A stretch of DNA of 64,000 nucleotides from Roseomonas sp. OT10 (lineage in GTDB: Bacteria > Pseudomonadota > Alphaproteobacteria > Acetobacterales > Acetobacteraceae), in assembly GCF_020991085.1 (NCBI RefSeq), contig NZ_CP087719.1:2934001-2998000 (forward strand). The letters are read 5' to 3'. Below the pieces are notes generated by a model. That model made no database searches and was not told the DNA's origin. It was given only the letters and a program-made list of their open reading frames with translations. The position numbers were made by a program, and so were the translations under genes. Below, piece after piece: positions 1 to 64,000 of the stretch (its first letter is position 1; each line of letters starts with the position of its first letter).

Positions 1-1
1 C

Positions 2-328
2 TCGCGGCTCGGCACGGGGGCGATGATCGTCGTCGGCGAGGGCACCAGCATCCTGCGCAAGACGGCCGAATACGTCGCCTTCTTCGCCGCGAATTCCTGC
101 GGCCAGTGCCCGCCCTGCAAGGTCGGCACCCGCCAGGTCTCCCGCATCCTGGAGCGCATCGAGGGCGGCAGCGGAAGGCCCGGCGACCTGGAGGCGCTGG
201 AGAACCTGACCCGGCTCCTCCCCGGCTCCGGCCGCTGCGGCCTGGTGGACGGGGCGGCGACCGTGCTGGCCAGCTCGCTGCGCACCTTCCGCGGCGAGTA
301 CGAGCGGGCCGTGGGTCGGGACGGGTAG
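2..328 (+). CDS. NuoF-like NADH-binding subunit, C-terminal part (5' end outside window)
   Basis: The reading frame is open from the left edge of the window and ends with TAG. It encodes the last ~108 residues of a complex-I 51-kDa (NuoF/HoxF/formate dehydrogenase beta) type protein. The N3-type [4Fe-4S] motif is visible as SCGQCPPCKVG, followed by the fourth cysteine in GRCGLVDGA. The text before the first internal ATG (SRLGTGA) matches the conserved LGTGA stretch of the family, so the true start lies upstream. No nuoG or other complex-I gene follows; the next genes run the other way. It is therefore more likely the end of a stand-alone formate dehydrogenase or hydrogenase-type diaphorase than part of a nuo operon. 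This last point is inferred. Confidence 0.8.
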   Translation, partial: SRLGTGAMIVVGEGTSILRKTAEYVAFFAANSCGQCPPCKVGTRQVSRILERIEGGSGRPGDLEALENLTRLLPGSGRCGLVDGAATVLASSLRTFRGEYERAVGRDG

Positions 329-348
329 GCGGGCCCCCGTCGCGTCCG

Positions 349-978
349 TCAGAAGCTCGGCTGGATGACCCGCGTGCCCTCGGTGATCGGGTTGGGCGCG
401 GCGGGAACCACCCAGCCGTCGCCGGCATCGAGGCGGCGGACCTCCTGGTTCAGCGCCCCCAGCGCAAGCTCCCCCATCGGCAGCGGGCCGGGCGAGGCCA
501 GCCGCTCCAGCGTCCGCTGCCCGCCGAAGCGGAAGCTGCGCTCGTCCAGCGCCCCCGCTGCCGCCGCGCGGTCGCCGCGGCCCAGCGCCGCCGCGGCGCG
601 GGCCAGCGCGGCCGCGGCCTCCGTCGCGCTCATGCCGGGCATCTGGCCGGTGACGTCGCGCATCTCCTCCCGGGCGGCGAGCACCCGGCTGCGCAGCCCC
701 TCGGCCAGCGGGTCCCAGCGCGGATTGGCCTGGATGTCCGCCCCCAGCCATTCCAGCAGGGCGGCGGCCCGCGCGGTGGCGGCCGGGTTGCCCTCCAGCC
801 CGCGGCCATTGTCGCGGTAGGTCTCCGCCAGTTCCGCGATGGCCTGGCGGGCCGGGTCGGGACCGGGGATCAGGCCGGGCGGGGGAGAGACGGGAGCGCG
901 GGGGGTGCGGACCTGCTCACGCAACGGGGCGCAGGCGGGAAGCAGCGCGGGGGAGAGAAGCAGGGCGCGTCGGCGCAT
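349..978 (-). CDS. Predicted lipoprotein, paralogue of the upstream gene
   Basis: This is a 209-residue protein of unknown function. It begins with MRRR, a short hydrophobic stretch and a lipobox-like LLPAC, so it is probably a lipid-anchored periplasmic protein. The rest is alanine-rich and mainly helical, with no motif I recognise. It lies 10 bp downstream of the gene at 989-1546 on the same strand and looks related to it. Both contain an LEWL block, an AARxE block, a segment with GD followed by AAA, and a TLxRLA block, all in the same order. The pair looks like a tandem duplication that has diverged strongly. Confidence 0.6.
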   Translation of the reverse strand: MRRRALLLSPALLPACAPLREQVRTPRAPVSPPPGLIPGPDPARQAIAELAETYRDNGRGLEGNPAATARAAALLEWLGADIQANPRWDPLAEGLRSRVLAAREEMRDVTGQMPGMSATEAAAALARAAAALGRGDRAAAAGALDERSFRFGGQRTLERLASPGPLPMGELALGALNQEVRRLDAGDGWVVPAAPNPITEGTRVIQPSF

Positions 979-988
979 GGCGGTTCCG

Positions 989-1546
989 TCACTGGCGGCC
1001 GAGGGCCAAGGGGATGTCGTCGTCGCGGCCGAATTCCAGGTCCCGCCGCGCCCGTTGCAGGGCGGTGTTCGCCTGCGGCAGGCGCGGCAGCGCCGCGAGC
1101 CGGTCCAGCGTATCCGGCGCGAAGTCCGGCGGCGAGAGGGCGGAGCGCGCCGCGGCGGGGTCGCCCGCGCGCAACGCGCCGGCGGCGTTCACCAGCCCGT
1201 CCACCACGGGTTGGGTCGGGGCGGCGCGGCGGATGCCCAGGGCCCCGCGGACCTCGCTGCGCGCCGCCTGGAGCGCCGGGGCGGTGACGGAGGAGAAGTT
1301 CTGGAACATCAGCGCCCGCGGCACCTCGGCCGCCAGCCATTCCAGCCGCGCGACGGCGATGGCGGCCTCGGCCGGATCGCCGGCCAGCGCCGCAGGATGG
1401 GCGAAGGCCGTCGCGGCGCCCTGGATGATGTTGGTGGCCCCCGCCGCAGCCGGGCCCTCGGTCAGGGCGGCGGCGGCGAAGGTCTCGGGCTCCGGCGCCG
1501 CGCAGGCCAGGAGGGGCAGCAGCAGGGCAAGCTGGGTGGCGCGCAT
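989..1546 (-). CDS. Predicted lipoprotein, tandem paralogue
   Basis: This 185-residue protein has an N-terminal MRATQLALLLPLLAC, a compact type II signal peptide with Cys15 as the likely lipidation site. The mature part is alanine-rich and probably helical; I do not recognise a family. It is the first gene of a two-gene minus-strand unit with the related lipoprotein at 349-978. It lies 76 bp downstream of argC, so it could be read from the argC promoter or from its own. Function is unknown. Confidence 0.6.
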   Translation of the reverse strand: MRATQLALLLPLLACAAPEPETFAAAALTEGPAAAGATNIIQGAATAFAHPAALAGDPAEAAIAVARLEWLAAEVPRALMFQNFSSVTAPALQAARSEVRGALGIRRAAPTQPVVDGLVNAAGALRAGDPAAARSALSPPDFAPDTLDRLAALPRLPQANTALQRARRDLEFGRDDDIPLALGRQ

Positions 1547-1622
1547 GGTCCGTCCTCGTCCCGGGCCGTGCGTCGGGCCGGCCGCCGTCGCAGATGGGGC
1601 GGCGGCGGCCGGCGGGAAGCGG

Positions 1623-2579
1623 TCAGGCGGCGCGGTTGAGGCGCGCCTGCACGTCCACGCCCAGCATCAGGCCGAGATTCTGCACCGCGGCCCCCGAGGC
1701 ACCCTTGCCGAGGTTGTCCAGCCGGGCGACCAGCACGGCATGGCGGCGCGCCGCGTTGCCGAAGACGCGGAGTTCGAGGGCGTTGGTGTCGTTCAGCGCC
1801 TCCGCCTCGATCTTGCCGTTGGCCTCGGCGGGCAGCACGCGCACCCAGGCCGAACCGGCGTAGCGCGCCTCCAGCGCCTGGCGCAGCGTCTCCAGCGACG
1901 GATTGCCCGGCAGCGCGTCCAGGTGCAGCGGGATGGAGACGAGCATGCCCTGGCGGAAATGCCCCACGCTGGGCACGAAGATCGGGCGCCGGGTCAGGCC
2001 GGAATAGCGCAGGATCTCGGGGACATGCTTGTGCTCCAGCCCGAGGCCGTAGAGCTCGAAGTTCGGCGCCTGGCCCGCCTCGTGCTCCGCGATCATCGCC
2101 TTGCCGCCGCCGGAATAGCCGGAGACGGCGTTGATGGTGACGGGATGATCCGCCGGGACGATCCCGGCATCGACCAGCGGCCGCAGCAGCGCGATGGCGC
2201 CGGTCGGGTAGCAGCCGGGGTTGGACACGCGCGGGGCGGCGGCGATGGCCGCCGCCTGCTCCGGCGACAGCTCGGGGAAGCCGAAGACCCAGTCCGGGTC
2301 GGTCCGGTGCGCGGTGGAGGCGTCGAGCAGCTTCGGCGCGTCCGCCCCCAGCGAGGCGGCCATGGCCGCGCTCTCCTTCGCCGCGGCGTCGGGCAGGCAG
2401 AGCACCACGGCGTCCACCTGGGCCATCAGGGCGCGCTTCGCCTCGGGGTCCTTGCGTCGCTCCGGGGCCAGGGATCGCAGCGCGACGCCGGGGATGGCGG
2501 ACAGGCGCTCGACGATCTGCAGCCCGGTGGTGCCGGACTCGCCGTCCACGAAGACGGACGGGATGGGACCCTTCGACAT
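1623..2579 (-). CDS. argC: N-acetyl-gamma-glutamyl-phosphate reductase (type 2 ArgC)
   Basis: ArgC catalyses the NADPH-dependent reduction of N-acetylglutamyl phosphate to the semialdehyde in arginine biosynthesis, in the cytoplasm. The 318-residue product has a nucleotide-binding GESGTTG loop at residues 13-19 and the catalytic cysteine Cys123 in SNPGCYPTG, and ends with the conserved [17 protein letters not shown]-like block (here VQNLGLMLG). The length fits the shorter type 2 family found in Alphaproteobacteria. The ATG at 2579 was chosen because a clear GAGGAG lies about 10 bases upstream; an open frame extends to 2723 but is not conserved in character and runs into the rpsI terminator. 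The gene lies directly downstream of rplM-rpsI, separated by a strong hairpin terminator. Confidence 0.95.
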
Positions 2580-2681
2580 GCGACGTTGGCTCCTCGGCCC
2601 ACTTCGGGCCGCTCGGGAAGATGGCGCGTCCCCCGCGCCAGGGAAACCAGGGTCTTCGCGGCCCTGGGATGCCGGAATGGA

Positions 2682-2713
2682 AAAGGGGCGGTCCCTCGCG
2701 GGACCGCCCCTTT
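2682..2713 (-). terminator. Rho-independent terminator of the rplM-rpsI operon
   Basis: This is a perfect 14-bp inverted repeat (2682-2695 with 2700-2713) closed by a four-base TCGC loop. On the minus strand it is followed by a short TTTT run. It begins 48 bp after the rpsI stop codon and separates the ribosomal operon from argC. Confidence 0.85.
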
Positions 2714-2760
2714 CCGTAGCCATGGTCGGGCCCGGGCGCCGATCGGCGCCCGCAGGCCGA

Positions 2761-3288
2761 TCAGCGCTTGCTGAACTGGAAGGAACGTCGGGCCTTGGCC
2801 TTGCCGTACTTCTTGCGCTCGACCACGCGCGGGTCGCGGGTCAGGAAGCCGGCCTTCTTCAGGATCGGGCGCAGCTCCGGCTCGTAGTAGGTGAGCGCGC
2901 GGCTGATGCCGTGGCGCACCGCGCCGGCCTGGCCGGACAGCCCGCCGCCGACCACCGTGCAGGTCACGTCGAACTGCTGGTAGCGGTCGGAGACCAGGAA
3001 GGGCTGGGCGATCAGCATGCGCAGCACGGGGCGGGCGAAGTACTTCGCCGCCGGCTTGCCGTTGATCTCAAAGCCGCCCTTGCCGGGCTTGAGCCACACG
3101 CGGGCGACCGCGTCCTTGCGGCGGCCGGTGGCGTAGGAGCGGCCCTGGGCGTCGCGCTTCGGCTCGCGCGGGGCGGCGGTGCCCTCGGCGGCCGCACCGG
3201 CCGGGGTGCCGGCGACGAGGGTCTTGAGATCGGCCAGGGAGCTCACGCTGGAGCTGGCGGTCCCAGAGGGGGAGGTGGTCTCGCTCAC
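2761..3288 (-). CDS. rpsI: 30S ribosomal protein S9
   Basis: S9 is a small-subunit ribosomal protein whose C-terminal tail reaches the P-site tRNA. The 175-residue product carries the S9 core from [12 protein letters not shown] to the basic C-terminus ending in FSKR, including the [19 protein letters not shown] block. It has an extra N-terminal ~45 residues rich in Ser, Thr and Ala before the core; such extensions occur in Alphaproteobacteria. The start codon is GTG at 3288, only 2 bp after the rplM stop, so the two are translationally linked. The gene is followed by a strong intrinsic terminator. Confidence 0.97.
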
Positions 3289-3290
3289 GG

Positions 3291-3761
3291 TCAGGCCGCC
3301 TTGTTCTTGCGGTTCAGCGCGCCGACGTCGAGGGAGGCGGGCGACTGGCCGGCATGCGGGTGCTCCGCGCCGGCATAGACATGCAGGTTGCGCATCTGCT
3401 GGCGGCCGAGCGGGCCGCGGGTGATCATGCGCTCCACGGCCTTCTCGATCACGCGCTCCGGGAAGCGGCTCTCCAGGCGCTCGCGCACGGTGCGGCCCTT
3501 GATGCCGCCGGCATAGCCGGTGTGCCAGTAGAAGACGGACTGCTCCGCCTTGGCCCCGGTCACGCGGACCTTGCGCGCGTTCACGATGACCACGTGGTCA
3601 CCGCAATCGACATGCGGGGTGAAGGTGGGCTTGTGCTTGCCGCGGAGGCGGTTGGCGACCAGGGCGGCGAGGCGGCCGAGCACGAGGCCCTCCGCATCGA
3701 TGAGCACCCAGTCCTTCTTGACCTCCGCCGGCTTGATCGAGCGGGTCTGCGTGGAGAGCAT
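3291..3761 (-). CDS. rplM: 50S ribosomal protein L13
   Basis: L13 is an early assembly protein of the large ribosomal subunit. The 156-residue product has the family landmarks [11 protein letters not shown] near the N-terminus, [15 protein letters not shown] and [21 protein letters not shown]. The ATG at 3761 gives the usual L13 N-terminus; the frame is open further upstream but those residues are not L13-like and cross the promoter. The ribosome-binding site is weak (AACCGGTAACG). It is first in the conserved rplM-rpsI pair and has a readable sigma-70-type promoter at 3793-3821. Confidence 0.97.
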
Positions 3762-3792
3762 CGTTACCGGTTCTGTGTAGCAGGAAGCGCGG

Positions 3793-3821
3793 CTTATCGT
3801 CGGCGAGGGCCGGTGCGTCAA
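3793..3821 (-). promoter_or_regulatory. Promoter of rplM-rpsI
   Basis: On the minus strand, TTGACG (3816-3821) is separated by exactly 17 bp from GATAAG (3793-3798), a good -35/-10 pair for a GC-rich alphaproteobacterium. Transcription would start about 25 bases before the rplM ATG. A perfect palindrome lies 9 bp upstream of the -35 hexamer. Confidence 0.7.
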
Positions 3822-3830
3822 GGCTTTTCG

Positions 3831-3854
3831 GATGTGGTATCCATATACCACATC
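3831..3854. repeat. Perfect 10-bp inverted repeat upstream of the rplM promoter
   Basis: GATGTGGTAT and ATACCACATC flank a 4-base CCAT spacer. The palindrome lies 9 bp upstream of the rplM -35 element and overlaps the stop codon of the 2H phosphoesterase gene. There is no U-tract after it in either direction, so a simple intrinsic terminator is unlikely. An operator for a dimeric regulator or a weak terminator for the upstream gene are the two readings. Confidence 0.55.
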
Positions 3855-4449
3855 ACCCGGCGGCCCGCTCCCCCAGGAACGGGAACTCCCCCGCCGCCGC
3901 CCACGGCCCGCCCCGGTAGCGCCAGAGCAGCAGCCCCTCGCCTCGCCCCGACCAGGGCGCGAAACCCTGCTCCAGCGCCGCCAGCAGCGTCCGCGCCGCC
4001 GCGGGCGCCACCTTGTTCTGCACCGTCACGTGCGGCCGCCAGCCCTGCCGGTCCTGCGGCCCCAGCCAGCCGTGCCAGGCCCCGGCCAGCAGCCCGCGCA
4101 GCTTCACCAGGGGCAGGCTGTCCACCGTGACGGCCACCCCGCGCCCCAGGCTGCGCAGCCCAGGGAAGTCCAGCGGCATGGGCGGCGTCGCGGCGGCCAG
4201 GGTGGCGAGGTTCGCCGCCACCTCCGCCTCCGCCGCACCGGGCAGGGCGTGGAACAGGGTCAGATGGGCGGAGAGGTGGTTCCGCTCCGCCGGAAAATGT
4301 GCCCGCCGCAGCGCATCCAGCCGGGCGAAGCTGGCCGGGTCGAGCCGCAGCGAGACGATCAGCGGCGCCTCGCCCGTTGGAGGTTCGCCCAGTAGAAGCT
4401 CGCCCAATGGGGCCTCGCCTGACGGCGGCCGCTCAGGTCCAGCCGCCAT
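3853..4449 (-). CDS. 2H phosphoesterase / 2'-5' RNA ligase family protein
   Basis: The 198-residue protein has the two HxTx motifs that define the 2H phosphoesterase superfamily: HLT (His62-Thr64) and HVT (His140-Thr142). Members cleave or form 2',5' or cyclic phosphodiester bonds in RNA or small molecules; the substrate here cannot be read from sequence. The N-terminus (residues 10-30) is a run of [20 protein letters not shown] units encoded by four imperfect 15-bp repeats, placed before the fold begins. The ATG overlaps the end of the SDR gene at 4433 by 17 bp, so the two are probably cotranscribed. Confidence 0.75.
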
Positions 4450-5200
4450 CCACCACGAACTCCTGCCCGCAGATCATCTTCGACGCGGCGGAGGCGAGGA
4501 ACAGCGCCATCTCCGCGATGTCCTGCGGCATCACGCGGCCGGCCAGCATCTGCCCCGCCTCGATCTGCCGCTCCGCCTCCGGCGTGACCCAGAGGGCGAG
4601 CTGGCGCTCCGTCATCACCCAACCGGGCACCAGCGTGTTCGCGCGGATGTTGTGCTTGCCGTAGTCCCGGCCGAGCGAGCGGGTCAGCCCCTGCACCGAC
4701 GCCTTGGCCATGGTGTAGCCGGCCATCCCCCCCTGCCCCAGCTTCCAGGAGCAGGAGCCGAAGTTCACCACCGCCCCGCCGCCGGCGCGGATCATCTGGG
4801 GGATCACCGCCTGCGCCGCGAAGAGCATCGGCCGCATGTTCACCGCGATGCGGTCGTCGAAATAGTCCGGCGTGACGTCCTCCAGCCGGTGGCGCTCGTC
4901 ATGGGCGGCGTTGTTCAGCAGCACGGTGATGTCGCCATGCGCCTCCCGCGCCGCCTCCACCGAGCGGCGCAGCGCGGCGATGTCGCGGATGTCGCAGGGC
5001 AGGAAGAGCGGCGCGTGCGCGACATCCGGCGTCAGGCGCGCCACCAGCGCGCGGCTCGGCGCCTCGGCGATGTCCACGAAGGCCACCCTCGCGCCCTGCC
5101 GCGCGAAGGATTCGGTCAGCGCGGCGCCGATGCCGCTGCCGCCGCCGGTGAGGTAGACGCTGCGGTCCCTCAGGTCGGGATAGATCGCCGCTGGCTGCAT
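4433..5200 (-). CDS. SDR family oxidoreductase
   Basis: This is a classical 255-residue short-chain dehydrogenase. It has the TGGGSGIG cofactor loop (residues 18-25), NNAAH, a catalytic Ser149 and the YxxxK pair Tyr162/Lys166. The C-terminus ends FVVDGGWT, typical of FabG-like enzymes. An acidic residue after beta-2 (FVDIAE) suggests a preference for NAD(H). The ATG at 5200 has a good GGAGGAAG ribosome-binding site; an open frame upstream is only shadow. It is first in a two-gene unit with the 2H phosphoesterase. The substrate is unknown. Confidence 0.85.
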   Translation of the reverse strand: MQPAAIYPDLRDRSVYLTGGGSGIGAALTESFARQGARVAFVDIAEAPSRALVARLTPDVAHAPLFLPCDIRDIAALRRSVEAAREAHGDITVLLNNAAHDERHRLEDVTPDYFDDRIAVNMRPMLFAAQAVIPQMIRAGGGAVVNFGSCSWKLGQGGMAGYTMAKASVQGLTRSLGRDYGKHNIRANTLVPGWVMTERQLALWVTPEAERQIEAGQMLAGRVMPQDIAEMALFLASAASKMICGQEFVVDGGWT

Positions 5201-5387
5201 GGGCGTTGCTTCCTCCGGGGGCGGCGGTTGCGGGGCCGCCCTGCCCCGCCGGCGTACCACCGCCTGCCGCCGCGGCGAAGCCGGCCCGGCTTGCCCGACG
5301 CGGTGGGCCGGTGCCAGAGTGCCGGGGCTTGAGCCGAGACCGCCAGACCCAGGGGCGCCCCGCCGCCGCGGCGGGAGTGCCCGGCCC

Positions 5388-6017
5388 GTGAAGGGGCGAA
5401 GGCCCTTTCCGCCCGGCCTGCCGCCCATCCTCCTCGGCCTGCTGCTGGCGGGCTGCGCCGCGGACGGCAGCCGGCCATCCTCCTCCCGCGCCGAGGCCGC
5501 GGCCCAGCGCGCGCGTCAGGCCCAGCCGGCGGCCCGGCGGCAGGCCCCGCCCCGCGACAACCAGCCGCTGCCCCTGCCGCCTGCGCCGCCACCGGATGCC
5601 GGGGATGCCGGGCCGGCCACCGCGGAGCCCCCGCCGGCCCCCGCCCGGCCGGCCCCGCCGCCGGCAGCCGTGGGCCCGCCACCCGACCCGCCGGCGGCCG
5701 GGGCCACCCCCGCGCCGGAGCCGGTCCGGCCCGCCTATGCCCGGCTGCGGAGCGACGGGGCGGTGGGCTGCCGGCACGCCGCCACGCTGCGGACCCTGGC
5801 CGCGCTTCCCCCGGCCCAGGGCAGCCCGCCGGGAGGCAGCGACCCCGGCCGTGCCGCCCGGCTGCGTGAGCTGGACTGCCGCTCCCTGCCCGCCATCCTC
5901 GACTGGGAGCTGGTCCGGCGGGAGGGCGACGCCGTCCTGCTCCGCCTGCCGGGGGCCGATGGCGGCGGCCTGGCGCTGTTCTTCCGGGCCGGGGACGTGG
6001 TCCTCCCCGGCTCCTGA
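5388..6017 (+). CDS. Proline-rich predicted lipoprotein
   Basis: A GTG start at 5388 gives a 209-residue protein with a type II signal peptide (LLGLLLAGC). Residues ~35-115 form a very Pro/Ala-rich linker, and the C-terminal ~90 residues look globular, with two cysteines (VGC and LDC) that could form a disulfide. It is divergent from the SDR at 4433-5200 with a 187-bp gap. Its stop codon directly abuts the stop codon of the convergent SDR at 6018. Function is unknown; the layout suggests an envelope protein with a flexible periplasmic spacer. Confidence 0.6.
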   Translation: MKGRRPFPPGLPPILLGLLLAGCAADGSRPSSSRAEAAAQRARQAQPAARRQAPPRDNQPLPLPPAPPPDAGDAGPATAEPPPAPARPAPPPAAVGPPPDPPAAGATPAPEPVRPAYARLRSDGAVGCRHAATLRTLAALPPAQGSPPGGSDPGRAARLRELDCRSLPAILDWELVRREGDAVLLRLPGADGGGLALFFRAGDVVLPGS

Positions 6018-6773
6018 TCAGGTGCCGCCGTTCACGCTCAGCACCTGGCCGCTGATCCAGGCGGCCATGGGGCTGGCCAGGAAGAACACGGCATTGGCGA
6101 TGTCCTCCGCCGTGCCGAGGCGGCGCAGGGCAATCCCGTCCAGCAGGCGCTGCTGCCCCTCGGGGCCATAGGACTCGAACTGCGCGACCGAGGCGGGGTT
6201 GGTCGGCGCGAAGCCCGGTGCCACCGAGTTCACGGTGATGCCCTGCGGCCCCAGCTCGTGGCAGAGCTGCCGGGTCAGCCCGACCAGCCCGTGCTTGGCG
6301 GAGCAATAGGCCTGGATCCCGGTCAGCGAGCGCTGCAGCCCGGCGCCGCTGCTGATGGTGACGATGCGCCCCGTCCCCGCCCGCTTCATCCCCGGCGCGG
6401 CGGCCGCGCAGAGGTTGAAGGCCGCGTGCAGGTTGATGTCGAACAGCGCGTGCCAGTCCGCCTCCGGCACCTCCTCCACCGGGCGCATCACCTGGCCGCG
6501 CACCCCGCCGGCATTGCAGACCAGCACGCCGACCGGGGCGCCGGCCGCCGCCTCCACCCGGGCGATCCAGCCGCGCGCGGCGCCGGGGGCGGTCAGGTCG
6601 AAGGCGTCGGTGGAGATGCCGGTGCCGGCGGCGGTCTCCGCCAGTTCCTCGGCCGAGAGGTCGCAGCCGAAGACCCGTGCCCCGGCCGAATCGAAGCCGC
6701 GCGCGATCACCCGGCCGAAGCCGTGGCCCGCACCCGTCACCGCCACCACCGTCCCGTCGAAATCCAGCTTCAT
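6018..6773 (-). CDS. SDR family oxidoreductase
   Basis: This is a 251-residue classical SDR with TGAGHGFG (residues 13-20), CNAGG, a catalytic serine in ISSGAG and Tyr156-x3-Lys160. The C-terminus SVNGGT is typical of the FabG-like group. The acidic residue in GCDLS suggests NAD(H) preference. The ATG at 6773 has an AGGTGG ribosome-binding site. It stands alone between a convergent lipoprotein gene and divergent DMT exporter genes, so the substrate cannot be inferred from its neighbours. Confidence 0.85.
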   Translation of the reverse strand: MKLDFDGTVVAVTGAGHGFGRVIARGFDSAGARVFGCDLSAEELAETAAGTGISTDAFDLTAPGAARGWIARVEAAAGAPVGVLVCNAGGVRGQVMRPVEEVPEADWHALFDINLHAAFNLCAAAAPGMKRAGTGRIVTISSGAGLQRSLTGIQAYCSAKHGLVGLTRQLCHELGPQGITVNSVAPGFAPTNPASVAQFESYGPEGQQRLLDGIALRRLGTAEDIANAVFFLASPMAAWISGQVLSVNGGT

Positions 6774-6928
6774 CCACCTGTCCCCCGCCACGGGCACAGG
6801 GGAAGCGCTCCATGCCGCGCGCGGCATGCCTGCCCTTCCCCCTCCCCGGCTTGTCGCTGCCCGGCGCGCGGCCGAAGCTGCGGCGCGGTACGGGAAAGAA
6901 GGCTGGGGCCGGGCTGGTGAGGTCGTCA

Positions 6929-7948
6929 ATGCGCGCCCCTGGGCCTACCCCTGGGGGGCCTACCTCTGGGGGGCCTACCCCTGGAGGGCCTACCCCTGGG
7001 CTCGCCGCGGACGCGCCGATCCCCCCCGGGCCGATCCCCCCCGGCGGGCCGGGCCCGGCCGGCGGCGGCCCCGGGGCCGACCCGCGGCGGGACAACCTGC
7101 GCGGGGCGCTGTTCATGCTCGGCGCCGCGCTGATGTTCTCGGTCGAGGCGCTGTTCCTGCGCTGGATGGCGGCGCGCGGGATCCCCATCGGGACGCAGCT
7201 GCTGGCCCGCTGCCTCGGCCAGCTCGCCTGGGTGGCACCCTCGATCATGGCGGCGGGGCTGCTGGTGATGCGCACGCGCCGTCTGGGGCTGCACCTGCTG
7301 CGCGGGGTGTGCAGCCTGGCCACCTGGGGCCTCTACTTCCTCTCCTTCGCCTTCCTCGACCTGGCCAGCGCCACCGTCCTCTCCTTCACCAACGTCATGT
7401 TCACCTCAATGCTCGCCGGCCCCGTGCTGGGCGAGCGGGTGGGGCCGGCGCGCTGGGCCGCGACTCTCGCGGGGCTGGCCGGGGTGGCGCTGATGCTGCG
7501 GCCCTGGTCGGCCGGGGCGGCCATCCCCCTGCCGGGCGTGGCGGCGGCGCTGGCGGCGGCGCTGTGCTGGTGCGGCATCACCCTGACCTCCCGCGTCCTC
7601 ACCCGCACCGAGCGGACGCTGACCGTGGTGGGCTGGGTCGGGGTGGTGACGACGCTGAGCGTGCTGCCGATCGCCGTGGCCGGCTGGCAGCCGCTGGCCT
7701 GGGGCGACATCGCCATCCTGGCGGTGTTCGGGCTGGTGACGCCGGGCATCCTGTGGCTGACCACCGAGGCGCTGCGCCATGGCGAGGCCAGCGCGGTGGG
7801 GCCGCTGCAGTACATGCGCCTGCCCGTGGTGGCGCTGGCGGGGTGGTGGCTGTTCGCGGAGGTGCCGGACGGCGCCGCCTGGCTGGGGGCGGCGGTGATC
7901 GTCGGCAGCGCCCTGACCATCACCGCCGTGGAGGCGCGGCGGCGGTGA
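6929..7948 (+). CDS. DMT superfamily (EamA) transporter with repeat-bearing N-terminus
   Basis: The 339-residue protein contains two EamA domains (about ten transmembrane helices), the architecture of drug/metabolite exporters in the inner membrane. Before the first helix there is a ~50-residue Gly/Pro tail whose start is encoded by four near-identical 15-bp tandem repeats at 6941-7000 (GPTPG units). The ATG at 6929 follows a GTGAGG ribosome-binding site. Its stop overlaps the GTG start of the next gene by four bases. The two proteins share the blocks ATVLSFT and AGPVLGE, so they are tandem paralogues. The substrate is unknown. Confidence 0.85.
   Translation: MRAPGPTPGGPTSGGPTPGGPTPGLAADAPIPPGPIPPGGPGPAGGGPGADPRRDNLRGALFMLGAALMFSVEALFLRWMAARGIPIGTQLLARCLGQLAWVAPSIMAAGLLVMRTRRLGLHLLRGVCSLATWGLYFLSFAFLDLASATVLSFTNVMFTSMLAGPVLGERVGPARWAATLAGLAGVALMLRPWSAGAAIPLPGVAAALAAALCWCGITLTSRVLTRTERTLTVVGWVGVVTTLSVLPIAVAGWQPLAWGDIAILAVFGLVTPGILWLTTEALRHGEASAVGPLQYMRLPVVALAGWWLFAEVPDGAAWLGAAVIVGSALTITAVEARRR
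6941..7000 (+). repeat. Four 15-bp in-frame tandem repeats
   Basis: Four consecutive copies of gggcctacccctggg (at 6941, 6956, 6971 and 6986), each differing by at most one base, encode Gly-Pro-Thr-Pro/Ser-Gly units at the N-terminus of the DMT transporter. The near-identity suggests recent expansion or contraction by slippage. Confidence 0.9.
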
Positions 7949-8805
7949 GGCCGTCCGTCCGGGCCGCGCTGCTGATGATCGCCGCGGCGATCCTCTTCAC
8001 GCTGGAGACGGCGGCGGTGAAGGCGATGGCGGGGGTACCGATCGCGACGGTGGTGCTGGCCCGCGCCCTCGGCCAGTTCGTGCCGCTGGCGCCGGTCGTC
8101 TGGCGCGATGGCCTGGCGCGCGAGGGCACCGGGCTGCTGCGCACGCGCGAGCTGCCGCTGCAGCTTCTGCGCGGCACGCTCTCGATCTGCTCCTGGGGGC
8201 TCTACTACAACGCCTTCTCGGCGCTGCCGCTGGCGACCGCGACGGTGCTGTCCTTCACCGCCGTGCTGTTCACCACCGCCCTGGCCGGCCCGGTCCTGGG
8301 CGAGGCGGTGGGCCGCGCCCGCTGGGGGGCGACGCTGGTGGGCTTCCTCGGCGTGCTGGTCATCCTGCGCCCCGGCGCGTTGCCGGTGGAATGGGCGGCG
8401 CTGGGGGCCCTGGTCTCCGCCCTGCTCGGCGCGGCCGTCACCCTGGCGACCCGGGCGCTGGCCCAGGGCGAGCGGATCGACACGATCATGCTCTATGTCG
8501 GGCTGATCACCCTCGCCGGCGCGCTGCCCGCCGCCTGGCCGGGGCTGGAATGGCCCGGATGGCGCAATGCCGGCCTGCTGGCCGTGGTGGGGCTGCTGGG
8601 GGCGACGGGCATGCGCTGGACGATCCACGCGCTGCGCCTGGCCGATGCCTCGCTGATCGCGCCGCTGGGCTACGTGCGGCTCGTCTTCGCCGCGCTGGCC
8701 GGGGCGCTGCTGTTCGGCGAGAGGCTGGATGCCTGGCTGGCGCTGGGCGCGGCGCTGATCCTGGGCAGCGCGCTCTACGTCGTGCGGACCGCGCGGCGGC
8801 GCTGA
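7945..8805 (+). CDS. DMT superfamily (EamA) transporter
   Basis: A GTG start at 7945 overlaps the stop of the upstream transporter (GTGA) and lies about 10 bp after GTGGAGG, giving a 286-residue protein. It has two EamA domains with about ten helices. It is clearly a paralogue of the neighbouring transporter, sharing the LLRG, ATVLSFT, AGPVLGE and LRPG landmarks in the same order. Translational coupling makes co-expression likely; each has the full two-domain length, so each could work alone or as a homodimer. Confidence 0.85.
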   Translation: MRPSVRAALLMIAAAILFTLETAAVKAMAGVPIATVVLARALGQFVPLAPVVWRDGLAREGTGLLRTRELPLQLLRGTLSICSWGLYYNAFSALPLATATVLSFTAVLFTTALAGPVLGEAVGRARWGATLVGFLGVLVILRPGALPVEWAALGALVSALLGAAVTLATRALAQGERIDTIMLYVGLITLAGALPAAWPGLEWPGWRNAGLLAVVGLLGATGMRWTIHALRLADASLIAPLGYVRLVFAALAGALLFGERLDAWLALGAALILGSALYVVRTARRR

Positions 8806-8982
8806 GGCACCCGGGCCCGCGGCTTGACCACCCTGCCGGCGGCTGCTCTGCTCGACGCCGGCTCGGCCGGAGCCCCCGTGTCCGCGGAAAGGGCTGCGCC
8901 CACGTCCCCCGGAGAGTGGCGCCTGTCCTGCCCACCCTTTCCTGCCTGAGCGGCGGACACAGGCACATGGAAGGGGCTTCTC

Positions 8983-10287
8983 CTGTCCGACCATCCCGAT
9001 CGCGCGTCCGCATCCGGACGGGCGGCCTCGCCGTTCCGGCTGAACCTCGAGCAGCAGCGCAAGCGCGCCAAGGAGCTGCTCGCGGCCCTCCGCCGCGGCG
9101 AGGCGGAGGCGCTGCGCCGCTTCCGCCTGCATCACCCGCGCGGCGCCGCCCCGCAAGCGGAGCTGGCGCGGCTGGGCGAGGCGCAGCTCGTCATCGCACG
9201 CGAACTGGGCCTGCCGAGCTGGCCGCGGCTGAAGGCGCACGTCCAGGCCATGGACCGGAGCTGGTCCGGCATCCGCGGCGGCGCGCCGGCCCCGGACCGG
9301 GAGATGGCCACGCTGCACATCCGCTGCGGCTCCGACATCGGGCCGGGGCTGCGGGAGGCCGGCTTCGGCGGCGACTTCCTGGAATACTCCGACCCCGTCT
9401 GCCAGGGCCCCGTGACGGAGGGCCCGGACTGGCTGGAACGGCGCGCGGCCTTCCTCCACCACGCCTATGGCGCGGGCTCGGGCATGGACCGGGGCGCGAT
9501 CGACGCGAAGCTGCGGGACGGGGAGGCCGGCCTGGCCGCTGCGGCGGATCGCTACGCCCGCGTGGTGCTCTGGTTCGAGCACGACACCTACGACCAGCTC
9601 ATCCTGGCCCGTTGCCTGGCGGCCTTCGCGACCCGGCCACCACGCCGGCTCGAGCTGATCTCGCCCGCCCGCTACCCCGGCGGGACACGCTTCATCGGCC
9701 TGGGACAGTTGCCGCCCGAGGCGCTGCGCCTGCTCTGGGAGGAGCGCGCGCCGGTGCCGGAGGCGGCGCTGCTCGCCGGCCAGCAGGCCTGGGCGGCGCT
9801 GCGTGCGCCCGACCCGCGCGCCCTGGCGGCCCTGGCCCGGGCGGGCACGTCGGGCGTGCCGCAGCTCGGCCGCGCGCTGCGCCGGCACCTGCAGGAGCTG
9901 CCCTGGACGCGGGACGGGCTGGGGCTGAGCCAGCGCCTCACGCTGCAGATCGTCGCGGAGGCGCCGCGTACCGCCGCGCAGGTCTTCCACCAGCTCATGA
10001 CGGAGCGCGAGCCCCTGCCCTGGATGACCGACCTGATCTTCCACGACGTGGTGGAGAGCCTGCGCCAGGCGGACGCGGCCGCGCTCGAGGGCAGCTTCGA
10101 CGGGGAGGAGCGGCGCTGGCCGCTTGAGCGGCTCTCGCTCACGCCGCTGGGCCGTGCCGTGCTGGCCGGGGAGGCGGACTGGCTGTCGCACCGCCCGCAG
10201 CCGCGCTGGGTCGGCGGCGTGCGGGTCCCGGAGACCCCGCCCTGCTGGCGCTGGAACGAGGCGACGGCGGAGGTCAGGCACGGCTAG
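8983..10287 (+). CDS. DUF1835 domain-containing protein, probable CTG start
   Basis: The protein resembles the DUF1835/DUF3658 family: an N-terminal helical segment with RLNLEQQRKRAKELL, then HIRCGSDIG, the LWFEHDTYDQL block, and a C-terminal winged-helix-like region. The only ATG in frame before the core is at 9250. But the ~90 codons upstream are open and clearly protein-like (QLVIARELGLPSWPRLKAHV is typical of the family's N-terminus), with no ATG, GTG or TTG among them. A CTG at 8983 follows GGAAGGGG by 6 bases and gives an ordinary N-terminus, MSDHPDR. I infer CTG initiation and 434 residues; a 345-residue form from 9250 is the alternative. Biochemical function is unknown. Confidence 0.7.
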   Translation: MSDHPDRASASGRAASPFRLNLEQQRKRAKELLAALRRGEAEALRRFRLHHPRGAAPQAELARLGEAQLVIARELGLPSWPRLKAHVQAMDRSWSGIRGGAPAPDREMATLHIRCGSDIGPGLREAGFGGDFLEYSDPVCQGPVTEGPDWLERRAAFLHHAYGAGSGMDRGAIDAKLRDGEAGLAAAADRYARVVLWFEHDTYDQLILARCLAAFATRPPRRLELISPARYPGGTRFIGLGQLPPEALRLLWEERAPVPEAALLAGQQAWAALRAPDPRALAALARAGTSGVPQLGRALRRHLQELPWTRDGLGLSQRLTLQIVAEAPRTAAQVFHQLMTEREPLPWMTDLIFHDVVESLRQADAAALEGSFDGEERRWPLERLSLTPLGRAVLAGEADWLSHRPQPRWVGGVRVPETPPCWRWNEATAEVRHG

Positions 10288-10391
10288 CCGGCCCGGCGTG
10301 GCAGGACGCTTGCACGTACCGCCCCGGCCGCCTCGTCGCGGCCTCGCCGGAGGCCGAAACGCCGGCTGCCGAAACGCCAGACAGGGAACGC

Positions 10392-10436
10392 ATGATGAGC
10401 CACCCCCGCCCCCATCCCCGGTGCCCGCGCGCATGA
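10392..10436 (+). CDS. Possible 14-residue leader peptide coupled to the amidohydrolase
   Basis: An ATG at 10392 with an AGGGA ribosome-binding site opens a 14-codon frame, MMSHPRPHPRCPRA. Its TGA overlaps the ATG of the amidohydrolase (ATGA). The downstream gene has no convincing ribosome-binding site of its own, so the small frame may feed ribosomes to it. Four prolines and three arginines in 14 residues could slow translation. This is inference from position only. Confidence 0.3.
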   Translation: MMSHPRPHPRCPRA

Positions 10437-11542
10437 CCCGCCGCGCCGCCCTGCACCGCGTGCCGATGGCCCATCCCGGCGACGTCTCCGCCGTGGCGTC
10501 CCTGTTGGACGCCGGCACCGTGGACCCGGCCGCGGTCGTCGCCATCCTCGGCAAGACCGAGGGCAATGGCTGCGTCAACGACTTCACCCGCGCCTATGCG
10601 GTGGCCGAGCTGGGCACGATGCTCGCCGCCCGGCTGGACACGTCGCGGGACGCCGTGCTGGAGCGCGTCGCGATGGTGATGTCCGGCGGCACGGAGGGCG
10701 GGCTGTCGCCGCACTTCCTGGTGCTGTCGGTGGCCGAGGCCGAGGCACCGGCCGAGCCCGCGGGGGCGCTCGCCATCGGCACCGCCTTCACGCCGCCCTT
10801 CCGCCCGGAGGAGATCGGCCGCATGGCCCAGGTGGAGCGCACGGCGGAGGCCGTCCGCGCCGCCATGCGCGACGCCGCGCTGGACGATCCCGCGCAGGTG
10901 CATTTCGTGCAGATCAAGTGCCCGCTGCTGATCTCCGAGCGCATCGCCGAGGCGGCGTCGCGCGGGCAGTCGGTCGCCACCCACGACACCTATGCCTCGA
11001 TGGGGCTGTCGCGCGGCGCCTCGGCGCTCGGCGTCGCCCTGGCCCTGGGCGAGGTGGAGGCGGCGGCGCTGTCCGATGCGGCGATCGGCGGGGACCTCTC
11101 GCTCTGGTCCGGACGCGCCAGCGCCTCGGCCGGGGTGGAGCTGGTCCGCAACGAGGTGATCGTCTTCGGCAACAGCCCCGCCTGGGCCGGCGACCTCCAC
11201 ATCGCGCATGACGTGATGCGGGACGGCATCGACCTGCCCGCCGTGCAGCGCGCCCTGGCGGCGGTGGGGCTGGGGGGCGGCGGGCAGCTCGGGGCGGCGG
11301 AGTCGGAGCGGCTGGTCGCCCTGCTGGTGAAGGCGGAGCCCTCCGCCAGCGGCGCCATCCGGGGCCGGCGGCACATCATGAACGACGACAGCGACATCAA
11401 CGCGACGCGCCATGCCCGCGCCCTGGTCGGCGGCGTGGTCGCGGCGGCGGTGGGGCGGACGGACCTCTTCGTCTCGGGCGGCGCCGAGCACCAGGGGCCG
11501 GATGGCGGCGGGCCGGTCGCGGCGATCGCGCGCCGCGGCTGA
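10433..11542 (+). CDS. Ring-opening amidohydrolase (cyanuric acid amidohydrolase/barbiturase family)
   Basis: Enzymes of this small family hydrolyse cyclic amides such as cyanuric acid (to biuret precursors) or barbituric acid (to ureidomalonate). The 369-residue product has the threefold pseudo-symmetric plan. Three Ser-Lys pairs are visible: Lys41 (GKTEGNG) with Ser84 (SGGTEGG), Lys162 (IKCP) with Ser226 (WSGRAS), and Lys300 (VKAEPS) with Ser348 (SGGAEHQGP). The ATG at 10433 gives the family length. It is followed by a TAXI-type receptor gene on the same strand, so uptake and hydrolysis of a ring compound may be linked. Cyanurate versus barbiturate specificity cannot be settled by eye. Confidence 0.88.
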   Translation: MTRRAALHRVPMAHPGDVSAVASLLDAGTVDPAAVVAILGKTEGNGCVNDFTRAYAVAELGTMLAARLDTSRDAVLERVAMVMSGGTEGGLSPHFLVLSVAEAEAPAEPAGALAIGTAFTPPFRPEEIGRMAQVERTAEAVRAAMRDAALDDPAQVHFVQIKCPLLISERIAEAASRGQSVATHDTYASMGLSRGASALGVALALGEVEAAALSDAAIGGDLSLWSGRASASAGVELVRNEVIVFGNSPAWAGDLHIAHDVMRDGIDLPAVQRALAAVGLGGGGQLGAAESERLVALLVKAEPSASGAIRGRRHIMNDDSDINATRHARALVGGVVAAAVGRTDLFVSGGAEHQGPDGGGPVAAIARRG

Positions 11543-11639
11543 GCCGCACGGCGCGCTGGCGCCGCGGCGCGCCCTGCCGCAACCTCCGCCGCAACGGCCC
11601 CGCCGGGCAGCGGGCCACGAGGCAGGGAGTGGACGCGCC

Positions 11640-12614
11640 ATGGTCACACGCCGCACGGGCATCGCCGGGGCCCTGGCCGCGGCCGCGCTCGGCTTCGCCG
11701 GGCCGGCCAGGGCGCAGGCGCCCGGCTGGCCGCAGGTCCTGGTCCTCGCCACCGCCTCGCCCGGCGGTACCTACCACGCCTATGGCCGGGGGCTGGCGAA
11801 GGTGCTGGGCCGCGCGCTCGGCCTGCCGATCTCGCTACGGGAGACCAGCGGCCCGGCGGAGAACATCCGCCTGCTGGAGGCGGGCGAGGCCCACATCGCC
11901 TTCGTCACCCTCGGCGCGGCGCTGCGCGCCTGGAGCGGCGGGGAGGAGACGGGCGGCCAGCCGATGCGCGCGATGCACGCCGCCTTCGCCATGTACGACA
12001 CGCCCTTCCACTTCCTGGCCCGGCGGGATTCGGCGATCGATTCGCTGTCCGCCCTGGACGGCAAGCGCCTGGGCGTGGGGCCGGAGGGCGGCACCGGGGC
12101 GACCTACACGCCGCCGATGCTGGCGGCGCTGGGGCTGCGGGCGCAACCGGTGCATGGCAGCTGGGAGGCGCTGGCAGAGGCGCTGCGGGCCGGGCAGATC
12201 GACGCGCTGGCGGTGGCGGCCGGCACCCCCTTCCCCGCCGTGGCCGACCTCGAGGCAAAGCGCGCGATCCGCTACCTGCCGCTCTCCCGCGCGCAGATCC
12301 GCACGATCCGGCTGGCCCTGCCGGAACTCGGCGCCTCGACCATCCCGCCGGGCACCTATCCCTCGCTGATGGAGGGCTACGAGACGGTCGGACTGTACAA
12401 CCTGGCCGTCGTGCACCGGTCCCTGCCCGTCGACCTGGTCTACGACATCGTCCGCGCGGTCTTCGACGCCCATGCGGAGATGATGGAGGCGCACCCGGCC
12501 GCCGCAGCCACCGTGCCCGCGAACTTCACGCACAACACGCTGCTGCCCTTCCACCCGGGCGCGCTGCGCTACTACGGCAACCGTGCCGTGCCGGGCACCG
12601 TGATCGGCGACTGA
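11640..12614 (+). CDS. TAXI family TRAP transporter solute-binding protein
   Basis: This 324-residue periplasmic receptor has a twin-arginine-like signal (MVTRRTG, hydrophobic stretch, ending ARAQA) and the TAXI landmarks: TASPGGTYHAYG, SGPAENIRLLEAGEAHIAFV, GKRLGVGPEGG and the C-terminal VYDIVRAVFD helix. It binds a small organic acid or similar ligand for a TRAP transporter. No TRAP membrane gene is nearby, so the permease is encoded elsewhere or is absent. Position after the ring-opening amidohydrolase suggests a ligand from that pathway. An AGGGAG ribosome-binding site supports the ATG at 11640. A copy of the intergenic repeat begins right at the stop codon. Confidence 0.85.
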   Translation: MVTRRTGIAGALAAAALGFAGPARAQAPGWPQVLVLATASPGGTYHAYGRGLAKVLGRALGLPISLRETSGPAENIRLLEAGEAHIAFVTLGAALRAWSGGEETGGQPMRAMHAAFAMYDTPFHFLARRDSAIDSLSALDGKRLGVGPEGGTGATYTPPMLAALGLRAQPVHGSWEALAEALRAGQIDALAVAAGTPFPAVADLEAKRAIRYLPLSRAQIRTIRLALPELGASTIPPGTYPSLMEGYETVGLYNLAVVHRSLPVDLVYDIVRAVFDAHAEMMEAHPAAAATVPANFTHNTLLPFHPGALRYYGNRAVPGTVIGD

Positions 12615-12785
12615 TACGGACGGCATGATGCCTTGATCCGTGCCGGCGTAGGGTTCGCCCGTGGCCTGGGGGCAAGGCGCTGCCTCGCCCCCGTACCCCC
12701 AACTCCGCCAGGACCCGCTGATCCCCTTTTGGGGGCCCTGGACCCGAGGAGTGCTGCCGCGCGGCTGTCCGTGACGGGGTCGTGA
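12612..12785 (-). repeat. Intergenic palindromic repeat, partial copy C
   Basis: Starting at the TGA of the TAXI gene, this stretch is the reverse complement of the right-hand half of the copy at 18638-19051. Matching landmarks are ATACGGACGGC at the edge, GATCCGTGCCGGCG, the GC-rich GGGGGCAAGGCGCTGCCTCG block, CTCCGCCAGGACC and GACGGGGTC. The rest of the element (the part with CCCGCTTGTGGCCCC) is missing. The remaining bases to 12923 hold no gene I can recognise. Confidence 0.75.
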
Positions 12786-12923
12786 GGTCCGATCCAGCCG
12801 CGTGAACGAATTGTCAGCGCCGGCCCATCGGGGGGTGAGGCGCCCGGGCGCAAGTTCTCCTCACGCGGACGAACCCCGCCAGGGACGCCGCGCCACGGAA
12901 CGCTTGATCGGAAAGTTGGCCTC

Positions 12924-13136
12924 ATGAAGTCGCTGCGCCTGCTCCTCACCCTGGCGGCCCTGACCGTTCCTGCCGCCCTCGCGACCGCCCCGGACGCGCA
13001 TGCGCGCACCACCCGGCACGGCACCGAGGCCTCCACCACGCGGCACGCCTCCTCGGCCCAGCGCACCCATCGCCAGCACGCCAGCAAGGCCCGCAGCCGC
13101 CGCCCGGCCGCCGCGACGCCGCAGCAGGACGGCTGA
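12924..13136 (+). CDS. Small basic secreted protein
   Basis: The 70-residue product has a clean Sec signal peptide (MKSLRLLLTLAALTV, cleavage likely after HA or ARA near residues 27-30). The mature part of ~42 residues is rich in Arg, His, Thr and Ser and has no hydrophobic core, so it is probably unstructured and cationic. A GGAAAG ribosome-binding site precedes the ATG, and a good intrinsic terminator lies about 70 bp after the stop. Small Arg/His-rich exported proteins are common in Acetobacteraceae, but I cannot assign a function. Confidence 0.6.
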   Translation: MKSLRLLLTLAALTVPAALATAPDAHARTTRHGTEASTTRHASSAQRTHRQHASKARSRRPAAATPQQDG

Positions 13137-13208
13137 TCCCGAGATCGGCGGCGGCCTAATCCCGGCAGGTCGTCGCTCGACCGGCCGTTTCCTCGGAAAC
13201 GGCCGTCT

Positions 13209-13246
13209 GGGCCGGTCGGACTCCGTCCGGCCGGCCCTTTCTTTTT
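13209..13246 (+). terminator. Rho-independent terminator
   Basis: A 13-bp stem with one G-T pair (13209-13221 with 13225-13237) and a 3-base loop is followed by TTTCTTTTT on the plus strand. A second perfect hairpin (10-bp stem, CTCG loop, 13182-13205) lies just upstream. Together they end transcription of the small secreted-protein gene before the convergent der gene. Confidence 0.85.
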
Positions 13247-13352
13247 GCCGGCGCCGTGACAGGCTGCGGACGCCGCCATCCGCGGGCCCTCAGGACAGCG
13301 GCCGCGCCGCGCGGCGACACCGTGCCCTCAGCCCCGCCCCCGGCCGTCCGGA

Positions 13353-14729
13353 TCAATCGTCTTCGTAGGGATTGCTGGTGCCGCGCAGGTGCAGGCGGAT
13401 GGGCACGCCCGGCATGTCGAAGGCTTCGCGGAAGCCGTTGACCAGGAAGCGGCGATAGTCCTCGGGCAGCAGCTCCGCCCGCGTGCCGAAGATCGTCAGG
13501 GTCGGCGGCCGCGCCTTCGGCATCGTGACGTAGCGCAGCTTCAGGCGCTTGCCCTCCACCAGCGGAGGCTGGTGACGCTCCAGCATCGTGTCGAACCAGC
13601 GGTTCAGCGCGCCGGTGGGCACGCGGCGGTTCCAGCGCTCGTAGGTCTCGCGCACCGCCGGCATCAGCTTCTCCACGCCGCGCCCGGTGGCGGCCGAGAT
13701 CGGCACCACCGTCACCCCCTTGGACTGGGCGAGCGAGGCGGTCAGCACGTCCTCCAGCGCGCGGCGGGTGCCGTTGCGGTCCTCGACGGCGTCCCACTTG
13801 TTCAGCGCGATCACGACCGCGCGCCCCTCGCGCTCGGCCAGCCGGGCGATGCGCAGATCCTGCTCGTCCATGCCCAGCAGCGCGTCGAGGACGAGGATGG
13901 CGACCTCGCACTCCTTCAGCGCGGCGATGGTGGCGGCCACCGACATCTGCTCCAGCCCCTCATGGACGCGGGCGCGCTTGCGCATCCCCGCCGTGTCCAC
14001 CAGCCGGACCTTGCCACCACCCCCGGGGCCACCCGCCCGGTCCACCCACTCCACCGCGACCGAGTCGCGGGTCAGGCCGGGCTCCGGCCCGGTGATCATC
14101 CGCTCCTCGCCCAGCAGGGCGTTCAGCAAGGTGGACTTGCCGGCGTTGGGGCGGCCGACGATGGCCAGGCGCAGCGGGCGGTTGGCGCGCCGCGTCTCCT
14201 CGTCCTCCTCCTCCTCCGGCTCGTCCTCCGGCTCGGGCGGCAGCTTGGCGGCGATCTCCGCATGCAGCTCGCCCCAGCCGTCGCCATGCTCGGCGGAGAC
14301 GGGGATCGGCGAGCCCAGCCCGAGCTCGTAGGCCTCAAGCGCGTTGGCGGCGCCGGTCCGGCCCTCCGCCTTGTTGGCGAGCAGCACCACCGGCTTGCTC
14401 TGCCGCCGCAGCCAGGTCGCGAAGGCGCGGTCGGAGGGGGTCAGCCCCGCGCGCGCATCCACCACGAACAGGATCAGGTCCGCCTCGCGCAGCGCCGTCT
14501 CGGAGGAGGCGCGCATGCGGCCGGGGATGGTGTCGGGCGGGGATTCCTCCAGCCCGGCGGTGTCCACCACCGTCACCTCCCGCCCGGCGATGCGGGCCTC
14601 GCCCTCCTTGCGGTCGCGGGTCACGCCGGGGGTGTCGTCGACGATGGCGGTCCGGCGGCCGACGAGGCGGTTGAACAGGCTCGACTTGCCGACATTGGGC
14701 CGGCCGAGGATCGCGATGCGCGGCTTCAT
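13353..14729 (-). CDS. der: Ribosome biogenesis GTPase Der (EngA)
   Basis: Der is a tandem-GTPase needed for maturation of the 50S subunit. The 458-residue protein has two G domains, each with a P-loop (GRPNVGKS at residues 8-15 and GRPNAGKS in the second), DTAG switch II motifs, and G4 motifs (NKAE in the first, NKWD in the second). A C-terminal KH-like domain follows. The linker between G domains contains an acidic run (EPEDEPEEEEDEE). In the first domain the G4 motif is NKAE rather than NKxD, a common variant in this family. It is the last gene of a yfgM-like/bamB/der block, a conserved arrangement. Confidence 0.96.
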   Translation of the reverse strand: MKPRIAILGRPNVGKSSLFNRLVGRRTAIVDDTPGVTRDRKEGEARIAGREVTVVDTAGLEESPPDTIPGRMRASSETALREADLILFVVDARAGLTPSDRAFATWLRRQSKPVVLLANKAEGRTGAANALEAYELGLGSPIPVSAEHGDGWGELHAEIAAKLPPEPEDEPEEEEDEETRRANRPLRLAIVGRPNAGKSTLLNALLGEERMITGPEPGLTRDSVAVEWVDRAGGPGGGGKVRLVDTAGMRKRARVHEGLEQMSVAATIAALKECEVAILVLDALLGMDEQDLRIARLAEREGRAVVIALNKWDAVEDRNGTRRALEDVLTASLAQSKGVTVVPISAATGRGVEKLMPAVRETYERWNRRVPTGALNRWFDTMLERHQPPLVEGKRLKLRYVTMPKARPPTLTIFGTRAELLPEDYRRFLVNGFREAFDMPGVPIRLHLRGTSNPYEDD

Positions 14730-14937
14730 GGCGGGATGGGGTCCTCTCAGGGCGACGGGGGGCAGGCGGCCCCCGCCGCGAACGGGCGCTGCGACGCAAC
14801 GCCATATCTGCAACGCCGCTGCCGCCTTGCGGAAGCCCGACCGGCCCCCCGCGCGACGGTTCCGCGGCAGAACATGCCCCGCGGTCGGCCCGCGGCGCGA
14901 CGCCACCGTGCCGTGGCGGACGACGCGCCCGCGCGCC

Positions 14938-16311
14938 TCAGGCGCGCAGGGCGGCCAGGTTGCCGTCGTCGGCCAGCACCAGCAGGGCGCCGCCGGCGAT
15001 GGCGGCGGGCAGGCTCACCGGCCCCGGCAGCGGCAGGCGGGCGACCACGGCGCCATCGGCCGGATCGACGACCAGCGCCTCCGAGCCTGTGCCCGGCACG
15101 ATGATGCGGCCGCCGGTCAGCACCGGGGCGGCGAAGCTGGCCGGCTCGCGCCGGCGGCTGCCGGGCGGCGGCGGGGCGTTCAGCGCCGTCACCCAGCGCA
15201 CCTGGCCGCTGTCGCGGCTGATCGCCACCAGCTCCTGGTCGTAGGAGACGAGGAAGATCCAGTCCCCGGCCACGGCGGGGGTGACGGTGCCGCCGACCTC
15301 CCGCTCCCACAGCCGGCGGCCGGAGCGCAGGTCGACCGCCATGGTGGTGCCGCCGCGTCCGACCGTGATCACCCGCCCGTCGGAGATGACCGGGGCGGCG
15401 GTGACGCCAAGCAGGTCGGCGATGCCGCCGCGCCGCTCGCTGGGCAGGGCGGAGAGCGCCTCGGTCCACAGCACGCGGCCGTCGCTGGGGCGCAGGCAGA
15501 CGAGGTCGCCCGAGGGGAAGCCGGCGACGACCATCTCCCCCTCCACCGCCGGGGAGGGCAGGCCGAGCGGGACGGCGGTGACGGGCTGCGCGCGATAGGT
15601 CCAGAGCCGCCGGCCATCCTCGGTGGAGAGGGCGATCAGGTGGTTCTCCAGCGTGACGACGAAGATGCGGCCGTTCGCCACGGTGGGGGCGCCCCGGGTG
15701 GGCGCGGGGGTGCGGACCCGCCAGCGGACGGTGCCGTCCGCCGGGTTCACCGCCAGCACCTCGGCCAGGCCGGTGGCCAGGTAGAGCGTATCGCCCTCCA
15801 GCGCGGCACCGGCGCCCACCGCGCCGACGTCGTCGTCCTTCGGGCTGGTGTCCAGGCGCCAGCGCCGCCCGCCACGGGCCAGGTCGAAGGCCGAGACCTC
15901 GCCGAAGGCATCCGCCGCATAGACGGTGTCGGCGGAGGCCACGGGGCCGGCGGTCATCCGCTGGCGATAGGCGCTGCCGGCGCCCACCGAGCTCCTCCAG
16001 GCCTGGCGCAGCGATTCGGCCGGCAGGTCGGCCATCCCGGGGGAATGGTCCAGGCTGCCGCCGGACTGCGGCCAGGAGGCGATGGGGGCCGGGGCGGGCA
16101 GGCTGACCGGGCGGCTGGCCACGGCGGGGTCCGGGCTCACGCTCCGGGCGCCGTCGATCACGGAACGGCGCTCGCCCGGCAGGGGCGGCGGCTTGTCGGA
16201 GAGCAGGTCCTCCAGGGTCTCGCACCCGGCGAGCAGCCCCATGGCACCGAGCAACGCCATCCGCCGACCGGCCACCAGGGGGTGGCGGGAGAGGTCACGC
16301 CTGATCGTCAT
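14938..16311 (-). CDS. bamB: Outer membrane assembly lipoprotein BamB-like beta-propeller
   Basis: The 457-residue product has a lipobox (GLLAGC) and successive PQQ-like propeller blades, each with a GxxxW or GxxRW signature (RRLWTYR, RVLWTEAL, RRLWEREV, GQVRWVTA). BamB is part of the BAM complex that folds beta-barrel proteins into the outer membrane. The ATG at 16311 lies close behind the stop of the upstream tetratricopeptide gene with TAAGG as ribosome-binding site; a TTG three bases earlier is an alternative. The yfgM-like/bamB/der neighbourhood supports the call. Confidence 0.9.
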   Translation of the reverse strand: MTIRRDLSRHPLVAGRRMALLGAMGLLAGCETLEDLLSDKPPPLPGERRSVIDGARSVSPDPAVASRPVSLPAPAPIASWPQSGGSLDHSPGMADLPAESLRQAWRSSVGAGSAYRQRMTAGPVASADTVYAADAFGEVSAFDLARGGRRWRLDTSPKDDDVGAVGAGAALEGDTLYLATGLAEVLAVNPADGTVRWRVRTPAPTRGAPTVANGRIFVVTLENHLIALSTEDGRRLWTYRAQPVTAVPLGLPSPAVEGEMVVAGFPSGDLVCLRPSDGRVLWTEALSALPSERRGGIADLLGVTAAPVISDGRVITVGRGGTTMAVDLRSGRRLWEREVGGTVTPAVAGDWIFLVSYDQELVAISRDSGQVRWVTALNAPPPPGSRRREPASFAAPVLTGGRIIVPGTGSEALVVDPADGAVVARLPLPGPVSLPAAIAGGALLVLADDGNLAALRA

Positions 16312-16317
16312 CAAACC

Positions 16318-16968
16318 TTATCCATCAAGCCCGGCGGCAAGGCGCGCGGCGCGGTCGCGCACGCCCTGCGGCGCGGTCACGTCCGCCGCCAGCGCCTGCA
16401 GGCTGCGCTTCGCCGCCTCGCGCTCGCCACGGCGCACGGCGACCAGGGCCTGAAGCTCGCGGGCGGAGGCGCGCCACGGGTTGCCCTCGGCCGCCAGGGG
16501 CGCGAGGCGGGAGGCCAGCAGGCCGGGATCCTGGCTGTCGAGCCCGTGCAGCGACCACATCAGGGAGGCGAGGTCGCGATAGAGCGGATCGGCCGCGCCA
16601 TCGCTCGCCACGGCGTCCCACAGGGCCAGGGCGGCCACGCCGTCCCCCGTCTCCGCCCGCAGCGCGGCGGCGCGCAGGCGCGCCAGCACGCGGTAGCCAT
16701 GTGGTGCCGTGTCGGCCAGGGCGGCGAAGCGGTCGCCAGCGGCCTTCAGGTCGGCGTTCTCGGCCTCCGTGGCGCGGCTGACCTCCAGGAAGATGGCCGC
16801 GGCCTGGTTGGCCTGCCGGGCCTGCCACCACTGCCAGCCCTGCCAGCCACCGACCCCGAGCAGCGCCGCCAGGGCCACCACGCCGAACAGCCCGCCCCAT
16901 CGCGTCGCCAGACGCCGGGCGCGCTCGGCACGCAGCTCTTCCTGGACCTCGTCGAAGATGTCGGGCAC
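16318..16968 (-). CDS. YfgM-like tetratricopeptide membrane protein
   Basis: A GTG start at 16968 gives 216 residues beginning with the family-typical PDIFDEVQEELRAERARRL, then a transmembrane helix (GLFGVVALAALLGVGGW) and a periplasmic helical region with the pattern of tetratricopeptide repeats. YfgM-type proteins associate with the Sec translocon and periplasmic chaperones. The frame is open further upstream but that part is not conserved in character. The stop lies 6 bp before the bamB ATG, so the two are cotranscribed. Confidence 0.85.
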   Translation of the reverse strand: MPDIFDEVQEELRAERARRLATRWGGLFGVVALAALLGVGGWQGWQWWQARQANQAAAIFLEVSRATEAENADLKAAGDRFAALADTAPHGYRVLARLRAAALRAETGDGVAALALWDAVASDGAADPLYRDLASLMWSLHGLDSQDPGLLASRLAPLAAEGNPWRASARELQALVAVRRGEREAAKRSLQALAADVTAPQGVRDRAARLAAGLDG

Positions 16969-17161
16969 CTGCGGAGCCACCCCCTGTAAAGGTCGCGGAC
17001 CATAGCGGCCCCTCCCCCCGGCGTTAAGCCCGAACGCGCGGATGCCGCCACAAGTCCCTGTGCCGGCCCTGTTCGGGGTGCGGTTCCAGGATGCGCCGCG
17101 GCGGGGCCGGCCGCGACGGCGCCTCCCTTCCGGGGCCCGTCCCACGGTCCCGCCAGATTTA

Positions 17162-17190
17162 TTGACCATCGAGCAATTAATCGCCAGAAT
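17162..17190 (+). promoter_or_regulatory. Probable promoter of the solute-binding protein gene
   Basis: TTGACC (17162-17167) and CAGAAT (17185-17190) are separated by 17 bp in a locally AT-rich patch (AATTAATC) that stands out from the surroundings. The GTG start at 17274 lies about 80 bp downstream. Confidence 0.5.
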
Positions 17191-17273
17191 CCGGGCCGCG
17201 CCGCCGGAACGAGCGGCCACGGGAACCGCACCACGGCGTCAGTTCAGGGCCCAGCCCAGGGAAGGATCTCCTC

Positions 17274-18614
17274 GTGCGACGTCGCAACCTGCTGGCAGCC
17301 GGGGCCGCCGCGGCGCTGACCGCGCAGCCCCGCCTCCTCGGTCGCCCCGCCGTGGCGGCGCCGGCCTCCGTGCTGCGCTACGTCCCCTCGGCCAACCTGA
17401 CGCTGCTCGATCCGGTCTGGTCCACCGCCTATATCAGCCTGTGCCACGGCTACGCCGTCTTCGATGCGCTCTACGCCACGGATGCCGCGGGCAACGTCCG
17501 GCCGCAGATGGCGGAGGGGCACGAGGTCTCGCCCGACGGGCTGACCTGGACGATCCGCCTGCGCGACGGGCTGCGCTTCCATGACGGCGAGCCGGTGCGG
17601 GCGGCGGATTGCGTGGCGAGCCTGGCGCGCTGGTGCGCGCGGCAGGCCACGGGACAGGTGGTCGGGAGCTTCGTCGCGGCCTGGGAGGCGGCGGACGACC
17701 GCACGCTCCGCGCGCGGCTGCACCAGCCCTTCCCGAACCTCGCCTATCTGATGGCGCATTCGGTCTTCCCGGCCTTCGTCATGCCGGAGCGGCTGGCGCA
17801 GACCGATCCCGGCCGGCAGGTGACGGAGATGGTGGGCTCCGGCCCCTTCCGCTTCGTCGCCGGCGAGTATGTGAGCGGGGCACTGGCCGTCTACGAGAGG
17901 TTCGCGGGCTACGTCCCGCGCGGCGAGGCGGCCGACTGGACCTCGGGCGGCAAGGTCGCGAAGGTCGACCGCATCGAATGGCGCGTCCTGCCCGACGGCG
18001 CCACCGCCGCCGCGGCGCTGCAACAGGGCGAGGTGGACTGGCTGGAGCGCCCGGTGGCGGACCTGGTCCCCGTCCTGGCCCAGCGCCGCGACATCACGCT
18101 GAAGCCGATCGACCCCACCGGCTGGGCGGCCGTGCTGCGCTCCAACCAGCTCAACCCGCCCTTCGACAACCCGCGGCTGCGCCGGGCGGTGCTAAAGGCG
18201 GTGAACCAGGAGGACTTCATGCGGGTCGCCGCCGGCGACGACCCGCAGGCCTGGCGCCTCTGCCGCTCCGCCTTCCCCTGCGGCACGCGCTTCGGCGATG
18301 AGATCGGGGCGCCCTTCATGCCGGCCGATCCGGCGGCGGCGAAGGCGGTGAACTTCCTGGTCCGCGGACTGGGCCAGAAGGGCTATTTCGGCTGGTACGA
18401 GAACGCCGAGGTCGAGGCGCTGACCCAGCGTTGGCTGGAGGCGGGCGAGGAGGCGGAGCAGCGCCGCCTGTCCGACGCCATCCAGAGGATCACCTTCGAA
18501 ACGGTGCCCAACGTCCCGCTGGGCCAGTACGTGCAGCGCAGCGCCTGGCGGACGTCCGTCCAGGGCGTGCTGCAAGGCCCGGCCACCCTGTCCTGGAACG
18601 TCAGCAAGGCCTGA
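17274..18614 (+). CDS. ABC transporter substrate-binding protein (SBP family 5) with internal deletion
   Basis: This 446-residue protein has a twin-arginine-like N-terminus (MRRRNLLAAG) and the family-5 blocks: LDPVWSTAYI, GLTWTIRLRDGLRFHDGEPV, MVGSGPFRF, NPPFDNPRLRRAV. Relatives are about 520-530 residues. Here, after PADPAAAKA (~residue 352), the sequence jumps straight to VNFLVRGLGQKGYFGWY, so roughly 75-80 residues of the second lobe are gone while the frame is kept. Loss of that segment would remove part of the ligand pocket. The start is GTG with an AAGGA ribosome-binding site. No permease or ATPase genes are adjacent. It may be a decaying orphan receptor. Confidence 0.8.
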   Translation: MRRRNLLAAGAAAALTAQPRLLGRPAVAAPASVLRYVPSANLTLLDPVWSTAYISLCHGYAVFDALYATDAAGNVRPQMAEGHEVSPDGLTWTIRLRDGLRFHDGEPVRAADCVASLARWCARQATGQVVGSFVAAWEAADDRTLRARLHQPFPNLAYLMAHSVFPAFVMPERLAQTDPGRQVTEMVGSGPFRFVAGEYVSGALAVYERFAGYVPRGEAADWTSGGKVAKVDRIEWRVLPDGATAAAALQQGEVDWLERPVADLVPVLAQRRDITLKPIDPTGWAAVLRSNQLNPPFDNPRLRRAVLKAVNQEDFMRVAAGDDPQAWRLCRSAFPCGTRFGDEIGAPFMPADPAAAKAVNFLVRGLGQKGYFGWYENAEVEALTQRWLEAGEEAEQRRLSDAIQRITFETVPNVPLGQYVQRSAWRTSVQGVLQGPATLSWNVSKA

Positions 18615-18637
18615 ACCGACCCCGCCGCCCCCAGTCC

Positions 18638-19051
18638 CATACGGACGGCAGGACGACCTGACCGGTCGCGTTCCGGCGTCGGACCGGGAGGGGACGCGTC
18701 CCCTCCCAGACCCTCCCCTGCCGGGGCCACAAGCGGGCCCCGGACCCCGCTGGGAGTCTGACGCTTCATGGCTGCCGTCAGCCTGCGGGCTGGTCCCGGG
18801 GAGAGCGCGGACAGGCGGGACTCTGAAAAAGCTTCAGAAGTCGTCAGCGAGTGCGGATACCGTACCCGCCGAGGAGCCAAGCTCCTCGGCGCTGTGACCC
18901 CGTCGCAGGCTGTCCCGCGGCAGCGCCAAATGGGTCCAGGGCCCGCAGGGTCCTGGCGGAGTGGGGGTACGGGGGCGAGGCAGCGCCTTGCCCCCGGGCC
19001 ACGGGCGCATCCCGCGCCGGCACGGATCAGCGCATCACGCCGTGCGTATCA
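18638..19051 (+). repeat. Intergenic palindromic repeat, full copy A
   Basis: The element fills the gap between the solute-binding protein gene and sixA. The left part (18681-18756) matches 26457-26533 with one substitution and one single-base indel. The right part holds CCCGCCGAGGAG...CTCCTCGGCG and the TGGCGGAGTGGGGGTACGGG block. The two ends are imperfect inverted repeats of about 35 bp (ATACGGACGGC on the left; ATACGCACGGC read from the right). Several internal hairpins are evident. No open frame in it looks coding. Confidence 0.85.
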
Positions 19052-19582
19052 GGCTGCCATCTCCGGCAGGTCGCCGGGCGCCAGCAGGCGGACGAGGCGG
19101 CCACCGCCGGGCTGGAGGCCCTGCCACGGGGCGGCGACGGCGAATTCCGTGAGTGTCCCGGTCGGGTAGCCTTCCGCCAGCCGGCGGGCGTCGCGGCCGC
19201 CGGCGGCCAGGGCGGTGGGTCCCGCCAGGGCGGTGGCCAGGTCGTGCAGGCCGGGATTGTGCCCCACCAGCAGCACGCTGCGGGCGGTCTGCGGCACGCG
19301 TTGCAGCGTGCCCAGCAGGTTGCGCCAGGGGGCGAGGTAGAGCTCGTCCATCGGCTCGACCAGCGGCGTGCCCTCCAGCGGCACCAGCGCCTCCAGGGTC
19401 TGCAAGGTCCGGCGGGCGGAGGAGACCAGGACCACCTCCGGCGCCAGGCCCAGCCCGTGGAAGGCACCGGCCATCGCCACGGCGGCACGGCGACCGCGCG
19501 CGTTGAGCGGCCTGGCATGGTCGGACAGGGCAGGGTCGTCCCAGCTCGACTTGGCATGGCGCAGCAGCAGCAACTGTCGCAT
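19049..19582 (-). CDS. sixA: SixA-like phosphohistidine phosphatase
   Basis: This is a 177-residue member of the histidine phosphatase superfamily, SixA branch. The RHG-type motif is LLLLRHAKSSW (Arg8-His9), with a second conserved histidine in LVGHNPGLHDLA. SixA removes phosphate from histidine on phosphotransfer proteins. The ATG at 19582 is preceded by CTGGGGGAC as ribosome-binding site; an ATG 12 bases upstream (19594) is possible but poorly placed. The stop codon coincides with the right edge of repeat copy A. Confidence 0.85.
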   Translation of the reverse strand: MRQLLLLRHAKSSWDDPALSDHARPLNARGRRAAVAMAGAFHGLGLAPEVVLVSSARRTLQTLEALVPLEGTPLVEPMDELYLAPWRNLLGTLQRVPQTARSVLLVGHNPGLHDLATALAGPTALAAGGRDARRLAEGYPTGTLTEFAVAAPWQGLQPGGGRLVRLLAPGDLPEMAA

Positions 19583-19768
19583 GTCCCCCAGCATGGCATG
19601 GCGGCGCCCGCCTGTCGCCCGCCGCGCCGCCCGCCGGGCGAGGGGGTGGGTGGCGGTTGACGCAGGCGTGCGGCTGCCGTGTCTAGCCGGCGGATCGGGG
19701 GCGCCCCATCTGCGCGGCCCCCGTGGGGGCGGGCCGGGCAGCCGGCGCGAGGGGACAGGGAGGCGCGC

Positions 19769-20467
19769 TTGACGGCAGCGACGGGGAGGCGGGGGCCGGG
19801 GGACGGCCCGACGGCAGGCGTGGCGCGACCCACGGGAACCGGCGCGCCCGCCCTGCCCCGCCGGGCCCTGCTGGCGTCCCCGCTGCTCGCCGCTCCGCTG
19901 CTGCTGGTCCCGGCCCGCCTCCGGGCCGCGCCGCCCGCCGGGGGCTATCGCTGGCGGATCATCCGCGACGGCAGCCCGGTGGGGACGCATCGCGTGTCCT
20001 TCTCCCGCCAGGGGCCGGTGCTCAGCGCGCGGACGGAGATCGCGATCCTCATCCGGCTGATGGGCTTCACTGTCTTCCGCTACCGCCACGACTACACCGA
20101 GACCTGGGAGGGGGAACGGCTGACCGGCTTCCGCTCCCTCTCGGAGCGCCAGGGGCTGGTCGTGCAATCCAGCCTGCGCGCACAGGGCGACGGGCTGCTC
20201 GCCATCCAGGGGGATGGCCGCGAGGCCCGGCTGCCGCGCGATGCCGCGCCCCTGTCCTGGTGGGACCAGGCGACGCTCACCCGGCCGCTCTTCGACACGA
20301 CCACGGGCCAGCCGGCGGAGGCCCGGCCGGTGCGCGCCGGCCGCGTCTGGCGGCAGGCGACCGCGCCCTTCGCCGAGGCCGGCTACGACGAGGCCGGCCG
20401 CTGGGTGTCCTATGCCGCCAAGGGCGATGACGGCACGCCGGTGCGCTACGAGCCCGAGACGGGCTGA
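19769..20467 (+). CDS. DUF6134-type exported protein
   Basis: The product has a twin-arginine-like signal (PRRALLASPLLAAPLLL, cleavage near LRAAP) and a mature domain of ~185 residues with YRWRIIRDGSPVGTHRVSFSR, FRYRHDYTETWEGERLTGF and a C-terminal RYEPETG. This pattern fits the DUF6134 family of periplasmic proteins of unknown function. A TTG at 19769 with GGGAGG about 6 bases upstream gives 232 residues; a GTG at 19820 is the other candidate. It is divergent from sixA and precedes the M20 peptidase on the same strand. Confidence 0.65.
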   Translation: MTAATGRRGPGDGPTAGVARPTGTGAPALPRRALLASPLLAAPLLLVPARLRAAPPAGGYRWRIIRDGSPVGTHRVSFSRQGPVLSARTEIAILIRLMGFTVFRYRHDYTETWEGERLTGFRSLSERQGLVVQSSLRAQGDGLLAIQGDGREARLPRDAAPLSWWDQATLTRPLFDTTTGQPAEARPVRAGRVWRQATAPFAEAGYDEAGRWVSYAAKGDDGTPVRYEPETG

Positions 20468-20519
20468 CGCACGGCGCGGGCCGTGCCCCCGCCGCGCGAT
20501 CCGTCCTAGACATGGCCGC

Positions 20520-21923
20520 ATGCTCCAGACCGTCCTCGATGACCTGCTGAGCCGCCAGGACGCGATCCGCGCGCGGCTCGACGCCTTCCTCCGCCTGCCC
20601 AGCGTCAGCGCCGATCCGGCCTATGCGCCGGGCATGGCCGCCACCCGGGCCTTCCTGCTCGACTGGCTGCGCGGGGCGGGCTTCGCCGATGCGCGGCTGC
20701 TGGAGGGCGACGGCCAGCCCGCCGTCTGCGCCACCTGGCACGGGGCGCCCGGGCGGCCCACCCTGCTGGTCTACGGCCATTACGACGTGCAGCCGCCCGA
20801 TCCGCTGGAGGCGTGGCGCACCCCGCCCTTCGAGCCGACGGAGATCGACGGGCGCCTCTACGCGCGCGGCGCCTCGGACGTGAAGGGCTCCACCACCATC
20901 GCCATCGAGACCCTGGCCGCCTTCCTGCGCCATGGCGGCTGCCCGGTGAACGTCACCCTCTTCCTGGAAGGGGAGGAGGAGACGGGCAGCCCCGGGCTGC
21001 GCAGCATCGTGGAGGCGCACCGCGGCCTGCTGCGCGCCGATGCCATGCTCTCGGCCGATGGCGGGCGGGCCAGCCCGACCGTCGCCACGGTGAATGTCGG
21101 CGCGCGCGGCTCCAGCGGCTTCGAGATGACGCTGACCACGGCGGCCAAGGACGTGCATTCCGGCCGCTACGGCGGCGCCATCCGCAACGCCCTGCACGAG
21201 ATGGCGGTGCTGGTGGCCTCGCTGCATGGCCGCGACGGCAGGATCGCGGTGCCGGGCTTCCTGGACGGCGCGCCGGAACCCTCGGCGGCGCAGCAGGCCG
21301 AGGCCGCCGCCTTCTCTCCCGACGAGGCGGCCTTCTTCGCCGAGGTCGGCGCCGTCCCCTTCGGCGAGCCGGGCCGCACGATGCGCGAGCGCATCACCCT
21401 GCGCCCCTGCATCGACGTGAACGGGCTGTGGGGCGGCTATACCGGGGAGGGCGGCAAGACCGTCATCCCGCATCAGGCGCATGCCAAGGTCAGCCTGCGC
21501 CTCGTCCCCGGCCAGGACCCGGAGCAGGCGCGGCAGGCGGTGGTGGACCACCTGCGCGGCCTGTGCCCGGAAGGCTGCCACCTGGACGTCCGCTTCGCCC
21601 GCAACGGCTCCCCCGCCTCCAGCCTGCCGCCGGGGCATCCGCTGTTCGAGGCGGCGCGCGCGGTGTGGCGGGAGCTGTCGGGCCAGGACCCGGTGCCAGT
21701 GCGGCTCGGCGCCACGGTTCCCATCACCGCGGTGTTCCGCGAGATGCTGGGGATCGACACGCTGATGTTCGGCTTTAACCGGCCGGACGAGGACGTCCAC
21801 GCGCCGAACGAGCATTTCCACCTGGACTCGCTGCCGCTCGGCCTGCGCGGCTGGGCCATGCTGCTGGACCGGCTGGGGCGGATGAGCCCGGACGCCTTCG
21901 CGCCGTTCCGGACGGCGGGCTGA
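20520..21923 (+). CDS. M20 family dipeptidase/metallopeptidase
   Basis: This is a 467-residue zinc-dependent exopeptidase of the M20 family. Metal-ligand motifs are visible: YGHYDVQP, GASDVKGS, EGEEETGSP (with the catalytic glutamate), SADGG and the C-terminal NEHFHLDS. The dimerisation (lid) domain lies between roughly residues 195 and 310. It probably cleaves dipeptides or N-acyl amino acids in the cytoplasm; no signal peptide is seen. The ATG at 20520 is 53 bp after the DUF6134 stop. The substrate is not predictable from sequence alone. Confidence 0.9.
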   Translation: MLQTVLDDLLSRQDAIRARLDAFLRLPSVSADPAYAPGMAATRAFLLDWLRGAGFADARLLEGDGQPAVCATWHGAPGRPTLLVYGHYDVQPPDPLEAWRTPPFEPTEIDGRLYARGASDVKGSTTIAIETLAAFLRHGGCPVNVTLFLEGEEETGSPGLRSIVEAHRGLLRADAMLSADGGRASPTVATVNVGARGSSGFEMTLTTAAKDVHSGRYGGAIRNALHEMAVLVASLHGRDGRIAVPGFLDGAPEPSAAQQAEAAAFSPDEAAFFAEVGAVPFGEPGRTMRERITLRPCIDVNGLWGGYTGEGGKTVIPHQAHAKVSLRLVPGQDPEQARQAVVDHLRGLCPEGCHLDVRFARNGSPASSLPPGHPLFEAARAVWRELSGQDPVPVRLGATVPITAVFREMLGIDTLMFGFNRPDEDVHAPNEHFHLDSLPLGLRGWAMLLDRLGRMSPDAFAPFRTAG

Positions 21924-22239
21924 CGCCCCGCGGCCCCGGCGCCAACCTCCTTCTGCGGGGCCCCCCGGCGGCGGCGCCCTGCGCGACCGGATCGGCCGGC
22001 AACGGGATCGGCCGGCGGAAGCGCCCTGGGCCCGCCGCGCCGGACGGGTCCCATTCACATCTTCCGGCGCCCCGGGATGGGGCGGAGTCTGCCCGGCACC
22101 GACTGCCCCTCGGGCGGGCCCAACGGCCCCACCGCCTCGGGAGGCGGGCGGCCGCAGCCACGCCCGGACGGCCTCGGACAGCCCGAATCGCTGCGATCCG
22201 GGCGTACCGGGCGGCTAGACCCTCCCACCATCCGGACGC
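21924..22239. other. Gene-free upstream region of the ribonucleotide reductase gene
   Basis: These ~316 GC-rich bases contain no convincing gene. There is a 12-bp direct repeat (GGATCGGCCGGC, twice near 21980-22020) and several short palindromes. I looked for a cobalamin riboswitch and found only an isolated GCCACTG near 22322, too close to the start codon to belong to a complete riboswitch. Confidence 0.5.
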
Positions 22240-22283
22240 AAGATATTGTGGCCGAAGCCTCCTTGGGACACCATATCCATGGA
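22240..22283 (+). promoter_or_regulatory. Probable paired NrdR boxes
   Basis: Two AT-rich sites stand out: CAAGATATTGTG (22240-22251) and ACACCATATCCATGG (22269-22283). The first is close to the NrdR consensus (acaCwAwATaTwGtgt) and the second is a weaker match. Their centres are 30 bp apart, close to the three-turn spacing of NrdR box pairs. They lie 60-100 bp upstream of a ribonucleotide reductase gene, the usual NrdR target. Confidence 0.6.
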
Positions 22284-22343
22284 ACGACGCGGGCTGAGCC
22301 GCGTTGTCCTCCCGCGCCCGCCACTGCCAACGAGGTTTCCCTG

Positions 22344-24794
22344 ATGGACGGATTCGCCACCCCCTTCGCGCCCCTGCCGCAGACGGCCGACGCCGTGCTG
22401 CGGCAAGGCCGCCCGGGTGGCGCCGACCCTGGCCCCGGCTTCAGCGAGGCGCCCCTGCCGCCCCGCGCGCTGGATGCGGGCATGGGCCTCGCCGTCGGCC
22501 GTCGCACCGTCTTCCGGCCCGAGGATGGCGAGAGCTTCGGCCGGGTCGCCGACCGGGTGGCGGCCGGCAACACCGCGCTCGGCCGCACGGCGCCCGGCGA
22601 GGCCGTGCGGCTGCGCAACGCCATCGCCACCGGCGCGCTGCTGACTTCCGGCCGGCACCTCCAGCATGGCGACGCGGACCAGCCGCGGCGGAACATGGAG
22701 GTCTTCACCAACTGCGCGACCGCCATCGCCTCCTTCGCCGAGTTCTACCTGCTGCTGAACGGCTCGGGCGTCGGGCGCGCCTATGACGACGAGCTGGCGG
22801 TGGTGGACTGGGGCCAGGCGCCGGCGCTGAAGCTGCACCTCTCCGCCTCCCATCCGGACTACCCGGCCGACCGCGCGACACTGCGCCGCTTCGGGGTGGA
22901 GATGGGGCTGCTGCCCTGGGGCACGGACGACGCCGCCTTCGACGCGGCGCTGGAGGAGACCGTCCGCGGCTTCCTGGCCACGGAGCTGGTCGCCGATCCG
23001 TCCGGCCTGCCCGCCGGCACACTGGTCCACCGCGTGGCGGACAGCCGCGAGGGCTGGGCCAAGGCGGTTGAGATCCTGGAGGCCATGGCCTTCCGTGGCG
23101 AGCGCGACCGCACCCTGCTGCTCGACCTCTCCGACGTCCGCCCGGCCGGCTCGCCCATCCGCGGCATGCAGGGACGCCCGGCCTCGGGGCCCATCTCCCT
23201 CCTGCGCGGGCTGATCAACATCCGCCGCCATGTCATCGAGCCGGCGCGCCACCGCGACCCGGCGGACGAGGCGCTGCAGCCCTGGGAGCAGGCGCTGCTG
23301 GTGGACCACCACCTCTCCGTCGAGGTGCAGGTCGGCGGCGCCCGCCGCGCCGCGCGCATGGCGACGAAGTCCTGGCGCGATCCCGGCATCCTGCGCTTCG
23401 TGCGCGCCAAGTCGGAGGGCGGGCTGTGGACCGCCAACAACTCCGTCATGGCGGACCGCGAGTTCTGGCAGCGCGTCCGCCAGGGGGACGCGGCCGACCC
23501 CCTGACCCGCCACGCCCGCGCCGTGTTCGAGGAGGTGACCCGCTGCGCCTTCGTCAACGGCGAGCCGGGCTTCATCAACGGCGACCTGCTGGAGGACCAC
23601 CGCACGGGCGTCGCCTGGGACAAGCCGGTGCACGAGGACGGGCGCGACTTCCGCTCCGACCGCTACCAGGTGGACGCGGCCGCGGGCCTGCTGGCCGAGA
23701 CGGCGCGCCGCGCCTCCACCGCGCGCTTCCCGGTGACGACCAACCCCTGCGGCGAGATCACCCTGCACGTCACCGGCGGCTACTGCGTGATCGCCGACTA
23801 CGCGCCGCTGCTCGCCTGCCCGGTGGAGATCGACGCGCTGACCCCGGGCGACATCCCCGGCGAGGTCGCGGCGGAATGGGATGCGCGGGTGGAGGAATCC
23901 GTGCGCCTGGGCGTGCGCTTCCTGATCCGCGCCAACCGGATGGATGCGCTCTATGGCGAGGAGGTCGCGCGCACCAACCGCATCGGCATCGGCCCGACCG
24001 GCCTGCACGAATGGGCCTGGGTGCGCTTCGGCCTCGGCTTCCGCGACCTGCTGGACGAGGACCGCGCGGCACCCTTCTGGGCCGCCGTCGCCCGGCTGTC
24101 GGAGGCCGCCAAGGCGGAGGCCAACGCCTATGCCGACCAGCTCGGCATGGCGCGCCCGGTCACCGTCACCACGGTCAAGCCGGCCGGCACCACCAGCAAG
24201 CTCTTCGGCCTGACCGAGGGCGCCCACCTGCCGGCCCGCCGCCAGTACCTACGCTGGGTGCAGTTCAAGGGCACGCGTGACGAGACGACGGGCGAATGGC
24301 TCCCCGGCTCCGACCCGCTGCTGGCCGATTACGCGGCGCGCGGCTACCCGCTGCGTACCCTCCGCTCCTTCCCCGGGATGAGCATCGTGGGCTTCCCCAC
24401 CGTGCCGCTGCTCCAGCGACTGGGCCTCGCGGACGGGCTGGTGACGGCGCCGGAGGCGACGCCGGAAGAGCAGTACCACTGGCTGCGCCTGCTCGAGCGC
24501 CACTGGATCGGCCGCGACCAGGGCAACCAGGTCAGCTACACCCTGAAGGTCTATACCGACCGGCACGACCTGGACGCCTTCCGCGCCATGGTGAAGGAAC
24601 ACCAGCCCACCGTCCGCTGCTGCTCCATCCTGCCGAGCAAGCCGGACCACCAGCTCGGCTACGAGTACCTGCCGGAGGAGGAGATCAGCGCCGGCCGCTT
24701 CGCCGCCCTGGTCGAGCAGATCGACGACGAGACGGTGCGCGAGGCGGTGGACTGGGCGCACCTGCAATGCGCCAGCGGGGTCTGCCCGATCTGA
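22344..24794 (+). CDS. nrdJ: Adenosylcobalamin-dependent (class II) ribonucleotide reductase
   Basis: This is an 816-residue single-chain ribonucleotide reductase. The redox cysteine Cys124 (FTNCATA), the radical-site cysteine Cys469 in NPCGEI, and the C-terminal reducing pair Cys809/Cys814 (CASGVCPI) are in place. A GTTSKLFGLTEG block matches the substrate-phosphate loop. There is no ATP-cone and no adjacent small subunit gene, so it is the B12-dependent class II type. It makes deoxynucleotides with or without oxygen. A GAGG ribosome-binding site supports the ATG at 22344. Probable NrdR sites lie upstream. Confidence 0.88.
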   Translation: MDGFATPFAPLPQTADAVLRQGRPGGADPGPGFSEAPLPPRALDAGMGLAVGRRTVFRPEDGESFGRVADRVAAGNTALGRTAPGEAVRLRNAIATGALLTSGRHLQHGDADQPRRNMEVFTNCATAIASFAEFYLLLNGSGVGRAYDDELAVVDWGQAPALKLHLSASHPDYPADRATLRRFGVEMGLLPWGTDDAAFDAALEETVRGFLATELVADPSGLPAGTLVHRVADSREGWAKAVEILEAMAFRGERDRTLLLDLSDVRPAGSPIRGMQGRPASGPISLLRGLINIRRHVIEPARHRDPADEALQPWEQALLVDHHLSVEVQVGGARRAARMATKSWRDPGILRFVRAKSEGGLWTANNSVMADREFWQRVRQGDAADPLTRHARAVFEEVTRCAFVNGEPGFINGDLLEDHRTGVAWDKPVHEDGRDFRSDRYQVDAAAGLLAETARRASTARFPVTTNPCGEITLHVTGGYCVIADYAPLLACPVEIDALTPGDIPGEVAAEWDARVEESVRLGVRFLIRANRMDALYGEEVARTNRIGIGPTGLHEWAWVRFGLGFRDLLDEDRAAPFWAAVARLSEAAKAEANAYADQLGMARPVTVTTVKPAGTTSKLFGLTEGAHLPARRQYLRWVQFKGTRDETTGEWLPGSDPLLADYAARGYPLRTLRSFPGMSIVGFPTVPLLQRLGLADGLVTAPEATPEEQYHWLRLLERHWIGRDQGNQVSYTLKVYTDRHDLDAFRAMVKEHQPTVRCCSILPSKPDHQLGYEYLPEEEISAGRFAALVEQIDDETVREAVDWAHLQCASGVCPI

Positions 24795-24813
24795 CCGACG
24801 GCCGGGTGCCGCG

Positions 24814-25332
24814 TCAGTACGGCACCTTGTCCGGCTTCGCCTCCCACGCCTGGAACACCCCCGCCGCCTCCCCGGCGAGGAAGCGCCGCAGCGGCAGGTG
24901 GCGCGCCTCCAGCGGGCGTGCCACCTCCTGGTACAGCGCGTCGTCGTCGAAGCCGATCGCCGCGGCATCCTTGCGGTCGTTGCCGTACCAGACGATCCCG
25001 ATCCGCGCCCACCAGATCGCCGAGAGGCACATCGGGCAGGGCTCGCAGCTGGTGTAGATCACCGCCCCCGACAGGTCGTGCGTGCCCAGCCGGCGGCAGG
25101 CGTCGCGGATCGCCACCACCTCCGCATGCGCGGTCGGGTCGGCATCCGGCACCACGCGGTTGGTCCCCTCCCCCACCACGGCCCCGTCCTTCACCACCAC
25201 GGCGCCGAAGGGGCCGCCGCCGCGATCCAGATTCTCCCGCGACAAGGCGATCGCCCGGCGCATCGCCGGCGCGTCGGCGGCCCCGCTCTCGGGCGGCGGC
25301 GGGTCCTGGTGGTCCGCGGGGGCATCGGCCAT
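24814..25332 (-). CDS. Nucleoside/guanine deaminase family protein
   Basis: This is a 172-residue zinc-dependent cytidine/deoxycytidylate deaminase fold protein. It has the HAEVVAIRDAC zinc-ligand and catalytic-glutamate motif and the second ligand motif TSCEPCPMC. The spacing and the short C-terminus are closer to GuaD/bacterial guanine deaminase than to TadA. The ATG at 25332 has a strong AAGGAG ribosome-binding site. It is convergent with nrdJ (19 bp between stops) and divergent from the LLM flavoprotein. Guanine deaminase would fit with the purine catabolic genes at 37-40 kb, but that link is inferred. Confidence 0.82.
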   Translation of the reverse strand: MADAPADHQDPPPPESGAADAPAMRRAIALSRENLDRGGGPFGAVVVKDGAVVGEGTNRVVPDADPTAHAEVVAIRDACRRLGTHDLSGAVIYTSCEPCPMCLSAIWWARIGIVWYGNDRKDAAAIGFDDDALYQEVARPLEARHLPLRRFLAGEAAGVFQAWEAKPDKVPY

Positions 25333-25381
25333 GCGGGGCGGCTCCTTCCGGCAAGGGGGATCAGGCCCCAACTTCTGCCGC

Positions 25382-26407
25382 ATGGCGCCGACCCTTTCCA
25401 TCCTCGACCAATCCCCCATCGCCTCCGGCCGCGGGCCGGTGGACGCGATCCAGGAGACCCTCGCCCTGGCCAGGCTGGCCGAGGCGCTGGGCTATGCCCG
25501 CTACTGGCTGGCGGAGCACCACAACAGCGAGGCCCTGGCCGGCCCCGCGCCGGAGATCCTGATCGCCGCCATCGCCGCGACCACCTCCCGCATCCGCGTC
25601 GGTTCGGCCGGGGTGATGCTGCCGCATTACGCCGCGCTGAAGGTGGCGGAGCAGTTCCGCGTGCTGGAGGGCATCGCCCCCGGCCGCATCGACCTCGGCG
25701 TCGGCCGGGCACCTGGCTCGGACGGGCTGACCGCGCTGGCACTGAACCCGAATGCGCGCGAGGCGGCGGAGCAGTTCCCCGGCCAGCTCCGCGACCTGCT
25801 GGGCTGGCTGGGTGGCGGCCTGCCGCAGGGCCACCCCTTCGCCCCGATCCGCGCCCAGCCGGAGGTGCCCACCACGCCGCAGGTCTGGGTGCTGGGCAGC
25901 AGCGACTACGGCGCGCAGGTCGCGGCGCATTTCGGCCTGCCCTACTGCTTCGCGCATTTCATCACCGACGGGCGCGGGGCGGAGGAGGCGCTGGCGCTCT
26001 ACCTGGAAGGCTTCCGCCCCGGCGTGATCCGGGAGCCCCACGCCGCGCTCTGCGTCTTCGCCCTGGCCGGGGAGACGGAGGCCGAGGCGCGGCGCCTGTT
26101 CCGCTCCCGCGAGCTGTGGCGCCTCGGCCGCGACCGCGGTGTCTACCGCCCGCTGCCCAGCATCGAGGAGGCGGAGGCCTACCCCTATACCGAGGCGGAT
26201 CTGGCCAAGCTGGAGCGGCTGCGCGCCCGCGCCATCATCGGCACCGGCGCCCAGGTGTGGGACCGCCTCGCCGCCCTGGCCGAGCGGTGCGGGGCCCAGG
26301 AAATGGCCGTCCTCACCGCGACCCATGACGCCGAGGCACGGCGGCAGTCCTACGCCCTGCTGGCGGAGGCCGCAGGGCTGAAGGCCCGTGACGGAGCGGT
26401 TGCCTGA
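25382..26407 (+). CDS. LLM class flavin-dependent oxidoreductase
   Basis: This is a 341-residue luciferase-like monooxygenase. Landmarks are SILDQSPIASG at the N-terminus, RYWLAEHHN, GSAGVMLPHYAALKVAEQF, LEGIAPGRIDLGVGRAPG, and a VWVLGSSDYGA block. These place it in the bacterial luciferase-like MsnO8-type group that uses FMNH2. The substrate is unknown. It is divergent from the deaminase gene (49 bp between starts). Repeat copy B begins at its stop codon. Confidence 0.88.
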   Translation: MAPTLSILDQSPIASGRGPVDAIQETLALARLAEALGYARYWLAEHHNSEALAGPAPEILIAAIAATTSRIRVGSAGVMLPHYAALKVAEQFRVLEGIAPGRIDLGVGRAPGSDGLTALALNPNAREAAEQFPGQLRDLLGWLGGGLPQGHPFAPIRAQPEVPTTPQVWVLGSSDYGAQVAAHFGLPYCFAHFITDGRGAEEALALYLEGFRPGVIREPHAALCVFALAGETEAEARRLFRSRELWRLGRDRGVYRPLPSIEEAEAYPYTEADLAKLERLRARAIIGTGAQVWDRLAALAERCGAQEMAVLTATHDAEARRQSYALLAEAAGLKARDGAVA

Positions 26408-26836
26408 TACCGGCGGCCGGATGATCTGACCCGTCGTGCTGCCGTGTTCCTGCGGTGGACCGGGAGGGGACGCCGTCCCCTCCCAGACCCTCCCCTGCCG
26501 GGGCCACAAGCGGGCCCCGGTCCCCGCTGGGAGTTGGCTTTGCGCGGTGAGCGTCAGCCTGCGAGTTGAACCCTGACGGAGCTCGGACAGGCGGGACTCC
26601 AGAATAGCTTTGAAGGCGTCAGCGAGGGCTGAGGCCGGACCCGCCGAGGAGCGTGGCTCCTCGGCGCCTTGACCCCGTATCAGGCTGTCCCGCGGCAGCG
26701 CTGATCGGGTCCAGGGCCCGCAGGGTCCTGGCGGAGTGGGGGTACGGGGGCGAGGCGGAGCCTTGCCCCCGGGCCACGGGCACCCTGCCGGGACGCATCA
26801 AGGCATCGCACCGCCGCGCCGGGTGCAGGCCGCGGC
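26404..26836 (+). repeat. Intergenic palindromic repeat, full copy B
   Basis: The element begins at the stop codon of the LLM oxidoreductase gene and has the same orientation and order of blocks as copy A. The left block (26457-26533) is nearly identical to 18681-18756. The hairpin CCGCCGAGGAG...CTCCTCGGCG, the CAGGCTGTCCCGCGGCAGCG block and TGGCGGAGTGGGGGTACGGG are shared. The right end read in reverse (GATGCCTTGATGCG) resembles the left edge of copy C. No gene is contained. Confidence 0.85.
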
Positions 26837-27113
26837 CGCGTGCCTGGCATCCCCGGCGGGCGGCACCCAAAATCGCCGGCCGCCAGAGGCCGTGGCGACC
26901 GGCAGTTTGAGTGCAATCCACAGTGAGTACAGTCGATAGACTGGCACGATCGATCGGACCGTTCCGGCCGCGCATGGCGGCAGCCTCCGGATCGGCCAAG
27001 CCGACGTACCGAGGCCATCCGAGCCTTGCGTTGGTTAACGGGACGTTAAGCACGTACCTCGGCCTGCCAGTCCCGCGGAAGTGTGATCGGCCGCCCCCCG
27101 GTGGAGAACCGCC
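26837..27113. other. Gene-free stretch between repeat B and cueR
   Basis: No reading frame here looks coding. The stretch is less GC-rich than its surroundings from about 26900 to 27060 and contains a small palindrome TTAAC-GGGAC-GTTAA (27035-27049), plus two similar GTACCgAGGCC/GTACCtCGGCC motifs at about 27006 and 27054. It could hold a promoter or small RNA, but nothing decisive is seen. Confidence 0.4.
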
Positions 27114-27526
27114 TCAGCCGCCGCGGGACGCCGGGGCGGCCTGGCCGTCGGCAAGGTCGCGCAGGATCGGGCAATCGGGCCGGCTGCCGCCCTCGCAACG
27201 CTCCGCCAGCTCCTGCAGCGTGTCCGCCATGGCGGTCAGCTCCGCCACCTTGCGCCGCAAATCCTCGACATGCGCCAGCGCCACCCGCTTCACGTCGCCG
27301 CTGGCGCGGCCGCGATCCTCCCACAATGCCAGCAGCGCGCGGATGCGTTCCATGGGTAGGCCGAAGGTTCGGGCCCGGCGGATGAAGCGCAGCCGGTGGA
27401 TGTCCGCGCCGGAATAGACGCGATAGCCGGACGGGGTCCGCGGCGCCGCCGGCAGCAGGCCGATGCTCTCGTAGTGGCGCACCGACTTGGCCGAAAGCCC
27501 GGCCTCCCGCGCCGCCTCGCCGATGT

Positions 27527-27530
<4 letters not shown>
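27114..27530 (-). CDS. cueR: Cu(I)-responsive MerR-family regulator CueR
   Basis: The 138-residue protein has a MerR-type helix-turn-helix ([26 protein letters not shown]), a coiled dimerisation helix and a metal loop with Cys-x7-Cys (CEGGSRPDC), exactly the spacing of CueR. CueR activates copA and related genes when Cu(I), Ag(I) or Au(I) binds. The gene overlaps the end of copA by four bases (ATGA), so it is the second gene of a copA-cueR operon and probably autoregulated from the operator at 30044-30065. Confidence 0.92.
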
Positions 27531-30004
<2,474 letters not shown>

Positions 30005-30043
30005 GGCGCGTCCCTGCGGAACAATCACCGCCCCGAGGTGGGG

Positions 30044-30065
30044 CTTCCCATCATGGGAAGGTCAA
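30044..30065 (-). promoter_or_regulatory. CueR operator/promoter of copA-cueR
   Basis: The near-perfect palindrome CTTCCCATCATGGGAAG (30044-30060) directly follows a TTGACC -35 hexamer on the minus strand (30060-30065), sharing one base with it. This is the classic CueR layout, with the operator in an over-long spacer. The matching -10 would begin about 19 bases after the -35 and is GC-rich. Confidence 0.8.
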
Positions 30066-30189
30066 GGGCGGAGCAGGGTCGATCTGGGTAGGCCGCCCGG
30101 GGCTTGCCCGGCATGGCTGGATTGCGGCGGCGGCCGGGCTGCCGCCCCGGCCGCCTCCCCGTCCCGGCGCCCCGCGGCGGGGCCGGCGG

Positions 30190-31332
30190 TCAGCCCTTCC
30201 CCCAGACCTCCTCCGACACCTCGACGCAGAGACGCAGCTTGTCCCACTGCTGCTGCTCGGTCAGCCTGTTGCCCTCCTCCGTGCTGGCGAAGCCGCATTG
30301 CGGGCTGATGGCCAGCTGCTCCAGAGGCAGGTGCTTCGCCGCGGCCTCGATGCGCCGCTTCAGCTCGTCCTTGCTCTCCAGCGCGCCGGTCTTGCTGGTG
30401 ACGATGCCGAGGACGACGACCTTCTTGCCGCGCGGGACGAAGCGCAGCGGCTCGAAGCCGCCGGAGCGCTCGTCGTCGTACTCCATGAAATAGGCGTCGA
30501 TGTCGATCTGGTTGAACAGCACCTCCGCCACCGGCTCGTAGCCGCCCGAGGCGATGAAGGTGGATTTGAAGTTGCCGCGGCACAGATGCATGCTCATCGC
30601 CATGCCCGGTGGCCGGGCGGCGGTGGCGCGGTTGATCATGTCCGCATAGATCTGCAGCAGCCCCTCGACATGCTCGCCGCGCTGCTTCAGCCCCTCGATC
30701 TGCCGGGGGTCGCAGAGATAGGCGATGTTCACCTCGTCGAGCTGGAGGTAGGGGCAGCCGGCCGCGGCGAAGGCGCGCACCGCATCCTCGTAGGCCTGGC
30801 CGAGATCGTCGAAGAAGGCATCCAGGTCGGGATAGGCGCTGCGGTCGATCGCCTGCCGCCCGCCGCGGAAATGCACCACGCTGGGCGAGGGAATGGTCTG
30901 CTTGGGGATCGCATGCCGCGCCCGGGAGGCTGTATACAGGTAATCGTCGATCATGGTCGGCTTCCAGGCGATCCGGCCATTGACCCGCAGCTTGTGCTGC
31001 AGGGTCGCCCCCTCGAACTGCACCTTCTCCTGGGGCTCGTAGATCTCGATCCCCTCCAGCCCGCCCAGGAAGTCGTAGTGCCAGTAGGCGCGGCGGAACT
31101 CGCCATCGGTCACGGCGCGCAGCCCGACCTCCTCCTGTTTGGCGATGACGCGGTCGATCTCCGCATCCTCGACCTCGCGCAGCTCGCCGGCGGAGATGCG
31201 CCCCTCGGCGCGGGCCTTGCGCGCGTCGCGCAGGACGGGCGGGCGCAGCAGGCTGCCGACGTGGTGCGCGCGGAACGGGGGAAGCTCGGGCCGCGCCGCG
31301 GGCGGCCGGTCGATGACATCGGAATGCGACAC
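30190..31332 (-). CDS. MetE-like cobalamin-independent methyltransferase (COG0620 type)
   Basis: The 380-residue protein corresponds to the C-terminal catalytic half of MetE. Zinc ligands are visible in MHLC (HxC) and in SPQCGF; HVGSLLRPP near the N-terminus is also typical. Such stand-alone proteins include methyltransferases and the related coenzyme-M transferases, so methionine synthesis is only one possible role. The GTG at 31332 has a strong AGGAGGAAC ribosome-binding site. It is divergent from the Rieske oxygenase gene, with a readable promoter, which suggests a shared regulon around methyl-group or one-carbon handling. Confidence 0.85.
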   Translation of the reverse strand: MSHSDVIDRPPAARPELPPFRAHHVGSLLRPPVLRDARKARAEGRISAGELREVEDAEIDRVIAKQEEVGLRAVTDGEFRRAYWHYDFLGGLEGIEIYEPQEKVQFEGATLQHKLRVNGRIAWKPTMIDDYLYTASRARHAIPKQTIPSPSVVHFRGGRQAIDRSAYPDLDAFFDDLGQAYEDAVRAFAAAGCPYLQLDEVNIAYLCDPRQIEGLKQRGEHVEGLLQIYADMINRATAARPPGMAMSMHLCRGNFKSTFIASGGYEPVAEVLFNQIDIDAYFMEYDDERSGGFEPLRFVPRGKKVVVLGIVTSKTGALESKDELKRRIEAAAKHLPLEQLAISPQCGFASTEEGNRLTEQQQWDKLRLCVEVSEEVWGKG

Positions 31333-31423
31333 GGCTGTTCCTCCTGTCGTTGCGTCCCGGCCGAACCTCCTGCCCGGCCGGGGCCGTCGTCGGTCACCCC
31401 TTCGGGGCGGGCCGCCGGGAAAA

Positions 31424-31452
31424 AGCCTAGGAACGGTCCCGGGAGGCGTCAA
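31424..31452 (-). promoter_or_regulatory. Promoter of the MetE-like gene
   Basis: On the minus strand, TTGACG (31447-31452) and TAGGCT (31424-31429) are 17 bp apart. This points leftwards at the MetE-like gene whose GTG start is at 31332. Confidence 0.55.
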
Positions 31453-31483
31453 ACGGCCATGGCCCGCCTCTCTGATTCGACGC

Positions 31484-31513
31484 TTGCCTTACTGGGGTAC
31501 CGGTTGTATACAG
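31484..31513 (+). promoter_or_regulatory. Promoter of the oxygenase operon with overlapping palindromic operator
   Basis: TTGCCT (31484-31489) and TATACA (31507-31512) are 17 bp apart. The -10 is embedded in TTGTATACAG (31504-31513), an 8-bp perfect palindrome TGTATACA. A repressor bound there would block the polymerase. The GntR-type regulator encoded in the same operon is the obvious candidate. A second perfect site CTGTATACAG lies at 30930-30939 inside the MetE-like gene. Confidence 0.6.
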
Positions 31514-31544
31514 GCCAGAAGCAACGTCCCAAGGAAGCCGCGCC

Positions 31545-32609
31545 ATGACCGCTCCGCGCCCTCGCTTTCCGCTGAACGCCTGGTATGCCGCAGCCTGGGA
31601 TGCGGAGGTGAAGCGGGAGCTGCTGCCGCGCACCATCTGCAACAAGAAGCTCGTGCTCTACCGCACCGAGGACGACCGCGCGGTGGCGCTGGAGGATGCC
31701 TGCTGGCACCGCCTCGTGCCCCTCTCCATGGGCCGGCTGCGCGGCAACGAGGTGCAGTGCGCCTATCACGGCCTGCGCTTCAACGAGCGCGGCCGCTGCA
31801 CCCACATGCCGTCGCAGGAGACGATCAACCCCTCCGCCAGCGTCCGCTCCTTCCCCGTGGTGGAGAAGCACCGCTTCATCTGGGTGTGGCCCGGCGATCC
31901 CGCCCTGGCCGATCCGGCGCTGGTGCCCGACCTGCACTGGAACCACGACCCCGCCTGGGCCGGCGACGGCAAGGTGATCCACGCCGCCTGCGACTACCGG
32001 CTGATCGTGGACAACCTGATGGACCTGACCCACGAGACCTTCATCCACGGCAGCAGCATCGGCAACGACGCGGTGGCGGAGGCGCCCTTCGACGTCAGCC
32101 ATGGCGACCGGACGGCGACCGTCACGCGCTGGATGGTCGGCATCGAGCCGCCCCCCTTCTGGCGCGCGCAGCTGGGCAAGCCGGGCCTGGTGGACCGCTG
32201 GCAGATCATCCGCTTCGAGGCGCCCTGCACGGTGGCGATCGACGTGGGCGTGGCGCCGACCGGCACCGGCGCGCCGGAGGGCGACCGCAGCCAGGGCGTC
32301 AGCATGGTGGTGATCAACACCATCACCCCGGCCACGGACCGGGCCTGCCACTACTTCTGGGCCAATGTCCGCGACTACCGGATCGGCGAGCAGCGCGTCA
32401 CCACGGACATCCGCGACGCCATCACCAAGGTCTTCCGCGAGGACGAGATCATCGTCGAGGCGCAGCAGCGTGCCATCGACGAGCATCCCGACCATGTCTT
32501 CTACAACCTCAACATCGATGCCGGGGCGATGTGGGCGCGCCGGGTGATCGACCGCATGATCGACCACGAGCTGGGCGGCGGCGTGCCGCTGCGCGTCGCG
32601 GCGGAGTAG
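31545..32609 (+). CDS. Rieske non-heme iron oxygenase (VanA-like)
   Basis: The 354-residue protein has the Rieske cluster motif Cys53-x-His55 (DACWHRL) and Cys72-x2-His75 (CAYHG), and the mononuclear iron motif around Asp160, His163 and His168 (MDLTHETFIH). The size and order fit the vanillate O-demethylase/phthalate oxygenase alpha-subunit group, which demethylates or hydroxylates aromatic acids using electrons from a VanB-type reductase. That reductase is encoded at 33442-34452. The ATG has an AAGGAAG ribosome-binding site. The aromatic substrate cannot be told from sequence. Confidence 0.9.
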   Translation: MTAPRPRFPLNAWYAAAWDAEVKRELLPRTICNKKLVLYRTEDDRAVALEDACWHRLVPLSMGRLRGNEVQCAYHGLRFNERGRCTHMPSQETINPSASVRSFPVVEKHRFIWVWPGDPALADPALVPDLHWNHDPAWAGDGKVIHAACDYRLIVDNLMDLTHETFIHGSSIGNDAVAEAPFDVSHGDRTATVTRWMVGIEPPPFWRAQLGKPGLVDRWQIIRFEAPCTVAIDVGVAPTGTGAPEGDRSQGVSMVVINTITPATDRACHYFWANVRDYRIGEQRVTTDIRDAITKVFREDEIIVEAQQRAIDEHPDHVFYNLNIDAGAMWARRVIDRMIDHELGGGVPLRVAAE

Positions 32610-32613
32610 CGGC

Positions 32614-33393
32614 TTGTCCGGCCCTGCGCCCCCCGGCAATGGCCCCTATGGCACTGGCCCCCAGGGCAACGCCCCGCAAAGCGTCACCACGCTGCTGCGC
32701 CTGCGCGAGCTGATCCTGGACGGGGAGCTGCCGGCGGGCGAGCGCCTGTCGGAGAACGGCGTCTCCGACCGGCTCGGCGCCTCGCGCACGCCGGTACGGG
32801 CGGCGCTGGCCCGGCTGGCGGAGGAGGGGCTGCTGGAGCCCATCCCCTCCGGCGGCTTCGCGGTGAAGGCCTTCACCGAGCGCGAGATCCGCGACGCCAT
32901 CGAGGTCCGCGGCACGCTGGAGGGCCTCGCCGCGCGCCTCGCCGCGGAGCGCGGCGCCTCGCCCGAGGGGCTGGAGCACCTGCGCGAGATCATCGCCCGC
33001 ATCGACGCGGTGATGGCCGCCACGGACGGGCCGATCGACTTCGCCGAGTACGTCGCGCTGAACGAGCACTTCCACGGCCTGCTGGCGGAGCTGGCGGACA
33101 GCGCGGTGGTGGCACGCAAGATCGGCCAGGCGGTGGCCCTGCCCTTCGCCTCGCCCAACGGCTTCGTCCTGGCCCAGGGCGCGCTGCCGGAGGCGCGGCT
33201 GATCCTGACCCTGGCGCAGGAGCAGCACCGCGCGGTGGCCGAGGCGATCGCGCAGCGCGAGGGCGCGCGGGCGGAGGCGATCATGCGGGAGCATGCGCGC
33301 CTCGCCCACCGCAACCTGTCGCTCGCCCTGCGGCAGGGGAAGCTGCACCTGGTCCAGGGCGGCGCGCTGATCCAGCGGCGCCCGCTGGTCTGA
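32614..33393 (+). CDS. GntR-family regulator with FCD domain
   Basis: A TTG start at 32614, 4 bp after the oxygenase stop with GGAG upstream, gives 259 residues. The first ~23 are a Gly/Pro/Asn-rich tail. A winged helix follows (LRELILDGELPAGERLSENGVSDRLGASRTPVRAAL), then an all-helical FCD ligand-binding domain with the metal-site histidines in NEHFH and EQH. FCD regulators such as VanR sense small acids and repress catabolic operons. Location between the oxygenase and reductase genes suggests it controls them, probably through the TGTATACA site. Confidence 0.88.
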   Translation: MSGPAPPGNGPYGTGPQGNAPQSVTTLLRLRELILDGELPAGERLSENGVSDRLGASRTPVRAALARLAEEGLLEPIPSGGFAVKAFTEREIRDAIEVRGTLEGLAARLAAERGASPEGLEHLREIIARIDAVMAATDGPIDFAEYVALNEHFHGLLAELADSAVVARKIGQAVALPFASPNGFVLAQGALPEARLILTLAQEQHRAVAEAIAQREGARAEAIMREHARLAHRNLSLALRQGKLHLVQGGALIQRRPLV

Positions 33394-33441
33394 ACGGCGT
33401 CCGCTGGTCTGCACGGCGGCGGGGATAAGGGGGAGACGAGC

Positions 33442-34452
33442 ATGCGCTTCGACAGCCACTGGGCCACGGCGATCCTGCGCGCCACGCGCGACCTGACGCC
33501 CTCCATCCGGGAGTTCACCCTGGCGCCGGAGGGTGGCGCCACCGCCTACCCGACCGGCAGCCATCTCTGCGTGCGGGTGCTGATCGACGGCAAGACCGAC
33601 CTGCGCCGCTATTCGCTGGTGGGCGAGCAGCCGCGGGACGGCTGCTGGCGAATCGCGGTGAAGCGCGAGGAGCCGGGGCGCGGCGGCTCGCGCTACATGT
33701 GGTCGCTGCCGGTGGGGGCGCGGCTGGAAGTGGCGCCGCCGGACAGCTTCTTCCAGCTCTCCCTGGACGCCCCCGGATACCTCCTCATCGCCGGCGGCAT
33801 CGGCATCACCCCGATCCGCGGCATGGCCACCAGCCTGCGCCGCCGCGGCGTGCCCTTCCGCATGCTCTACGGCGGCCGGGCGCGCGGCGAGATGGCCTAT
33901 CTGGAGGAGCTGGAGGCGGAGCTGGGCGACCGGCTGGAGGCTTTCCCCGACGATTCGGGCCGCCGCATGGACCTGGCCGCCGAGTTCGCCCGCCTGCCTC
34001 CGGAGGCGGAGGCCTATGTCTGCGGCCCGCTCGGCCTGCTGGAGGCGGCCAAGCGCGAATGGCGGGCCGCCGGGCGGCCCGTGGCCCGGCTGGTCTTCGA
34101 GACCTTCGGCTCCTCCGGCCGCCACCCCACCCTGCCCTTCAGGGTGCGGGTGCCGCGGCTGGGGATGGAGGTCGAGGTCCCGGCGGCCAGCAGCATGCTG
34201 GATGCGCTGGAGGCGGCCGGGGTCGGCGTGCTGTCCGACTGCCGGCGCGGCGAATGCGGCCTCTGCGCCATGGAGGTGCTGGAGGCTGAGGGCACGCTGG
34301 ACCATCGCGACGTCTTCTTCAGCGATCACCAGCATGAGGAAGGGCGGAAGATCTGCGCCTGCGTCTCGCGCATGGTCGGGGGCACGATCACCGTGGACCC
34401 TGCCTTCCGCGGCGACATGCGGCTGAACCCCGGCGTGAAGCTCTCCGCCTGA
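33442..34452 (+). CDS. PDR/VanB-type oxidoreductase (FMN, NAD, 2Fe-2S)
   Basis: The 336-residue protein is a phthalate-dioxygenase-reductase type electron donor. It has an FMN/ferredoxin-reductase barrel with RRYSLVG, an NAD domain starting GGIGITPIRGM, and a C-terminal plant-type ferredoxin domain with CRRGECGLC and a later cysteine (KICAC). It passes electrons from NADH to the Rieske oxygenase of the same cluster. GGGGGAG precedes the ATG. The oxygenase-regulator-reductase order is less usual than adjacent vanAB. Confidence 0.92.
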   Translation: MRFDSHWATAILRATRDLTPSIREFTLAPEGGATAYPTGSHLCVRVLIDGKTDLRRYSLVGEQPRDGCWRIAVKREEPGRGGSRYMWSLPVGARLEVAPPDSFFQLSLDAPGYLLIAGGIGITPIRGMATSLRRRGVPFRMLYGGRARGEMAYLEELEAELGDRLEAFPDDSGRRMDLAAEFARLPPEAEAYVCGPLGLLEAAKREWRAAGRPVARLVFETFGSSGRHPTLPFRVRVPRLGMEVEVPAASSMLDALEAAGVGVLSDCRRGECGLCAMEVLEAEGTLDHRDVFFSDHQHEEGRKICACVSRMVGGTITVDPAFRGDMRLNPGVKLSA

Positions 34453-34477
34453 TCGTCCCGCCGGCCCCGGGGGCCGT

Positions 34478-35206
34478 TCAGGCGGCCTCGGCCAGGTCCT
34501 GCAGGGCGGGGGGGTTGCGGATGGTGACCATGCGGCCGGAGGGCAGGTCGATCAGCCCCGCGCGCTTCAGCCGGGTCATCTGCCGGCTGACGGTCTCGAT
34601 GGTCAGGCCCAGCACGTCGGCGATCTGCGCCCGCGTCACCGGCAGCTCGAAGCTGACGGCACCCGGCTCGTGGGCGCCGCCGGCACGGCCCCCAGCCCCC
34701 CCCAGATGCTGCGCCATGTCGAGTAGGAAGCTCGCCACCTTCTCCTCGGCGGTCTTGCGTCCCAGCAGCAGCATCCGTGCCCGGGCCTCGTCCAGCGCCG
34801 CCAGGGTGCGGCGCAGCAGCAGCCGCTCCATGCGGACATGGTCCTCCAGCGCCGCCTCGAAGGGCTTGCGCGGGAAGACGCAAAGCTCGGCGTCGGTCAG
34901 CGCCGTGACCGTGTGCTCCGCCGCCTCGGCATAAGGGCGGCCGACGAAGTCGGCGGGGTAGAGCAGGCCGACGATCTGCTCCCGCCCGTCGGCCGTGGCG
35001 GCGCTCAGCTTCAGCACGCCGGAGAGCAGGTTGGCACAGACCATGGCCTCCTCCCCCGCCCAGATCAGCGTCTGGCCGCGTTCCAGGGTCCGGTGCCGGC
35101 CCAGCGCCTTGAGGGCGGACAGTTCCTCATCGTTCAGGCTGCCGCAGAGCGCCTGATCGCGCACCTGGCAGTCGGCGCATACGCGGTGAATCGCTGCCGC
35201 TCCCAT
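34478..35206 (-). CDS. fnrL: FnrL-type oxygen-responsive Crp/Fnr regulator
   Basis: The 242-residue protein has a cyclic-nucleotide-like beta-roll, a long dimerisation helix and a C-terminal winged helix (VTRAQIADVLGLTIETVSRQMTRLKRAGLI). Three N-terminal cysteines, Cys10-x2-Cys13-x7-Cys21, plus Cys109 (ELCVFPR), match the [4Fe-4S] ligand pattern of alphaproteobacterial FnrL/FnrN. It would switch genes on low oxygen. The E-x2-SR recognition-helix pattern (ETVSRQ) suggests FNR-type target boxes. The ATG at 35206 lies just downstream of a perfect TATAAT on the minus strand (35221-35226); a TTG at 35221 is the other possible start. Confidence 0.85.
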   Translation of the reverse strand: MGAAAIHRVCADCQVRDQALCGSLNDEELSALKALGRHRTLERGQTLIWAGEEAMVCANLLSGVLKLSAATADGREQIVGLLYPADFVGRPYAEAAEHTVTALTDAELCVFPRKPFEAALEDHVRMERLLLRRTLAALDEARARMLLLGRKTAEEKVASFLLDMAQHLGGAGGRAGGAHEPGAVSFELPVTRAQIADVLGLTIETVSRQMTRLKRAGLIDLPSGRMVTIRNPPALQDLAEAA

Positions 35207-35307
35207 TCCCGGTCCCGGCAATTATAGGCGCAGTGGCGCGGCATGCCGCAACCATCGGGGTGGATGCTGGCATGCGCCAAGGGCCGGTCCCGGGCGGTCC
35301 CCCGGCA

Positions 35308-36039
35308 TCAGTCCCGGACAAGGCGCGGGAAGCGCAGGTCCAGGCCGCGCTCGCGCCAGCCGGCCTCCATGGCGCCCATGTCGATGAAGCCCGAGGGATC
35401 GGCCTTGCGAGGCGCACGGTCCAGGTAGGGCGCGCGGTCGCGTCGCCAGATCGTCAGCAGCCGCCGCAGCTCCACCAGCGGCTCCGGATGGTCGTCGACC
35501 CGGATGTCGAGGTCGGGGAAATCCTCCGCCCCCACCATCACCAGGGCCGCGGACTGCCGGCCGCGCCGGTCGCCGCCGGCGGCTTCGCCCGCGTCGAGCG
35601 CGGAGAGCAGGCGTTCCGGCAGGGGCTCGGAATCCCGGGCCGCATAGGCGGCCACCGTGTCCCGCAGCACGGCGGCCCCGGCCAGCATGTTGCCGGCGAA
35701 GGAGGCGTCACGCCCCTCCCGCGCGCCGGCCACCTCGATGCAGCTTTCCCCGGTCCAGGCCGCGGTCCTGCCATGCCGGTCGATCGCGTGGATCTGCCGC
35801 AGGTGCCGCCCGGCATCACCGGCCAGCGCGCCCTCGATGGCCGCGGCGGGCGGCAGGCCGCGCTCCATCCCGTCCAGGACGGCCGGGCCGAGGTAGCGGT
35901 TGGTGAAGGATTGGGTGGATACGGCCCCCACGCCGGACCGCAGGTGCGGGCAGGACGCGCCGACGGCGAAGGAGCAGGTCGTGACGGCCACGGCGAAGGC
36001 GCCGGATTGCGGATCGCGCGCGACGATCGACCACGTCAT
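35308..36039 (-). CDS. DUF1028 domain-containing protein (Ntn-hydrolase-like)
   Basis: The 243-residue protein starts MTWSIVARDPQSGAFAVAVTT and contains GVGAVSTQSFTN and FAGNMLAG, the hallmarks of the DUF1028 family. This family has an N-terminal-nucleophile hydrolase fold and often sits with amidohydrolases, peptide transporters or purine/pyrimidine catabolic genes. Activity is not well established. It is a single minus-strand gene between fnrL and a divergent small membrane protein gene. The ribosome-binding site is weak. Confidence 0.85.
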   Translation of the reverse strand: MTWSIVARDPQSGAFAVAVTTCSFAVGASCPHLRSGVGAVSTQSFTNRYLGPAVLDGMERGLPPAAAIEGALAGDAGRHLRQIHAIDRHGRTAAWTGESCIEVAGAREGRDASFAGNMLAGAAVLRDTVAAYAARDSEPLPERLLSALDAGEAAGGDRRGRQSAALVMVGAEDFPDLDIRVDDHPEPLVELRRLLTIWRRDRAPYLDRAPRKADPSGFIDMGAMEAGWRERGLDLRFPRLVRD

Positions 36040-36286
36040 GAGTTGTCAGCCTGGGGCATGGGACGGGAGTGTAACACCCCTCGCGGGTCTGTGCAGTCGC
36101 CGCGCCGATCATTGCGTTTCAGTTTTTGCAACCCAGCCCAAGGTTGCAGAGATGGAGGCTGCCGCCGGCCCTGCCGTTACCCTCAGCTTGAGGTTGTGGC
36201 GAAGGCAGGCGGCTAATAATAAAGTGGAAACAGAGTCCCTCCGGGTACTTCGAGGGGTTCATCCAGTTCCGCAGGAGGTACCGAGC

Positions 36287-36499
36287 GTGGCAATCGAGAC
36301 GCTACGGGCGAATTCGTCCCAGGATGACGACCTGCCGGTTGCCCCGGAGCCGCCGCAGGTCCCCAAATTCGTGCGGCCCGCCTACAAGCCCGAGGAAGGT
36401 CCGCCCAGCTCGGAGCTGTGGGGACTGGCCCGCGCCGTGCTCTACGGCGCCCTGGTCATCGCCTTCCTCGCGGGGCTGGTCTTCCTCTGGCAGGGCTGA
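36287..36499 (+). CDS. Small single-pass membrane protein
   Basis: A GTG at 36287 with an excellent AGGAGG 8 bases upstream starts a 70-residue protein. The N-terminal ~45 residues are hydrophilic, acidic and proline-rich (DDDLPVAPEPPQVPKF). The C-terminus is one transmembrane helix (ARAVLYGALVIAFLAGLVFLW) ending WQG, so it is a tail-anchored type protein with the N-terminus probably in the cytoplasm. I do not recognise a family. Upstream there is an AT-rich patch (TAATAATAAAG near 36214) that may hold its promoter. Confidence 0.6.
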   Translation: MAIETLRANSSQDDDLPVAPEPPQVPKFVRPAYKPEEGPPSSELWGLARAVLYGALVIAFLAGLVFLWQG

Positions 36500-36518
36500 G
36501 GTCGCTACCCTGGCCCTA

Positions 36519-36540
36519 GGGCCGGTCGGAGAACCGGCCC
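36519..36540 (+). terminator. Hairpin after the small membrane protein gene
   Basis: An 8-bp perfect stem (GGGCCGGT with ACCGGCCC) and a 6-base loop lie 20 bp after the stop. No U-tract follows, so it may only be a weak terminator or a 5' structure of the next gene. Confidence 0.3.
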
Positions 36541-36562
36541 CCACGCTGGGGAGGAGATCTGC

Positions 36563-37324
36563 ATGGCCGGACCGGACACACGCCCGGTGCTGCTGCTGAC
36601 CGGGGCCGGCCGGGGCATCGGCGCCGCCATCGCCCGGCTCGCCGCGGCGCGGGGCTGGGACCTGCTGCTCACCTATCGGGGCGAGTCCGAGAGCGCCGAG
36701 GCGACGGCCCTGGCCTGCCGCGGCCTCGGGGCCCGGACCCTGCTGCGTCAGGCCGATGCGGGCGACCCGGCGGAGGTGCGGGCCACCTTCGCCGAGATCG
36801 ACTCGGCATTCGGGCGGCTCGACGGGCTGGTGAACAACGCGGGCATCGTCGGGCGGAAGTCGCGGCTGGCGGACACGCCCGACGAGGTCTGGGAGACGGT
36901 CTTCCGCGTCAACGTCCTCGGTGCCGCCGCCCATGCCCGGGAGGCGGTGCGGCGCATGTCCACGGCGCTGGGCGGCCGCGGCGGCGCCATCGTCAACGTC
37001 TCCTCCCGCGCCTCGGAGATCGGCGGGGCAGGCGAGTGGATCCACTACGCCGCCAGCAAGGGGGCGCTGGACACGCTGACCCTCGGCCTGGCCCGCGAGG
37101 TGGGGGCGGAGGGGATCCGGGTGAACGCGGTCAATCCCGGGCTGATCGGGACGGAACTCCATGCCCGCGCCGGCATGCCCGACCGGCTGGAACGGCTGTC
37201 GGCCAGCGTGCCGATGGGCCGCCCCGGCACGGCTGAGGAGGTGGCGGAGGCGGTGCTCTGGCTGCTCTCCGGCGCCGCCTCCTACGTCAACGGCGCGCTG
37301 CTGCCGGTCGGCGGCGGGCGCTGA
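36563..37324 (+). CDS. SDR family oxidoreductase
   Basis: This is a 253-residue classical SDR with TGAGRGIG (residues 13-20), NNAG (91-94), a catalytic serine in VNVSSRAS and Tyr162-x3-Lys166. The residue after beta-2 is Arg in LTYRG, which favours NADP(H). The C-terminus is GALLPVGGGR. A GGAGGAG ribosome-binding site supports the ATG at 36563. It converges on the amidohydrolase gene at 37337 with only 12 bp between stops. The substrate is unknown. Confidence 0.87.
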   Translation: MAGPDTRPVLLLTGAGRGIGAAIARLAAARGWDLLLTYRGESESAEATALACRGLGARTLLRQADAGDPAEVRATFAEIDSAFGRLDGLVNNAGIVGRKSRLADTPDEVWETVFRVNVLGAAAHAREAVRRMSTALGGRGGAIVNVSSRASEIGGAGEWIHYAASKGALDTLTLGLAREVGAEGIRVNAVNPGLIGTELHARAGMPDRLERLSASVPMGRPGTAEEVAEAVLWLLSGAASYVNGALLPVGGGR

Positions 37325-37336
37325 GCGGCCGGGCCG

Positions 37337-38614
37337 CTACCCGTTCGCCAGCCGGGCCAGCGCCTCCGCCAGCACCCGGGTCCCGGCAGCCAGCTGCTGC
37401 GGCGAGGTGTATTCCGCCGGGTTGTGGCTGATGCCCTTGCGGGAGGGAACGAAGAGCATCCCCGTCGGGCAGACCGGGACCAGGAACTTCGCGTCGTGCA
37501 GCGCGCCGCTGGGCAGGCGGATCGTCCGCAGCCCCTGGGCGAGGGCGGCATCCTCCAGCGCATCCTGGACGCTGCCGTCGAACTCGGTGGGGAGGGAGTG
37601 GAAGGTCTCCGCCACCGTCACCTGGCAGGCCTTCACCGCGGTGCGGATCGTGCTCTCGATCGCGTCGCCGTTCAGCAGCAGCACGTCCTTGTCCGGATGG
37701 CGGAAGTCGATGCTGAAGCGCACCCGGTCGGCGACGGTGTTGGTGCTGTTGGGGAAGACCTCGATCCGCCCGACGGTGAAGCGCAGGATGTCCTCCGGAT
37801 CGGTCATCAGCGCGTCCAGCGCGGTGATGGCCCGGACCATGTCCTGCACCGCGTCCTTGCGCAGCTTCAGCGGCGCGGTGCCGGCATGCGCCGTCTCGCC
37901 CACCAGCTCCACGGTGAACCAGCGGCTGCCCTGGATGCCGGTGACGATGCCGATGTCCAGCCCCTCCGCCTCCAGCCGCGGCCCCTGCTCGATATGCGCC
38001 TCGACATAGGCGTGCGGGCGGTGCCCCTCCGAGGGGCCCAGAGGGCGGTGCGGCAGGTCGGACTCGCTGGCCAGCAGCGTCTCCAGCGCCTCGCGGAAGG
38101 TCACGCCCTCCACGTCGCGCGACAGGTCCCAGCTGTCGGCCGGGGCATGGCCGGACCAGGCCATGGAGCCCATGCAGCCCGGGGCGAAGCGGCTGCCCTC
38201 CTCGTTGGTCCAGGCCACCACCTCGATGGGGCGGCGGATGGCGGTGCCGCTGTCGCGGATCGCCTGCACCGCCTCCAGCGCGGCAACCACGCCCCAGATG
38301 CCGTCGAAGCGCCCGCCATTGGGCTGGCTGTCCATGTGGCTGCCGGCCATCACCGGCGCCGCCCCGGGCTCCGTGCCCTCGCAGCGCAGGAACAGGTTGC
38401 CGATCGGATCCACCGAGACGCTCATGCCCAGCTCCCGGCCCCAGCGGATCAGCAGCCGCCTGGCCTCCGCATCCAGGGGAGAGAGCGCGGCGCGGTTCAC
38501 CCCCTCGCCCTCCGGACCGCTGAAGCCGCCGATCCGGGCCATCTGCATCAACCGGTCCCACTGGCGGGTTTCGCTGATGGCGGCGGCAAGGCGGCTGGGC
38601 ACGGGATCGGTCAT
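37337..38614 (-). CDS. Zn-dependent allantoate/N-carbamoyl-amino-acid amidohydrolase (M20 type)
   Basis: This 425-residue enzyme belongs to the M20-related group of allantoate amidohydrolases, ureidoglycolate hydrolases and L-N-carbamoylases. Visible motifs are GSHMDSQPNGGRFDG, WTNEEGSRF (metal-ligand Glu pair), EAHIEQGPRLE and GVTGIQG-like IVTGIQGSRW, SGALHDA near the C-terminus. Its divergent neighbours encode a flavoprotein and 5-hydroxyisourate hydrolase, which favours an allantoate or ureide role in purine breakdown, but carbamoylase activity cannot be excluded. AAGGAG precedes the ATG at 38614. Confidence 0.85.
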   Translation of the reverse strand: MTDPVPSRLAAAISETRQWDRLMQMARIGGFSGPEGEGVNRAALSPLDAEARRLLIRWGRELGMSVSVDPIGNLFLRCEGTEPGAAPVMAGSHMDSQPNGGRFDGIWGVVAALEAVQAIRDSGTAIRRPIEVVAWTNEEGSRFAPGCMGSMAWSGHAPADSWDLSRDVEGVTFREALETLLASESDLPHRPLGPSEGHRPHAYVEAHIEQGPRLEAEGLDIGIVTGIQGSRWFTVELVGETAHAGTAPLKLRKDAVQDMVRAITALDALMTDPEDILRFTVGRIEVFPNSTNTVADRVRFSIDFRHPDKDVLLLNGDAIESTIRTAVKACQVTVAETFHSLPTEFDGSVQDALEDAALAQGLRTIRLPSGALHDAKFLVPVCPTGMLFVPSRKGISHNPAEYTSPQQLAAGTRVLAEALARLANG

Positions 38615-38783
38615 GCGGGCAGAACTCCTTGCTCGGCCAACGCGCCCCGCCCCCGTGGGTTGGGCAGCGCCACGCCGCTGGGGTGGACGGGTGCAGCAAG
38701 GTCGCCGCGAAGGCAAGCAACTCCGGCCGGAGGAAGCCCCCGCTTCCGCACCGGTCCGGTCAGGAATCTTTTCCCGCCGGAAC

Positions 38784-38810
38784 CGGCTTGCCCTCTCGCT
38801 GGGCAAGCCG
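38784..38810. promoter_or_regulatory. 10-bp inverted repeat upstream of the flavoprotein-uraH operon
   Basis: CGGCTTGCCC and GGGCAAGCCG form perfect arms around a 7-base spacer TCTCGCT. It lies 37 bp before the flavoprotein ATG, in the divergent region shared with the amidohydrolase. The size and symmetry fit a regulator-binding site for the purine catabolic genes; a leader hairpin is the alternative. Confidence 0.45.
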
Positions 38811-38847
38811 CCATGGTGCGATGCGAAACGCACTGGGGACGGCTGCG

Positions 38848-40272
38848 ATGGCCAAGGATCTGCCCACGCTGGAAGCAGAGGTTCGGGAGCAGCTGGATCT
38901 GCTCGACTACCCGAAGAACCCCTGGGTGCCGCAGCAACCCGGCGTGCTGGACGTGGCGATCGTCGGCGGCGGGCAGACGGGGCTGTCCGTCGCCTTCGGC
39001 CTGCGGCGGGAGAAGGTGACGAACGTCGCCGTCTTCGACCGCGCGCCCAAGGGCGGCAAGGGGGTCTGGACCACCTTCGCCCGGATGCGGACCCTGCGGA
39101 CGCCCAAGCACGTCAACGGCCCCGACCTGGGGGTGCCGGCGCTGACGCCCCGCGCCTTCTTCACCGCCCGCGACGGCGCGGCGGCCTGGGAGGCGCTGCA
39201 CAAGATCGGGCGCGAGGACTGGCAGCGCTACCTCGACTGGTACGAGGAGGTGCTGGACCTGCCGGTGCGGCACGGGCACGAGCTGCTCTCGGTGGAGCAC
39301 GACGCCGCCCAGGACCTGCTGGTGCTGACCTTCCGCACCCCGTCCGGCACGGAGGCGGTGCGCGCGCGCAAGCTGCTGCTCGCCACGGGCATGGACGGCA
39401 CGGGCGGCTGGTCGATCCCCGCGCCCTTCACCGACCTGCCGGCGGAGCGGGTCTCGCACACCTCCGGCCCGGTGGATTTCGCGGCGCTGAAGGGCAAGGA
39501 TATCCTGGTGGTCGGCGCCGGCGCCTCGGCCTTCGACAACCTCGCCACCGCGCTGGAGGGGGGCGCGGCGAAGGCGACCATGCTGGTCCGGCGCAAGCGG
39601 ATGCCGCGGGTGAACCCCTTCCGCTGGATGGAGCAGGCGGGCTTCCTGGGCCAGTTCCACGCCCTGCCGGATGCGACGAAGTGGCGCTTCATGCGGCACA
39701 TCTTCGACCTGAACCAGCCGCCGCCGCAGGAGAGCTGGGACCGCGTCGCCTCGGACCCGCGCTTCGCGCTGTTCATGGGCAGCGGCGTCACCGGGGCGCG
39801 GATGGAGGGCGACCGGGTGGTGCTGACCACGCCGCGCGGCGAGCACGCGGCGGATCACGTCATCGTCGGCACCGGTACCGCCTTCGACCTGACGCTGCGG
39901 CCGGAGCTGACGGGCTTCGCCGACCGGATCCTGCTCTGGCGCGACGTCTATACCCCGCCGCCGGGGCTGGAGTTCCCCAACCTCTCCGCCTGTCCCTACC
40001 TGACGAGCAGCTTCGCCTTCCGCGAGAAGGAGCCGGGGACGGCGCCCTTCCTGCGCCACATCCACTTCATGGGCTATGGCGCGGCGCCCTCGATGGGCCT
40101 GTCCGGCGCCTCGATCAGCGGCATGAAGTACGGCACGGCGCGGGCGGTGGACGGGCTGTGCCGGGAGCTGTGGCTGGATGACGGCGCGGCGCATCTCGAC
40201 AGCCTGCTCTCCTATGCCGAGCCGGAGCTGACGCGCGACATCCCGCAGGAGATCCTGGAGGCCGCGGAATGA
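38848..40272 (+). CDS. NAD(P)/FAD-dependent monooxygenase-like protein coupled to uraH
   Basis: This 474-residue flavoprotein has two Rossmann fingerprints: VAIVGGGQTGLSVAFGL (FAD, ~residues 31-47) and ILVVGAGASAFDNLA (NADPH, ~residues 214-228). That is the layout of class B flavin monooxygenases and related oxidases. Its stop codon overlaps the start of 5-hydroxyisourate hydrolase (ATGA), so the two are made together. 5-hydroxyisourate is the product of urate oxidation, and no uricase gene is seen here, so this protein is a candidate for the urate-oxidising step. That function is inferred only from coupling. An in-frame ATG at 38821 is an alternative start. Confidence 0.82.
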   Translation: MAKDLPTLEAEVREQLDLLDYPKNPWVPQQPGVLDVAIVGGGQTGLSVAFGLRREKVTNVAVFDRAPKGGKGVWTTFARMRTLRTPKHVNGPDLGVPALTPRAFFTARDGAAAWEALHKIGREDWQRYLDWYEEVLDLPVRHGHELLSVEHDAAQDLLVLTFRTPSGTEAVRARKLLLATGMDGTGGWSIPAPFTDLPAERVSHTSGPVDFAALKGKDILVVGAGASAFDNLATALEGGAAKATMLVRRKRMPRVNPFRWMEQAGFLGQFHALPDATKWRFMRHIFDLNQPPPQESWDRVASDPRFALFMGSGVTGARMEGDRVVLTTPRGEHAADHVIVGTGTAFDLTLRPELTGFADRILLWRDVYTPPPGLEFPNLSACPYLTSSFAFREKEPGTAPFLRHIHFMGYGAAPSMGLSGASISGMKYGTARAVDGLCRELWLDDGAAHLDSLLSYAEPELTRDIPQEILEAAE

Positions 40273-40616
40273 AGGGCCCCTCCCTCTCCACCCATGTCCT
40301 CGACACGGCGGATGGCGTGCCGGCGGAGGGCATGCTGATCGAGCTGTGGCGCATGGAGCCGGGGCCGGAGCGGATCGCCTCGCTCTGGACCAACGCGGAC
40401 GGCCGCACCGACGCGCCGCTGCTGACGCCCGAGACCTTCGTCGCCGGCCGCTACGAGCTGCGCTTCGGGGTGGGGGCCTATTTCGCCGCGCGCGGCAAGG
40501 ATGCCGGCTACTTCGACGTGGTGGCCCTCAGCGTCGGGCTGAAGGCCGATGCCGGGCACTACCACGTGCCGCTGCTCTGCACGCCCTGGTCCTACTCGAC
40601 CTATCGCGGCTCCTGA
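40269..40616 (+). CDS. uraH: 5-hydroxyisourate hydrolase
   Basis: This is a 115-residue transthyretin-like protein that hydrolyses 5-hydroxyisourate to OHCU in the uric acid pathway. The family signatures are LSTHVLDTADGVPA at the N-terminus, an ELRF strand bearing the active-site Arg, HYHVPLLCTPWSYSTYRGS at the C-terminus, ending with the diagnostic YRGS. There is no signal peptide, so it is cytoplasmic. It overlaps the upstream flavoprotein gene by four bases. The next enzyme, OHCU decarboxylase, is not in the window. Confidence 0.96.
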   Translation: MKGPSLSTHVLDTADGVPAEGMLIELWRMEPGPERIASLWTNADGRTDAPLLTPETFVAGRYELRFGVGAYFAARGKDAGYFDVVALSVGLKADAGHYHVPLLCTPWSYSTYRGS

Positions 40617-40730
40617 GGCGGGCGCCCCGGGGGGCATCGCCCCGGGCGGGGCGGTCCGCCTGTCACCCCCCGAATGCGGGGTGCCGGGCCACCGGCGGCC
40701 CGGCATGGTCCGGCCGACGGGAGGCCGGGC

Positions 40731-41354
40731 ATGACGACGACGCTGGAGCGGCGCTACGAGGAGCGCGACATCATCGCCATCCTGGAGGCGAGCGAGGACC
40801 GTGCCCTCGGCCAGGGCCCCAACGCGCCCGGCGGCCATTCCAAGATCTTCCACGAGCTGATCGAGACCACCATCGGCGGCCCGAAGCACGCGCGTCTGCG
40901 CTCCCTGCGCGCCCGGCTGCTGCCGCAGCCGGGGAAGAAGAAGGTCTCCGCCTCCAGCAGCTTCCGCAACTGCCAGGCGCGGGCCGTGGCCTTCGCGCTA
41001 AACACGCGCGGCGGCCAGGAGGCGTTGCGCCTGCTGTCCCGCCCGGACTGCCTCGCCGTGGTCGCGCATCTCAACATCACCGCGGGCGGCTTCCCGATGC
41101 TGGGCTACCGCGCCAAGGACGGCACGAAGAACGACGAGGGCACGGACTTCCTGCCCGACCCGGGGGATGTCCTGGCCTTCTGGCGCCCGAAGACCGGCAT
41201 GGCCGGGGGGCTCACCATCAAACTGATGAAGACCCCGGCCGGGGAGCTGCACATCCAGACCGCCGTGCCGACGGAGAGCCCGCCGCCCACCCCCCATGCC
41301 CAGGTGTCCTGGGCCGGGGGCGGCGGCATCGGGGTGCAGAACCTGCCGGTGTGA
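40731..41354 (+). CDS. Unrecognised protein, possible RNase-A-like (CdiA-CT type) fold
   Basis: The 207-residue product has no signal peptide. A GGGAGG ribosome-binding site supports the ATG at 40731. I do not firmly recognise it. Features that recall the bacterial RNase-A-like/BECR toxin fold are an early histidine region (HSKIFHEL), a central SASSSFRNCQARAVAFAL helix block of the 'SSF...A' type, and a C-terminal strand ending HIQTAVP. If correct, it would be an unattached toxin-like domain without a secretion module. No immunity gene follows; downstream is repeat D and then a convergent kinase gene. Treat the fold assignment as a guess. Confidence 0.5.
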   Translation: MTTTLERRYEERDIIAILEASEDRALGQGPNAPGGHSKIFHELIETTIGGPKHARLRSLRARLLPQPGKKKVSASSSFRNCQARAVAFALNTRGGQEALRLLSRPDCLAVVAHLNITAGGFPMLGYRAKDGTKNDEGTDFLPDPGDVLAFWRPKTGMAGGLTIKLMKTPAGELHIQTAVPTESPPPTPHAQVSWAGGGGIGVQNLPV

Positions 41355-41696
41355 CGCGGGCCGCTCACCCGGTCGCACCGGGGGGAAGGCTCCGCCTTGC
41401 CCCCCGGACCCCCCATCCGCCAGGAGCAGTGCCCCTGGCCCCCCTTTCACAGACGCGTCGGCACGCCGGGAAGCATCGCTCCCCGGCGACGAGGGCCTCA
41501 GCACGCGCGGCCTTTGATTCTTCCTCGGTTCCCCGCCTGCCCGCGCTCTCCCCGGGTGTAGCCCGCAGGCTGACACCGACCACGCGGCGCCAGCCTCCCG
41601 GCGGGGTCCGGAGCCCGCTTGTGGCCCCGGCGGAGGGGGGCCCGGGGGCGAGGCAGCGCCTCCCCCCGGTCCGCCGCCGGCCACGGCGCGCGGCAT
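41355..41696 (-). repeat. Intergenic palindromic repeat, copy D
   Basis: This fills the whole gap between two convergent genes and is in the reverse orientation to copies A and B. Shared blocks with the complement of copy A include GCCTGcCCGCGCTCTCCCCGGG, AGCCCGCAGGCTGAC, and GGGGTCCGGAGCCCGCTTGTGGCC. A CCCCCCATCCGCC...GGAGC segment and CCCCCTTTCACA are shared with the segment inside imuB. The right edge falls at the stop codon of the histidine kinase gene. Confidence 0.8.
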
Positions 41697-43033
41697 CACG
41701 CCGGCAGCGTCACCAGCGCGCGCAGCCCGCCATCCGGCCGGTTGGCCAGGGTCACATCGCCGCCATGGGCGCGGAGGATGTTGCGGGCGATGGGCAGGCC
41801 GAGGCCGGTGCCGCCGGTTTCCCGGTTGCGGCTGGTTTCCAGGCGGCGGAAGGGCTGGAAGACCGCCTCCTGGGATTCCTCCGGCACGCCGGGGCCGTCA
41901 TCCTCGACCATCAGGCGGACCACGCCGCCCTGGGGGGATTGCAGCAGCACCCGGGCGGCACCGCCGTACTTCAGGGCGTTCTGCACCAGGTTGGCGACGG
42001 CGCGCTTCAGGGCGATGGGGCGGCCGCGCAGGGTCAGCCGCTCGGGGCCCGCATAGGCGATGGCGTCGGCCTCCTCCGGATGGGCGTCCACCGCCTCGTC
42101 CAGCACGGTGCGGCAGAGCGCCGCGAGGTCGAGCGGGACGGAGGGCTCGCTGGCCGCGTCGTCGCGCGCGAAGGCGAGGGTGGCGTTCACCATCGCCTCC
42201 ATCTCGTCCAGGTCGGCCAGCATACGCTTCCGCTGCTCGTCATCGTCCAGGAACTCGGCGCGCAGCCGCAGCCGGGTGATGGGCGTGCGCAGGTCGTGGC
42301 CGATCGCCGCCAGCATCTGCGTGCGGTCGCCGACGAAGCGGCGGATGCGCTCGGCCATGGTGTTGAAGGCGCGCGCGGCGGTGGCGACCTCGGCCGGCCC
42401 GTCCTCCGGCATGGGGGGCGCGTTGACGTCGCGGCCCAGCGCGTCCGCCGCCCGGGCGAGGTCGCGCACCGGCCGCGTCAGGCGGCGCGTGGCCCAGAGG
42501 ATCAGCACGGACGCCGCGACCGTCATCAGCAGGAAGGCGATGAGGAAGGTCTCGGAATGCCAGGGCCGGGTGGGCGGCAGGGACAGGCGCAGGTTCAGCC
42601 AGTCCGTCCCGTCCGGCAACTGCAGCGAGACGACCAGCGAGCCGCCGCGGCCGATCCCGGCCAGCATCTCGCGCGGGCGGTAGCGCGGCGGGGCGGCGCG
42701 CAGGGCCTCGGGGCGCAGCAGGCGCAGCAGCGGTTCCGGCGGCGGGCCGATCACGTCGCGCGCGTCCGGCTGGTCGGCCAGGGCGGCCTCCAGCCCCTCC
42801 GGCAGGTCCATCTCGTCCAGCACGCCGGCACGCCGCTCGCGCGGGGTGATCAGCAGGGTGCGCCACAGGCCGAAGGCGCGCGAGGAGATCTCGCGCGCCT
42901 GGGAAATCTGCTGCAGCTCCACCCGGTCCAGGGCGTGGATCGTCAGCCCCGCCGCCTGCACCAGCATCAGCGCGAGGAGCAGGAAGAGGGCCGTGCGGGA
43001 GGCAAGGCTGCGCGGCAGCGCGCGCCGGATCAC
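41696..43033 (-). CDS. EnvZ-type sensor histidine kinase
   Basis: The 445-residue kinase has an N-terminal helix, a periplasmic domain of ~125 residues, a second helix (AFLLMTVAASVLILWAT), HAMP, the H-box IGHDLRTPITRLR and an ATPase domain with NLVQNALKYG, DDGPGVP and TGGTGLGLPIA. It begins with GTG and overlaps the response regulator stop (GTGA), so kinase and regulator form one unit. The signal is unknown. Repeat copy D abuts its stop codon. Confidence 0.93.
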   Translation of the reverse strand: MIRRALPRSLASRTALFLLLALMLVQAAGLTIHALDRVELQQISQAREISSRAFGLWRTLLITPRERRAGVLDEMDLPEGLEAALADQPDARDVIGPPPEPLLRLLRPEALRAAPPRYRPREMLAGIGRGGSLVVSLQLPDGTDWLNLRLSLPPTRPWHSETFLIAFLLMTVAASVLILWATRRLTRPVRDLARAADALGRDVNAPPMPEDGPAEVATAARAFNTMAERIRRFVGDRTQMLAAIGHDLRTPITRLRLRAEFLDDDEQRKRMLADLDEMEAMVNATLAFARDDAASEPSVPLDLAALCRTVLDEAVDAHPEEADAIAYAGPERLTLRGRPIALKRAVANLVQNALKYGGAARVLLQSPQGGVVRLMVEDDGPGVPEESQEAVFQPFRRLETSRNRETGGTGLGLPIARNILRAHGGDVTLANRPDGGLRALVTLPA

Positions 43034-43752
43034 GCCGCCCGCTCGACGCTCGCCGCCAGGACATAGCCGCCGCCGCGCACCGTCTTGATCAGCGACGGGT
43101 TGCGCCCGTCATCCTCCAGCTTGCGCCGCAGGCGGGAGACGGCGACGTCGATCGCGCGGTCGAAGGGCCCGGCCTGCCGCCCGCGCAGCAGGTCCATCAG
43201 CATGTCGCGCGTCAGCACGCGGTTGGGGCGCTCCACCAGCACCGTCAGCAGCTCGTACTCGCCGCCCGTGAGCGGCACCTCCGCCCCCTCGGGGTTGAGC
43301 AGGCGGCGGCGGGCGGGTTCCAGCGTCCAGCCGGCGAAGCGCACCGCCTTGGGCGGCGGGTCCTTGGGCGTCGCGCCCTCGCCGCTCGCCCGCCGCAGCA
43401 CGGCACGGATGCGGGCCAGCAGCTCGCGCGGGTTGAAGGGCTTGGCGACGTAGTCGTCCGCGCCCAGCTCCAGCCCGACGATGCGGTCCGTCTCCTCGCC
43501 CATGGCGGTGAGCATCACGATCGGCACGTCCGACTGGCCGCGCAGCCAGCGGGCGAAGTCCAGCCCGGATTCCCCCGGCAGCATCAGGTCGAGGATGACC
43601 AGGTGGTAGCGGCCCAGCGGCCAGGCGCGTCGGGCCTCGCGCGCCTCCCGGGCGGCGGTGACACGGAAGCCCTGCTTCTCCAGGAAGCGGGAGAGCAGGT
43701 CGCGGATCTCGCGGTCGTCATCCACGACCAGGATGTGGGGGGCGGGCTCCAT
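43030..43752 (-). CDS. OmpR-family response regulator
   Basis: The 240-residue protein has a receiver domain with Asp11-Asp12, the phosphorylation site Asp55 (ILDLMLPG), Thr82 and Lys104, followed by a winged-helix output domain ending VRGGGYVL. It is transcribed first and is translationally coupled to the EnvZ-type kinase. Together they form a two-component system of the OmpR/EnvZ class; targets are not evident from the neighbourhood. Confidence 0.95.
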   Translation of the reverse strand: MEPAPHILVVDDDREIRDLLSRFLEKQGFRVTAAREAREARRAWPLGRYHLVILDLMLPGESGLDFARWLRGQSDVPIVMLTAMGEETDRIVGLELGADDYVAKPFNPRELLARIRAVLRRASGEGATPKDPPPKAVRFAGWTLEPARRRLLNPEGAEVPLTGGEYELLTVLVERPNRVLTRDMLMDLLRGRQAGPFDRAIDVAVSRLRRKLEDDGRNPSLIKTVRGGGYVLAASVERAA

Positions 43753-44045
43753 GGGCTGTTACATAGGCATCCGCGGGCTGGCTGGCTTGCCCTGTTTGTA
43801 ACGGCCGGTCTCTCCCGCCGCCACCGTTGCCTGCCGTTGCACTTCCGCACGTGTCCTGGCTTGGGTCGGGGCCATTAAAGGCGCATCTGTGCGTCACGGC
43901 GGTGCCCCTCCCCCTCCTCGAGGTATCGGCGTCGAAGGCGGCAGGCGAACCCATTCTCCCCCCCCCCGGGTTCCCTGCCGCCTCCCCCCTGCATTCCGCT
44001 TCCCTTCCGTTGGACGGCCGCGCGCCCAGGGGCCAGAAGCCCGGC
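43753..44045. other. Divergent intergenic region
   Basis: This ~290-bp gap lies between the divergent response regulator and DNA glycosylase genes. It contains less GC-rich patches (TTGTAACGG near 43796 and CCATTAAAGG near 43871) that may belong to promoters, and a run of ten C near 43960. I see no gene or RNA in it. Confidence 0.4.
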
Positions 44046-44744
44046 ATGGATGCCGCCGCCAACCCGCCCGCCCTTCCTTTTCCCGGCCCCCTTCCCGCTT
44101 GGGCCCGGGCGGGGCTGGACACCCTGGCCGCGGCGCATCCCGATCTGGCGCGCATCGAGGCCACGGCCGGCCCGCTGGCCTGGCGTGTCCGGCCGCGCGG
44201 CTTCCCCGGCCTGCTGCGGGCGATCTGCGGGCAGATGATCAGCGACCGCGCCGCCGCCGCCATCTGGGGGCGGCTCGCCGCCCTGCCCGGCGCGCTGGAT
44301 CCGGCGGGGCTGCTGGCGCTGGACGATGCGGCGCTGTGCGGGCAGGCCGGGCTGTCGCGGCCCAAGGCGGCGCATGCCCGTTCCCTGGCCATGGCCGTGC
44401 TGGACGGGCGGCTGCGGCTGGACGAGCTGCCGGGCATGGAGGATGCGGAGGCGGTGGCGCATCTCTGCGCCGTGCGCGGGCTGGGACGCTGGACGGCCCA
44501 GGTGCACCTGCTCTTCGCCGAGCAGCGCGCGGATGTCTTCCCGGAGGGCGACCTGGCCCTCGCCGCCGGCCTCGCTCACCTGCGCGGCCTGCCAACACGG
44601 CCGCCGCCGCGCGCCCTGGCCGCGCTCGCGCTGGAATGGCAGCCCTGCCGCTCCCTGGCGGCGCGGTTGCTGTGGCACTGGTGGCGGCACGCGACGGGAC
44701 GCCCGGCCGGCGATATCGCTATGGACCCTGCCGCGGACGCGTGA
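44046..44744 (+). CDS. DNA-3-methyladenine glycosylase (AlkA-like, HhH-GPD)
   Basis: The 232-residue protein is a HhH-GPD base-excision glycosylase that removes alkylated bases from DNA. The helix-hairpin-helix is VRGLGRWTAQVHLLFA, followed by the catalytic aspartate in DVFPEGDLAL. There is no iron-sulfur cluster motif. The ATG at 44046 gives a typical length; the frame extends upstream to 43827 without conserved features. It is followed after 13 bp by an aminotransferase gene. DNA repair also dominates the region at 46-52 kb, but that gene set is on the other strand. Confidence 0.87.
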   Translation: MDAAANPPALPFPGPLPAWARAGLDTLAAAHPDLARIEATAGPLAWRVRPRGFPGLLRAICGQMISDRAAAAIWGRLAALPGALDPAGLLALDDAALCGQAGLSRPKAAHARSLAMAVLDGRLRLDELPGMEDAEAVAHLCAVRGLGRWTAQVHLLFAEQRADVFPEGDLALAAGLAHLRGLPTRPPPRALAALALEWQPCRSLAARLLWHWWRHATGRPAGDIAMDPAADA

Positions 44745-44757
44745 GAGGAGAAGATTC

Positions 44758-45933
44758 ATGCTGTCCCTCTCGCCGCGGCTGCGCGCGACCGCCGCACCCG
44801 CCATCCCCGCCGCCCGCGCCTGGGCGGCCGCCTATGACGGGTCCTCCGGGCCGGCGCTGGACCTGACCCAGGCGGTGCCGGGCTATCCCCCGCACCCGGA
44901 TCTGCTGGCGCGGCTGGCGGCGGAGGCCGGGGATGGGGCCAGCGCGGGCTACGGCGCCATCGAGGGCGAAGCGGCGCTGCGGGAGGCGCTGGCCGCCGAC
45001 CTCTCCGCGGCCTACGGGGCCGCCATCCGGGCGGAGGACGTGGCGATCACCGCCGGCTGCAACCTGGCCTTCGCCGTCGCCGTCTCCGTGCTGGCCGGCA
45101 CGGGCGAGTCGGTGATGCTGCCGACGCCGTGGTACTTCAACCACCGGATGACATTGGAGGTGGCCGGCATCGGCGTGGTGCCGTTGCCCTGCCGCGCGGC
45201 GGACGGCTTCCTGCCCTATCCCGAGCGGACCGCCAGCCTGCTGGACGCCAACCCGCAGGTGCGCGCCCTGGTGCTGATCACGCCGAACAACCCCACCGGC
45301 GCCGTGGCGTCGCCCGAGCTGATCGCGCGGCTGGCGGAGATCTGCCGTCGGCGCGGCGTCTGGCTGGTGCTGGACGAGACCTATCGCGACTTCCTGCCGG
45401 GCCGGTCGGAGCAGCCGCCGCACGACGTGTTCGGCGACCCGTCCTGGCGCGGCGGGGTGGTGCAGCTCTACTCCTTCTCCAAATCCTACTGCGTGCCGGG
45501 GCACCGGGTGGGCGCCATCGTCGCCGGCCCGGCCTTCCGGGCGGAAATGATGAAGGCGCTGGACACGCTGCAGATCTGCCCGCCCCGGGCGGCGCAGCGC
45601 GCCCTGGCCTGGGCCGTGCCGGCGCTGGCGGAATGGCGCCGGGCGAACCGCGCGGTGATGGCCGGGCGGGCGGCAGCCTTCACCCGCGCCGTGGCGCCGC
45701 TGAACCGCTGGAAGATCGATGCGCTGGGCGCCTACTTCGCCTATCTGCGCCTGCCCCCCGGCGCGCCGGACGCGGTGGCGGCGGCGGAGATCCTGGCCTC
45801 CCGCCACGGGCTGATGACCCTGCCGGGGCCCTTCTTCGGGCCGGGCCAGGAACGCCACCTGCGGCTGGCCTTCGCCAATGCGGAAGAGGGGCTGCTGGCG
45901 CAGGTGCCGGAGCGTCTGTCCCGGCTGGGCTAG
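44758..45933 (+). CDS. PLP-dependent class I/II aminotransferase
   Basis: This 391-residue fold-type I aminotransferase has LTQAVPGYPPHP at the N-terminus, the conserved PNNPTG, DETYRDF and the PLP lysine in SFSKSYCVPGHRVG. The C-terminal arginine that binds the substrate carboxylate is in HLRLAFAN. An AGGAG ribosome-binding site precedes the ATG at 44758. It probably transaminates an aromatic or other amino acid; the substrate is open. It forms a unit with the upstream glycosylase and converges on dnaE2. Confidence 0.88.
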   Translation: MLSLSPRLRATAAPAIPAARAWAAAYDGSSGPALDLTQAVPGYPPHPDLLARLAAEAGDGASAGYGAIEGEAALREALAADLSAAYGAAIRAEDVAITAGCNLAFAVAVSVLAGTGESVMLPTPWYFNHRMTLEVAGIGVVPLPCRAADGFLPYPERTASLLDANPQVRALVLITPNNPTGAVASPELIARLAEICRRRGVWLVLDETYRDFLPGRSEQPPHDVFGDPSWRGGVVQLYSFSKSYCVPGHRVGAIVAGPAFRAEMMKALDTLQICPPRAAQRALAWAVPALAEWRRANRAVMAGRAAAFTRAVAPLNRWKIDALGAYFAYLRLPPGAPDAVAAAEILASRHGLMTLPGPFFGPGQERHLRLAFANAEEGLLAQVPERLSRLG

Positions 45934-45953
45934 CCACGCCGGGCCAGCGCCGT

Positions 45954-48900
45954 TCAGCGGAAGTCACGCGAGGGCGGCAGGCGCGCCGGCGGACCGGGGC
46001 GCATCACCTCGTCGGCGCGGGACAGCAGACGGTCCGCCCAGGCGGCCGGGCTTTCCAGCCGGTGCAGCCCGTCCAGCAGGTCGGAACGGTCCTCCAGCCG
46101 GCGCACCACCAGGTGCACGATGGGGGTTTCGGTGCGCCGGGGATCGTCCTCCCGCTCCACCCGCCCCTCCGCCACCAGCAGCCGGGCGGCCACCACGGCG
46201 GCGCGGTGCGCGGCGACCACGGCCGGGTAGAGGACGAGGTTGGCGGTGCCGTGCTCGTCCTCGACGGTGAAGAACACCACCCCCTTGGAGGAGCCCGGCC
46301 GCTGCCGCACCAGCACCAGCCCGGGCAGGCGCAGCCGCGCGCCGCGCCGGGCATCGCGCAGGCGGCGCGTATCGGCCAGGCGCATCGCGGCCAGGGCCGG
46401 ACGCAGCAGCGCCAGCGGGTGGTCGCGCAAGGTCAGGCCGGTGGCGCCGTAGTCCAGCACGGTGCGCTCGCCCGCCGTCATGCGCGGCAGGGCGGGCGTG
46501 GCGGCAGCGGCGGCGAAGAGGGGAAGCTCCTCCGGCCCCCGCGCCGGCTCCACCGCCTGCGCCGCCCAGAGCGCGGCCCGCCCGTCCAGGCCGAGGCCGC
46601 GGAAGGCATCCGCCTGGGCCAGGGCGGCGGCGGCATCGCGCGGCAGGCCGGCGCGGCGCACGCAATCGGCCAGCGAGGCGAAGGGGCGCGCCGCGACGAT
46701 CCGCGCCCCCGCCTCGGCGGAGAGCCCCGCCACCAGGCGCAGCCCCAGGCGCAGCGCCAGCCCGCCGGCGCTGCCCGGATCGGGCTCCAGCGTGCAGTCC
46801 CAGGCGCTGGCCGCGACATCGGCGGGGCGGATGGCGACGCCGTGCTCGCGCGCGTCGCGGACGAGCTGCGCGGGGGCGTAGAAGCCCATGGGCTGGCTGT
46901 TCAGCAGGGCGCAGGCGAAGACCGCCGGGTGGTGGCGCTTGATCCAGGCGGAGGTGTAGACGAGCTGCGCGAAGGAGGCGGCGTGGCTCTCCGGGAAGCC
47001 GTAGCTGCCGAAGCCCTCGATCTGCTGGAAGACGCGCTCGGCGAAGTCGCGATCGTAGCCTTTCGCCAGCATGCCGCTGACGAACTCCTCGTGGAAGACC
47101 GGCACCTTGCCGTGCCCCTTGAAGGTGCCCATGGCGCGGCGGAGCTGGTCGGCGCGCGCGGGGGAGAAGCCGGCCGCGACGACGGCGATGCGCATCGCCT
47201 GCTCCTGGAACAGCGGCACGCCGTAGGTCTTCCTCAGCACCTCGGCCAGCTCGGGATTGGGGATGTCGGGCGCCTCCTCGCCGTTCCGGCGGCGCAGGTA
47301 GGGATGCACCATGTCGCCCTGGATCGGGCCGGGGCGGACGATCGCCACCTCCACCACCAGATCGTAGAACTCCTTCGGGCGCAGCCGCGGCAGCATGTTC
47401 ATCTGCGCCCGGCTCTCTACCTGGAACACGCCCACCGTGTCGGCGCGCGAGAGCATGGCGTAGGTCTCGCGGCAATCGGCGGGGATGGATTGCAGCGTGT
47501 GGCGCCTTCCGCCATGCGCCGCGATCAGGTCCAGCGCGCGGTGCAGGCAGCTCAGCATCCCCAGCCCCAGAACGTCCACCTTCAGGATGCCCAGCGCCTC
47601 GATGTCGTCCTTGTCCCACTCGATGGTGGTGCGCCCCTCCATCGCCGCCGCCGTCACCACCGCCAGCTCCACCAGCGGCCCACGCGTGATGACGAAGCCG
47701 CCGACATGGGTGGAGAGGTGGCGCGGGAAGCCCACCGGCTGGCCGCCCATGCGGAACGGGTCCTCGCCGCCGGTCAGCTCCTCGGCCAGCGCGATGGTCC
47801 GGGCCAGGCGCGGGTCGCCGTCGGGGTCCAGCCCCGCCTCGCGCGCCACCTCGGCCAGCGAGGCGCCGCCCGGCCCCCAGCTTCCCTTGGCCAGCCGCGC
47901 GGTGACGTCCTCGCTCAGCCCCATCGCCCTGCCCGCCTCGCGGATCGCGCCGCGCGGGCGGTAGCGGCTGAGCGTCGCGGCGATGGCGGCGCGGTCCCGG
48001 CCGTAGCGTTCGTAGATGTGCTGGATCACCTCCTCGCGCCGCTCGTGCTCGAAATCCACGTCGATGTCGGGCGGCTCGTCGCGGTCGATGGAGAGGAAGC
48101 GCTCGAACAGCAGGTCGTGCTTCGTCGGATCGACCGCGGTGATGCCCAGCACGTAGCAGACGGCGGAATTGGCCGCCGAGCCGCGCCCCTGGCAGAGGAT
48201 GCCCCGCTCCCGCGCGAAGCGCACGATCTCCTGCGCCGTCAGGAAATAGGGCGCGTAGTCCTTCCGCGCGATCAGCCGAAGCTCGTCCGCGACCTGGCGC
48301 CGCACCGTCTCCGGCGCGCCCTCCGGCCAGTGCTCGCGCATCGCCGCGGCCACGCGGCGCTCCAGCGTCCGCTGCGCGGTCAGGCCTGGCTCCAGGATCT
48401 CGTCCGGGTATTCGTAGCGCAGCTCGCGCAGCGAGAAGCGGCAGGTCTCCAGCACGCGCGGGATCGCCGCCATCGCCTCCGGCCAGCGGGCGAAGAGACG
48501 CGCCATCTCGGCCGGCGGCTTCAGATGCGCCTCCGCATTCGGCTCGGCGGCATAGCCGAGCTCGTCCACCCGCAGGCCCAGGCGGATGGCGGTGAGCAGG
48601 TCGGCCAGCGCCTGCCGCCGCGCGACGTGGTAGCGCGTGCCGCCCGCGACCAGCAGCGGCTGGCCCATGGCGGCGAGCCGGTCCAGCCGCTTCGCGTCGT
48701 CGCCCGCGAAGCGATAGGTCGCGGCGCAGAACAGCGGCAGCGCCAGCCGCCGGCGCAGGGCGGCCGCATCGCGCCGCAGCCGGTCCGCGAAGGCCTCCCC
48801 CGGCTGGTCCGGCGGCACCAGCGCCAGGACGCAGCCCTCCACCCCCGCGATCAGGTCGTCGCGCGTCAGCCGGCATTCGCCCTTCGGCGCGTTCATCCGG

Positions 48901-49205
48901 CCATGGCTGAGCAGCCGCGCCAGCCGCCCGTAGGCAGCGCGGTCGGCGGGCCAGGCGAGGTATTCCATCCCGTCCGGCAGCACCAGCCGGCAGCCGACGA
49001 GATGGCGAAGAGGTCCTTTCCCCGCCTCGTTCAACTGCTCCACCGCCACCAGCCCGCGCACGCTGCCGGCGAAGGAGTTGCGGTCGGCGATGCCCAGCGC
49101 GGCATGGCCCAGCGCGGCGGCCGTCGCCGCCAGCTCGTGCGGGTGCGAGGCGCCGTCGAGGAAGCTGAAGTTCGACAGCGCCGCCAGCTCGGCGAAGAGG
49201 GTCAC
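45954..49205 (-). CDS. dnaE2: Error-prone DNA polymerase DnaE2 (ImuC)
   Basis: The 1083-residue protein is a C-family polymerase of the DnaE2 type. It has an N-terminal PHP domain (LSNFSFLDGASHPHEL), the palm motifs GRGSAANSAVCYVLGIT and PPDIDVDFEHERREEV with catalytic aspartates, and a C-terminal OB domain. DnaE2 does SOS mutagenesis with ImuA and ImuB. The GTG at 49205 follows GAAGG and lies 10 bp after the imuB stop; the frame is open far upstream but that is only shadow of imuB. It is last in the LexA-controlled imuA-imuB-dnaE2 cassette. Confidence 0.95.
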   Translation of the reverse strand: MTLFAELAALSNFSFLDGASHPHELAATAAALGHAALGIADRNSFAGSVRGLVAVEQLNEAGKGPLRHLVGCRLVLPDGMEYLAWPADRAAYGRLARLLSHGRMNAPKGECRLTRDDLIAGVEGCVLALVPPDQPGEAFADRLRRDAAALRRRLALPLFCAATYRFAGDDAKRLDRLAAMGQPLLVAGGTRYHVARRQALADLLTAIRLGLRVDELGYAAEPNAEAHLKPPAEMARLFARWPEAMAAIPRVLETCRFSLRELRYEYPDEILEPGLTAQRTLERRVAAAMREHWPEGAPETVRRQVADELRLIARKDYAPYFLTAQEIVRFARERGILCQGRGSAANSAVCYVLGITAVDPTKHDLLFERFLSIDRDEPPDIDVDFEHERREEVIQHIYERYGRDRAAIAATLSRYRPRGAIREAGRAMGLSEDVTARLAKGSWGPGGASLAEVAREAGLDPDGDPRLARTIALAEELTGGEDPFRMGGQPVGFPRHLSTHVGGFVITRGPLVELAVVTAAAMEGRTTIEWDKDDIEALGILKVDVLGLGMLSCLHRALDLIAAHGGRRHTLQSIPADCRETYAMLSRADTVGVFQVESRAQMNMLPRLRPKEFYDLVVEVAIVRPGPIQGDMVHPYLRRRNGEEAPDIPNPELAEVLRKTYGVPLFQEQAMRIAVVAAGFSPARADQLRRAMGTFKGHGKVPVFHEEFVSGMLAKGYDRDFAERVFQQIEGFGSYGFPESHAASFAQLVYTSAWIKRHHPAVFACALLNSQPMGFYAPAQLVRDAREHGVAIRPADVAASAWDCTLEPDPGSAGGLALRLGLRLVAGLSAEAGARIVAARPFASLADCVRRAGLPRDAAAALAQADAFRGLGLDGRAALWAAQAVEPARGPEELPLFAAAAATPALPRMTAGERTVLDYGATGLTLRDHPLALLRPALAAMRLADTRRLRDARRGARLRLPGLVLVRQRPGSSKGVVFFTVEDEHGTANLVLYPAVVAAHRAAVVAARLLVAEGRVEREDDPRRTETPIVHLVVRRLEDRSDLLDGLHRLESPAAWADRLLSRADEVMRPGPPARLPPSRDFR

Positions 49206-49215
49206 GCCCCCGCCT

Positions 49216-50976
49216 TCATGCCAGGAAGCCGTGCAGGAACCAGCGCATCGGCACGTCGCGGCCGACGCGGCAGACCCAGAGCCGCTCGCCCCCTTCCACC
49301 TCCACGCGGAAGTAGTCGCGGAACTCCCGCGCCGCCGCCTCCGGCCCGCCGCAGGGGTGCAGCCGCTCCGGCCCCTCCGCCGCGCGCACCCGCAGCGCGC
49401 GGCCCCGCCAGGTGAGCCGCGCCGGCGGCCCGTCCGGCAGGGGCGCGATCGCCTCCACCGGTTCCGGCGGGGACAGCAGGCGCACGGGGCGCGGCCGGTC
49501 ATGCCAGTGCGCCGGGGTCTCCCTCGCCATCCCCAGCGGGTCACCGTGTGCCACCGCCTCCTCCGGCAGGTGGGCGGCGCGCGGGTCCAGCCGCCAGACG
49601 CGCAGCCGGTCGCCCAGCCGGTCCAGCAGACGCGCCAGCGCCTCCCGCTCCGCCCCCTCGCCGCCCGCGAAGCCGTCCTGCGCCGCCGCCAGCGGATCGG
49701 TCGCCTCGGCCGAGAGCGCCAGCCGGTCGAAGCCGAAGCCCGGCGCCAGCCGCTCCAGCCTCTCGCGGAACAGCCGCTCCAGATGCGCGGGCGCCCGCAT
49801 CGGCAGCGCCGTGCCCACCGCCACCTCCTGCACCCCGCCATCCACCCCATGCGCGCGCAGCACCACGCGCCGTGCCCCACGCCCGGCCTCGGCCAGCCGC
49901 AGGCACAGCGCCTCCAGCAGCCGGGCGAAGACGGCGTCCACCGCCTCGCGCGTCACGATCGGCTCCAGCAGCTCGCGCGCCACGGTGAAGTCGGGCGGCG
50001 GCCGCAGCGGGCGGATCGGCCGGCCCCGCAGCCCCGCCACCTCGTCCAGCGCCGTGACCAGCCCAGCCCCGAAGCGCGCCGCCAGCTCCGCCCGGGGCAG
50101 CGCCCGCACCGCCCCCACCTGCCACAGCCCCAGCCGCCGCAGCGCCGCCCGCACCGAAGGCTCCACCGGCAGCACCGAGAGCGGCAGCGGATCGGTCGCC
50201 GCCGCCTCCCGCCCCGCCGGCACCACCACGCCCGCCCCGGCCCGCGCCAGGGCCAGCGCCGCCCCGGCCGTGCCCGCGACGGCGCCGACCGCCGTCACCC
50301 CCAGCCGCGCCAGCCGCCCCACCGCCGCGTCGCGCAGCCCTGGCTCGCCCTGCCCCGCAGCACAGCCGGTGATGTCCAGCAGCAGCGCCTCCGGCGCCTC
50401 CACCCCCGCCAGCGGCGTGAACCGCATTGCCCAGAGCCCCAGCCGCCGCAGCAGCGCCGCATTCGCCGCCGCATCCTCCGCCACCAGCCGCACCGCCGGG
50501 CAGGCCGCCCGCGCATCCGCCACCGCCAGCCCCGCCCGCAGCCCGGCCGCCGCGGCCGCGTCGTCCACCGCGGTCAGCACCTGCCGGGGGCCGCGCTGGG
50601 TCCAGAGGGCGATGGGGGGCGGGGCGTCCTGGCCCCCGGAGGGAAGCCGCTGCCGGCCTTCGGCATCGACGCAGTGCGTCGATCCCCCCGATGCCCCCCA
50701 TCCGCCCGGAGCGGAGCCCCTGGACCCATGTTCGTCAGAGGGCGGCGCTGCCGGAGACGGCAGCGCATGTGTGAAAGGGGGTCCAGGGGGGCGGAGCCCG
50801 CCCTGGGGCCACGGGTGCGACGCCTCCATCGCCAACCGGTCCAGCGCCAGCCGCGGCAGATGCAGGGCGAGGAGGCGACGGCCGGGCTGGGCGGACGCGG
50901 CGTCGGGGGGTGGCGGGGCGGCGGCGGGCGCGCCGGGCGGGGTCAGGCGCGGCGGGCGGCAGAAGCGGCGTCGCAT
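49216..50976 (-). CDS. imuB: ImuB, inactive Y-family polymerase, with in-frame repeat insertion
   Basis: ImuB is a catalytically inactive Y-family polymerase-like protein that bridges ImuA, DnaE2 and the beta clamp. The product is 586 residues, longer than typical (~500-530). After LALHLPRLALDRLAM the fold is interrupted by ~65 Gly/Pro/Ser-rich residues and resumes at IALWTQRGPRQVLTAVD. The extra DNA (about 50615-50820) is palindrome-rich and resembles the intergenic repeats of this window. The frame stays open. The ATG at 50976 overlaps imuA by 34 bp and has GGAG 8 bases upstream. Confidence 0.88.
   Translation of the reverse strand: MRRRFCRPPRLTPPGAPAAAPPPPDAASAQPGRRLLALHLPRLALDRLAMEASHPWPQGGLRPPGPPFTHALPSPAAPPSDEHGSRGSAPGGWGASGGSTHCVDAEGRQRLPSGGQDAPPPIALWTQRGPRQVLTAVDDAAAAAGLRAGLAVADARAACPAVRLVAEDAAANAALLRRLGLWAMRFTPLAGVEAPEALLLDITGCAAGQGEPGLRDAAVGRLARLGVTAVGAVAGTAGAALALARAGAGVVVPAGREAAATDPLPLSVLPVEPSVRAALRRLGLWQVGAVRALPRAELAARFGAGLVTALDEVAGLRGRPIRPLRPPPDFTVARELLEPIVTREAVDAVFARLLEALCLRLAEAGRGARRVVLRAHGVDGGVQEVAVGTALPMRAPAHLERLFRERLERLAPGFGFDRLALSAEATDPLAAAQDGFAGGEGAEREALARLLDRLGDRLRVWRLDPRAAHLPEEAVAHGDPLGMARETPAHWHDRPRPVRLLSPPEPVEAIAPLPDGPPARLTWRGRALRVRAAEGPERLHPCGGPEAAAREFRDYFRVEVEGGERLWVCRVGRDVPMRWFLHGFLA
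50615..50820 (-). repeat. Palindromic repeat segment inserted in imuB
   Basis: This segment contains three palindromes: ATCGACGCA-g-TGCGTCGAT (50665-50683), GCGCTGCCG-gaga-CGGCAGCGC (50745-50766) and CCCCTGGACCC...GGGTCCAGGGG (50717-50727 with 50779-50789). The CCCCCCATCCGCC block and TGTGAAAGGGGG are shared with copy D. It has no stop codon in the imuB frame. Exact ends are approximate because they are set from where ImuB homology stops. Confidence 0.75.
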
Positions 50977-51689
50977 GCGTCGGGCTCCAGATCCTCGGCG
51001 GTCAAGGTTTCGGTGCCGAGGCGCCAGGCGACGTTCCACAGGCCCGGGCGCCCGGAGCGGGTGCGGAGGAGCTCCAGCGTCCAGTGCGGGTCGCCCAGGT
51101 CGTGGCGGGACAGGCCGGTGCCGGCACGGCCGGAGACGCGCCAGCGGGTGGTGGCCAGGGACGGCCCGGCGGCCGCCTCCGGCACGTCGTCGCGGAGGAG
51201 GAGGCCGATGCCGCCGCCCGTCTCGGCCGCGAGCTGGAGGCGGCGGGCGGCGGTGGGGTCGGGGGTCTCGTCGAGCAGGAGGGCGCCGGTCACGGCGGGG
51301 CAGCGCAACACCTCCTCCATGGCCCAGAGCGCATCGTTGCGGCCGCGCGCCTGCACCAGGATCAGGCGGGAGGGCGGCAGGCCGAAGCGGGACAGGCCGG
51401 GCGGCCAGGCGTCGGGGCGGCGGGCGATCCAGAACACCGTGCCGCCGCTGCGCGCGAGGAGCAGGGCGGCGAAGCCGGCCGCGGCGCCGGGGCCGGCGGC
51501 CAGCAGCTCGTGCAGCGCCGCGCGCGGCAGGCCGCCGCCACCCGGCAGCGCCGCGTCGATGGGGGGCGCGAGCGGCACGGCGCGCGAGGCGGCACGGGAG
51601 AGGGCTTCGGCGGCGCCGGCGCGTTCCTGGCGCGCGATGCTGGCACGCAACGCGGCGAGGAGGGCCGGCCTGTCCATCGGGGGGCTCAT
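50943..51689 (-). CDS. imuA: ImuA, RecA-like SOS mutagenesis protein
   Basis: ImuA is a RecA-fold protein of the DnaE2 mutasome. From the ATG at 51689 (MSPPMDRPALLAALRASIARQE) it is 248 residues; the domain has the GGGLPRAALHELLA, LARSGGTVFWIARR and TRWRV blocks of the family. The P-loop is degenerate, as is usual in ImuA. The frame is open to 51767, but that stretch contains the LexA box, so a downstream start is required. It is first in the imuA-imuB-dnaE2 cassette. Confidence 0.85.
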   Translation of the reverse strand: MSPPMDRPALLAALRASIARQERAGAAEALSRAASRAVPLAPPIDAALPGGGGLPRAALHELLAAGPGAAAGFAALLLARSGGTVFWIARRPDAWPPGLSRFGLPPSRLILVQARGRNDALWAMEEVLRCPAVTGALLLDETPDPTAARRLQLAAETGGGIGLLLRDDVPEAAAGPSLATTRWRVSGRAGTGLSRHDLGDPHWTLELLRTRSGRPGLWNVAWRLGTETLTAEDLEPDACDAASAARRA

Positions 51690-51724
51690 GGACAAGGATG
51701 CGACTCCGGAAGTGGATTCAGTAT

Positions 51725-51739
51725 GTTCTCTATATGTTC
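51725..51739. promoter_or_regulatory. LexA (SOS) box of imuA-imuB-dnaE2
   Basis: GTTCTCTATATGTTC is an exact match to the alphaproteobacterial LexA box GTTC-N7-GTTC. It lies 36 bp upstream of the imuA ATG in a small AT-rich island, the expected position for repression of the mutasome promoter. Confidence 0.92.
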
Positions 51740-51805
51740 CAGCATGGAGTTGCGTCGGGTCAAGCACGTCCTGCCTTCCCCGGTCCCGTTGGCCGTGGCC
51801 GACGG

Positions 51806-52294
51806 CTATGGCTGCCCCAGCGTCCCGGCCAGCAGGTCCAGCAAGGCCGAGGCGAAGCCGCGCATGTTCTCCGCCCGGTTGGACTCCCCGGTGGAGACCG
51901 TCATCACCCGCTCCACCGTGCCGTCGCTCACCGCGAGGCAGGCATGCCCCGCCGGATCGCCATAGCGGTTGCCGGTGGGTCCCGCGGCCCCCGTCTCGGC
52001 CAAGCCCCAGACCGCCCCGAAGCGCTCCCGCACCCGACGGGCAAGCAACAGCGCATAGGCTTCGGTGGAAGGGCGCATCCCGGCCATGTCGCCGGGGGTG
52101 ATGCCCAGCAGGGCCGCACGCGCCTGCCCCGTATAGACCACGGCTCCGCCGAGGAAATAGGCGCTGGCTCCCGGCACGGACAGCAGCGCCGCCGAGACCA
52201 GCCCGCCGGCCGAGGATTCCGCGACCGCGACGGTTGCCCGCTGCGCCGTCAGCAGGGCGGAGAGTCGCGCGGCCGCCGGCATCAGGTCCCGCAT
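51806..52294 (-). CDS. CinA-like nicotinamide-nucleotide amidase
   Basis: The 162-residue protein is the stand-alone C-terminal CinA (PncC) domain. Key blocks are VAVAESSAGGLVSAALLSVPGAS (with the nucleophile serine region), GGAVVYTGQAR, and AETGAAGPTGNRYGDPAG. PncC deamidates nicotinamide mononucleotide in pyridine nucleotide salvage. The family's usual ESCTGG is ESSAGG here. The ATG at 52294 follows GGAGGAC. The gene is upstream of imuA, on the same strand, but separated by the LexA-controlled promoter region. Confidence 0.85.
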   Translation of the reverse strand: MRDLMPAAARLSALLTAQRATVAVAESSAGGLVSAALLSVPGASAYFLGGAVVYTGQARAALLGITPGDMAGMRPSTEAYALLLARRVRERFGAVWGLAETGAAGPTGNRYGDPAGHACLAVSDGTVERVMTVSTGESNRAENMRGFASALLDLLAGTLGQP

Positions 52295-52364
52295 GGCGTC
52301 CTCCATCCCCTGGGCAGAGCGAAGGCTGCCCCCGCGCTTGGGTCCGGGCAACCCGGGCGCGCCG

Positions 52365-52736
52365 TCACGGCGGGCCGAGATGCAGGGCGAGCCAGACGGT
52401 CGGTGCCTCCGGATCGGTCCAGGTGACGCGGTGGCGGCACCGGGCGGGGATCAGCAGGTGATCGCCGGGGCGCAGGGCGCGTTCGCCCTGGCCTTCGAGC
52501 CAGAGCCGCGCCGCCCCCCGCAGCAGCAGGACCCATTCGTCCCATGCCTGGTCGTAGGGAGAATCCTCCGGCGTGACCTGGCCGGTGGAGACGATGCGCT
52601 CGATCCGCACCCCCGGCCGCACCAGGAGCTCGGTGAACTCCTCGTCGCCGGAGGGCGGCGGCAGATGGTCGAACAGGTTGTCCAGGCGCCCTTCCCTCCC
52701 CGCCCCGCGGCCGTGCGCAGGATCAGCCGACGCCAC
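52365..52736 (-). CDS. Cupin domain protein
   Basis: This is a small single-domain cupin. The two cupin motifs are seen in EWVLLLRGAARLWLEGQGERALRPGD and IPARCRHRVTWT, and SPYDQAWDEW begins the metal site. I set the start at GTG 52736 (123 residues), the first standard codon. But the first ~17 residues are low-complexity, whereas a CTG at 52685 sits 5 bases after GGGAGGGAAGGG and gives the natural N-terminus MDNLFDHLP. The latter start may be the real one. It is 32 bp downstream of the ABC permease gene, so it may be part of that unit. Confidence 0.75.
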   Translation of the reverse strand: MASADPAHGRGAGREGRLDNLFDHLPPPSGDEEFTELLVRPGVRIERIVSTGQVTPEDSPYDQAWDEWVLLLRGAARLWLEGQGERALRPGDHLLIPARCRHRVTWTDPEAPTVWLALHLGPP

Positions 52737-52768
52737 GGCAGGCCCCGGCGGCGGGCCGGGGCGGGGCC

Positions 52769-53617
52769 TCAGCCGCCGGGGGCCACCTGCGGCCCGTCCT
52801 GGCCGCGCATCGCCCAGCCGGTGGTGCGCTGCTCGATGGCGACGGCCACGGCGTACATGAGCACGCCCATCACCCCCGTCACGATCAGCCCGGCGAAGAC
52901 CAGCGGCACGTCGAAGCGGCTGCTGGCCAGGATCATCAGGTGGCCGATGCCGTTGTTGGAGGCGACGGTCTCCGCGATGATCGAGCCGACGAAGGCGACG
53001 GTGATGGCGATCTTCAGCGAGGCGAAGAAGTAGGGCATCGCCCGCGGCAGCCCGACCTTGCGGATGATGTCGATCGGCCGGGCACCGAGGGCGCGCAGCA
53101 CGTCGCGCAGCTCCGGCTCCACCGTCGCGATGCCGGTGGCGACGTTCACCACGATGGGGAAGAAGCTGATCAGGAAGGCGGTGATGACGGCCGGCACGGT
53201 GCCGATGCCGAACCAGATCACCAGGATCGGCACCACCGCGACCTTGGGCACGGAATTGAAGGCGATCAGCAGCGGGTAGAGCCCGTGGTAGAGCACGGTG
53301 GACGACCCGATGGCCACGCCCAGCAGCAGGCCGAAGACGATCGCGAAGCCGAAGCCGATCAGCGTGGTCATCAGCGTCTGCCAGGAATTCTCCAGCAGGG
53401 GGCGCCACCACTTCACCATGCTCATCGCGATGTCGCTGGGCGGCGGCAGGATGAACTGCGGGATCTGGAAGCCGCGGCAGACCACCTCCCAGACCACGAA
53501 GGTGCCGACGATGATCATCCAGGGCAGCCAACGCTGCAGCCGGCGGCGGCGGCGCGCCGCGGCGGCCATCGCCTCGATCCGGCTGGGGGCCGGGCCCGGC
53601 ATCCCGTCACGTGGCAT
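52769..53617 (-). CDS. ABC transporter permease (SsuC/TauC/NrtB type)
   Basis: The 282-residue inner-membrane protein has six or so helices and the EAA loop (LGARPIDIIRKVGLPRAMPYF) that docks on the ATPase. The N-terminus is cytoplasmic and Arg-rich. The type fits importers of sulfonates, nitrate, pyrimidine precursors or thiamine precursors. Its ATG overlaps the end of the ATPase gene by 11 bp. No solute-binding protein is next to it, so the substrate is open. Confidence 0.9.
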   Translation of the reverse strand: MPRDGMPGPAPSRIEAMAAAARRRRRLQRWLPWMIIVGTFVVWEVVCRGFQIPQFILPPPSDIAMSMVKWWRPLLENSWQTLMTTLIGFGFAIVFGLLLGVAIGSSTVLYHGLYPLLIAFNSVPKVAVVPILVIWFGIGTVPAVITAFLISFFPIVVNVATGIATVEPELRDVLRALGARPIDIIRKVGLPRAMPYFFASLKIAITVAFVGSIIAETVASNNGIGHLMILASSRFDVPLVFAGLIVTGVMGVLMYAVAVAIEQRTTGWAMRGQDGPQVAPGG

Positions 53618-54434
53618 GGGCGGCCTCCGGGACCATCTCGCCCCTGCGGGCGGCGCTGATGTGCTCGCGCAGCTCGTGGACCAGCTCCTGGAAGGGCTGG
53701 GTGTACATGTCGTCCAGCGAGCGCGGCCGGCCGAAGGGCACGGTGCGCTCGGCGATGATGCGGCCCGGGCGGGAGGACATGACCAGCACCCGGTCGGCGA
53801 GGAACACCGCCTCGCGCAGGTCGTGCGTCACCAGGATGACGGTGGGCCTCAGCGTGGCGCAGACGGTCTGCAGCTCCACCCACAGATCCTCGCGGGTGAA
53901 GACGTCGAGCGCGCCGAAGGGCTCGTCCAGCATGAGGAGCTGCGGGTCGTGGATCAGGGCGCGGCAGAGGGAGGCGCGCTGCTGCATCCCGCCCGAGAGC
54001 TGCCAGGGGTACTTCCCCTCGAAGCCCGACAGGCCGACGATGGAGAGCAGCCGGCGGGCCTTGTCCTCATAGGCCAGGCGCTCGCGGCGCAGCCTGCGGC
54101 GGTGCGGCTCCACCACCTCCAGCGGCAGCATCACGTTGGCGAGGATGTTGCGCCAGGGCAGCAGGGTCGGGTTCTGGAAGGCCATGCCGGCCACCGAGAG
54201 CGGCCCGTCCACCTCCTGCCCGGCCACGATCACGCTGCCGGCGGAGGCGGGCCAGAGACCCGTCACCAGCCGCATCAGCGTGGACTTGCCGCAGCCCGAG
54301 GGGCCGACCACCGCCACGAACTCGCCCTTGGCCACCCGCAGCGTGCAGCCGTGCAGGGCCAGCGTGCCCTCCACCCCGCCATAGCGCATGGCGACGTCAC
54401 CGATCTCGACGAAGGGACGCTCCGCCGCGCTCAT
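53607..54434 (-). CDS. ABC transporter ATP-binding protein (SsuB/TauB/NrtD type)
   Basis: The 275-residue ATPase has Walker A (GPSGCGKST), Q-loop (AFQNPTLLPW), signature LSGGMQQR, Walker B (LLMLDEPFGALD) and the H-loop (VTHDLREA). It energises the overlapping permease. The ATG at 54434 gives the usual N-terminus. Upstream lie ~360 bp without a gene; the expected periplasmic receptor is not there. Confidence 0.92.
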   Translation of the reverse strand: MSAAERPFVEIGDVAMRYGGVEGTLALHGCTLRVAKGEFVAVVGPSGCGKSTLMRLVTGLWPASAGSVIVAGQEVDGPLSVAGMAFQNPTLLPWRNILANVMLPLEVVEPHRRRLRRERLAYEDKARRLLSIVGLSGFEGKYPWQLSGGMQQRASLCRALIHDPQLLMLDEPFGALDVFTREDLWVELQTVCATLRPTVILVTHDLREAVFLADRVLVMSSRPGRIIAERTVPFGRPRSLDDMYTQPFQELVHELREHISAARRGEMVPEAAHAT

Positions 54435-54750
54435 GCCCGGATACGCTCCAAGGCCATCCACCTGCCACCCAGCATTCGCAACTCCACGGCGGCCCCTTGC
54501 CGGGCCGGCCAAAGCCTTGTCGATGATCACCGGGGGGAGGCCATGCAAGCGATACGCCAGCGGCCGGGAGAGGCCCCCAGGCCGGGCGTTCCGCGCCTGC
54601 CGCCGCCCAGGTAGCCCCAAGGGGGGCCCCAGGCGGGTGGCCCCGGGGATAGGCTGGAGGGGTGGGCCAAGTCGGGACGCCGGGCGCCGTGTCCGGTGCC
54701 CGGGGCGGCATTCCGCCCAACGCTTCGGCACGTCCCGGCTCGCCGGGAGG
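54435..54750. other. Gene-free upstream region of the ABC ATPase gene
   Basis: Between the GH51 terminator and the ATPase start there are ~315 GC-rich bases. I looked for a thiamine riboswitch or a receptor gene and saw neither. Short palindromes such as CCCCAAGGGGGGCCCC (near 54613) are present. The region is long enough for a promoter and leader. Confidence 0.4.
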
Positions 54751-54761
54751 CGGAAAGGACC

Positions 54762-54790
54762 GGCGGCGCCCCGGGCCGGGGGGCGCCGCC
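54762..54790 (-). terminator. Terminator of the arabinoside operon
   Basis: An 11-bp perfect stem (GGCGGCGCCCC with GGGGCGCCGCC) and a 7-base loop follow the arabinofuranosidase stop by 8 bp on the minus strand. The sequence GGTCCTTTCC after it supplies a short U-rich tail. Confidence 0.65.
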
Positions 54791-54797
54791 GCCGGGA

Positions 54798-56342
54798 TCA
54801 GCCGGTCGCCAGCCGGATGACGTTCCAGGAGGCCGGCGGCAGGGTGACGGACAGCCCGGTGCCGCGAAGCTCGACCTCGCGCAGCGTCTCCGGCTTCACC
54901 CGGTCCGGCTCCTCCCGGGTGTTGGTGGCGGAAAGGTCGCGGTGGTGCAGCGCCTGCGCCTCCTGCAACCGCAGACGCTCCAGCCCCCGCGCCTCCACCT
55001 GCACGGAGAGCGGCTCCTCCAGATGCCGGTTCAGGAGGAAGAGGGTGACGAAGCCGCCCTCCCGGTCGTGCACCACCGCGGTCTTCAGGTAGGGCACGGC
55101 GGGCAGCGCGAAATGGTGCTCCTGCGGGCCGCGCGGGTCGTAGTAGCGGGCCTCGTAGGTCGGCGATTCCACCTGTACCCGCAGCACCCGCCCGCGCCCG
55201 AGGTTCGAGAACTGCGCGAAGGGATGGAAGATGGTCTGGCGCCAGGCGGGGCCGCCCGTCTCCGTCATGATCGGGGCGATGGCGTTCACCAGCTGCGCCA
55301 GGCAGGCGGCCTTCACCCGGTCGGCATGGTTGAGGAGGGAGATGCAGGCGCCGCCGAAGGCGAGCGCGTCGCCCATGGTGTAGACCTCCTCCAGGATCTT
55401 CGGCGCCACCGGCCAGCCCGGCACCGTCCGCCCCTCGCGCTTGCCGCGGGTGCGGTACCAGACGTTCCACTCGTCGAAGCTGAGCATGAGGCGCTTGGAG
55501 GAACGGCGCTCGGCCGCCACGGCGTCGGCGATGGCCACCACCTCCTCGATGAAGCTGTCCATCAGGTCGGGGCTGGCGAGGAAGCCCCCCATGTCGTCGG
55601 CGTAGTTGTTCAGGTAGGTGTGCAGCGACACGAACTCGACATGGTCGAAGCAGTGCGCCAGCACCTCCCGCTCCCAGGCGCCGAAGGTGGGCATGTTGCG
55701 GGCGGAGGAGCCGCAGGCCGCCAGCTCCAGCGAGGGATCGACCCACTTCATCATCTTGGCCGATTCCGTGGCGACGCGGCCGTATTCCTGCGCCGTCTTG
55801 TGTTCCATCTGCCAGGGGCCGTCGACCTCGTTGCCCAGGCACCAGAACTTCACGTCGTGCGGCTTCTCCCAGCCGTGGGCGCGGCGCAGGTCGGACCAAG
55901 CGGTGCCGCCCGGATGGTTGCAGTACTCCACCAGGTTGCGCGCCGCATCGGCGCCGCGGGTGCCGAGGTTGACCGCCAGCATCGGCTCGATGCCCGTCTC
56001 GCGGCACCAGTCGATGAACTCGTTGGTGCCGAAGGTGTTGGGCTCGGTGGACATCCAGGCGAGGTCGAGGCGGCGCGGCCGCTGCTCCACCGGGCCCACC
56101 CCGTCCTCCCAGTTGTAGCCGGAGACGAAGTTGCCGCCGGGATAGCGCATGATGGTCGGCGCCAGCTCCTTCACCAGCGCCATCACGTCCTTGCGGAAGC
56201 CCTTCGCATCCGCCTCCGGATGGCCGGGCTCGTAGATGCCGCCATAGACGCAGCGGCCGAGATGCTCGACGAAGGCGCCGAACAGCCGGTCGTGCGTGTC
56301 GCCGATCGCCACGTCGCGGTCGATGGTCACCTGTGCCTTCAA
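54798..56342 (-). CDS. Alpha-N-arabinofuranosidase (GH51)
   Basis: This 514-residue cytoplasmic glycoside hydrolase releases L-arabinofuranose from arabino-oligosaccharides. GH51 landmarks are FVEHLGRCVYGGIYEPGHP, RYPGGNFVSGYNW, the acid/base glutamate in CLGNEVDGPWQ and the nucleophile glutamate in LSFDEWNVWY. There is no signal peptide, so substrates are imported first. It is the last gene of an operon with a complete Dpp-type ABC transporter and an ArsR-type regulator, which gives that transporter a probable arabinoside substrate. Confidence 0.94.
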   Translation of the reverse strand: MKAQVTIDRDVAIGDTHDRLFGAFVEHLGRCVYGGIYEPGHPEADAKGFRKDVMALVKELAPTIMRYPGGNFVSGYNWEDGVGPVEQRPRRLDLAWMSTEPNTFGTNEFIDWCRETGIEPMLAVNLGTRGADAARNLVEYCNHPGGTAWSDLRRAHGWEKPHDVKFWCLGNEVDGPWQMEHKTAQEYGRVATESAKMMKWVDPSLELAACGSSARNMPTFGAWEREVLAHCFDHVEFVSLHTYLNNYADDMGGFLASPDLMDSFIEEVVAIADAVAAERRSSKRLMLSFDEWNVWYRTRGKREGRTVPGWPVAPKILEEVYTMGDALAFGGACISLLNHADRVKAACLAQLVNAIAPIMTETGGPAWRQTIFHPFAQFSNLGRGRVLRVQVESPTYEARYYDPRGPQEHHFALPAVPYLKTAVVHDREGGFVTLFLLNRHLEEPLSVQVEARGLERLRLQEAQALHHRDLSATNTREEPDRVKPETLREVELRGTGLSVTLPPASWNVIRLATG

Positions 56343-56364
56343 GGCCTGCTTCCTTCCCTGATGT

Positions 56365-57195
56365 TCAGACGTGCTGCGCGGTCGGCGCCTCGTCCCAGGC
56401 GCCGTCGATCGAGAGGACGGCGTCCTTGAGCTGGATCGAATAGGGGTGCTGCGGGTGCGACAGAACCGTCCGCGCGTCGCCGGCTTCCACCACCTCGCCG
56501 CGCCGCATGATGATGATGCGGTCGCTGATCGTGTAGGCGGTGGCGAGGTCGTGCGTGATGTAGACGATGGAGACGCGCAGCCGGTCGCGCAGCTCGCGGA
56601 ACAGGTTGACGATGGTCATCCGCAGCGAGGCGTCGATCATCGAGACGGGCTCGTCCGCCACCAGCAGCGCGGGCCCCGGGATCAGCGCCCGCGCGATGGC
56701 CGCGCGCTGGAGCTGGCCGCCGGACATCTCGTGCGGGAAGCGGCCGCGGACCTCGGCCAGCGACAGCCCGACCTGTTGCAGCGCCGCGTCCGCCTGGCGC
56801 TCCGCCGCCGCCTGGTCGGGCGCGTCGCCCAGGTTGCGGGCGGTGGCGTACAGGTAGCTGTCCACGCGCGTCAGCGGGTTGAACGCCTCGAAGGGGTTCT
56901 GGAAGATCGGCTGCACCTGCCGCATGAAGGCGAGGCGCGCCCGCCGGCCGCGCAGGCGCGACAGATCCTGGCCGCGGAACAGGACCTGCCCCTCCGTCGC
57001 GGGGCTGGCGGCCAGGATCATGCGCGCGAGGCTGGACTTGCCGCTGCCGGATTCGCCGATGATGGCAAAGACCTCCGGCCGGTCGTCCGCCAGGGTGAAG
57101 GAGACGTCGCGCACCGCGGCCGTGCGGGCGCGGGAGAACAGCCCGCCGCCATAGGTCTTGCCGACATGACGCAGCTCCAGCAGCGGCGCGCTCAT
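56365..57195 (-). CDS. Oligopeptide/oligosaccharide-type ABC ATPase (DppF/OppF-like)
   Basis: The 276-residue ATPase has Walker A (GESGSGKSS), Q-loop (QPIFQNPFEAFNP), signature MSGGQLQRAAIARAL, Walker B (LLVADEPVSMID) and the H-loop (THDLATA). It is the second ATPase of the Dpp-type importer and overlaps the first by four bases. In this operon the importer probably takes up arabinose-containing oligosaccharides rather than peptides. Confidence 0.93.
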   Translation of the reverse strand: MSAPLLELRHVGKTYGGGLFSRARTAAVRDVSFTLADDRPEVFAIIGESGSGKSSLARMILAASPATEGQVLFRGQDLSRLRGRRARLAFMRQVQPIFQNPFEAFNPLTRVDSYLYATARNLGDAPDQAAAERQADAALQQVGLSLAEVRGRFPHEMSGGQLQRAAIARALIPGPALLVADEPVSMIDASLRMTIVNLFRELRDRLRVSIVYITHDLATAYTISDRIIIMRRGEVVEAGDARTVLSHPQHPYSIQLKDAVLSIDGAWDEAPTAQHV

Positions 57196-58220
57196 GCGGC
57201 GATCCCCTGCTTCGCGGCGTGGCAGGCGACGCGCTGGCCGGGCGCCAGCTCCTCCATCGCCGGCACCTCGCGCCGGCAGACCTCCATGGCGAGGGGGCAG
57301 CGCGGGTGGAAGCGGCAGCCGGGCGGCGGCTCCGCCAGGCTGGGCGGCCGGCCTTCCAGCCCGTGGCGCGGCGCGTCGTCGCCGATGCGCGGCAGGCTGG
57401 CGATCAGGTGGCGCGTGTAGGGGTGCAGCGGATGGCGGAACAACTGCCGGGTCGGCGCCTCCTCCACCAGCCGGCCCGCATACATGATGCCCAGCCGGTC
57501 GGTCAGGTTGGCGTGCACCGCCATGTCGTGCGTGACGAAGAGGACGGAGGAGCCCATCTCCCGCTGCAGGCTGCGGATCATGCCCAGCACGCCCTTCTGC
57601 ACCACCACGTCCAGCGCCGTCGTCGGCTCGTCGGCGATGATGAAGTCCGGCCGGCAGACGGTGGCCAGCGCGATGGTGACGCGCTGGCGCATGCCGCCCG
57701 ACAGCTCGTGCGGGTAGCGGTCCAGCACGCCCGGCTCCAGGTGCAGGTGGGCCAGATGCGCCTCCACAGCGCCGAGGAAGCCCTTCATGGGCAGGCCCAT
57801 GTGGCGGAAGGCGAAGTCGACGAAGCTGTGCCGGATGCGCCGCACCGGGTTCAGCACGTTCATCGAACCCTGCATGACGTAGGAGAGGTGGCGCCAGCGC
57901 ACCGCGTCCAGCTCCGCCTCCGACAGCGCGTAGAGGTCGCGCGGGCCCTGGCCGAAGTCGAAGCGCACCTGGCCGGAGACCACGCGCAGCGGCGGGCGGA
58001 TGGCGCGGGCGATGGTCTTGATCAGCGTGCTCTTGCCGGAGGAGCTCTCGCCGGCAAGGCCGTAGATCTCGTCGCGCCGGACCTCCAGCGTGATGTCGTC
58101 CACCGCGCGGACCTCCCGCGCCGTGCCGTAGGCCCGGACCTGGTAGTAGGCGCGCAGCCCCTCCACCGAGAGGATCGGGCGTTGCCGCGTCGCCGCGGCG
58201 GGGGGCGTCACGGCCAGCAT
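57192..58220 (-). CDS. Oligopeptide/oligosaccharide-type ABC ATPase (DppD/OppD-like)
   Basis: The 342-residue ATPase has Walker A (GESSSGKST), signature LSGGMRQRVTIALA, Walker B (IIADEPTTALD) and a C-terminal cysteine-containing OppD/F extension (GCRFHPRCPLAMEVC...VACH), which in this family binds an iron-sulfur cluster or zinc. The ATG at 58220 overlaps the permease stop by one base (TGATG). An upstream in-frame ATG at 58346 lies inside the permease gene and is unlikely. Confidence 0.93.
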   Translation of the reverse strand: MLAVTPPAAATRQRPILSVEGLRAYYQVRAYGTAREVRAVDDITLEVRRDEIYGLAGESSSGKSTLIKTIARAIRPPLRVVSGQVRFDFGQGPRDLYALSEAELDAVRWRHLSYVMQGSMNVLNPVRRIRHSFVDFAFRHMGLPMKGFLGAVEAHLAHLHLEPGVLDRYPHELSGGMRQRVTIALATVCRPDFIIADEPTTALDVVVQKGVLGMIRSLQREMGSSVLFVTHDMAVHANLTDRLGIMYAGRLVEEAPTRQLFRHPLHPYTRHLIASLPRIGDDAPRHGLEGRPPSLAEPPPGCRFHPRCPLAMEVCRREVPAMEELAPGQRVACHAAKQGIAA

Positions 58221-59083
58221 CAGGTCGCGCCCCCCAGCCGGGCGAGGCGGGAGCGCGGGTCGATGTACTCGTTCATCGAGACGGCGAGCAGGAACAGCGC
58301 CACGAAGACCGCGACCACCAGGGCCACGGGGGCGGCGATCCACCACCAGATGCCGGAGACCAGGGCGGCATGCTGGTTGGCCCAGTAGATCATGCCGCCG
58401 ATGGTGGGGGTGTTGACGTCGGTGAAGCCCAGGACGGAGAGCGTGACCTCCAGCCCGATGCTCCAGTTCATGTTGTTCATGGTGGTGGTGAAGACCACCG
58501 GCATGACATAGGGCAGGTGCTCCCGCGTCACGATCCGCGTGGCGCTCATGCCCGAGAAGGCGGCCTGGGCGGTGAACTCGCGGGTCTTGAGCGAGAGCGC
58601 GATGGAGCGGATCAGCCGCGCGTCATAGGCCCAGCCGAGACAGGCCGCGACCACGGCCAGCAGCACCCAGCTCATCTGGTCGCGCATCACGAAGTAGAAC
58701 AGCACCAGGATGGGGAAGAGCGGGATGACGATGAAGGTGTCGTTCACCGACATCAGCAGCCGGTCCACGGTCCCGCCCGCATAGCCCGCGAAGAGGCCGA
58801 CCGCGAGGGCGATGACGCGGCTGATGACCGCGACGGCGATGCCGAAGAGCAACGTGTTGCGGATGGCGAAGGCAAGCTGCCAGAACACGTCCTGCCCGCG
58901 CGAGGTGGTGCCCAGGAGGTATTCCGCCGAGGGCGGCATGTCCGGCGGCACCACGTAGACGTCGAGCGGCGGATAGGGAGCGAGGAAGGAGAGCGCCGCC
59001 ACCACCGCGACCATGGCCAGCAGCAGCGCGCCGACCGTGAATTCCCAGTTGTAGCGGAGCAGGTCCCGCAGGATCGGCCACAT
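58220..59083 (-). CDS. ABC permease (DppC-like)
   Basis: The 287-residue protein has an N-terminal helix, a periplasmic loop with LLGTTSRGQDVFWQL, then five helices and an EAA-type loop (AAFSGMSATRIVTREHLPYVMP). It forms the channel together with the DppB-like protein, from whose gene it is separated by one base. Helices near the C-terminus are rich in Trp. Confidence 0.93.
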   Translation of the reverse strand: MWPILRDLLRYNWEFTVGALLLAMVAVVAALSFLAPYPPLDVYVVPPDMPPSAEYLLGTTSRGQDVFWQLAFAIRNTLLFGIAVAVISRVIALAVGLFAGYAGGTVDRLLMSVNDTFIVIPLFPILVLFYFVMRDQMSWVLLAVVAACLGWAYDARLIRSIALSLKTREFTAQAAFSGMSATRIVTREHLPYVMPVVFTTTMNNMNWSIGLEVTLSVLGFTDVNTPTIGGMIYWANQHAALVSGIWWWIAAPVALVVAVFVALFLLAVSMNEYIDPRSRLARLGGAT

Positions 59084-59084
59084 C

Positions 59085-60089
59085 TCAGCGGGCCTGCACG
59101 CGCGGGTCGAGCAGCGGGTAGAGCAGGTCCACCAGCAGCACGGCGAAGGAGACGGCGAGGATGGAGACGGTGGTCACCCCGATCACCAGGCTGTAGTCGC
59201 CCGCATGCACCGCGGCGATCAGCAGCGAGCCCATGCCGGGATAGCCGAAGACCTGCTCGGTGATGATGGCCCCGTTGAAGATGGCGCCCAGCGACATGGC
59301 GAGCCCCGTGACCTGCGGCGTCAGGGCGTTGCGCATGACGTAGGCGGAGAGGATCGTCCGCCGCTTCACCCCGGCCAGCCCGGCATAGACGGCGTAGTCC
59401 TCGGTGACGATGTTGGAGACGAGGGAGCGCATCCCCATGAACCACCCGCCGATGCCCACCAGGATCAGCGACAGCGCCGGCAGCAGCGAATGCCGCAGCA
59501 CGCTGAGCAGGAAGTCCGCGTTCAGCCCCGGCCGCAGCCCCTGCTCGTAGGCGCCGGTGATCGGCAGCACCGGCCAGACGAAGCCGAACAGGATCAGCAG
59601 CACGAAGGCCACGATGTAGTAGGGCACCGGATGCACGGCCATGGCGGCGATGCCGGCCAGCTTCAGCAGCCGGCTGCGGCGGTGGTAGCCGGCGAGGCCG
59701 CCCAGCAGGTTCCCCAGCCCCCAGGCGAGCAGGGTGGAGACGACCATCAGCCCGGCCGTCCAGGGCAGGGCGCGCCCGATCAGCGTGGCGACCGGCGTGG
59801 GGAAGGCGGAGAGGGAGGGGCCGAAATCGCCCACCAGGATGCGGCGCCAGAAGGAGGCCCATTGCGCCAGCGCCCCGCCGCCCGTGCCGTAGAGGTCCTG
59901 CAGCGAGCGGCGCATCATCTCGATCGCCTCCGGGCTGGTGTTGCCGAAGGAGGTCGCGGCGGTGATGGTCTGCTCCACCGGGTCGATCGGCGTGGCATGC
60001 GTGATCAGGTAGGTCACGTTGATGCCGATGAAGACGACCACGGCGAACTGCGCCAGGCGCTTGAGCAGATAGAGGCCATAGGCCCGCAT
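59085..60089 (-). CDS. ABC permease (DppB-like)
   Basis: The 334-residue inner-membrane protein has the DppB/OppB plan: an N-terminal helix (LLKRLAQFAVVVFIGINVTYL), a ~70-residue loop and five helices with an EAA loop (AGVKRRTILSAYVMRNALTPQ). It is the first permease after the solute-binding protein gene, 64 bp downstream of it. Confidence 0.93.
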   Translation of the reverse strand: MRAYGLYLLKRLAQFAVVVFIGINVTYLITHATPIDPVEQTITAATSFGNTSPEAIEMMRRSLQDLYGTGGGALAQWASFWRRILVGDFGPSLSAFPTPVATLIGRALPWTAGLMVVSTLLAWGLGNLLGGLAGYHRRSRLLKLAGIAAMAVHPVPYYIVAFVLLILFGFVWPVLPITGAYEQGLRPGLNADFLLSVLRHSLLPALSLILVGIGGWFMGMRSLVSNIVTEDYAVYAGLAGVKRRTILSAYVMRNALTPQVTGLAMSLGAIFNGAIITEQVFGYPGMGSLLIAAVHAGDYSLVIGVTTVSILAVSFAVLLVDLLYPLLDPRVQAR

Positions 60090-60153
60090 GCGCGGTCCTC
60101 CGAACGAGGCGCGGAAGGAAACGGGCGGGCGGCGCTGCCCTCGCCCGCGGGAT

Positions 60154-62106
60154 TCAGGCCGGGCGCGGCTTCAGGCGCACCAGCATGGAGCGGGAGTTGC
60201 CCCAGTTCGGCACGGGGTTGGCGAAGGGGTTCTCCGAAGTCGGGAAGCCCGTCCAGTAGGTCGTGTCCATGGTGGTGAAGACGTTGTAGGCCATGAGCGG
60301 GATGATCGGCATCTCCTGCACCATCAGCTTCGCGTAGTCGCGGCCGATCTCCACCACGGCCGGGTCGTCGAAGGGCGTGCGGCGCATCCGCTCGATGATC
60401 GCGTCCATCTCCGGGCTCGACCAGCGCTGCCAGTTGCGGAAGGGCTGCGCCTTGCCGGGCGGCGAGACGTATTGCGAGTGCCAGCTGTCGAGGAAGTAGG
60501 CGAGGTCGGGATGCCCGCCATAGGTCTCGACGCTCCAGGCGATGATCGCCTCGAAGTCGCCGGCGTTGCGCCGGTCCGCCATGGTGCCGCCCTGGGCCAC
60601 GTCGATGCGGCTGTCGATGCCGAACTGCCGCCAGTTCTGCGCCACCATGGTGCCCGCGCGGGTCATCACCGGCCGGGCCTCGCCCTCGACGACGACCTTG
60701 ATCGCGAAGGGCTTGCCGTCCGGCGTCATCCAGGCGTTGCCACGCTTGCGGTAGCCCGCCGCCTCCAGCAGCTCCGTCGCCGCCTGCGGGTCGGGCTTCC
60801 ACCAGCCATAGCCGAGCGAGCGGGCGATCTGCGCCGGGTCGCTCGGCACGCTCGGCGTGGTGGGCCGGACGAGGTTGGCGATCTGCGCCCCGATGGTCGG
60901 GTCGTAGGGCCGGATCTTCCGCTTGCCGGTGTCCAGCTCGAAGGCGGTCAGCCATTCCTGCAACGGGGCGTGGTAGTCGCGCGGATGCGTCCCCGTCGGC
61001 GGCAGGGCGATGGCCGAGATGGTGGCGGCGCCCCGGTAGCTCGCCATCGACACCGCCTTCATGTCGATCAGCAGCGCCAGCGCCCAGCGCACCCGACGGT
61101 CCTGGAACAGCGGGTTCTGCGCGTTGAGGATCAGCGAGGGCAGGGTCGGGTCGGGATGGGCGTAGGGGAAGCCGGGGAACCAGCCGTGCACCCGCTCCGA
61201 CTGCCGCGCCAGGGTGAACATGCCCTCCGGCGCGGTGTCGTGCACCACGTCGAGCTCGTGGTTGAGCTGCGCGATCACCCGCTTGTCCGGCGGGCCGCCA
61301 TCGACATAGGTGACGTAGCGCGGCCCGGGCTCGCCGAAGCGGCCCAGGCTGGTGCGCTGCCAGTCCGCGCGCCGCTCCCAGGTGAAGCGCCGGCCGTCCG
61401 GGTCGTAGCTGTGCAGCGTGTAGGCGCCGATCGAGACGGGCGGGTTGAAGTCGAACCGCACGGGGTCCGCCACCTTCTCGAAGACGTGCTTCGGCATGAT
61501 CCAGATGGCGTTGAAGCGGACCAGGAAGTTGGCGTGGAAGCGCGCGTTCGGCCGCTTCAGCCGGAAGACGACGGTGTAGGGGTCGGGCGCACTGACCTGC
61601 TCCACGTTCAGGATCAGCTGCGCGCTCCAGCGCATGGCCGGATTCTTGATCTGGGTCTCGACCGTGTGGATCACGTCGGCGGCGGTGAACTCCACCCCGT
61701 CGCTCCAGTACAGGCCGCGGCGCAGCTTCGCCGTCATCTCGGTGAAGTCGGCGTTGTAGATCGGCGGTTCGGCGGCCAGCGAGTTGTCGAAGGCGCCGTC
61801 CAGCCCGCTCTCCGGGTCGATGTACCACAGCGTGTCCATCGCCACCTGCTGCAGCCCGTTGGTCTGGCTGCCGGCGTTGATCGCCCAGATGTTGAACCAG
61901 CCGGCGTTCCGGATGACGCCTTCCGGGTTCTCCAGGATCAGCGTCTCCCGCCGCGGCGGGGCCGGGCGGCTCGTCAGGGCGGCGGCGTTCGGCGAAGCGG
62001 CGGCGCCGGGCTGGCCGGCGGTCTGCGCCTCCGCCATCCGGGCGCCGGCCGGCACGGCGGCGAGCGCGATCGGGGAAGCCAGCAATGACCTGCGGCGAAG
62101 CGACAT
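60154..62106 (-). CDS. ABC substrate-binding protein of the arabinoside transporter (SBP family 5)
   Basis: The 650-residue periplasmic receptor has a twin-arginine-like signal (MSLRRRSLLASPIALAAVPAGARMAEA) and the family-5 blocks LRRGLYWSDGVEFTAADVIHT, NPPVSIGAYTLHSYDP and QNPLFQDRRVRWALALLIDM. At ~650 residues it is of the large class often used for oligosaccharides rather than dipeptides. GGGAGG lies before the ATG at 62106. It is the first structural gene of the operon ending with GH51, downstream of a clear promoter and palindrome. Confidence 0.9.
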   Translation of the reverse strand: MSLRRRSLLASPIALAAVPAGARMAEAQTAGQPGAAASPNAAALTSRPAPPRRETLILENPEGVIRNAGWFNIWAINAGSQTNGLQQVAMDTLWYIDPESGLDGAFDNSLAAEPPIYNADFTEMTAKLRRGLYWSDGVEFTAADVIHTVETQIKNPAMRWSAQLILNVEQVSAPDPYTVVFRLKRPNARFHANFLVRFNAIWIMPKHVFEKVADPVRFDFNPPVSIGAYTLHSYDPDGRRFTWERRADWQRTSLGRFGEPGPRYVTYVDGGPPDKRVIAQLNHELDVVHDTAPEGMFTLARQSERVHGWFPGFPYAHPDPTLPSLILNAQNPLFQDRRVRWALALLIDMKAVSMASYRGAATISAIALPPTGTHPRDYHAPLQEWLTAFELDTGKRKIRPYDPTIGAQIANLVRPTTPSVPSDPAQIARSLGYGWWKPDPQAATELLEAAGYRKRGNAWMTPDGKPFAIKVVVEGEARPVMTRAGTMVAQNWRQFGIDSRIDVAQGGTMADRRNAGDFEAIIAWSVETYGGHPDLAYFLDSWHSQYVSPPGKAQPFRNWQRWSSPEMDAIIERMRRTPFDDPAVVEIGRDYAKLMVQEMPIIPLMAYNVFTTMDTTYWTGFPTSENPFANPVPNWGNSRSMLVRLKPRPA

Positions 62107-62150
62107 GAACCGATCCTCCCGTGCCGGCTTCAGCCGGCTTCGTTGTCGGG

Positions 62151-62180
62151 AGGCTAGGAGAGTCACGGCGCCGGCGTCAA
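62151..62180 (-). promoter_or_regulatory. Promoter of the arabinoside transport operon
   Basis: On the minus strand, TTGACG (62175-62180) and TAGCCT (62151-62156) are 18 bp apart. The ATG of the binding protein lies ~45 bp downstream. The palindrome at 62194-62216 is 13 bp upstream of the -35. Confidence 0.55.
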
Positions 62181-62193
62181 CCAATTTCGCGAT

Positions 62194-62216
62194 ATAAACC
62201 CATCAATCGGGTTTAT
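62194..62216. promoter_or_regulatory. Palindromic operator candidate AAACCC-N7-GGGTTT
   Basis: ATAAACCC and GGGTTTAT are perfect 8-bp arms around a 7-base spacer. The site ends one base before the stop codon of the ArsR-type regulator and sits just upstream of the binding-protein promoter. A related, shorter inverted repeat CGGGT-TTCAT-ACCCG lies at 63180-63194, upstream of the regulator gene. Both could be bound by the ArsR-type protein. Confidence 0.6.
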
Positions 62217-63155
62217 TTACGCCAGCCGCAGGCGCATCACGATGTCCTGGTCGTGGTTGCCGAACTGGCGGCCGAAGATGTTGATGCCGCCCGGATGCGC
62301 CGCCGTCTCCTCGATGCCGATGCGCAGGCGGATGGAGTGGTGGGCGTCGAGGTCGAGGTCGCGCAGCGTCACCCCCGAGAGGCGCAGCCCGTCGAAGAAG
62401 GTGCCCTGGTCCGTCACCTGCCAGGTCGTCAGCCGTCCGTACTGGGAGCCCTCCAGCTTCCACCAGCGCGGCGTATGCGTGCCACGCTTGTCGCCGTAGT
62501 CGGCGGGCGAGGTCCAGGTGCCCAGCTTCACCCCGTTGACCCAGAGGGTGATGTCGGAGGGCCAGTCCAGGCTGGTCCCCGGCACTTCGCTCGACAGCTC
62601 CAGGCTGAACTCCACCGCCCGCACCGCGGCGCCGATCAGCTTGGCGTTGTTGGGGAACTTGTACTCGACGAAGCCGCGCGAGAACCAGATCAGCGCCGCC
62701 TCCACCCGGGCCGGGTCGAGGAAGAAGTCCGGCACGTCCAGCAGCCCGATCACCCCGCGCGGCGAGCACAGCCCGCAGGGCGCCCGCACGTCGCAGGAGG
62801 TGTAGAGGCCGAGCGGCATCGCGACCTCCACCAGATCGCGCCGCTGCTCGAAGGCCGGGCCGTCCAGGCGGATGACGATGTCGTCGAAACGGACCCGGCA
62901 GATCTTCTGCTGCCCCTTGGTGGCCTTCACCACCTCCGTCTCGATCAGCCCCGTCTCCTCCAGCACCAGCACGTTCGCCGCCACGGTGGATTGCGGCAGC
63001 GACAGCCGCTCGCCGATCTGGTTCACGTTCAGCGGCCCCTGCTGGCGCAGCAGGCGCAGGATCTGCAGCCGGACGGGCGAGGCCAGGCCCTTCACCGCCT
63101 CCGGGTTCGCCTCCGGGATCACGGTGAGGAAGGTGCGGGCCGCCGGGCTGGTCAT
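62217..63155 (-). CDS. ArsR-family regulator with C-terminal sensory domain
   Basis: The 312-residue protein starts with an ArsR winged helix (VKGLASPVRLQILRLLRQQGPLNVNQIGERL, residues ~21-95), then has ~215 further residues, far longer than metal-sensing ArsR proteins. A Cys-x5-Cys-x2-Cys cluster (CDVRAPCGLC, ~residues 121-130) sits at the junction; the C-terminal half is beta-rich with many Trp and looks like a carbohydrate-binding jelly roll. It lies first in the arabinoside gene set, so it probably senses a sugar and controls the operon. This role is inferred. Confidence 0.82.
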   Translation of the reverse strand: MTSPAARTFLTVIPEANPEAVKGLASPVRLQILRLLRQQGPLNVNQIGERLSLPQSTVAANVLVLEETGLIETEVVKATKGQQKICRVRFDDIVIRLDGPAFEQRRDLVEVAMPLGLYTSCDVRAPCGLCSPRGVIGLLDVPDFFLDPARVEAALIWFSRGFVEYKFPNNAKLIGAAVRAVEFSLELSSEVPGTSLDWPSDITLWVNGVKLGTWTSPADYGDKRGTHTPRWWKLEGSQYGRLTTWQVTDQGTFFDGLRLSGVTLRDLDLDAHHSIRLRIGIEETAAHPGGINIFGRQFGNHDQDIVMRLRLA

Positions 63156-63277
63156 CCGCCCAGTATGGACCGGCGGCGGCGGGTTTCATACCCGATCTTC
63201 CGGTTCTCTGACCCCTGACCCGACGCCGGGCGTTTCCGCCCGTGACGCTCCCGCGCGGGCATGCTGGACTGCCGCCG

Positions 63278-63826
63278 ATGCTCTGGCCGCGCCTTGCCCG
63301 AAACCTGCTCTCCCGGCCCTCGACGGACCCGGCGCCGCCTGTCCCCGCCGACGCGGCGGAGGCGCTGGCCCTGCGGCTTGAGGAGGCAAGCCGCGCCCGG
63401 CTGGGGCGCTCCCTGGCCATACGCGCGGTCGATGCCGGCTCCTGCAACGGCTGCGAGCTGGAGCTGAACGCGCTGTCGGGCGTGGCCTACGACCTGGAGC
63501 GCTTCGGTCTGCGCCTCGTCGCCAGCCCGCGCCATGCCGACCTGCTGCTGGTGACCGGCCCGGTGACGCGCAACATGACCGAGGCGCTGCGCCGCACCCA
63601 TGCGGCCATGCCGGAGCCCGGCTGGGTGGTGGCGGCGGGCGATTGCGCGGCGGGCGGCGGCTGCTTCCGCGGCTCGCCGGCGGTGGAGGCCGGGGTGGCC
63701 GCGGTCCTGCCGGTGGACCTGGTCATCCCCGGCTGCCCGCCAAGCCCGGCACAGCTGCTGGAAGGGCTCCTCGCCCTGCTGGAGGCACAGCGCCCGGCGC
63801 CGGCCCTCAGCTTCATGGCCCGTTAG
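63278..63826 (+). CDS. NuoB/HyfI-like [4Fe-4S] subunit
   Basis: The 182-residue protein resembles the small subunit of complex I and of group 4 hydrogenases. Cluster cysteines are in GSCNGCELEL, AGDCAAGGG and IPGCPPSP, the pattern of HyfI/HycG. There is an amphipathic N-terminus (MLWPRLARNLL). A GTG at 63242 is an alternative start. Partner subunits are not seen on this side of the window edge; the next frame starts at 63897. It could open a hydrogenase-4/formate-hydrogenlyase-like operon that continues outside. Confidence 0.85.
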   Translation: MLWPRLARNLLSRPSTDPAPPVPADAAEALALRLEEASRARLGRSLAIRAVDAGSCNGCELELNALSGVAYDLERFGLRLVASPRHADLLLVTGPVTRNMTEALRRTHAAMPEPGWVVAAGDCAAGGGCFRGSPAVEAGVAAVLPVDLVIPGCPPSPAQLLEGLLALLEAQRPAPALSFMAR

Positions 63827-63844
63827 GGAAAGCACCGCAGGCTT

Positions 63845-63871
63845 GGGGGGCCGAGGAATGCTCGGCTCCCC
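63845..63871 (+). terminator. Hairpin after the HyfI-like gene
   Basis: An 11-bp stem with one G-T pair (63845-63855 with 63861-63871) and a 5-base loop lies 19 bp after the stop. No U-tract follows, so it may partially terminate or stabilise the transcript. Confidence 0.3.
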
Positions 63872-63896
63872 CCCCGGACGTAAAAGAGGTCCCTGC

Positions 63897-64000
63897 GTGT
63901 CCCGGCTCCACCCCCCTCCCCGCCCCGCCCTGCCCACCGTCGTCACCGCCGCGCTGCTGAGCAGCGAGCGCACCGAGATGCTGCACCTGCAGACGGCCGA
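63897..64000 (+). CDS. Start of an unrecognised gene (3' end outside window)
   Basis: A GTG at 63897 with AAGAGG upstream opens a frame that runs to the window edge without a stop (at least 34 codons, beginning MSRLHPPPRPALPTVVTAAL). Too little is visible to assign a family. It follows the HyfI-like gene by 70 bp on the same strand. Confidence 0.4.
   Translation, partial: MSRLHPPPRPALPTVVTAALLSSERTEMLHLQTA

Follow-up and report, generated by a model that had tools for sequence, protein, structure and literature searches.

A probable MITE-like palindromic element carried in frame within the imuB gene of Roseomonas sp. OT10

The window analyzed here, a stretch of 64,000 nucleotides from the genome of Roseomonas sp. 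OT10, carries imuA, imuB and dnaE2 next to one another on the minus strand, and a palindromic element lies inside the imuB reading frame (Table 1). The imuB product gave IMS and IMS_C Pfam matches that are barely over the cut-off, and its frame starts with GTG (51039), an ATG some 21 codons further in being the other possible start. The score of imuA against NF033429 (70.8 bits) is under the curated cut-off of 150, and the DnaE2 neighbor matched the NF004225 model over nearly its full length. Among six ImuB loci in named genomes, the top two are from Neoroseomonas (Acetobacteraceae), with 54% and 53% identity. Two additional imuB-dnaE2 loci were found in the same genome, giving three mutasome loci with the window cassette, and an ImuA is recognizable at one of these two. 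According to the available parts of PMC6511836 and PMC3765255, ImuB is an inactive polymerase whose C-terminal region binds ImuA and DnaE2.

Table 1. Positions of the genes, loci and repeat modules discussed in the text (window coordinates unless a contig is given).
Feature	Position	Strand	Description
imuB	49216..51039	-	607-codon frame; inactive Y-family polymerase subunit; Pfam, Foldseek, alignment with 29 ImuBs
imuA	50943..51767	-	overlaps imuB start; NF033429 ImuA, E 1.4e-19
dnaE2, error-prone polymerase	45954..49163 (stretch scanned)	-	NF004225, 1261 bits against a cut-off of 939
L181	G000:C2:15000-30000		further imuB-dnaE2 locus, on a 286-kb contig
L182	G000:C1:5298000-5312000		further imuB-dnaE2 locus
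Intergenic relative (L108; probably copy D of the preliminary description)	41366..41457		blastn pieces, E down to 1.5e-7
Inserted palindromic element	50623..50824	-	202 bp; in frame, ~68 extra residues; repeat matches, empty relatives
Other terminal repeat	50623..50637		GGCGTCCTGGCCCCC; few bases shorter than intergenic copies; compare GGGGCGTGGCGCTCGTTCCCCGGAGGGAAGG at L104
Module M1	50662..50687		19-nt palindrome with one unpaired center base, ATCGACGCA-G-TGCGTCGAT; stem covaries between lineages
Module M2 arm	50705..50726	+	consensus CCAGGAGCAGAGCCCCTGGACC; two substitutions in imuB copy
Central hairpin	50745..50766		GCGCTGCCG-GAGA-CGGCAGCGC; 9-bp perfect stem
Module M3	50779..50805	+	GGGTCCAGGGGGGCGGAGCCCGCCCTG
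Terminal inverted repeat, well preserved	50805..50824		coding strand GGCGTCGCACCCGTGGCCCC; compare GGCGTGGCGCCCGTGGCCCG at L129; similar ends at L078 and L083

The window ImuB reads ...LALDRLAME, followed by 69 residues (codons 73-141) and then by PIALWTQRGPRQVL, where the closest orthologues, from G003 and G004 (~60% identical), have a single residue (...DLLRTEE-PVALW and ...DLLRVEE-PVVLW, against DRLAME, the 69 residues and PIALW). Compared with these two, the net gain is 68 amino acids or 204 nt, and the site falls between the first helix and the second palm strand. The segment was absent from all 29 aligned ImuBs of other genomes, 13 of them congeneric, as well as from both ImuB paralogues of the same genome. 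These 29 were taken from the 45 other genomes that matched when 60 genomes, including its own, were searched for ImuB (46 matching genomes with its own, at E<=0.001). The 45 include weak matches that could represent other Y-family polymerases, and some of the 29 aligned sequences may be paralogous types rather than orthologues. As the nearest empty-site orthologues are only ~60% identical, the exact junction and a target-site duplication are illegible. The ImuB match in G012 is an 80-residue N-terminal piece (E 2.4e-5), with no full one.

The preliminary description, made from the sequence alone, had put about 65 extra residues at 50615-50820, a position correct to a few bases, and had proposed aligning this ImuB with its relatives and searching the segment against the whole genome. 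The search agrees with the alignment, as the insert DNA matched at least 57 places in the genome with E<=0.001, its own among them (289 first-look candidates, of which 40 were scored), and E was as low as 2e-24 at other places. At up to 3 mismatches the M2 motif gave 62 matches and the M3 motif 7, and M1 gave 50 at up to 2 mismatches, imuB being included in each count; reversed-pattern controls gave 0 for all three, indicating that the repeat is not due to chance. The best single partner for the left half of the imuB copy is L119 (87% over 93 nt), and the DNA shared with the intergenic copy in the window amounts to 84% identity over 44 nt (E 1.5e-7) plus shorter adjoining pieces, as had been claimed. 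Its reading had been staked on relatives not sharing the segment apart from any repeat similarity; 29 of 29 lack it, and the genomic repeats match. An origin of the ~68 residues as an ancestral or convergent feature of ImuB, with no relation to repeats, could draw on the variable length of this loop, since the linkers of L049 and L054 are longer than most, but these are of other sequence, and the empty relatives together with the repeat matches elsewhere in the genome make this explanation highly improbable.

Comparing 29 flanked copies and 55 of the 62 M2-centered copies (imuB included) revealed a composite intergenic element. It starts with GGCGT.GCGCCCGTGGCCC, followed by hairpins such as GTGGGAAGGGC..GCCCTTCCCAC and the M2 arm; this arm is followed by TTCGTAAAAG or an equivalent of it and by a central stem whose sequence varies, and the reverse complements of these parts then lead to the inverted terminal repeat. 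Both ends are clearest in L078, L081, L082, L083 and L129. The imuB copy spans from one terminal repeat to the other, GGCGTCC (50623) to GACGCC (50824), as identified by eye, and judging from its sequence it reads as a shortened, essentially end-to-end version of the intergenic element. Its central hairpin is shorter than in the five copies just named and resembles that of L134, and it is without 27 nt found at L134 between two GGGGGTCCAGGGG direct repeats (one repeat counted in), suggesting an internal deletion. Shortening through its own direct repeats and a deletion in the central stem, before or after insertion, is probable. The insert is a hairpin-forming palindromic repeat, and the three palindromes reported earlier lie within M1, within the central hairpin and at 50789-50799 (GGGC-GGA-GCCC). 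Elsewhere in the window, a 170-bp repeat pair (18837-19006 and 26612-26781, 89% identical) has relatives near 12602-12781 and 41508-41667 and belongs to a wider mosaic repeat set.

The M1 hairpin was compared across nine chosen sequences whose relatedness was uncontrolled: 97.2% of cells were paired and the covariation score was 0.41, compared with 0.10 for shuffled sequences. Neither value was attained by any of 500 shuffles, and pairing was lost when the partners were slid. The number of pairs changed on both sides (3 against 2.2 in shuffles, 178/500) and of further pair types (6 against 4.5, 106/500) was unremarkable. The stem appears to be kept through compensatory change, with the structure rather than the letters being conserved. 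Beyond this genome, the M2 core at up to 2 mismatches occurred 58 times here against once in 14 congeners (in G009). At E<=0.001 the whole segment had matches in at least 9 of the 59 genomes besides its own (up to 13 candidates scored per genome); 8 of these 9 belong to congeners, and the copies there carry their own stem sequences. The broader core CCCNNATCCGCCAGGA was counted 36 times here, 75 in G003, 93 in G004 and 81 in G012 (control 0) and was nearly absent from the other 11 congeners, with 0-3 in each. Taken together, these counts point to a repeat family that is young and local.

We propose that a MITE-like intergenic palindromic element inserted into the palm loop of imuB and is tolerated in a partly redundant, inactive polymerase, and we put the probability of this reading at about four in five. 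A non-coding palindromic element of this lineage, usually found between genes, would have entered imuB in the palm, at the loop that leads from the first helix to the second strand; the remnant would be 202 bp from terminal repeat to terminal repeat, with imuB longer by 204 nt and its frame intact. This retains the core of the preliminary description, in which a repeat that normally lies between genes had come to lie inside a coding sequence, and it builds on the empty site in relatives and on the genome-wide repeat matches. Tolerance may come from a loop whose length varies anyway, from the polymerase being dead and from the two other imuB-dnaE2 loci. It is reasonable that the inactivity of ImuB, itself taken from the literature, favored retention of the insert, and relaxed constraint is possibly a further permissive factor.

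The insert is presumably transcribed and translated as a flexible loop of ~68 residues rich in Gly, Pro and Ser. No in-frame ATG, GTG or TTG occurs in its 69 codons, so that a restart at a common start codon would not be expected there. The AlphaFold model (best of five, four sequences), whose numbering begins 22 residues into the 607-codon frame, had a mean pLDDT of 60.2 and a pTM of 0.45. Residues 34-52 form the first strand and helix, residues 53-115 are under a pLDDT of 50, and over 121-320 17 of 20 ten-residue blocks are at 80-95, with the remaining three at 62-71. The low confidence extends beyond the insert, since 268 of the 585 model residues are under 50, including most of 325-502 outside it. 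The best PDB matches of the model in Foldseek were Y-family polymerases (best E 1.8e-10). The prediction is consistent with a palm that is normal except for a disordered loop.

The segment is too short for an intein and an intein signature was not seen by eye, and an intron has no match to point to, as Rfam gave zero matches across the whole window at gathering thresholds. The only result that would suit removal of the segment before or from the protein is its RNA fold, which is stronger than in shuffles (z -2.61, 1 of 200 shuffles of equal strength). As the other copies sit outside genes, such removal seems highly improbable. Neither a sigma-70-type promoter nor a terminator was found near the insert.

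Of 112 highly conserved columns, 14 are changed in the window ImuB, whereas G003 shows 3 changes and G004 shows 2 in 111 such columns. The EWW of the C-terminal region, shared by the 15 relatives displayed, has given way to CGG in the window protein, suggesting that this ImuB could be losing function. Its branch is also longer (0.49 against 0.27-0.31 on the sister side), whereas the DnaE2 branches are even (0.21 against 0.22). These departures would be expected if the imuB copy were decaying, with an insertion that damaged ImuB, other loci that compensate (the genome has two more imuB-dnaE2 loci) and a frame that is open by accident. However, more distant ImuBs depart about equally (L044 at 18 of 115 columns, L045 at 14 of 115), the relative-rate tests were not significant (p 0.085-0.26) and the adjoining DnaE2 is well matched by its model. 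The 607 codons hold no stop or frameshift and stay open through the conserved flanks. The codon score was -0.22 in the very N-terminal window and -0.17 and -0.34 in the windows from codons 61 and 91, rising to 0.21 to 0.76 from codon 121 on, suggesting that the insert is non-coding in character and that the sequence downstream of it is coding. We regard decay as an unlikely explanation. Relaxed constraint on the window ImuB is possible from these comparisons. Relaxed selection was set aside as a proven cause, as the branch lengths hint at it but the relative-rate and Fisher tests were not significant, and the contrast between ImuB and DnaE2 was not significant either (p 0.46 and 0.43).

The preliminary description had also stressed that the element kept the frame and avoided stops. 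The frame is indeed open through the insert, but this is unremarkable, since 54 of the remaining 61 M2 copies, examined over 204 nt in all six frames, have 46% of these frames open; the shuffled insert had a mean of 2.4 of 6 frames open. By our own arithmetic, this openness and a one-in-three chance of a length divisible by three would let about one in six or seven random insertions pass, so that the in-frame, stop-free state requires no special feature or mechanism of the element, and this openness by default also speaks for decay. Selection would remove insertions that break the frame.

To place this copy among the others, 116 of the 119 motif matches were clustered into 97 places; one M2 match and two overlapping M1 matches, all three on contig C2, were omitted. 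A codon model from 37 window frames, which recovers 92.6% of 810 interior points in its training genes and is weaker near gene ends, was used to score both flanks of every frame open through each place. Scores were obtained for 120 frames, spread over 72 of the places, the other 25 having no open-through frame with enough flank. The best 40 of the 120 were inspected by eye (2 of imuB, 14 in full and 24 by ~80 residues on each side), and imuB was judged to be the sole convincing intragenic copy. It ranked fifth, with four shadow frames above it, and a stricter flank scan overlooks it because of its short N-terminal flank. The other high-ranking frames were rejected as mostly Arg/Pro/Gly-rich shadow frames. 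Among individual candidates, L086 (+) is located upstream of a gene for an ABC protein, L107 (-) seems to extend over two genes, and L141 is a 3-mismatch chance match within a RidA-like gene. For G012, 60 of 81 places were drawn at random and the best 10 frames read, with no convincing coding copy, bringing the intragenic share to 1 of 157 examined places in the two genomes, much lower than what is described for Rickettsia.

The one convincing coding copy, in the 97 places here and 60 of 81 in G012, thus lies in an induced-mutagenesis gene, which could suggest that the insertion alters mutasome activity under selection, as the authors of PMC3733652 speculate for repeat-tagged repair genes. According to the available part of that paper, DnaE2, UvrABCD, RecBCD and Pol I carry such repeats and are often the sole tagged genes of a species. 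Changes found only in the window ImuB were marginally enriched near the site, at 7 of 22 against 26 of 182 within 30 columns (p 0.059) and 8 of 27 against 25 of 177 within 40 columns (p 0.052). The enrichment is gone within 20 columns (4 of 17 against 29 of 187, p 0.49), the predicted loop is unstructured, and a single event cannot demonstrate selection, making this account doubtful at best. It would be similarly speculative to extend it to a general rule, in which lineage-specific palindromic elements are preferentially retained in DNA-damage and mutagenesis genes, with imuB as an independent replicate in a free-living high-GC bacterium and a loop that weakens or readjusts the ImuA-ImuB-DnaE2 mutasome, thereby altering the induced mutation rate; we hold this to be improbable.

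Several known repeat classes resemble the element. Rickettsia palindromic elements (RPEs) are palindromes, ~100-150 bp in length, that lie in frame within many genes of Rickettsia, and one RPE-bearing enzyme was demonstrated to be active, as given in the accessible parts of PMC2229807, PMC10969869 and PMC3767692. Like them, the element is palindromic, falls in the ~100-200 bp range, occurs between genes and in frame in a conserved gene, and its peptide is apparently tolerated. However, the host and architecture differ, as far as descriptions of RPEs allow the comparison, no peptide common to several genes was seen, and coding copies make up 1 of 97 places here against 19 reading frames in Rickettsia in the available text of PMC2229807. 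Recurrent in-frame insertion into many unrelated genes was not found, imuB alone being convincing. The analogy with RPEs drawn in the preliminary description holds for the kind of event, as the two would work alike, but membership is unsupported, given how often RPEs enter genes.

The repetitive extragenic palindromes (REPs) tagged with GTAG or CGTC are also intergenic and occasionally lie in frame in DNA-repair genes, DnaE2 included, as described in the available sections of PMC3733652. These sections report small tagged palindromes inside genes of many bacteria, many of them repair genes such as dnaE2, with the tagged repair gene sometimes the only one in a species, and the authors speculate on mutator effects. 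They also describe REP units of 20-40 bp carrying one of the two tags, whereas the element here is a 202-bp multi-hairpin with terminal repeats that starts with GGCGT, and they report CGTC repeats to be missing from the Acetobacteraceae. Mobilization by a REP transposase was discarded, as the Y1 (IS200/IS605-type) transposase PF01797 had 0 matches in this genome and matched 5 of 14 control genomes.

Bacterial MITEs such as ERIC, NEMIS/Correia, YPAL and RUP share with the element terminal inverted repeats, hairpins, a length of 70-300 bp and no gene of their own, and in-frame fusions are known for several of them. The terminal inverted repeats, the length within 70-300 bp and the non-coding character were all found here; the assignment differs from a full one in that the empty sites are too diverged for a target-site duplication to be established and that the transposase search covered Y1.

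Neither the element nor its insertion in imuB was described among the open-access papers listed in the literature searches, and the available text of PMC3733652 already reports repeats lying in frame in repair genes such as DnaE2, so the imuB case adds to a known kind. Its value lies in being clear-cut and in coming from outside Rickettsia: in a high-GC genome of 5.7 Mb, a palindromic element of the intergenic kind has turned into part of a reading frame, and congeners with an empty site serve, together with the intact paralogues of the same cell, as built-in controls. Again, the single coding case found lies in a gene for induced mutagenesis, and as imuB belongs to a machinery that was repeatedly found repeat-tagged in the earlier survey, whether such insertions are neutral or change mutagenesis becomes directly testable. 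At another place in the window (6941-7000), four tandem 15-bp units (GGGCCTACCCCTGGG, 91% matches) have a unit length that is a multiple of three and are possibly coding.
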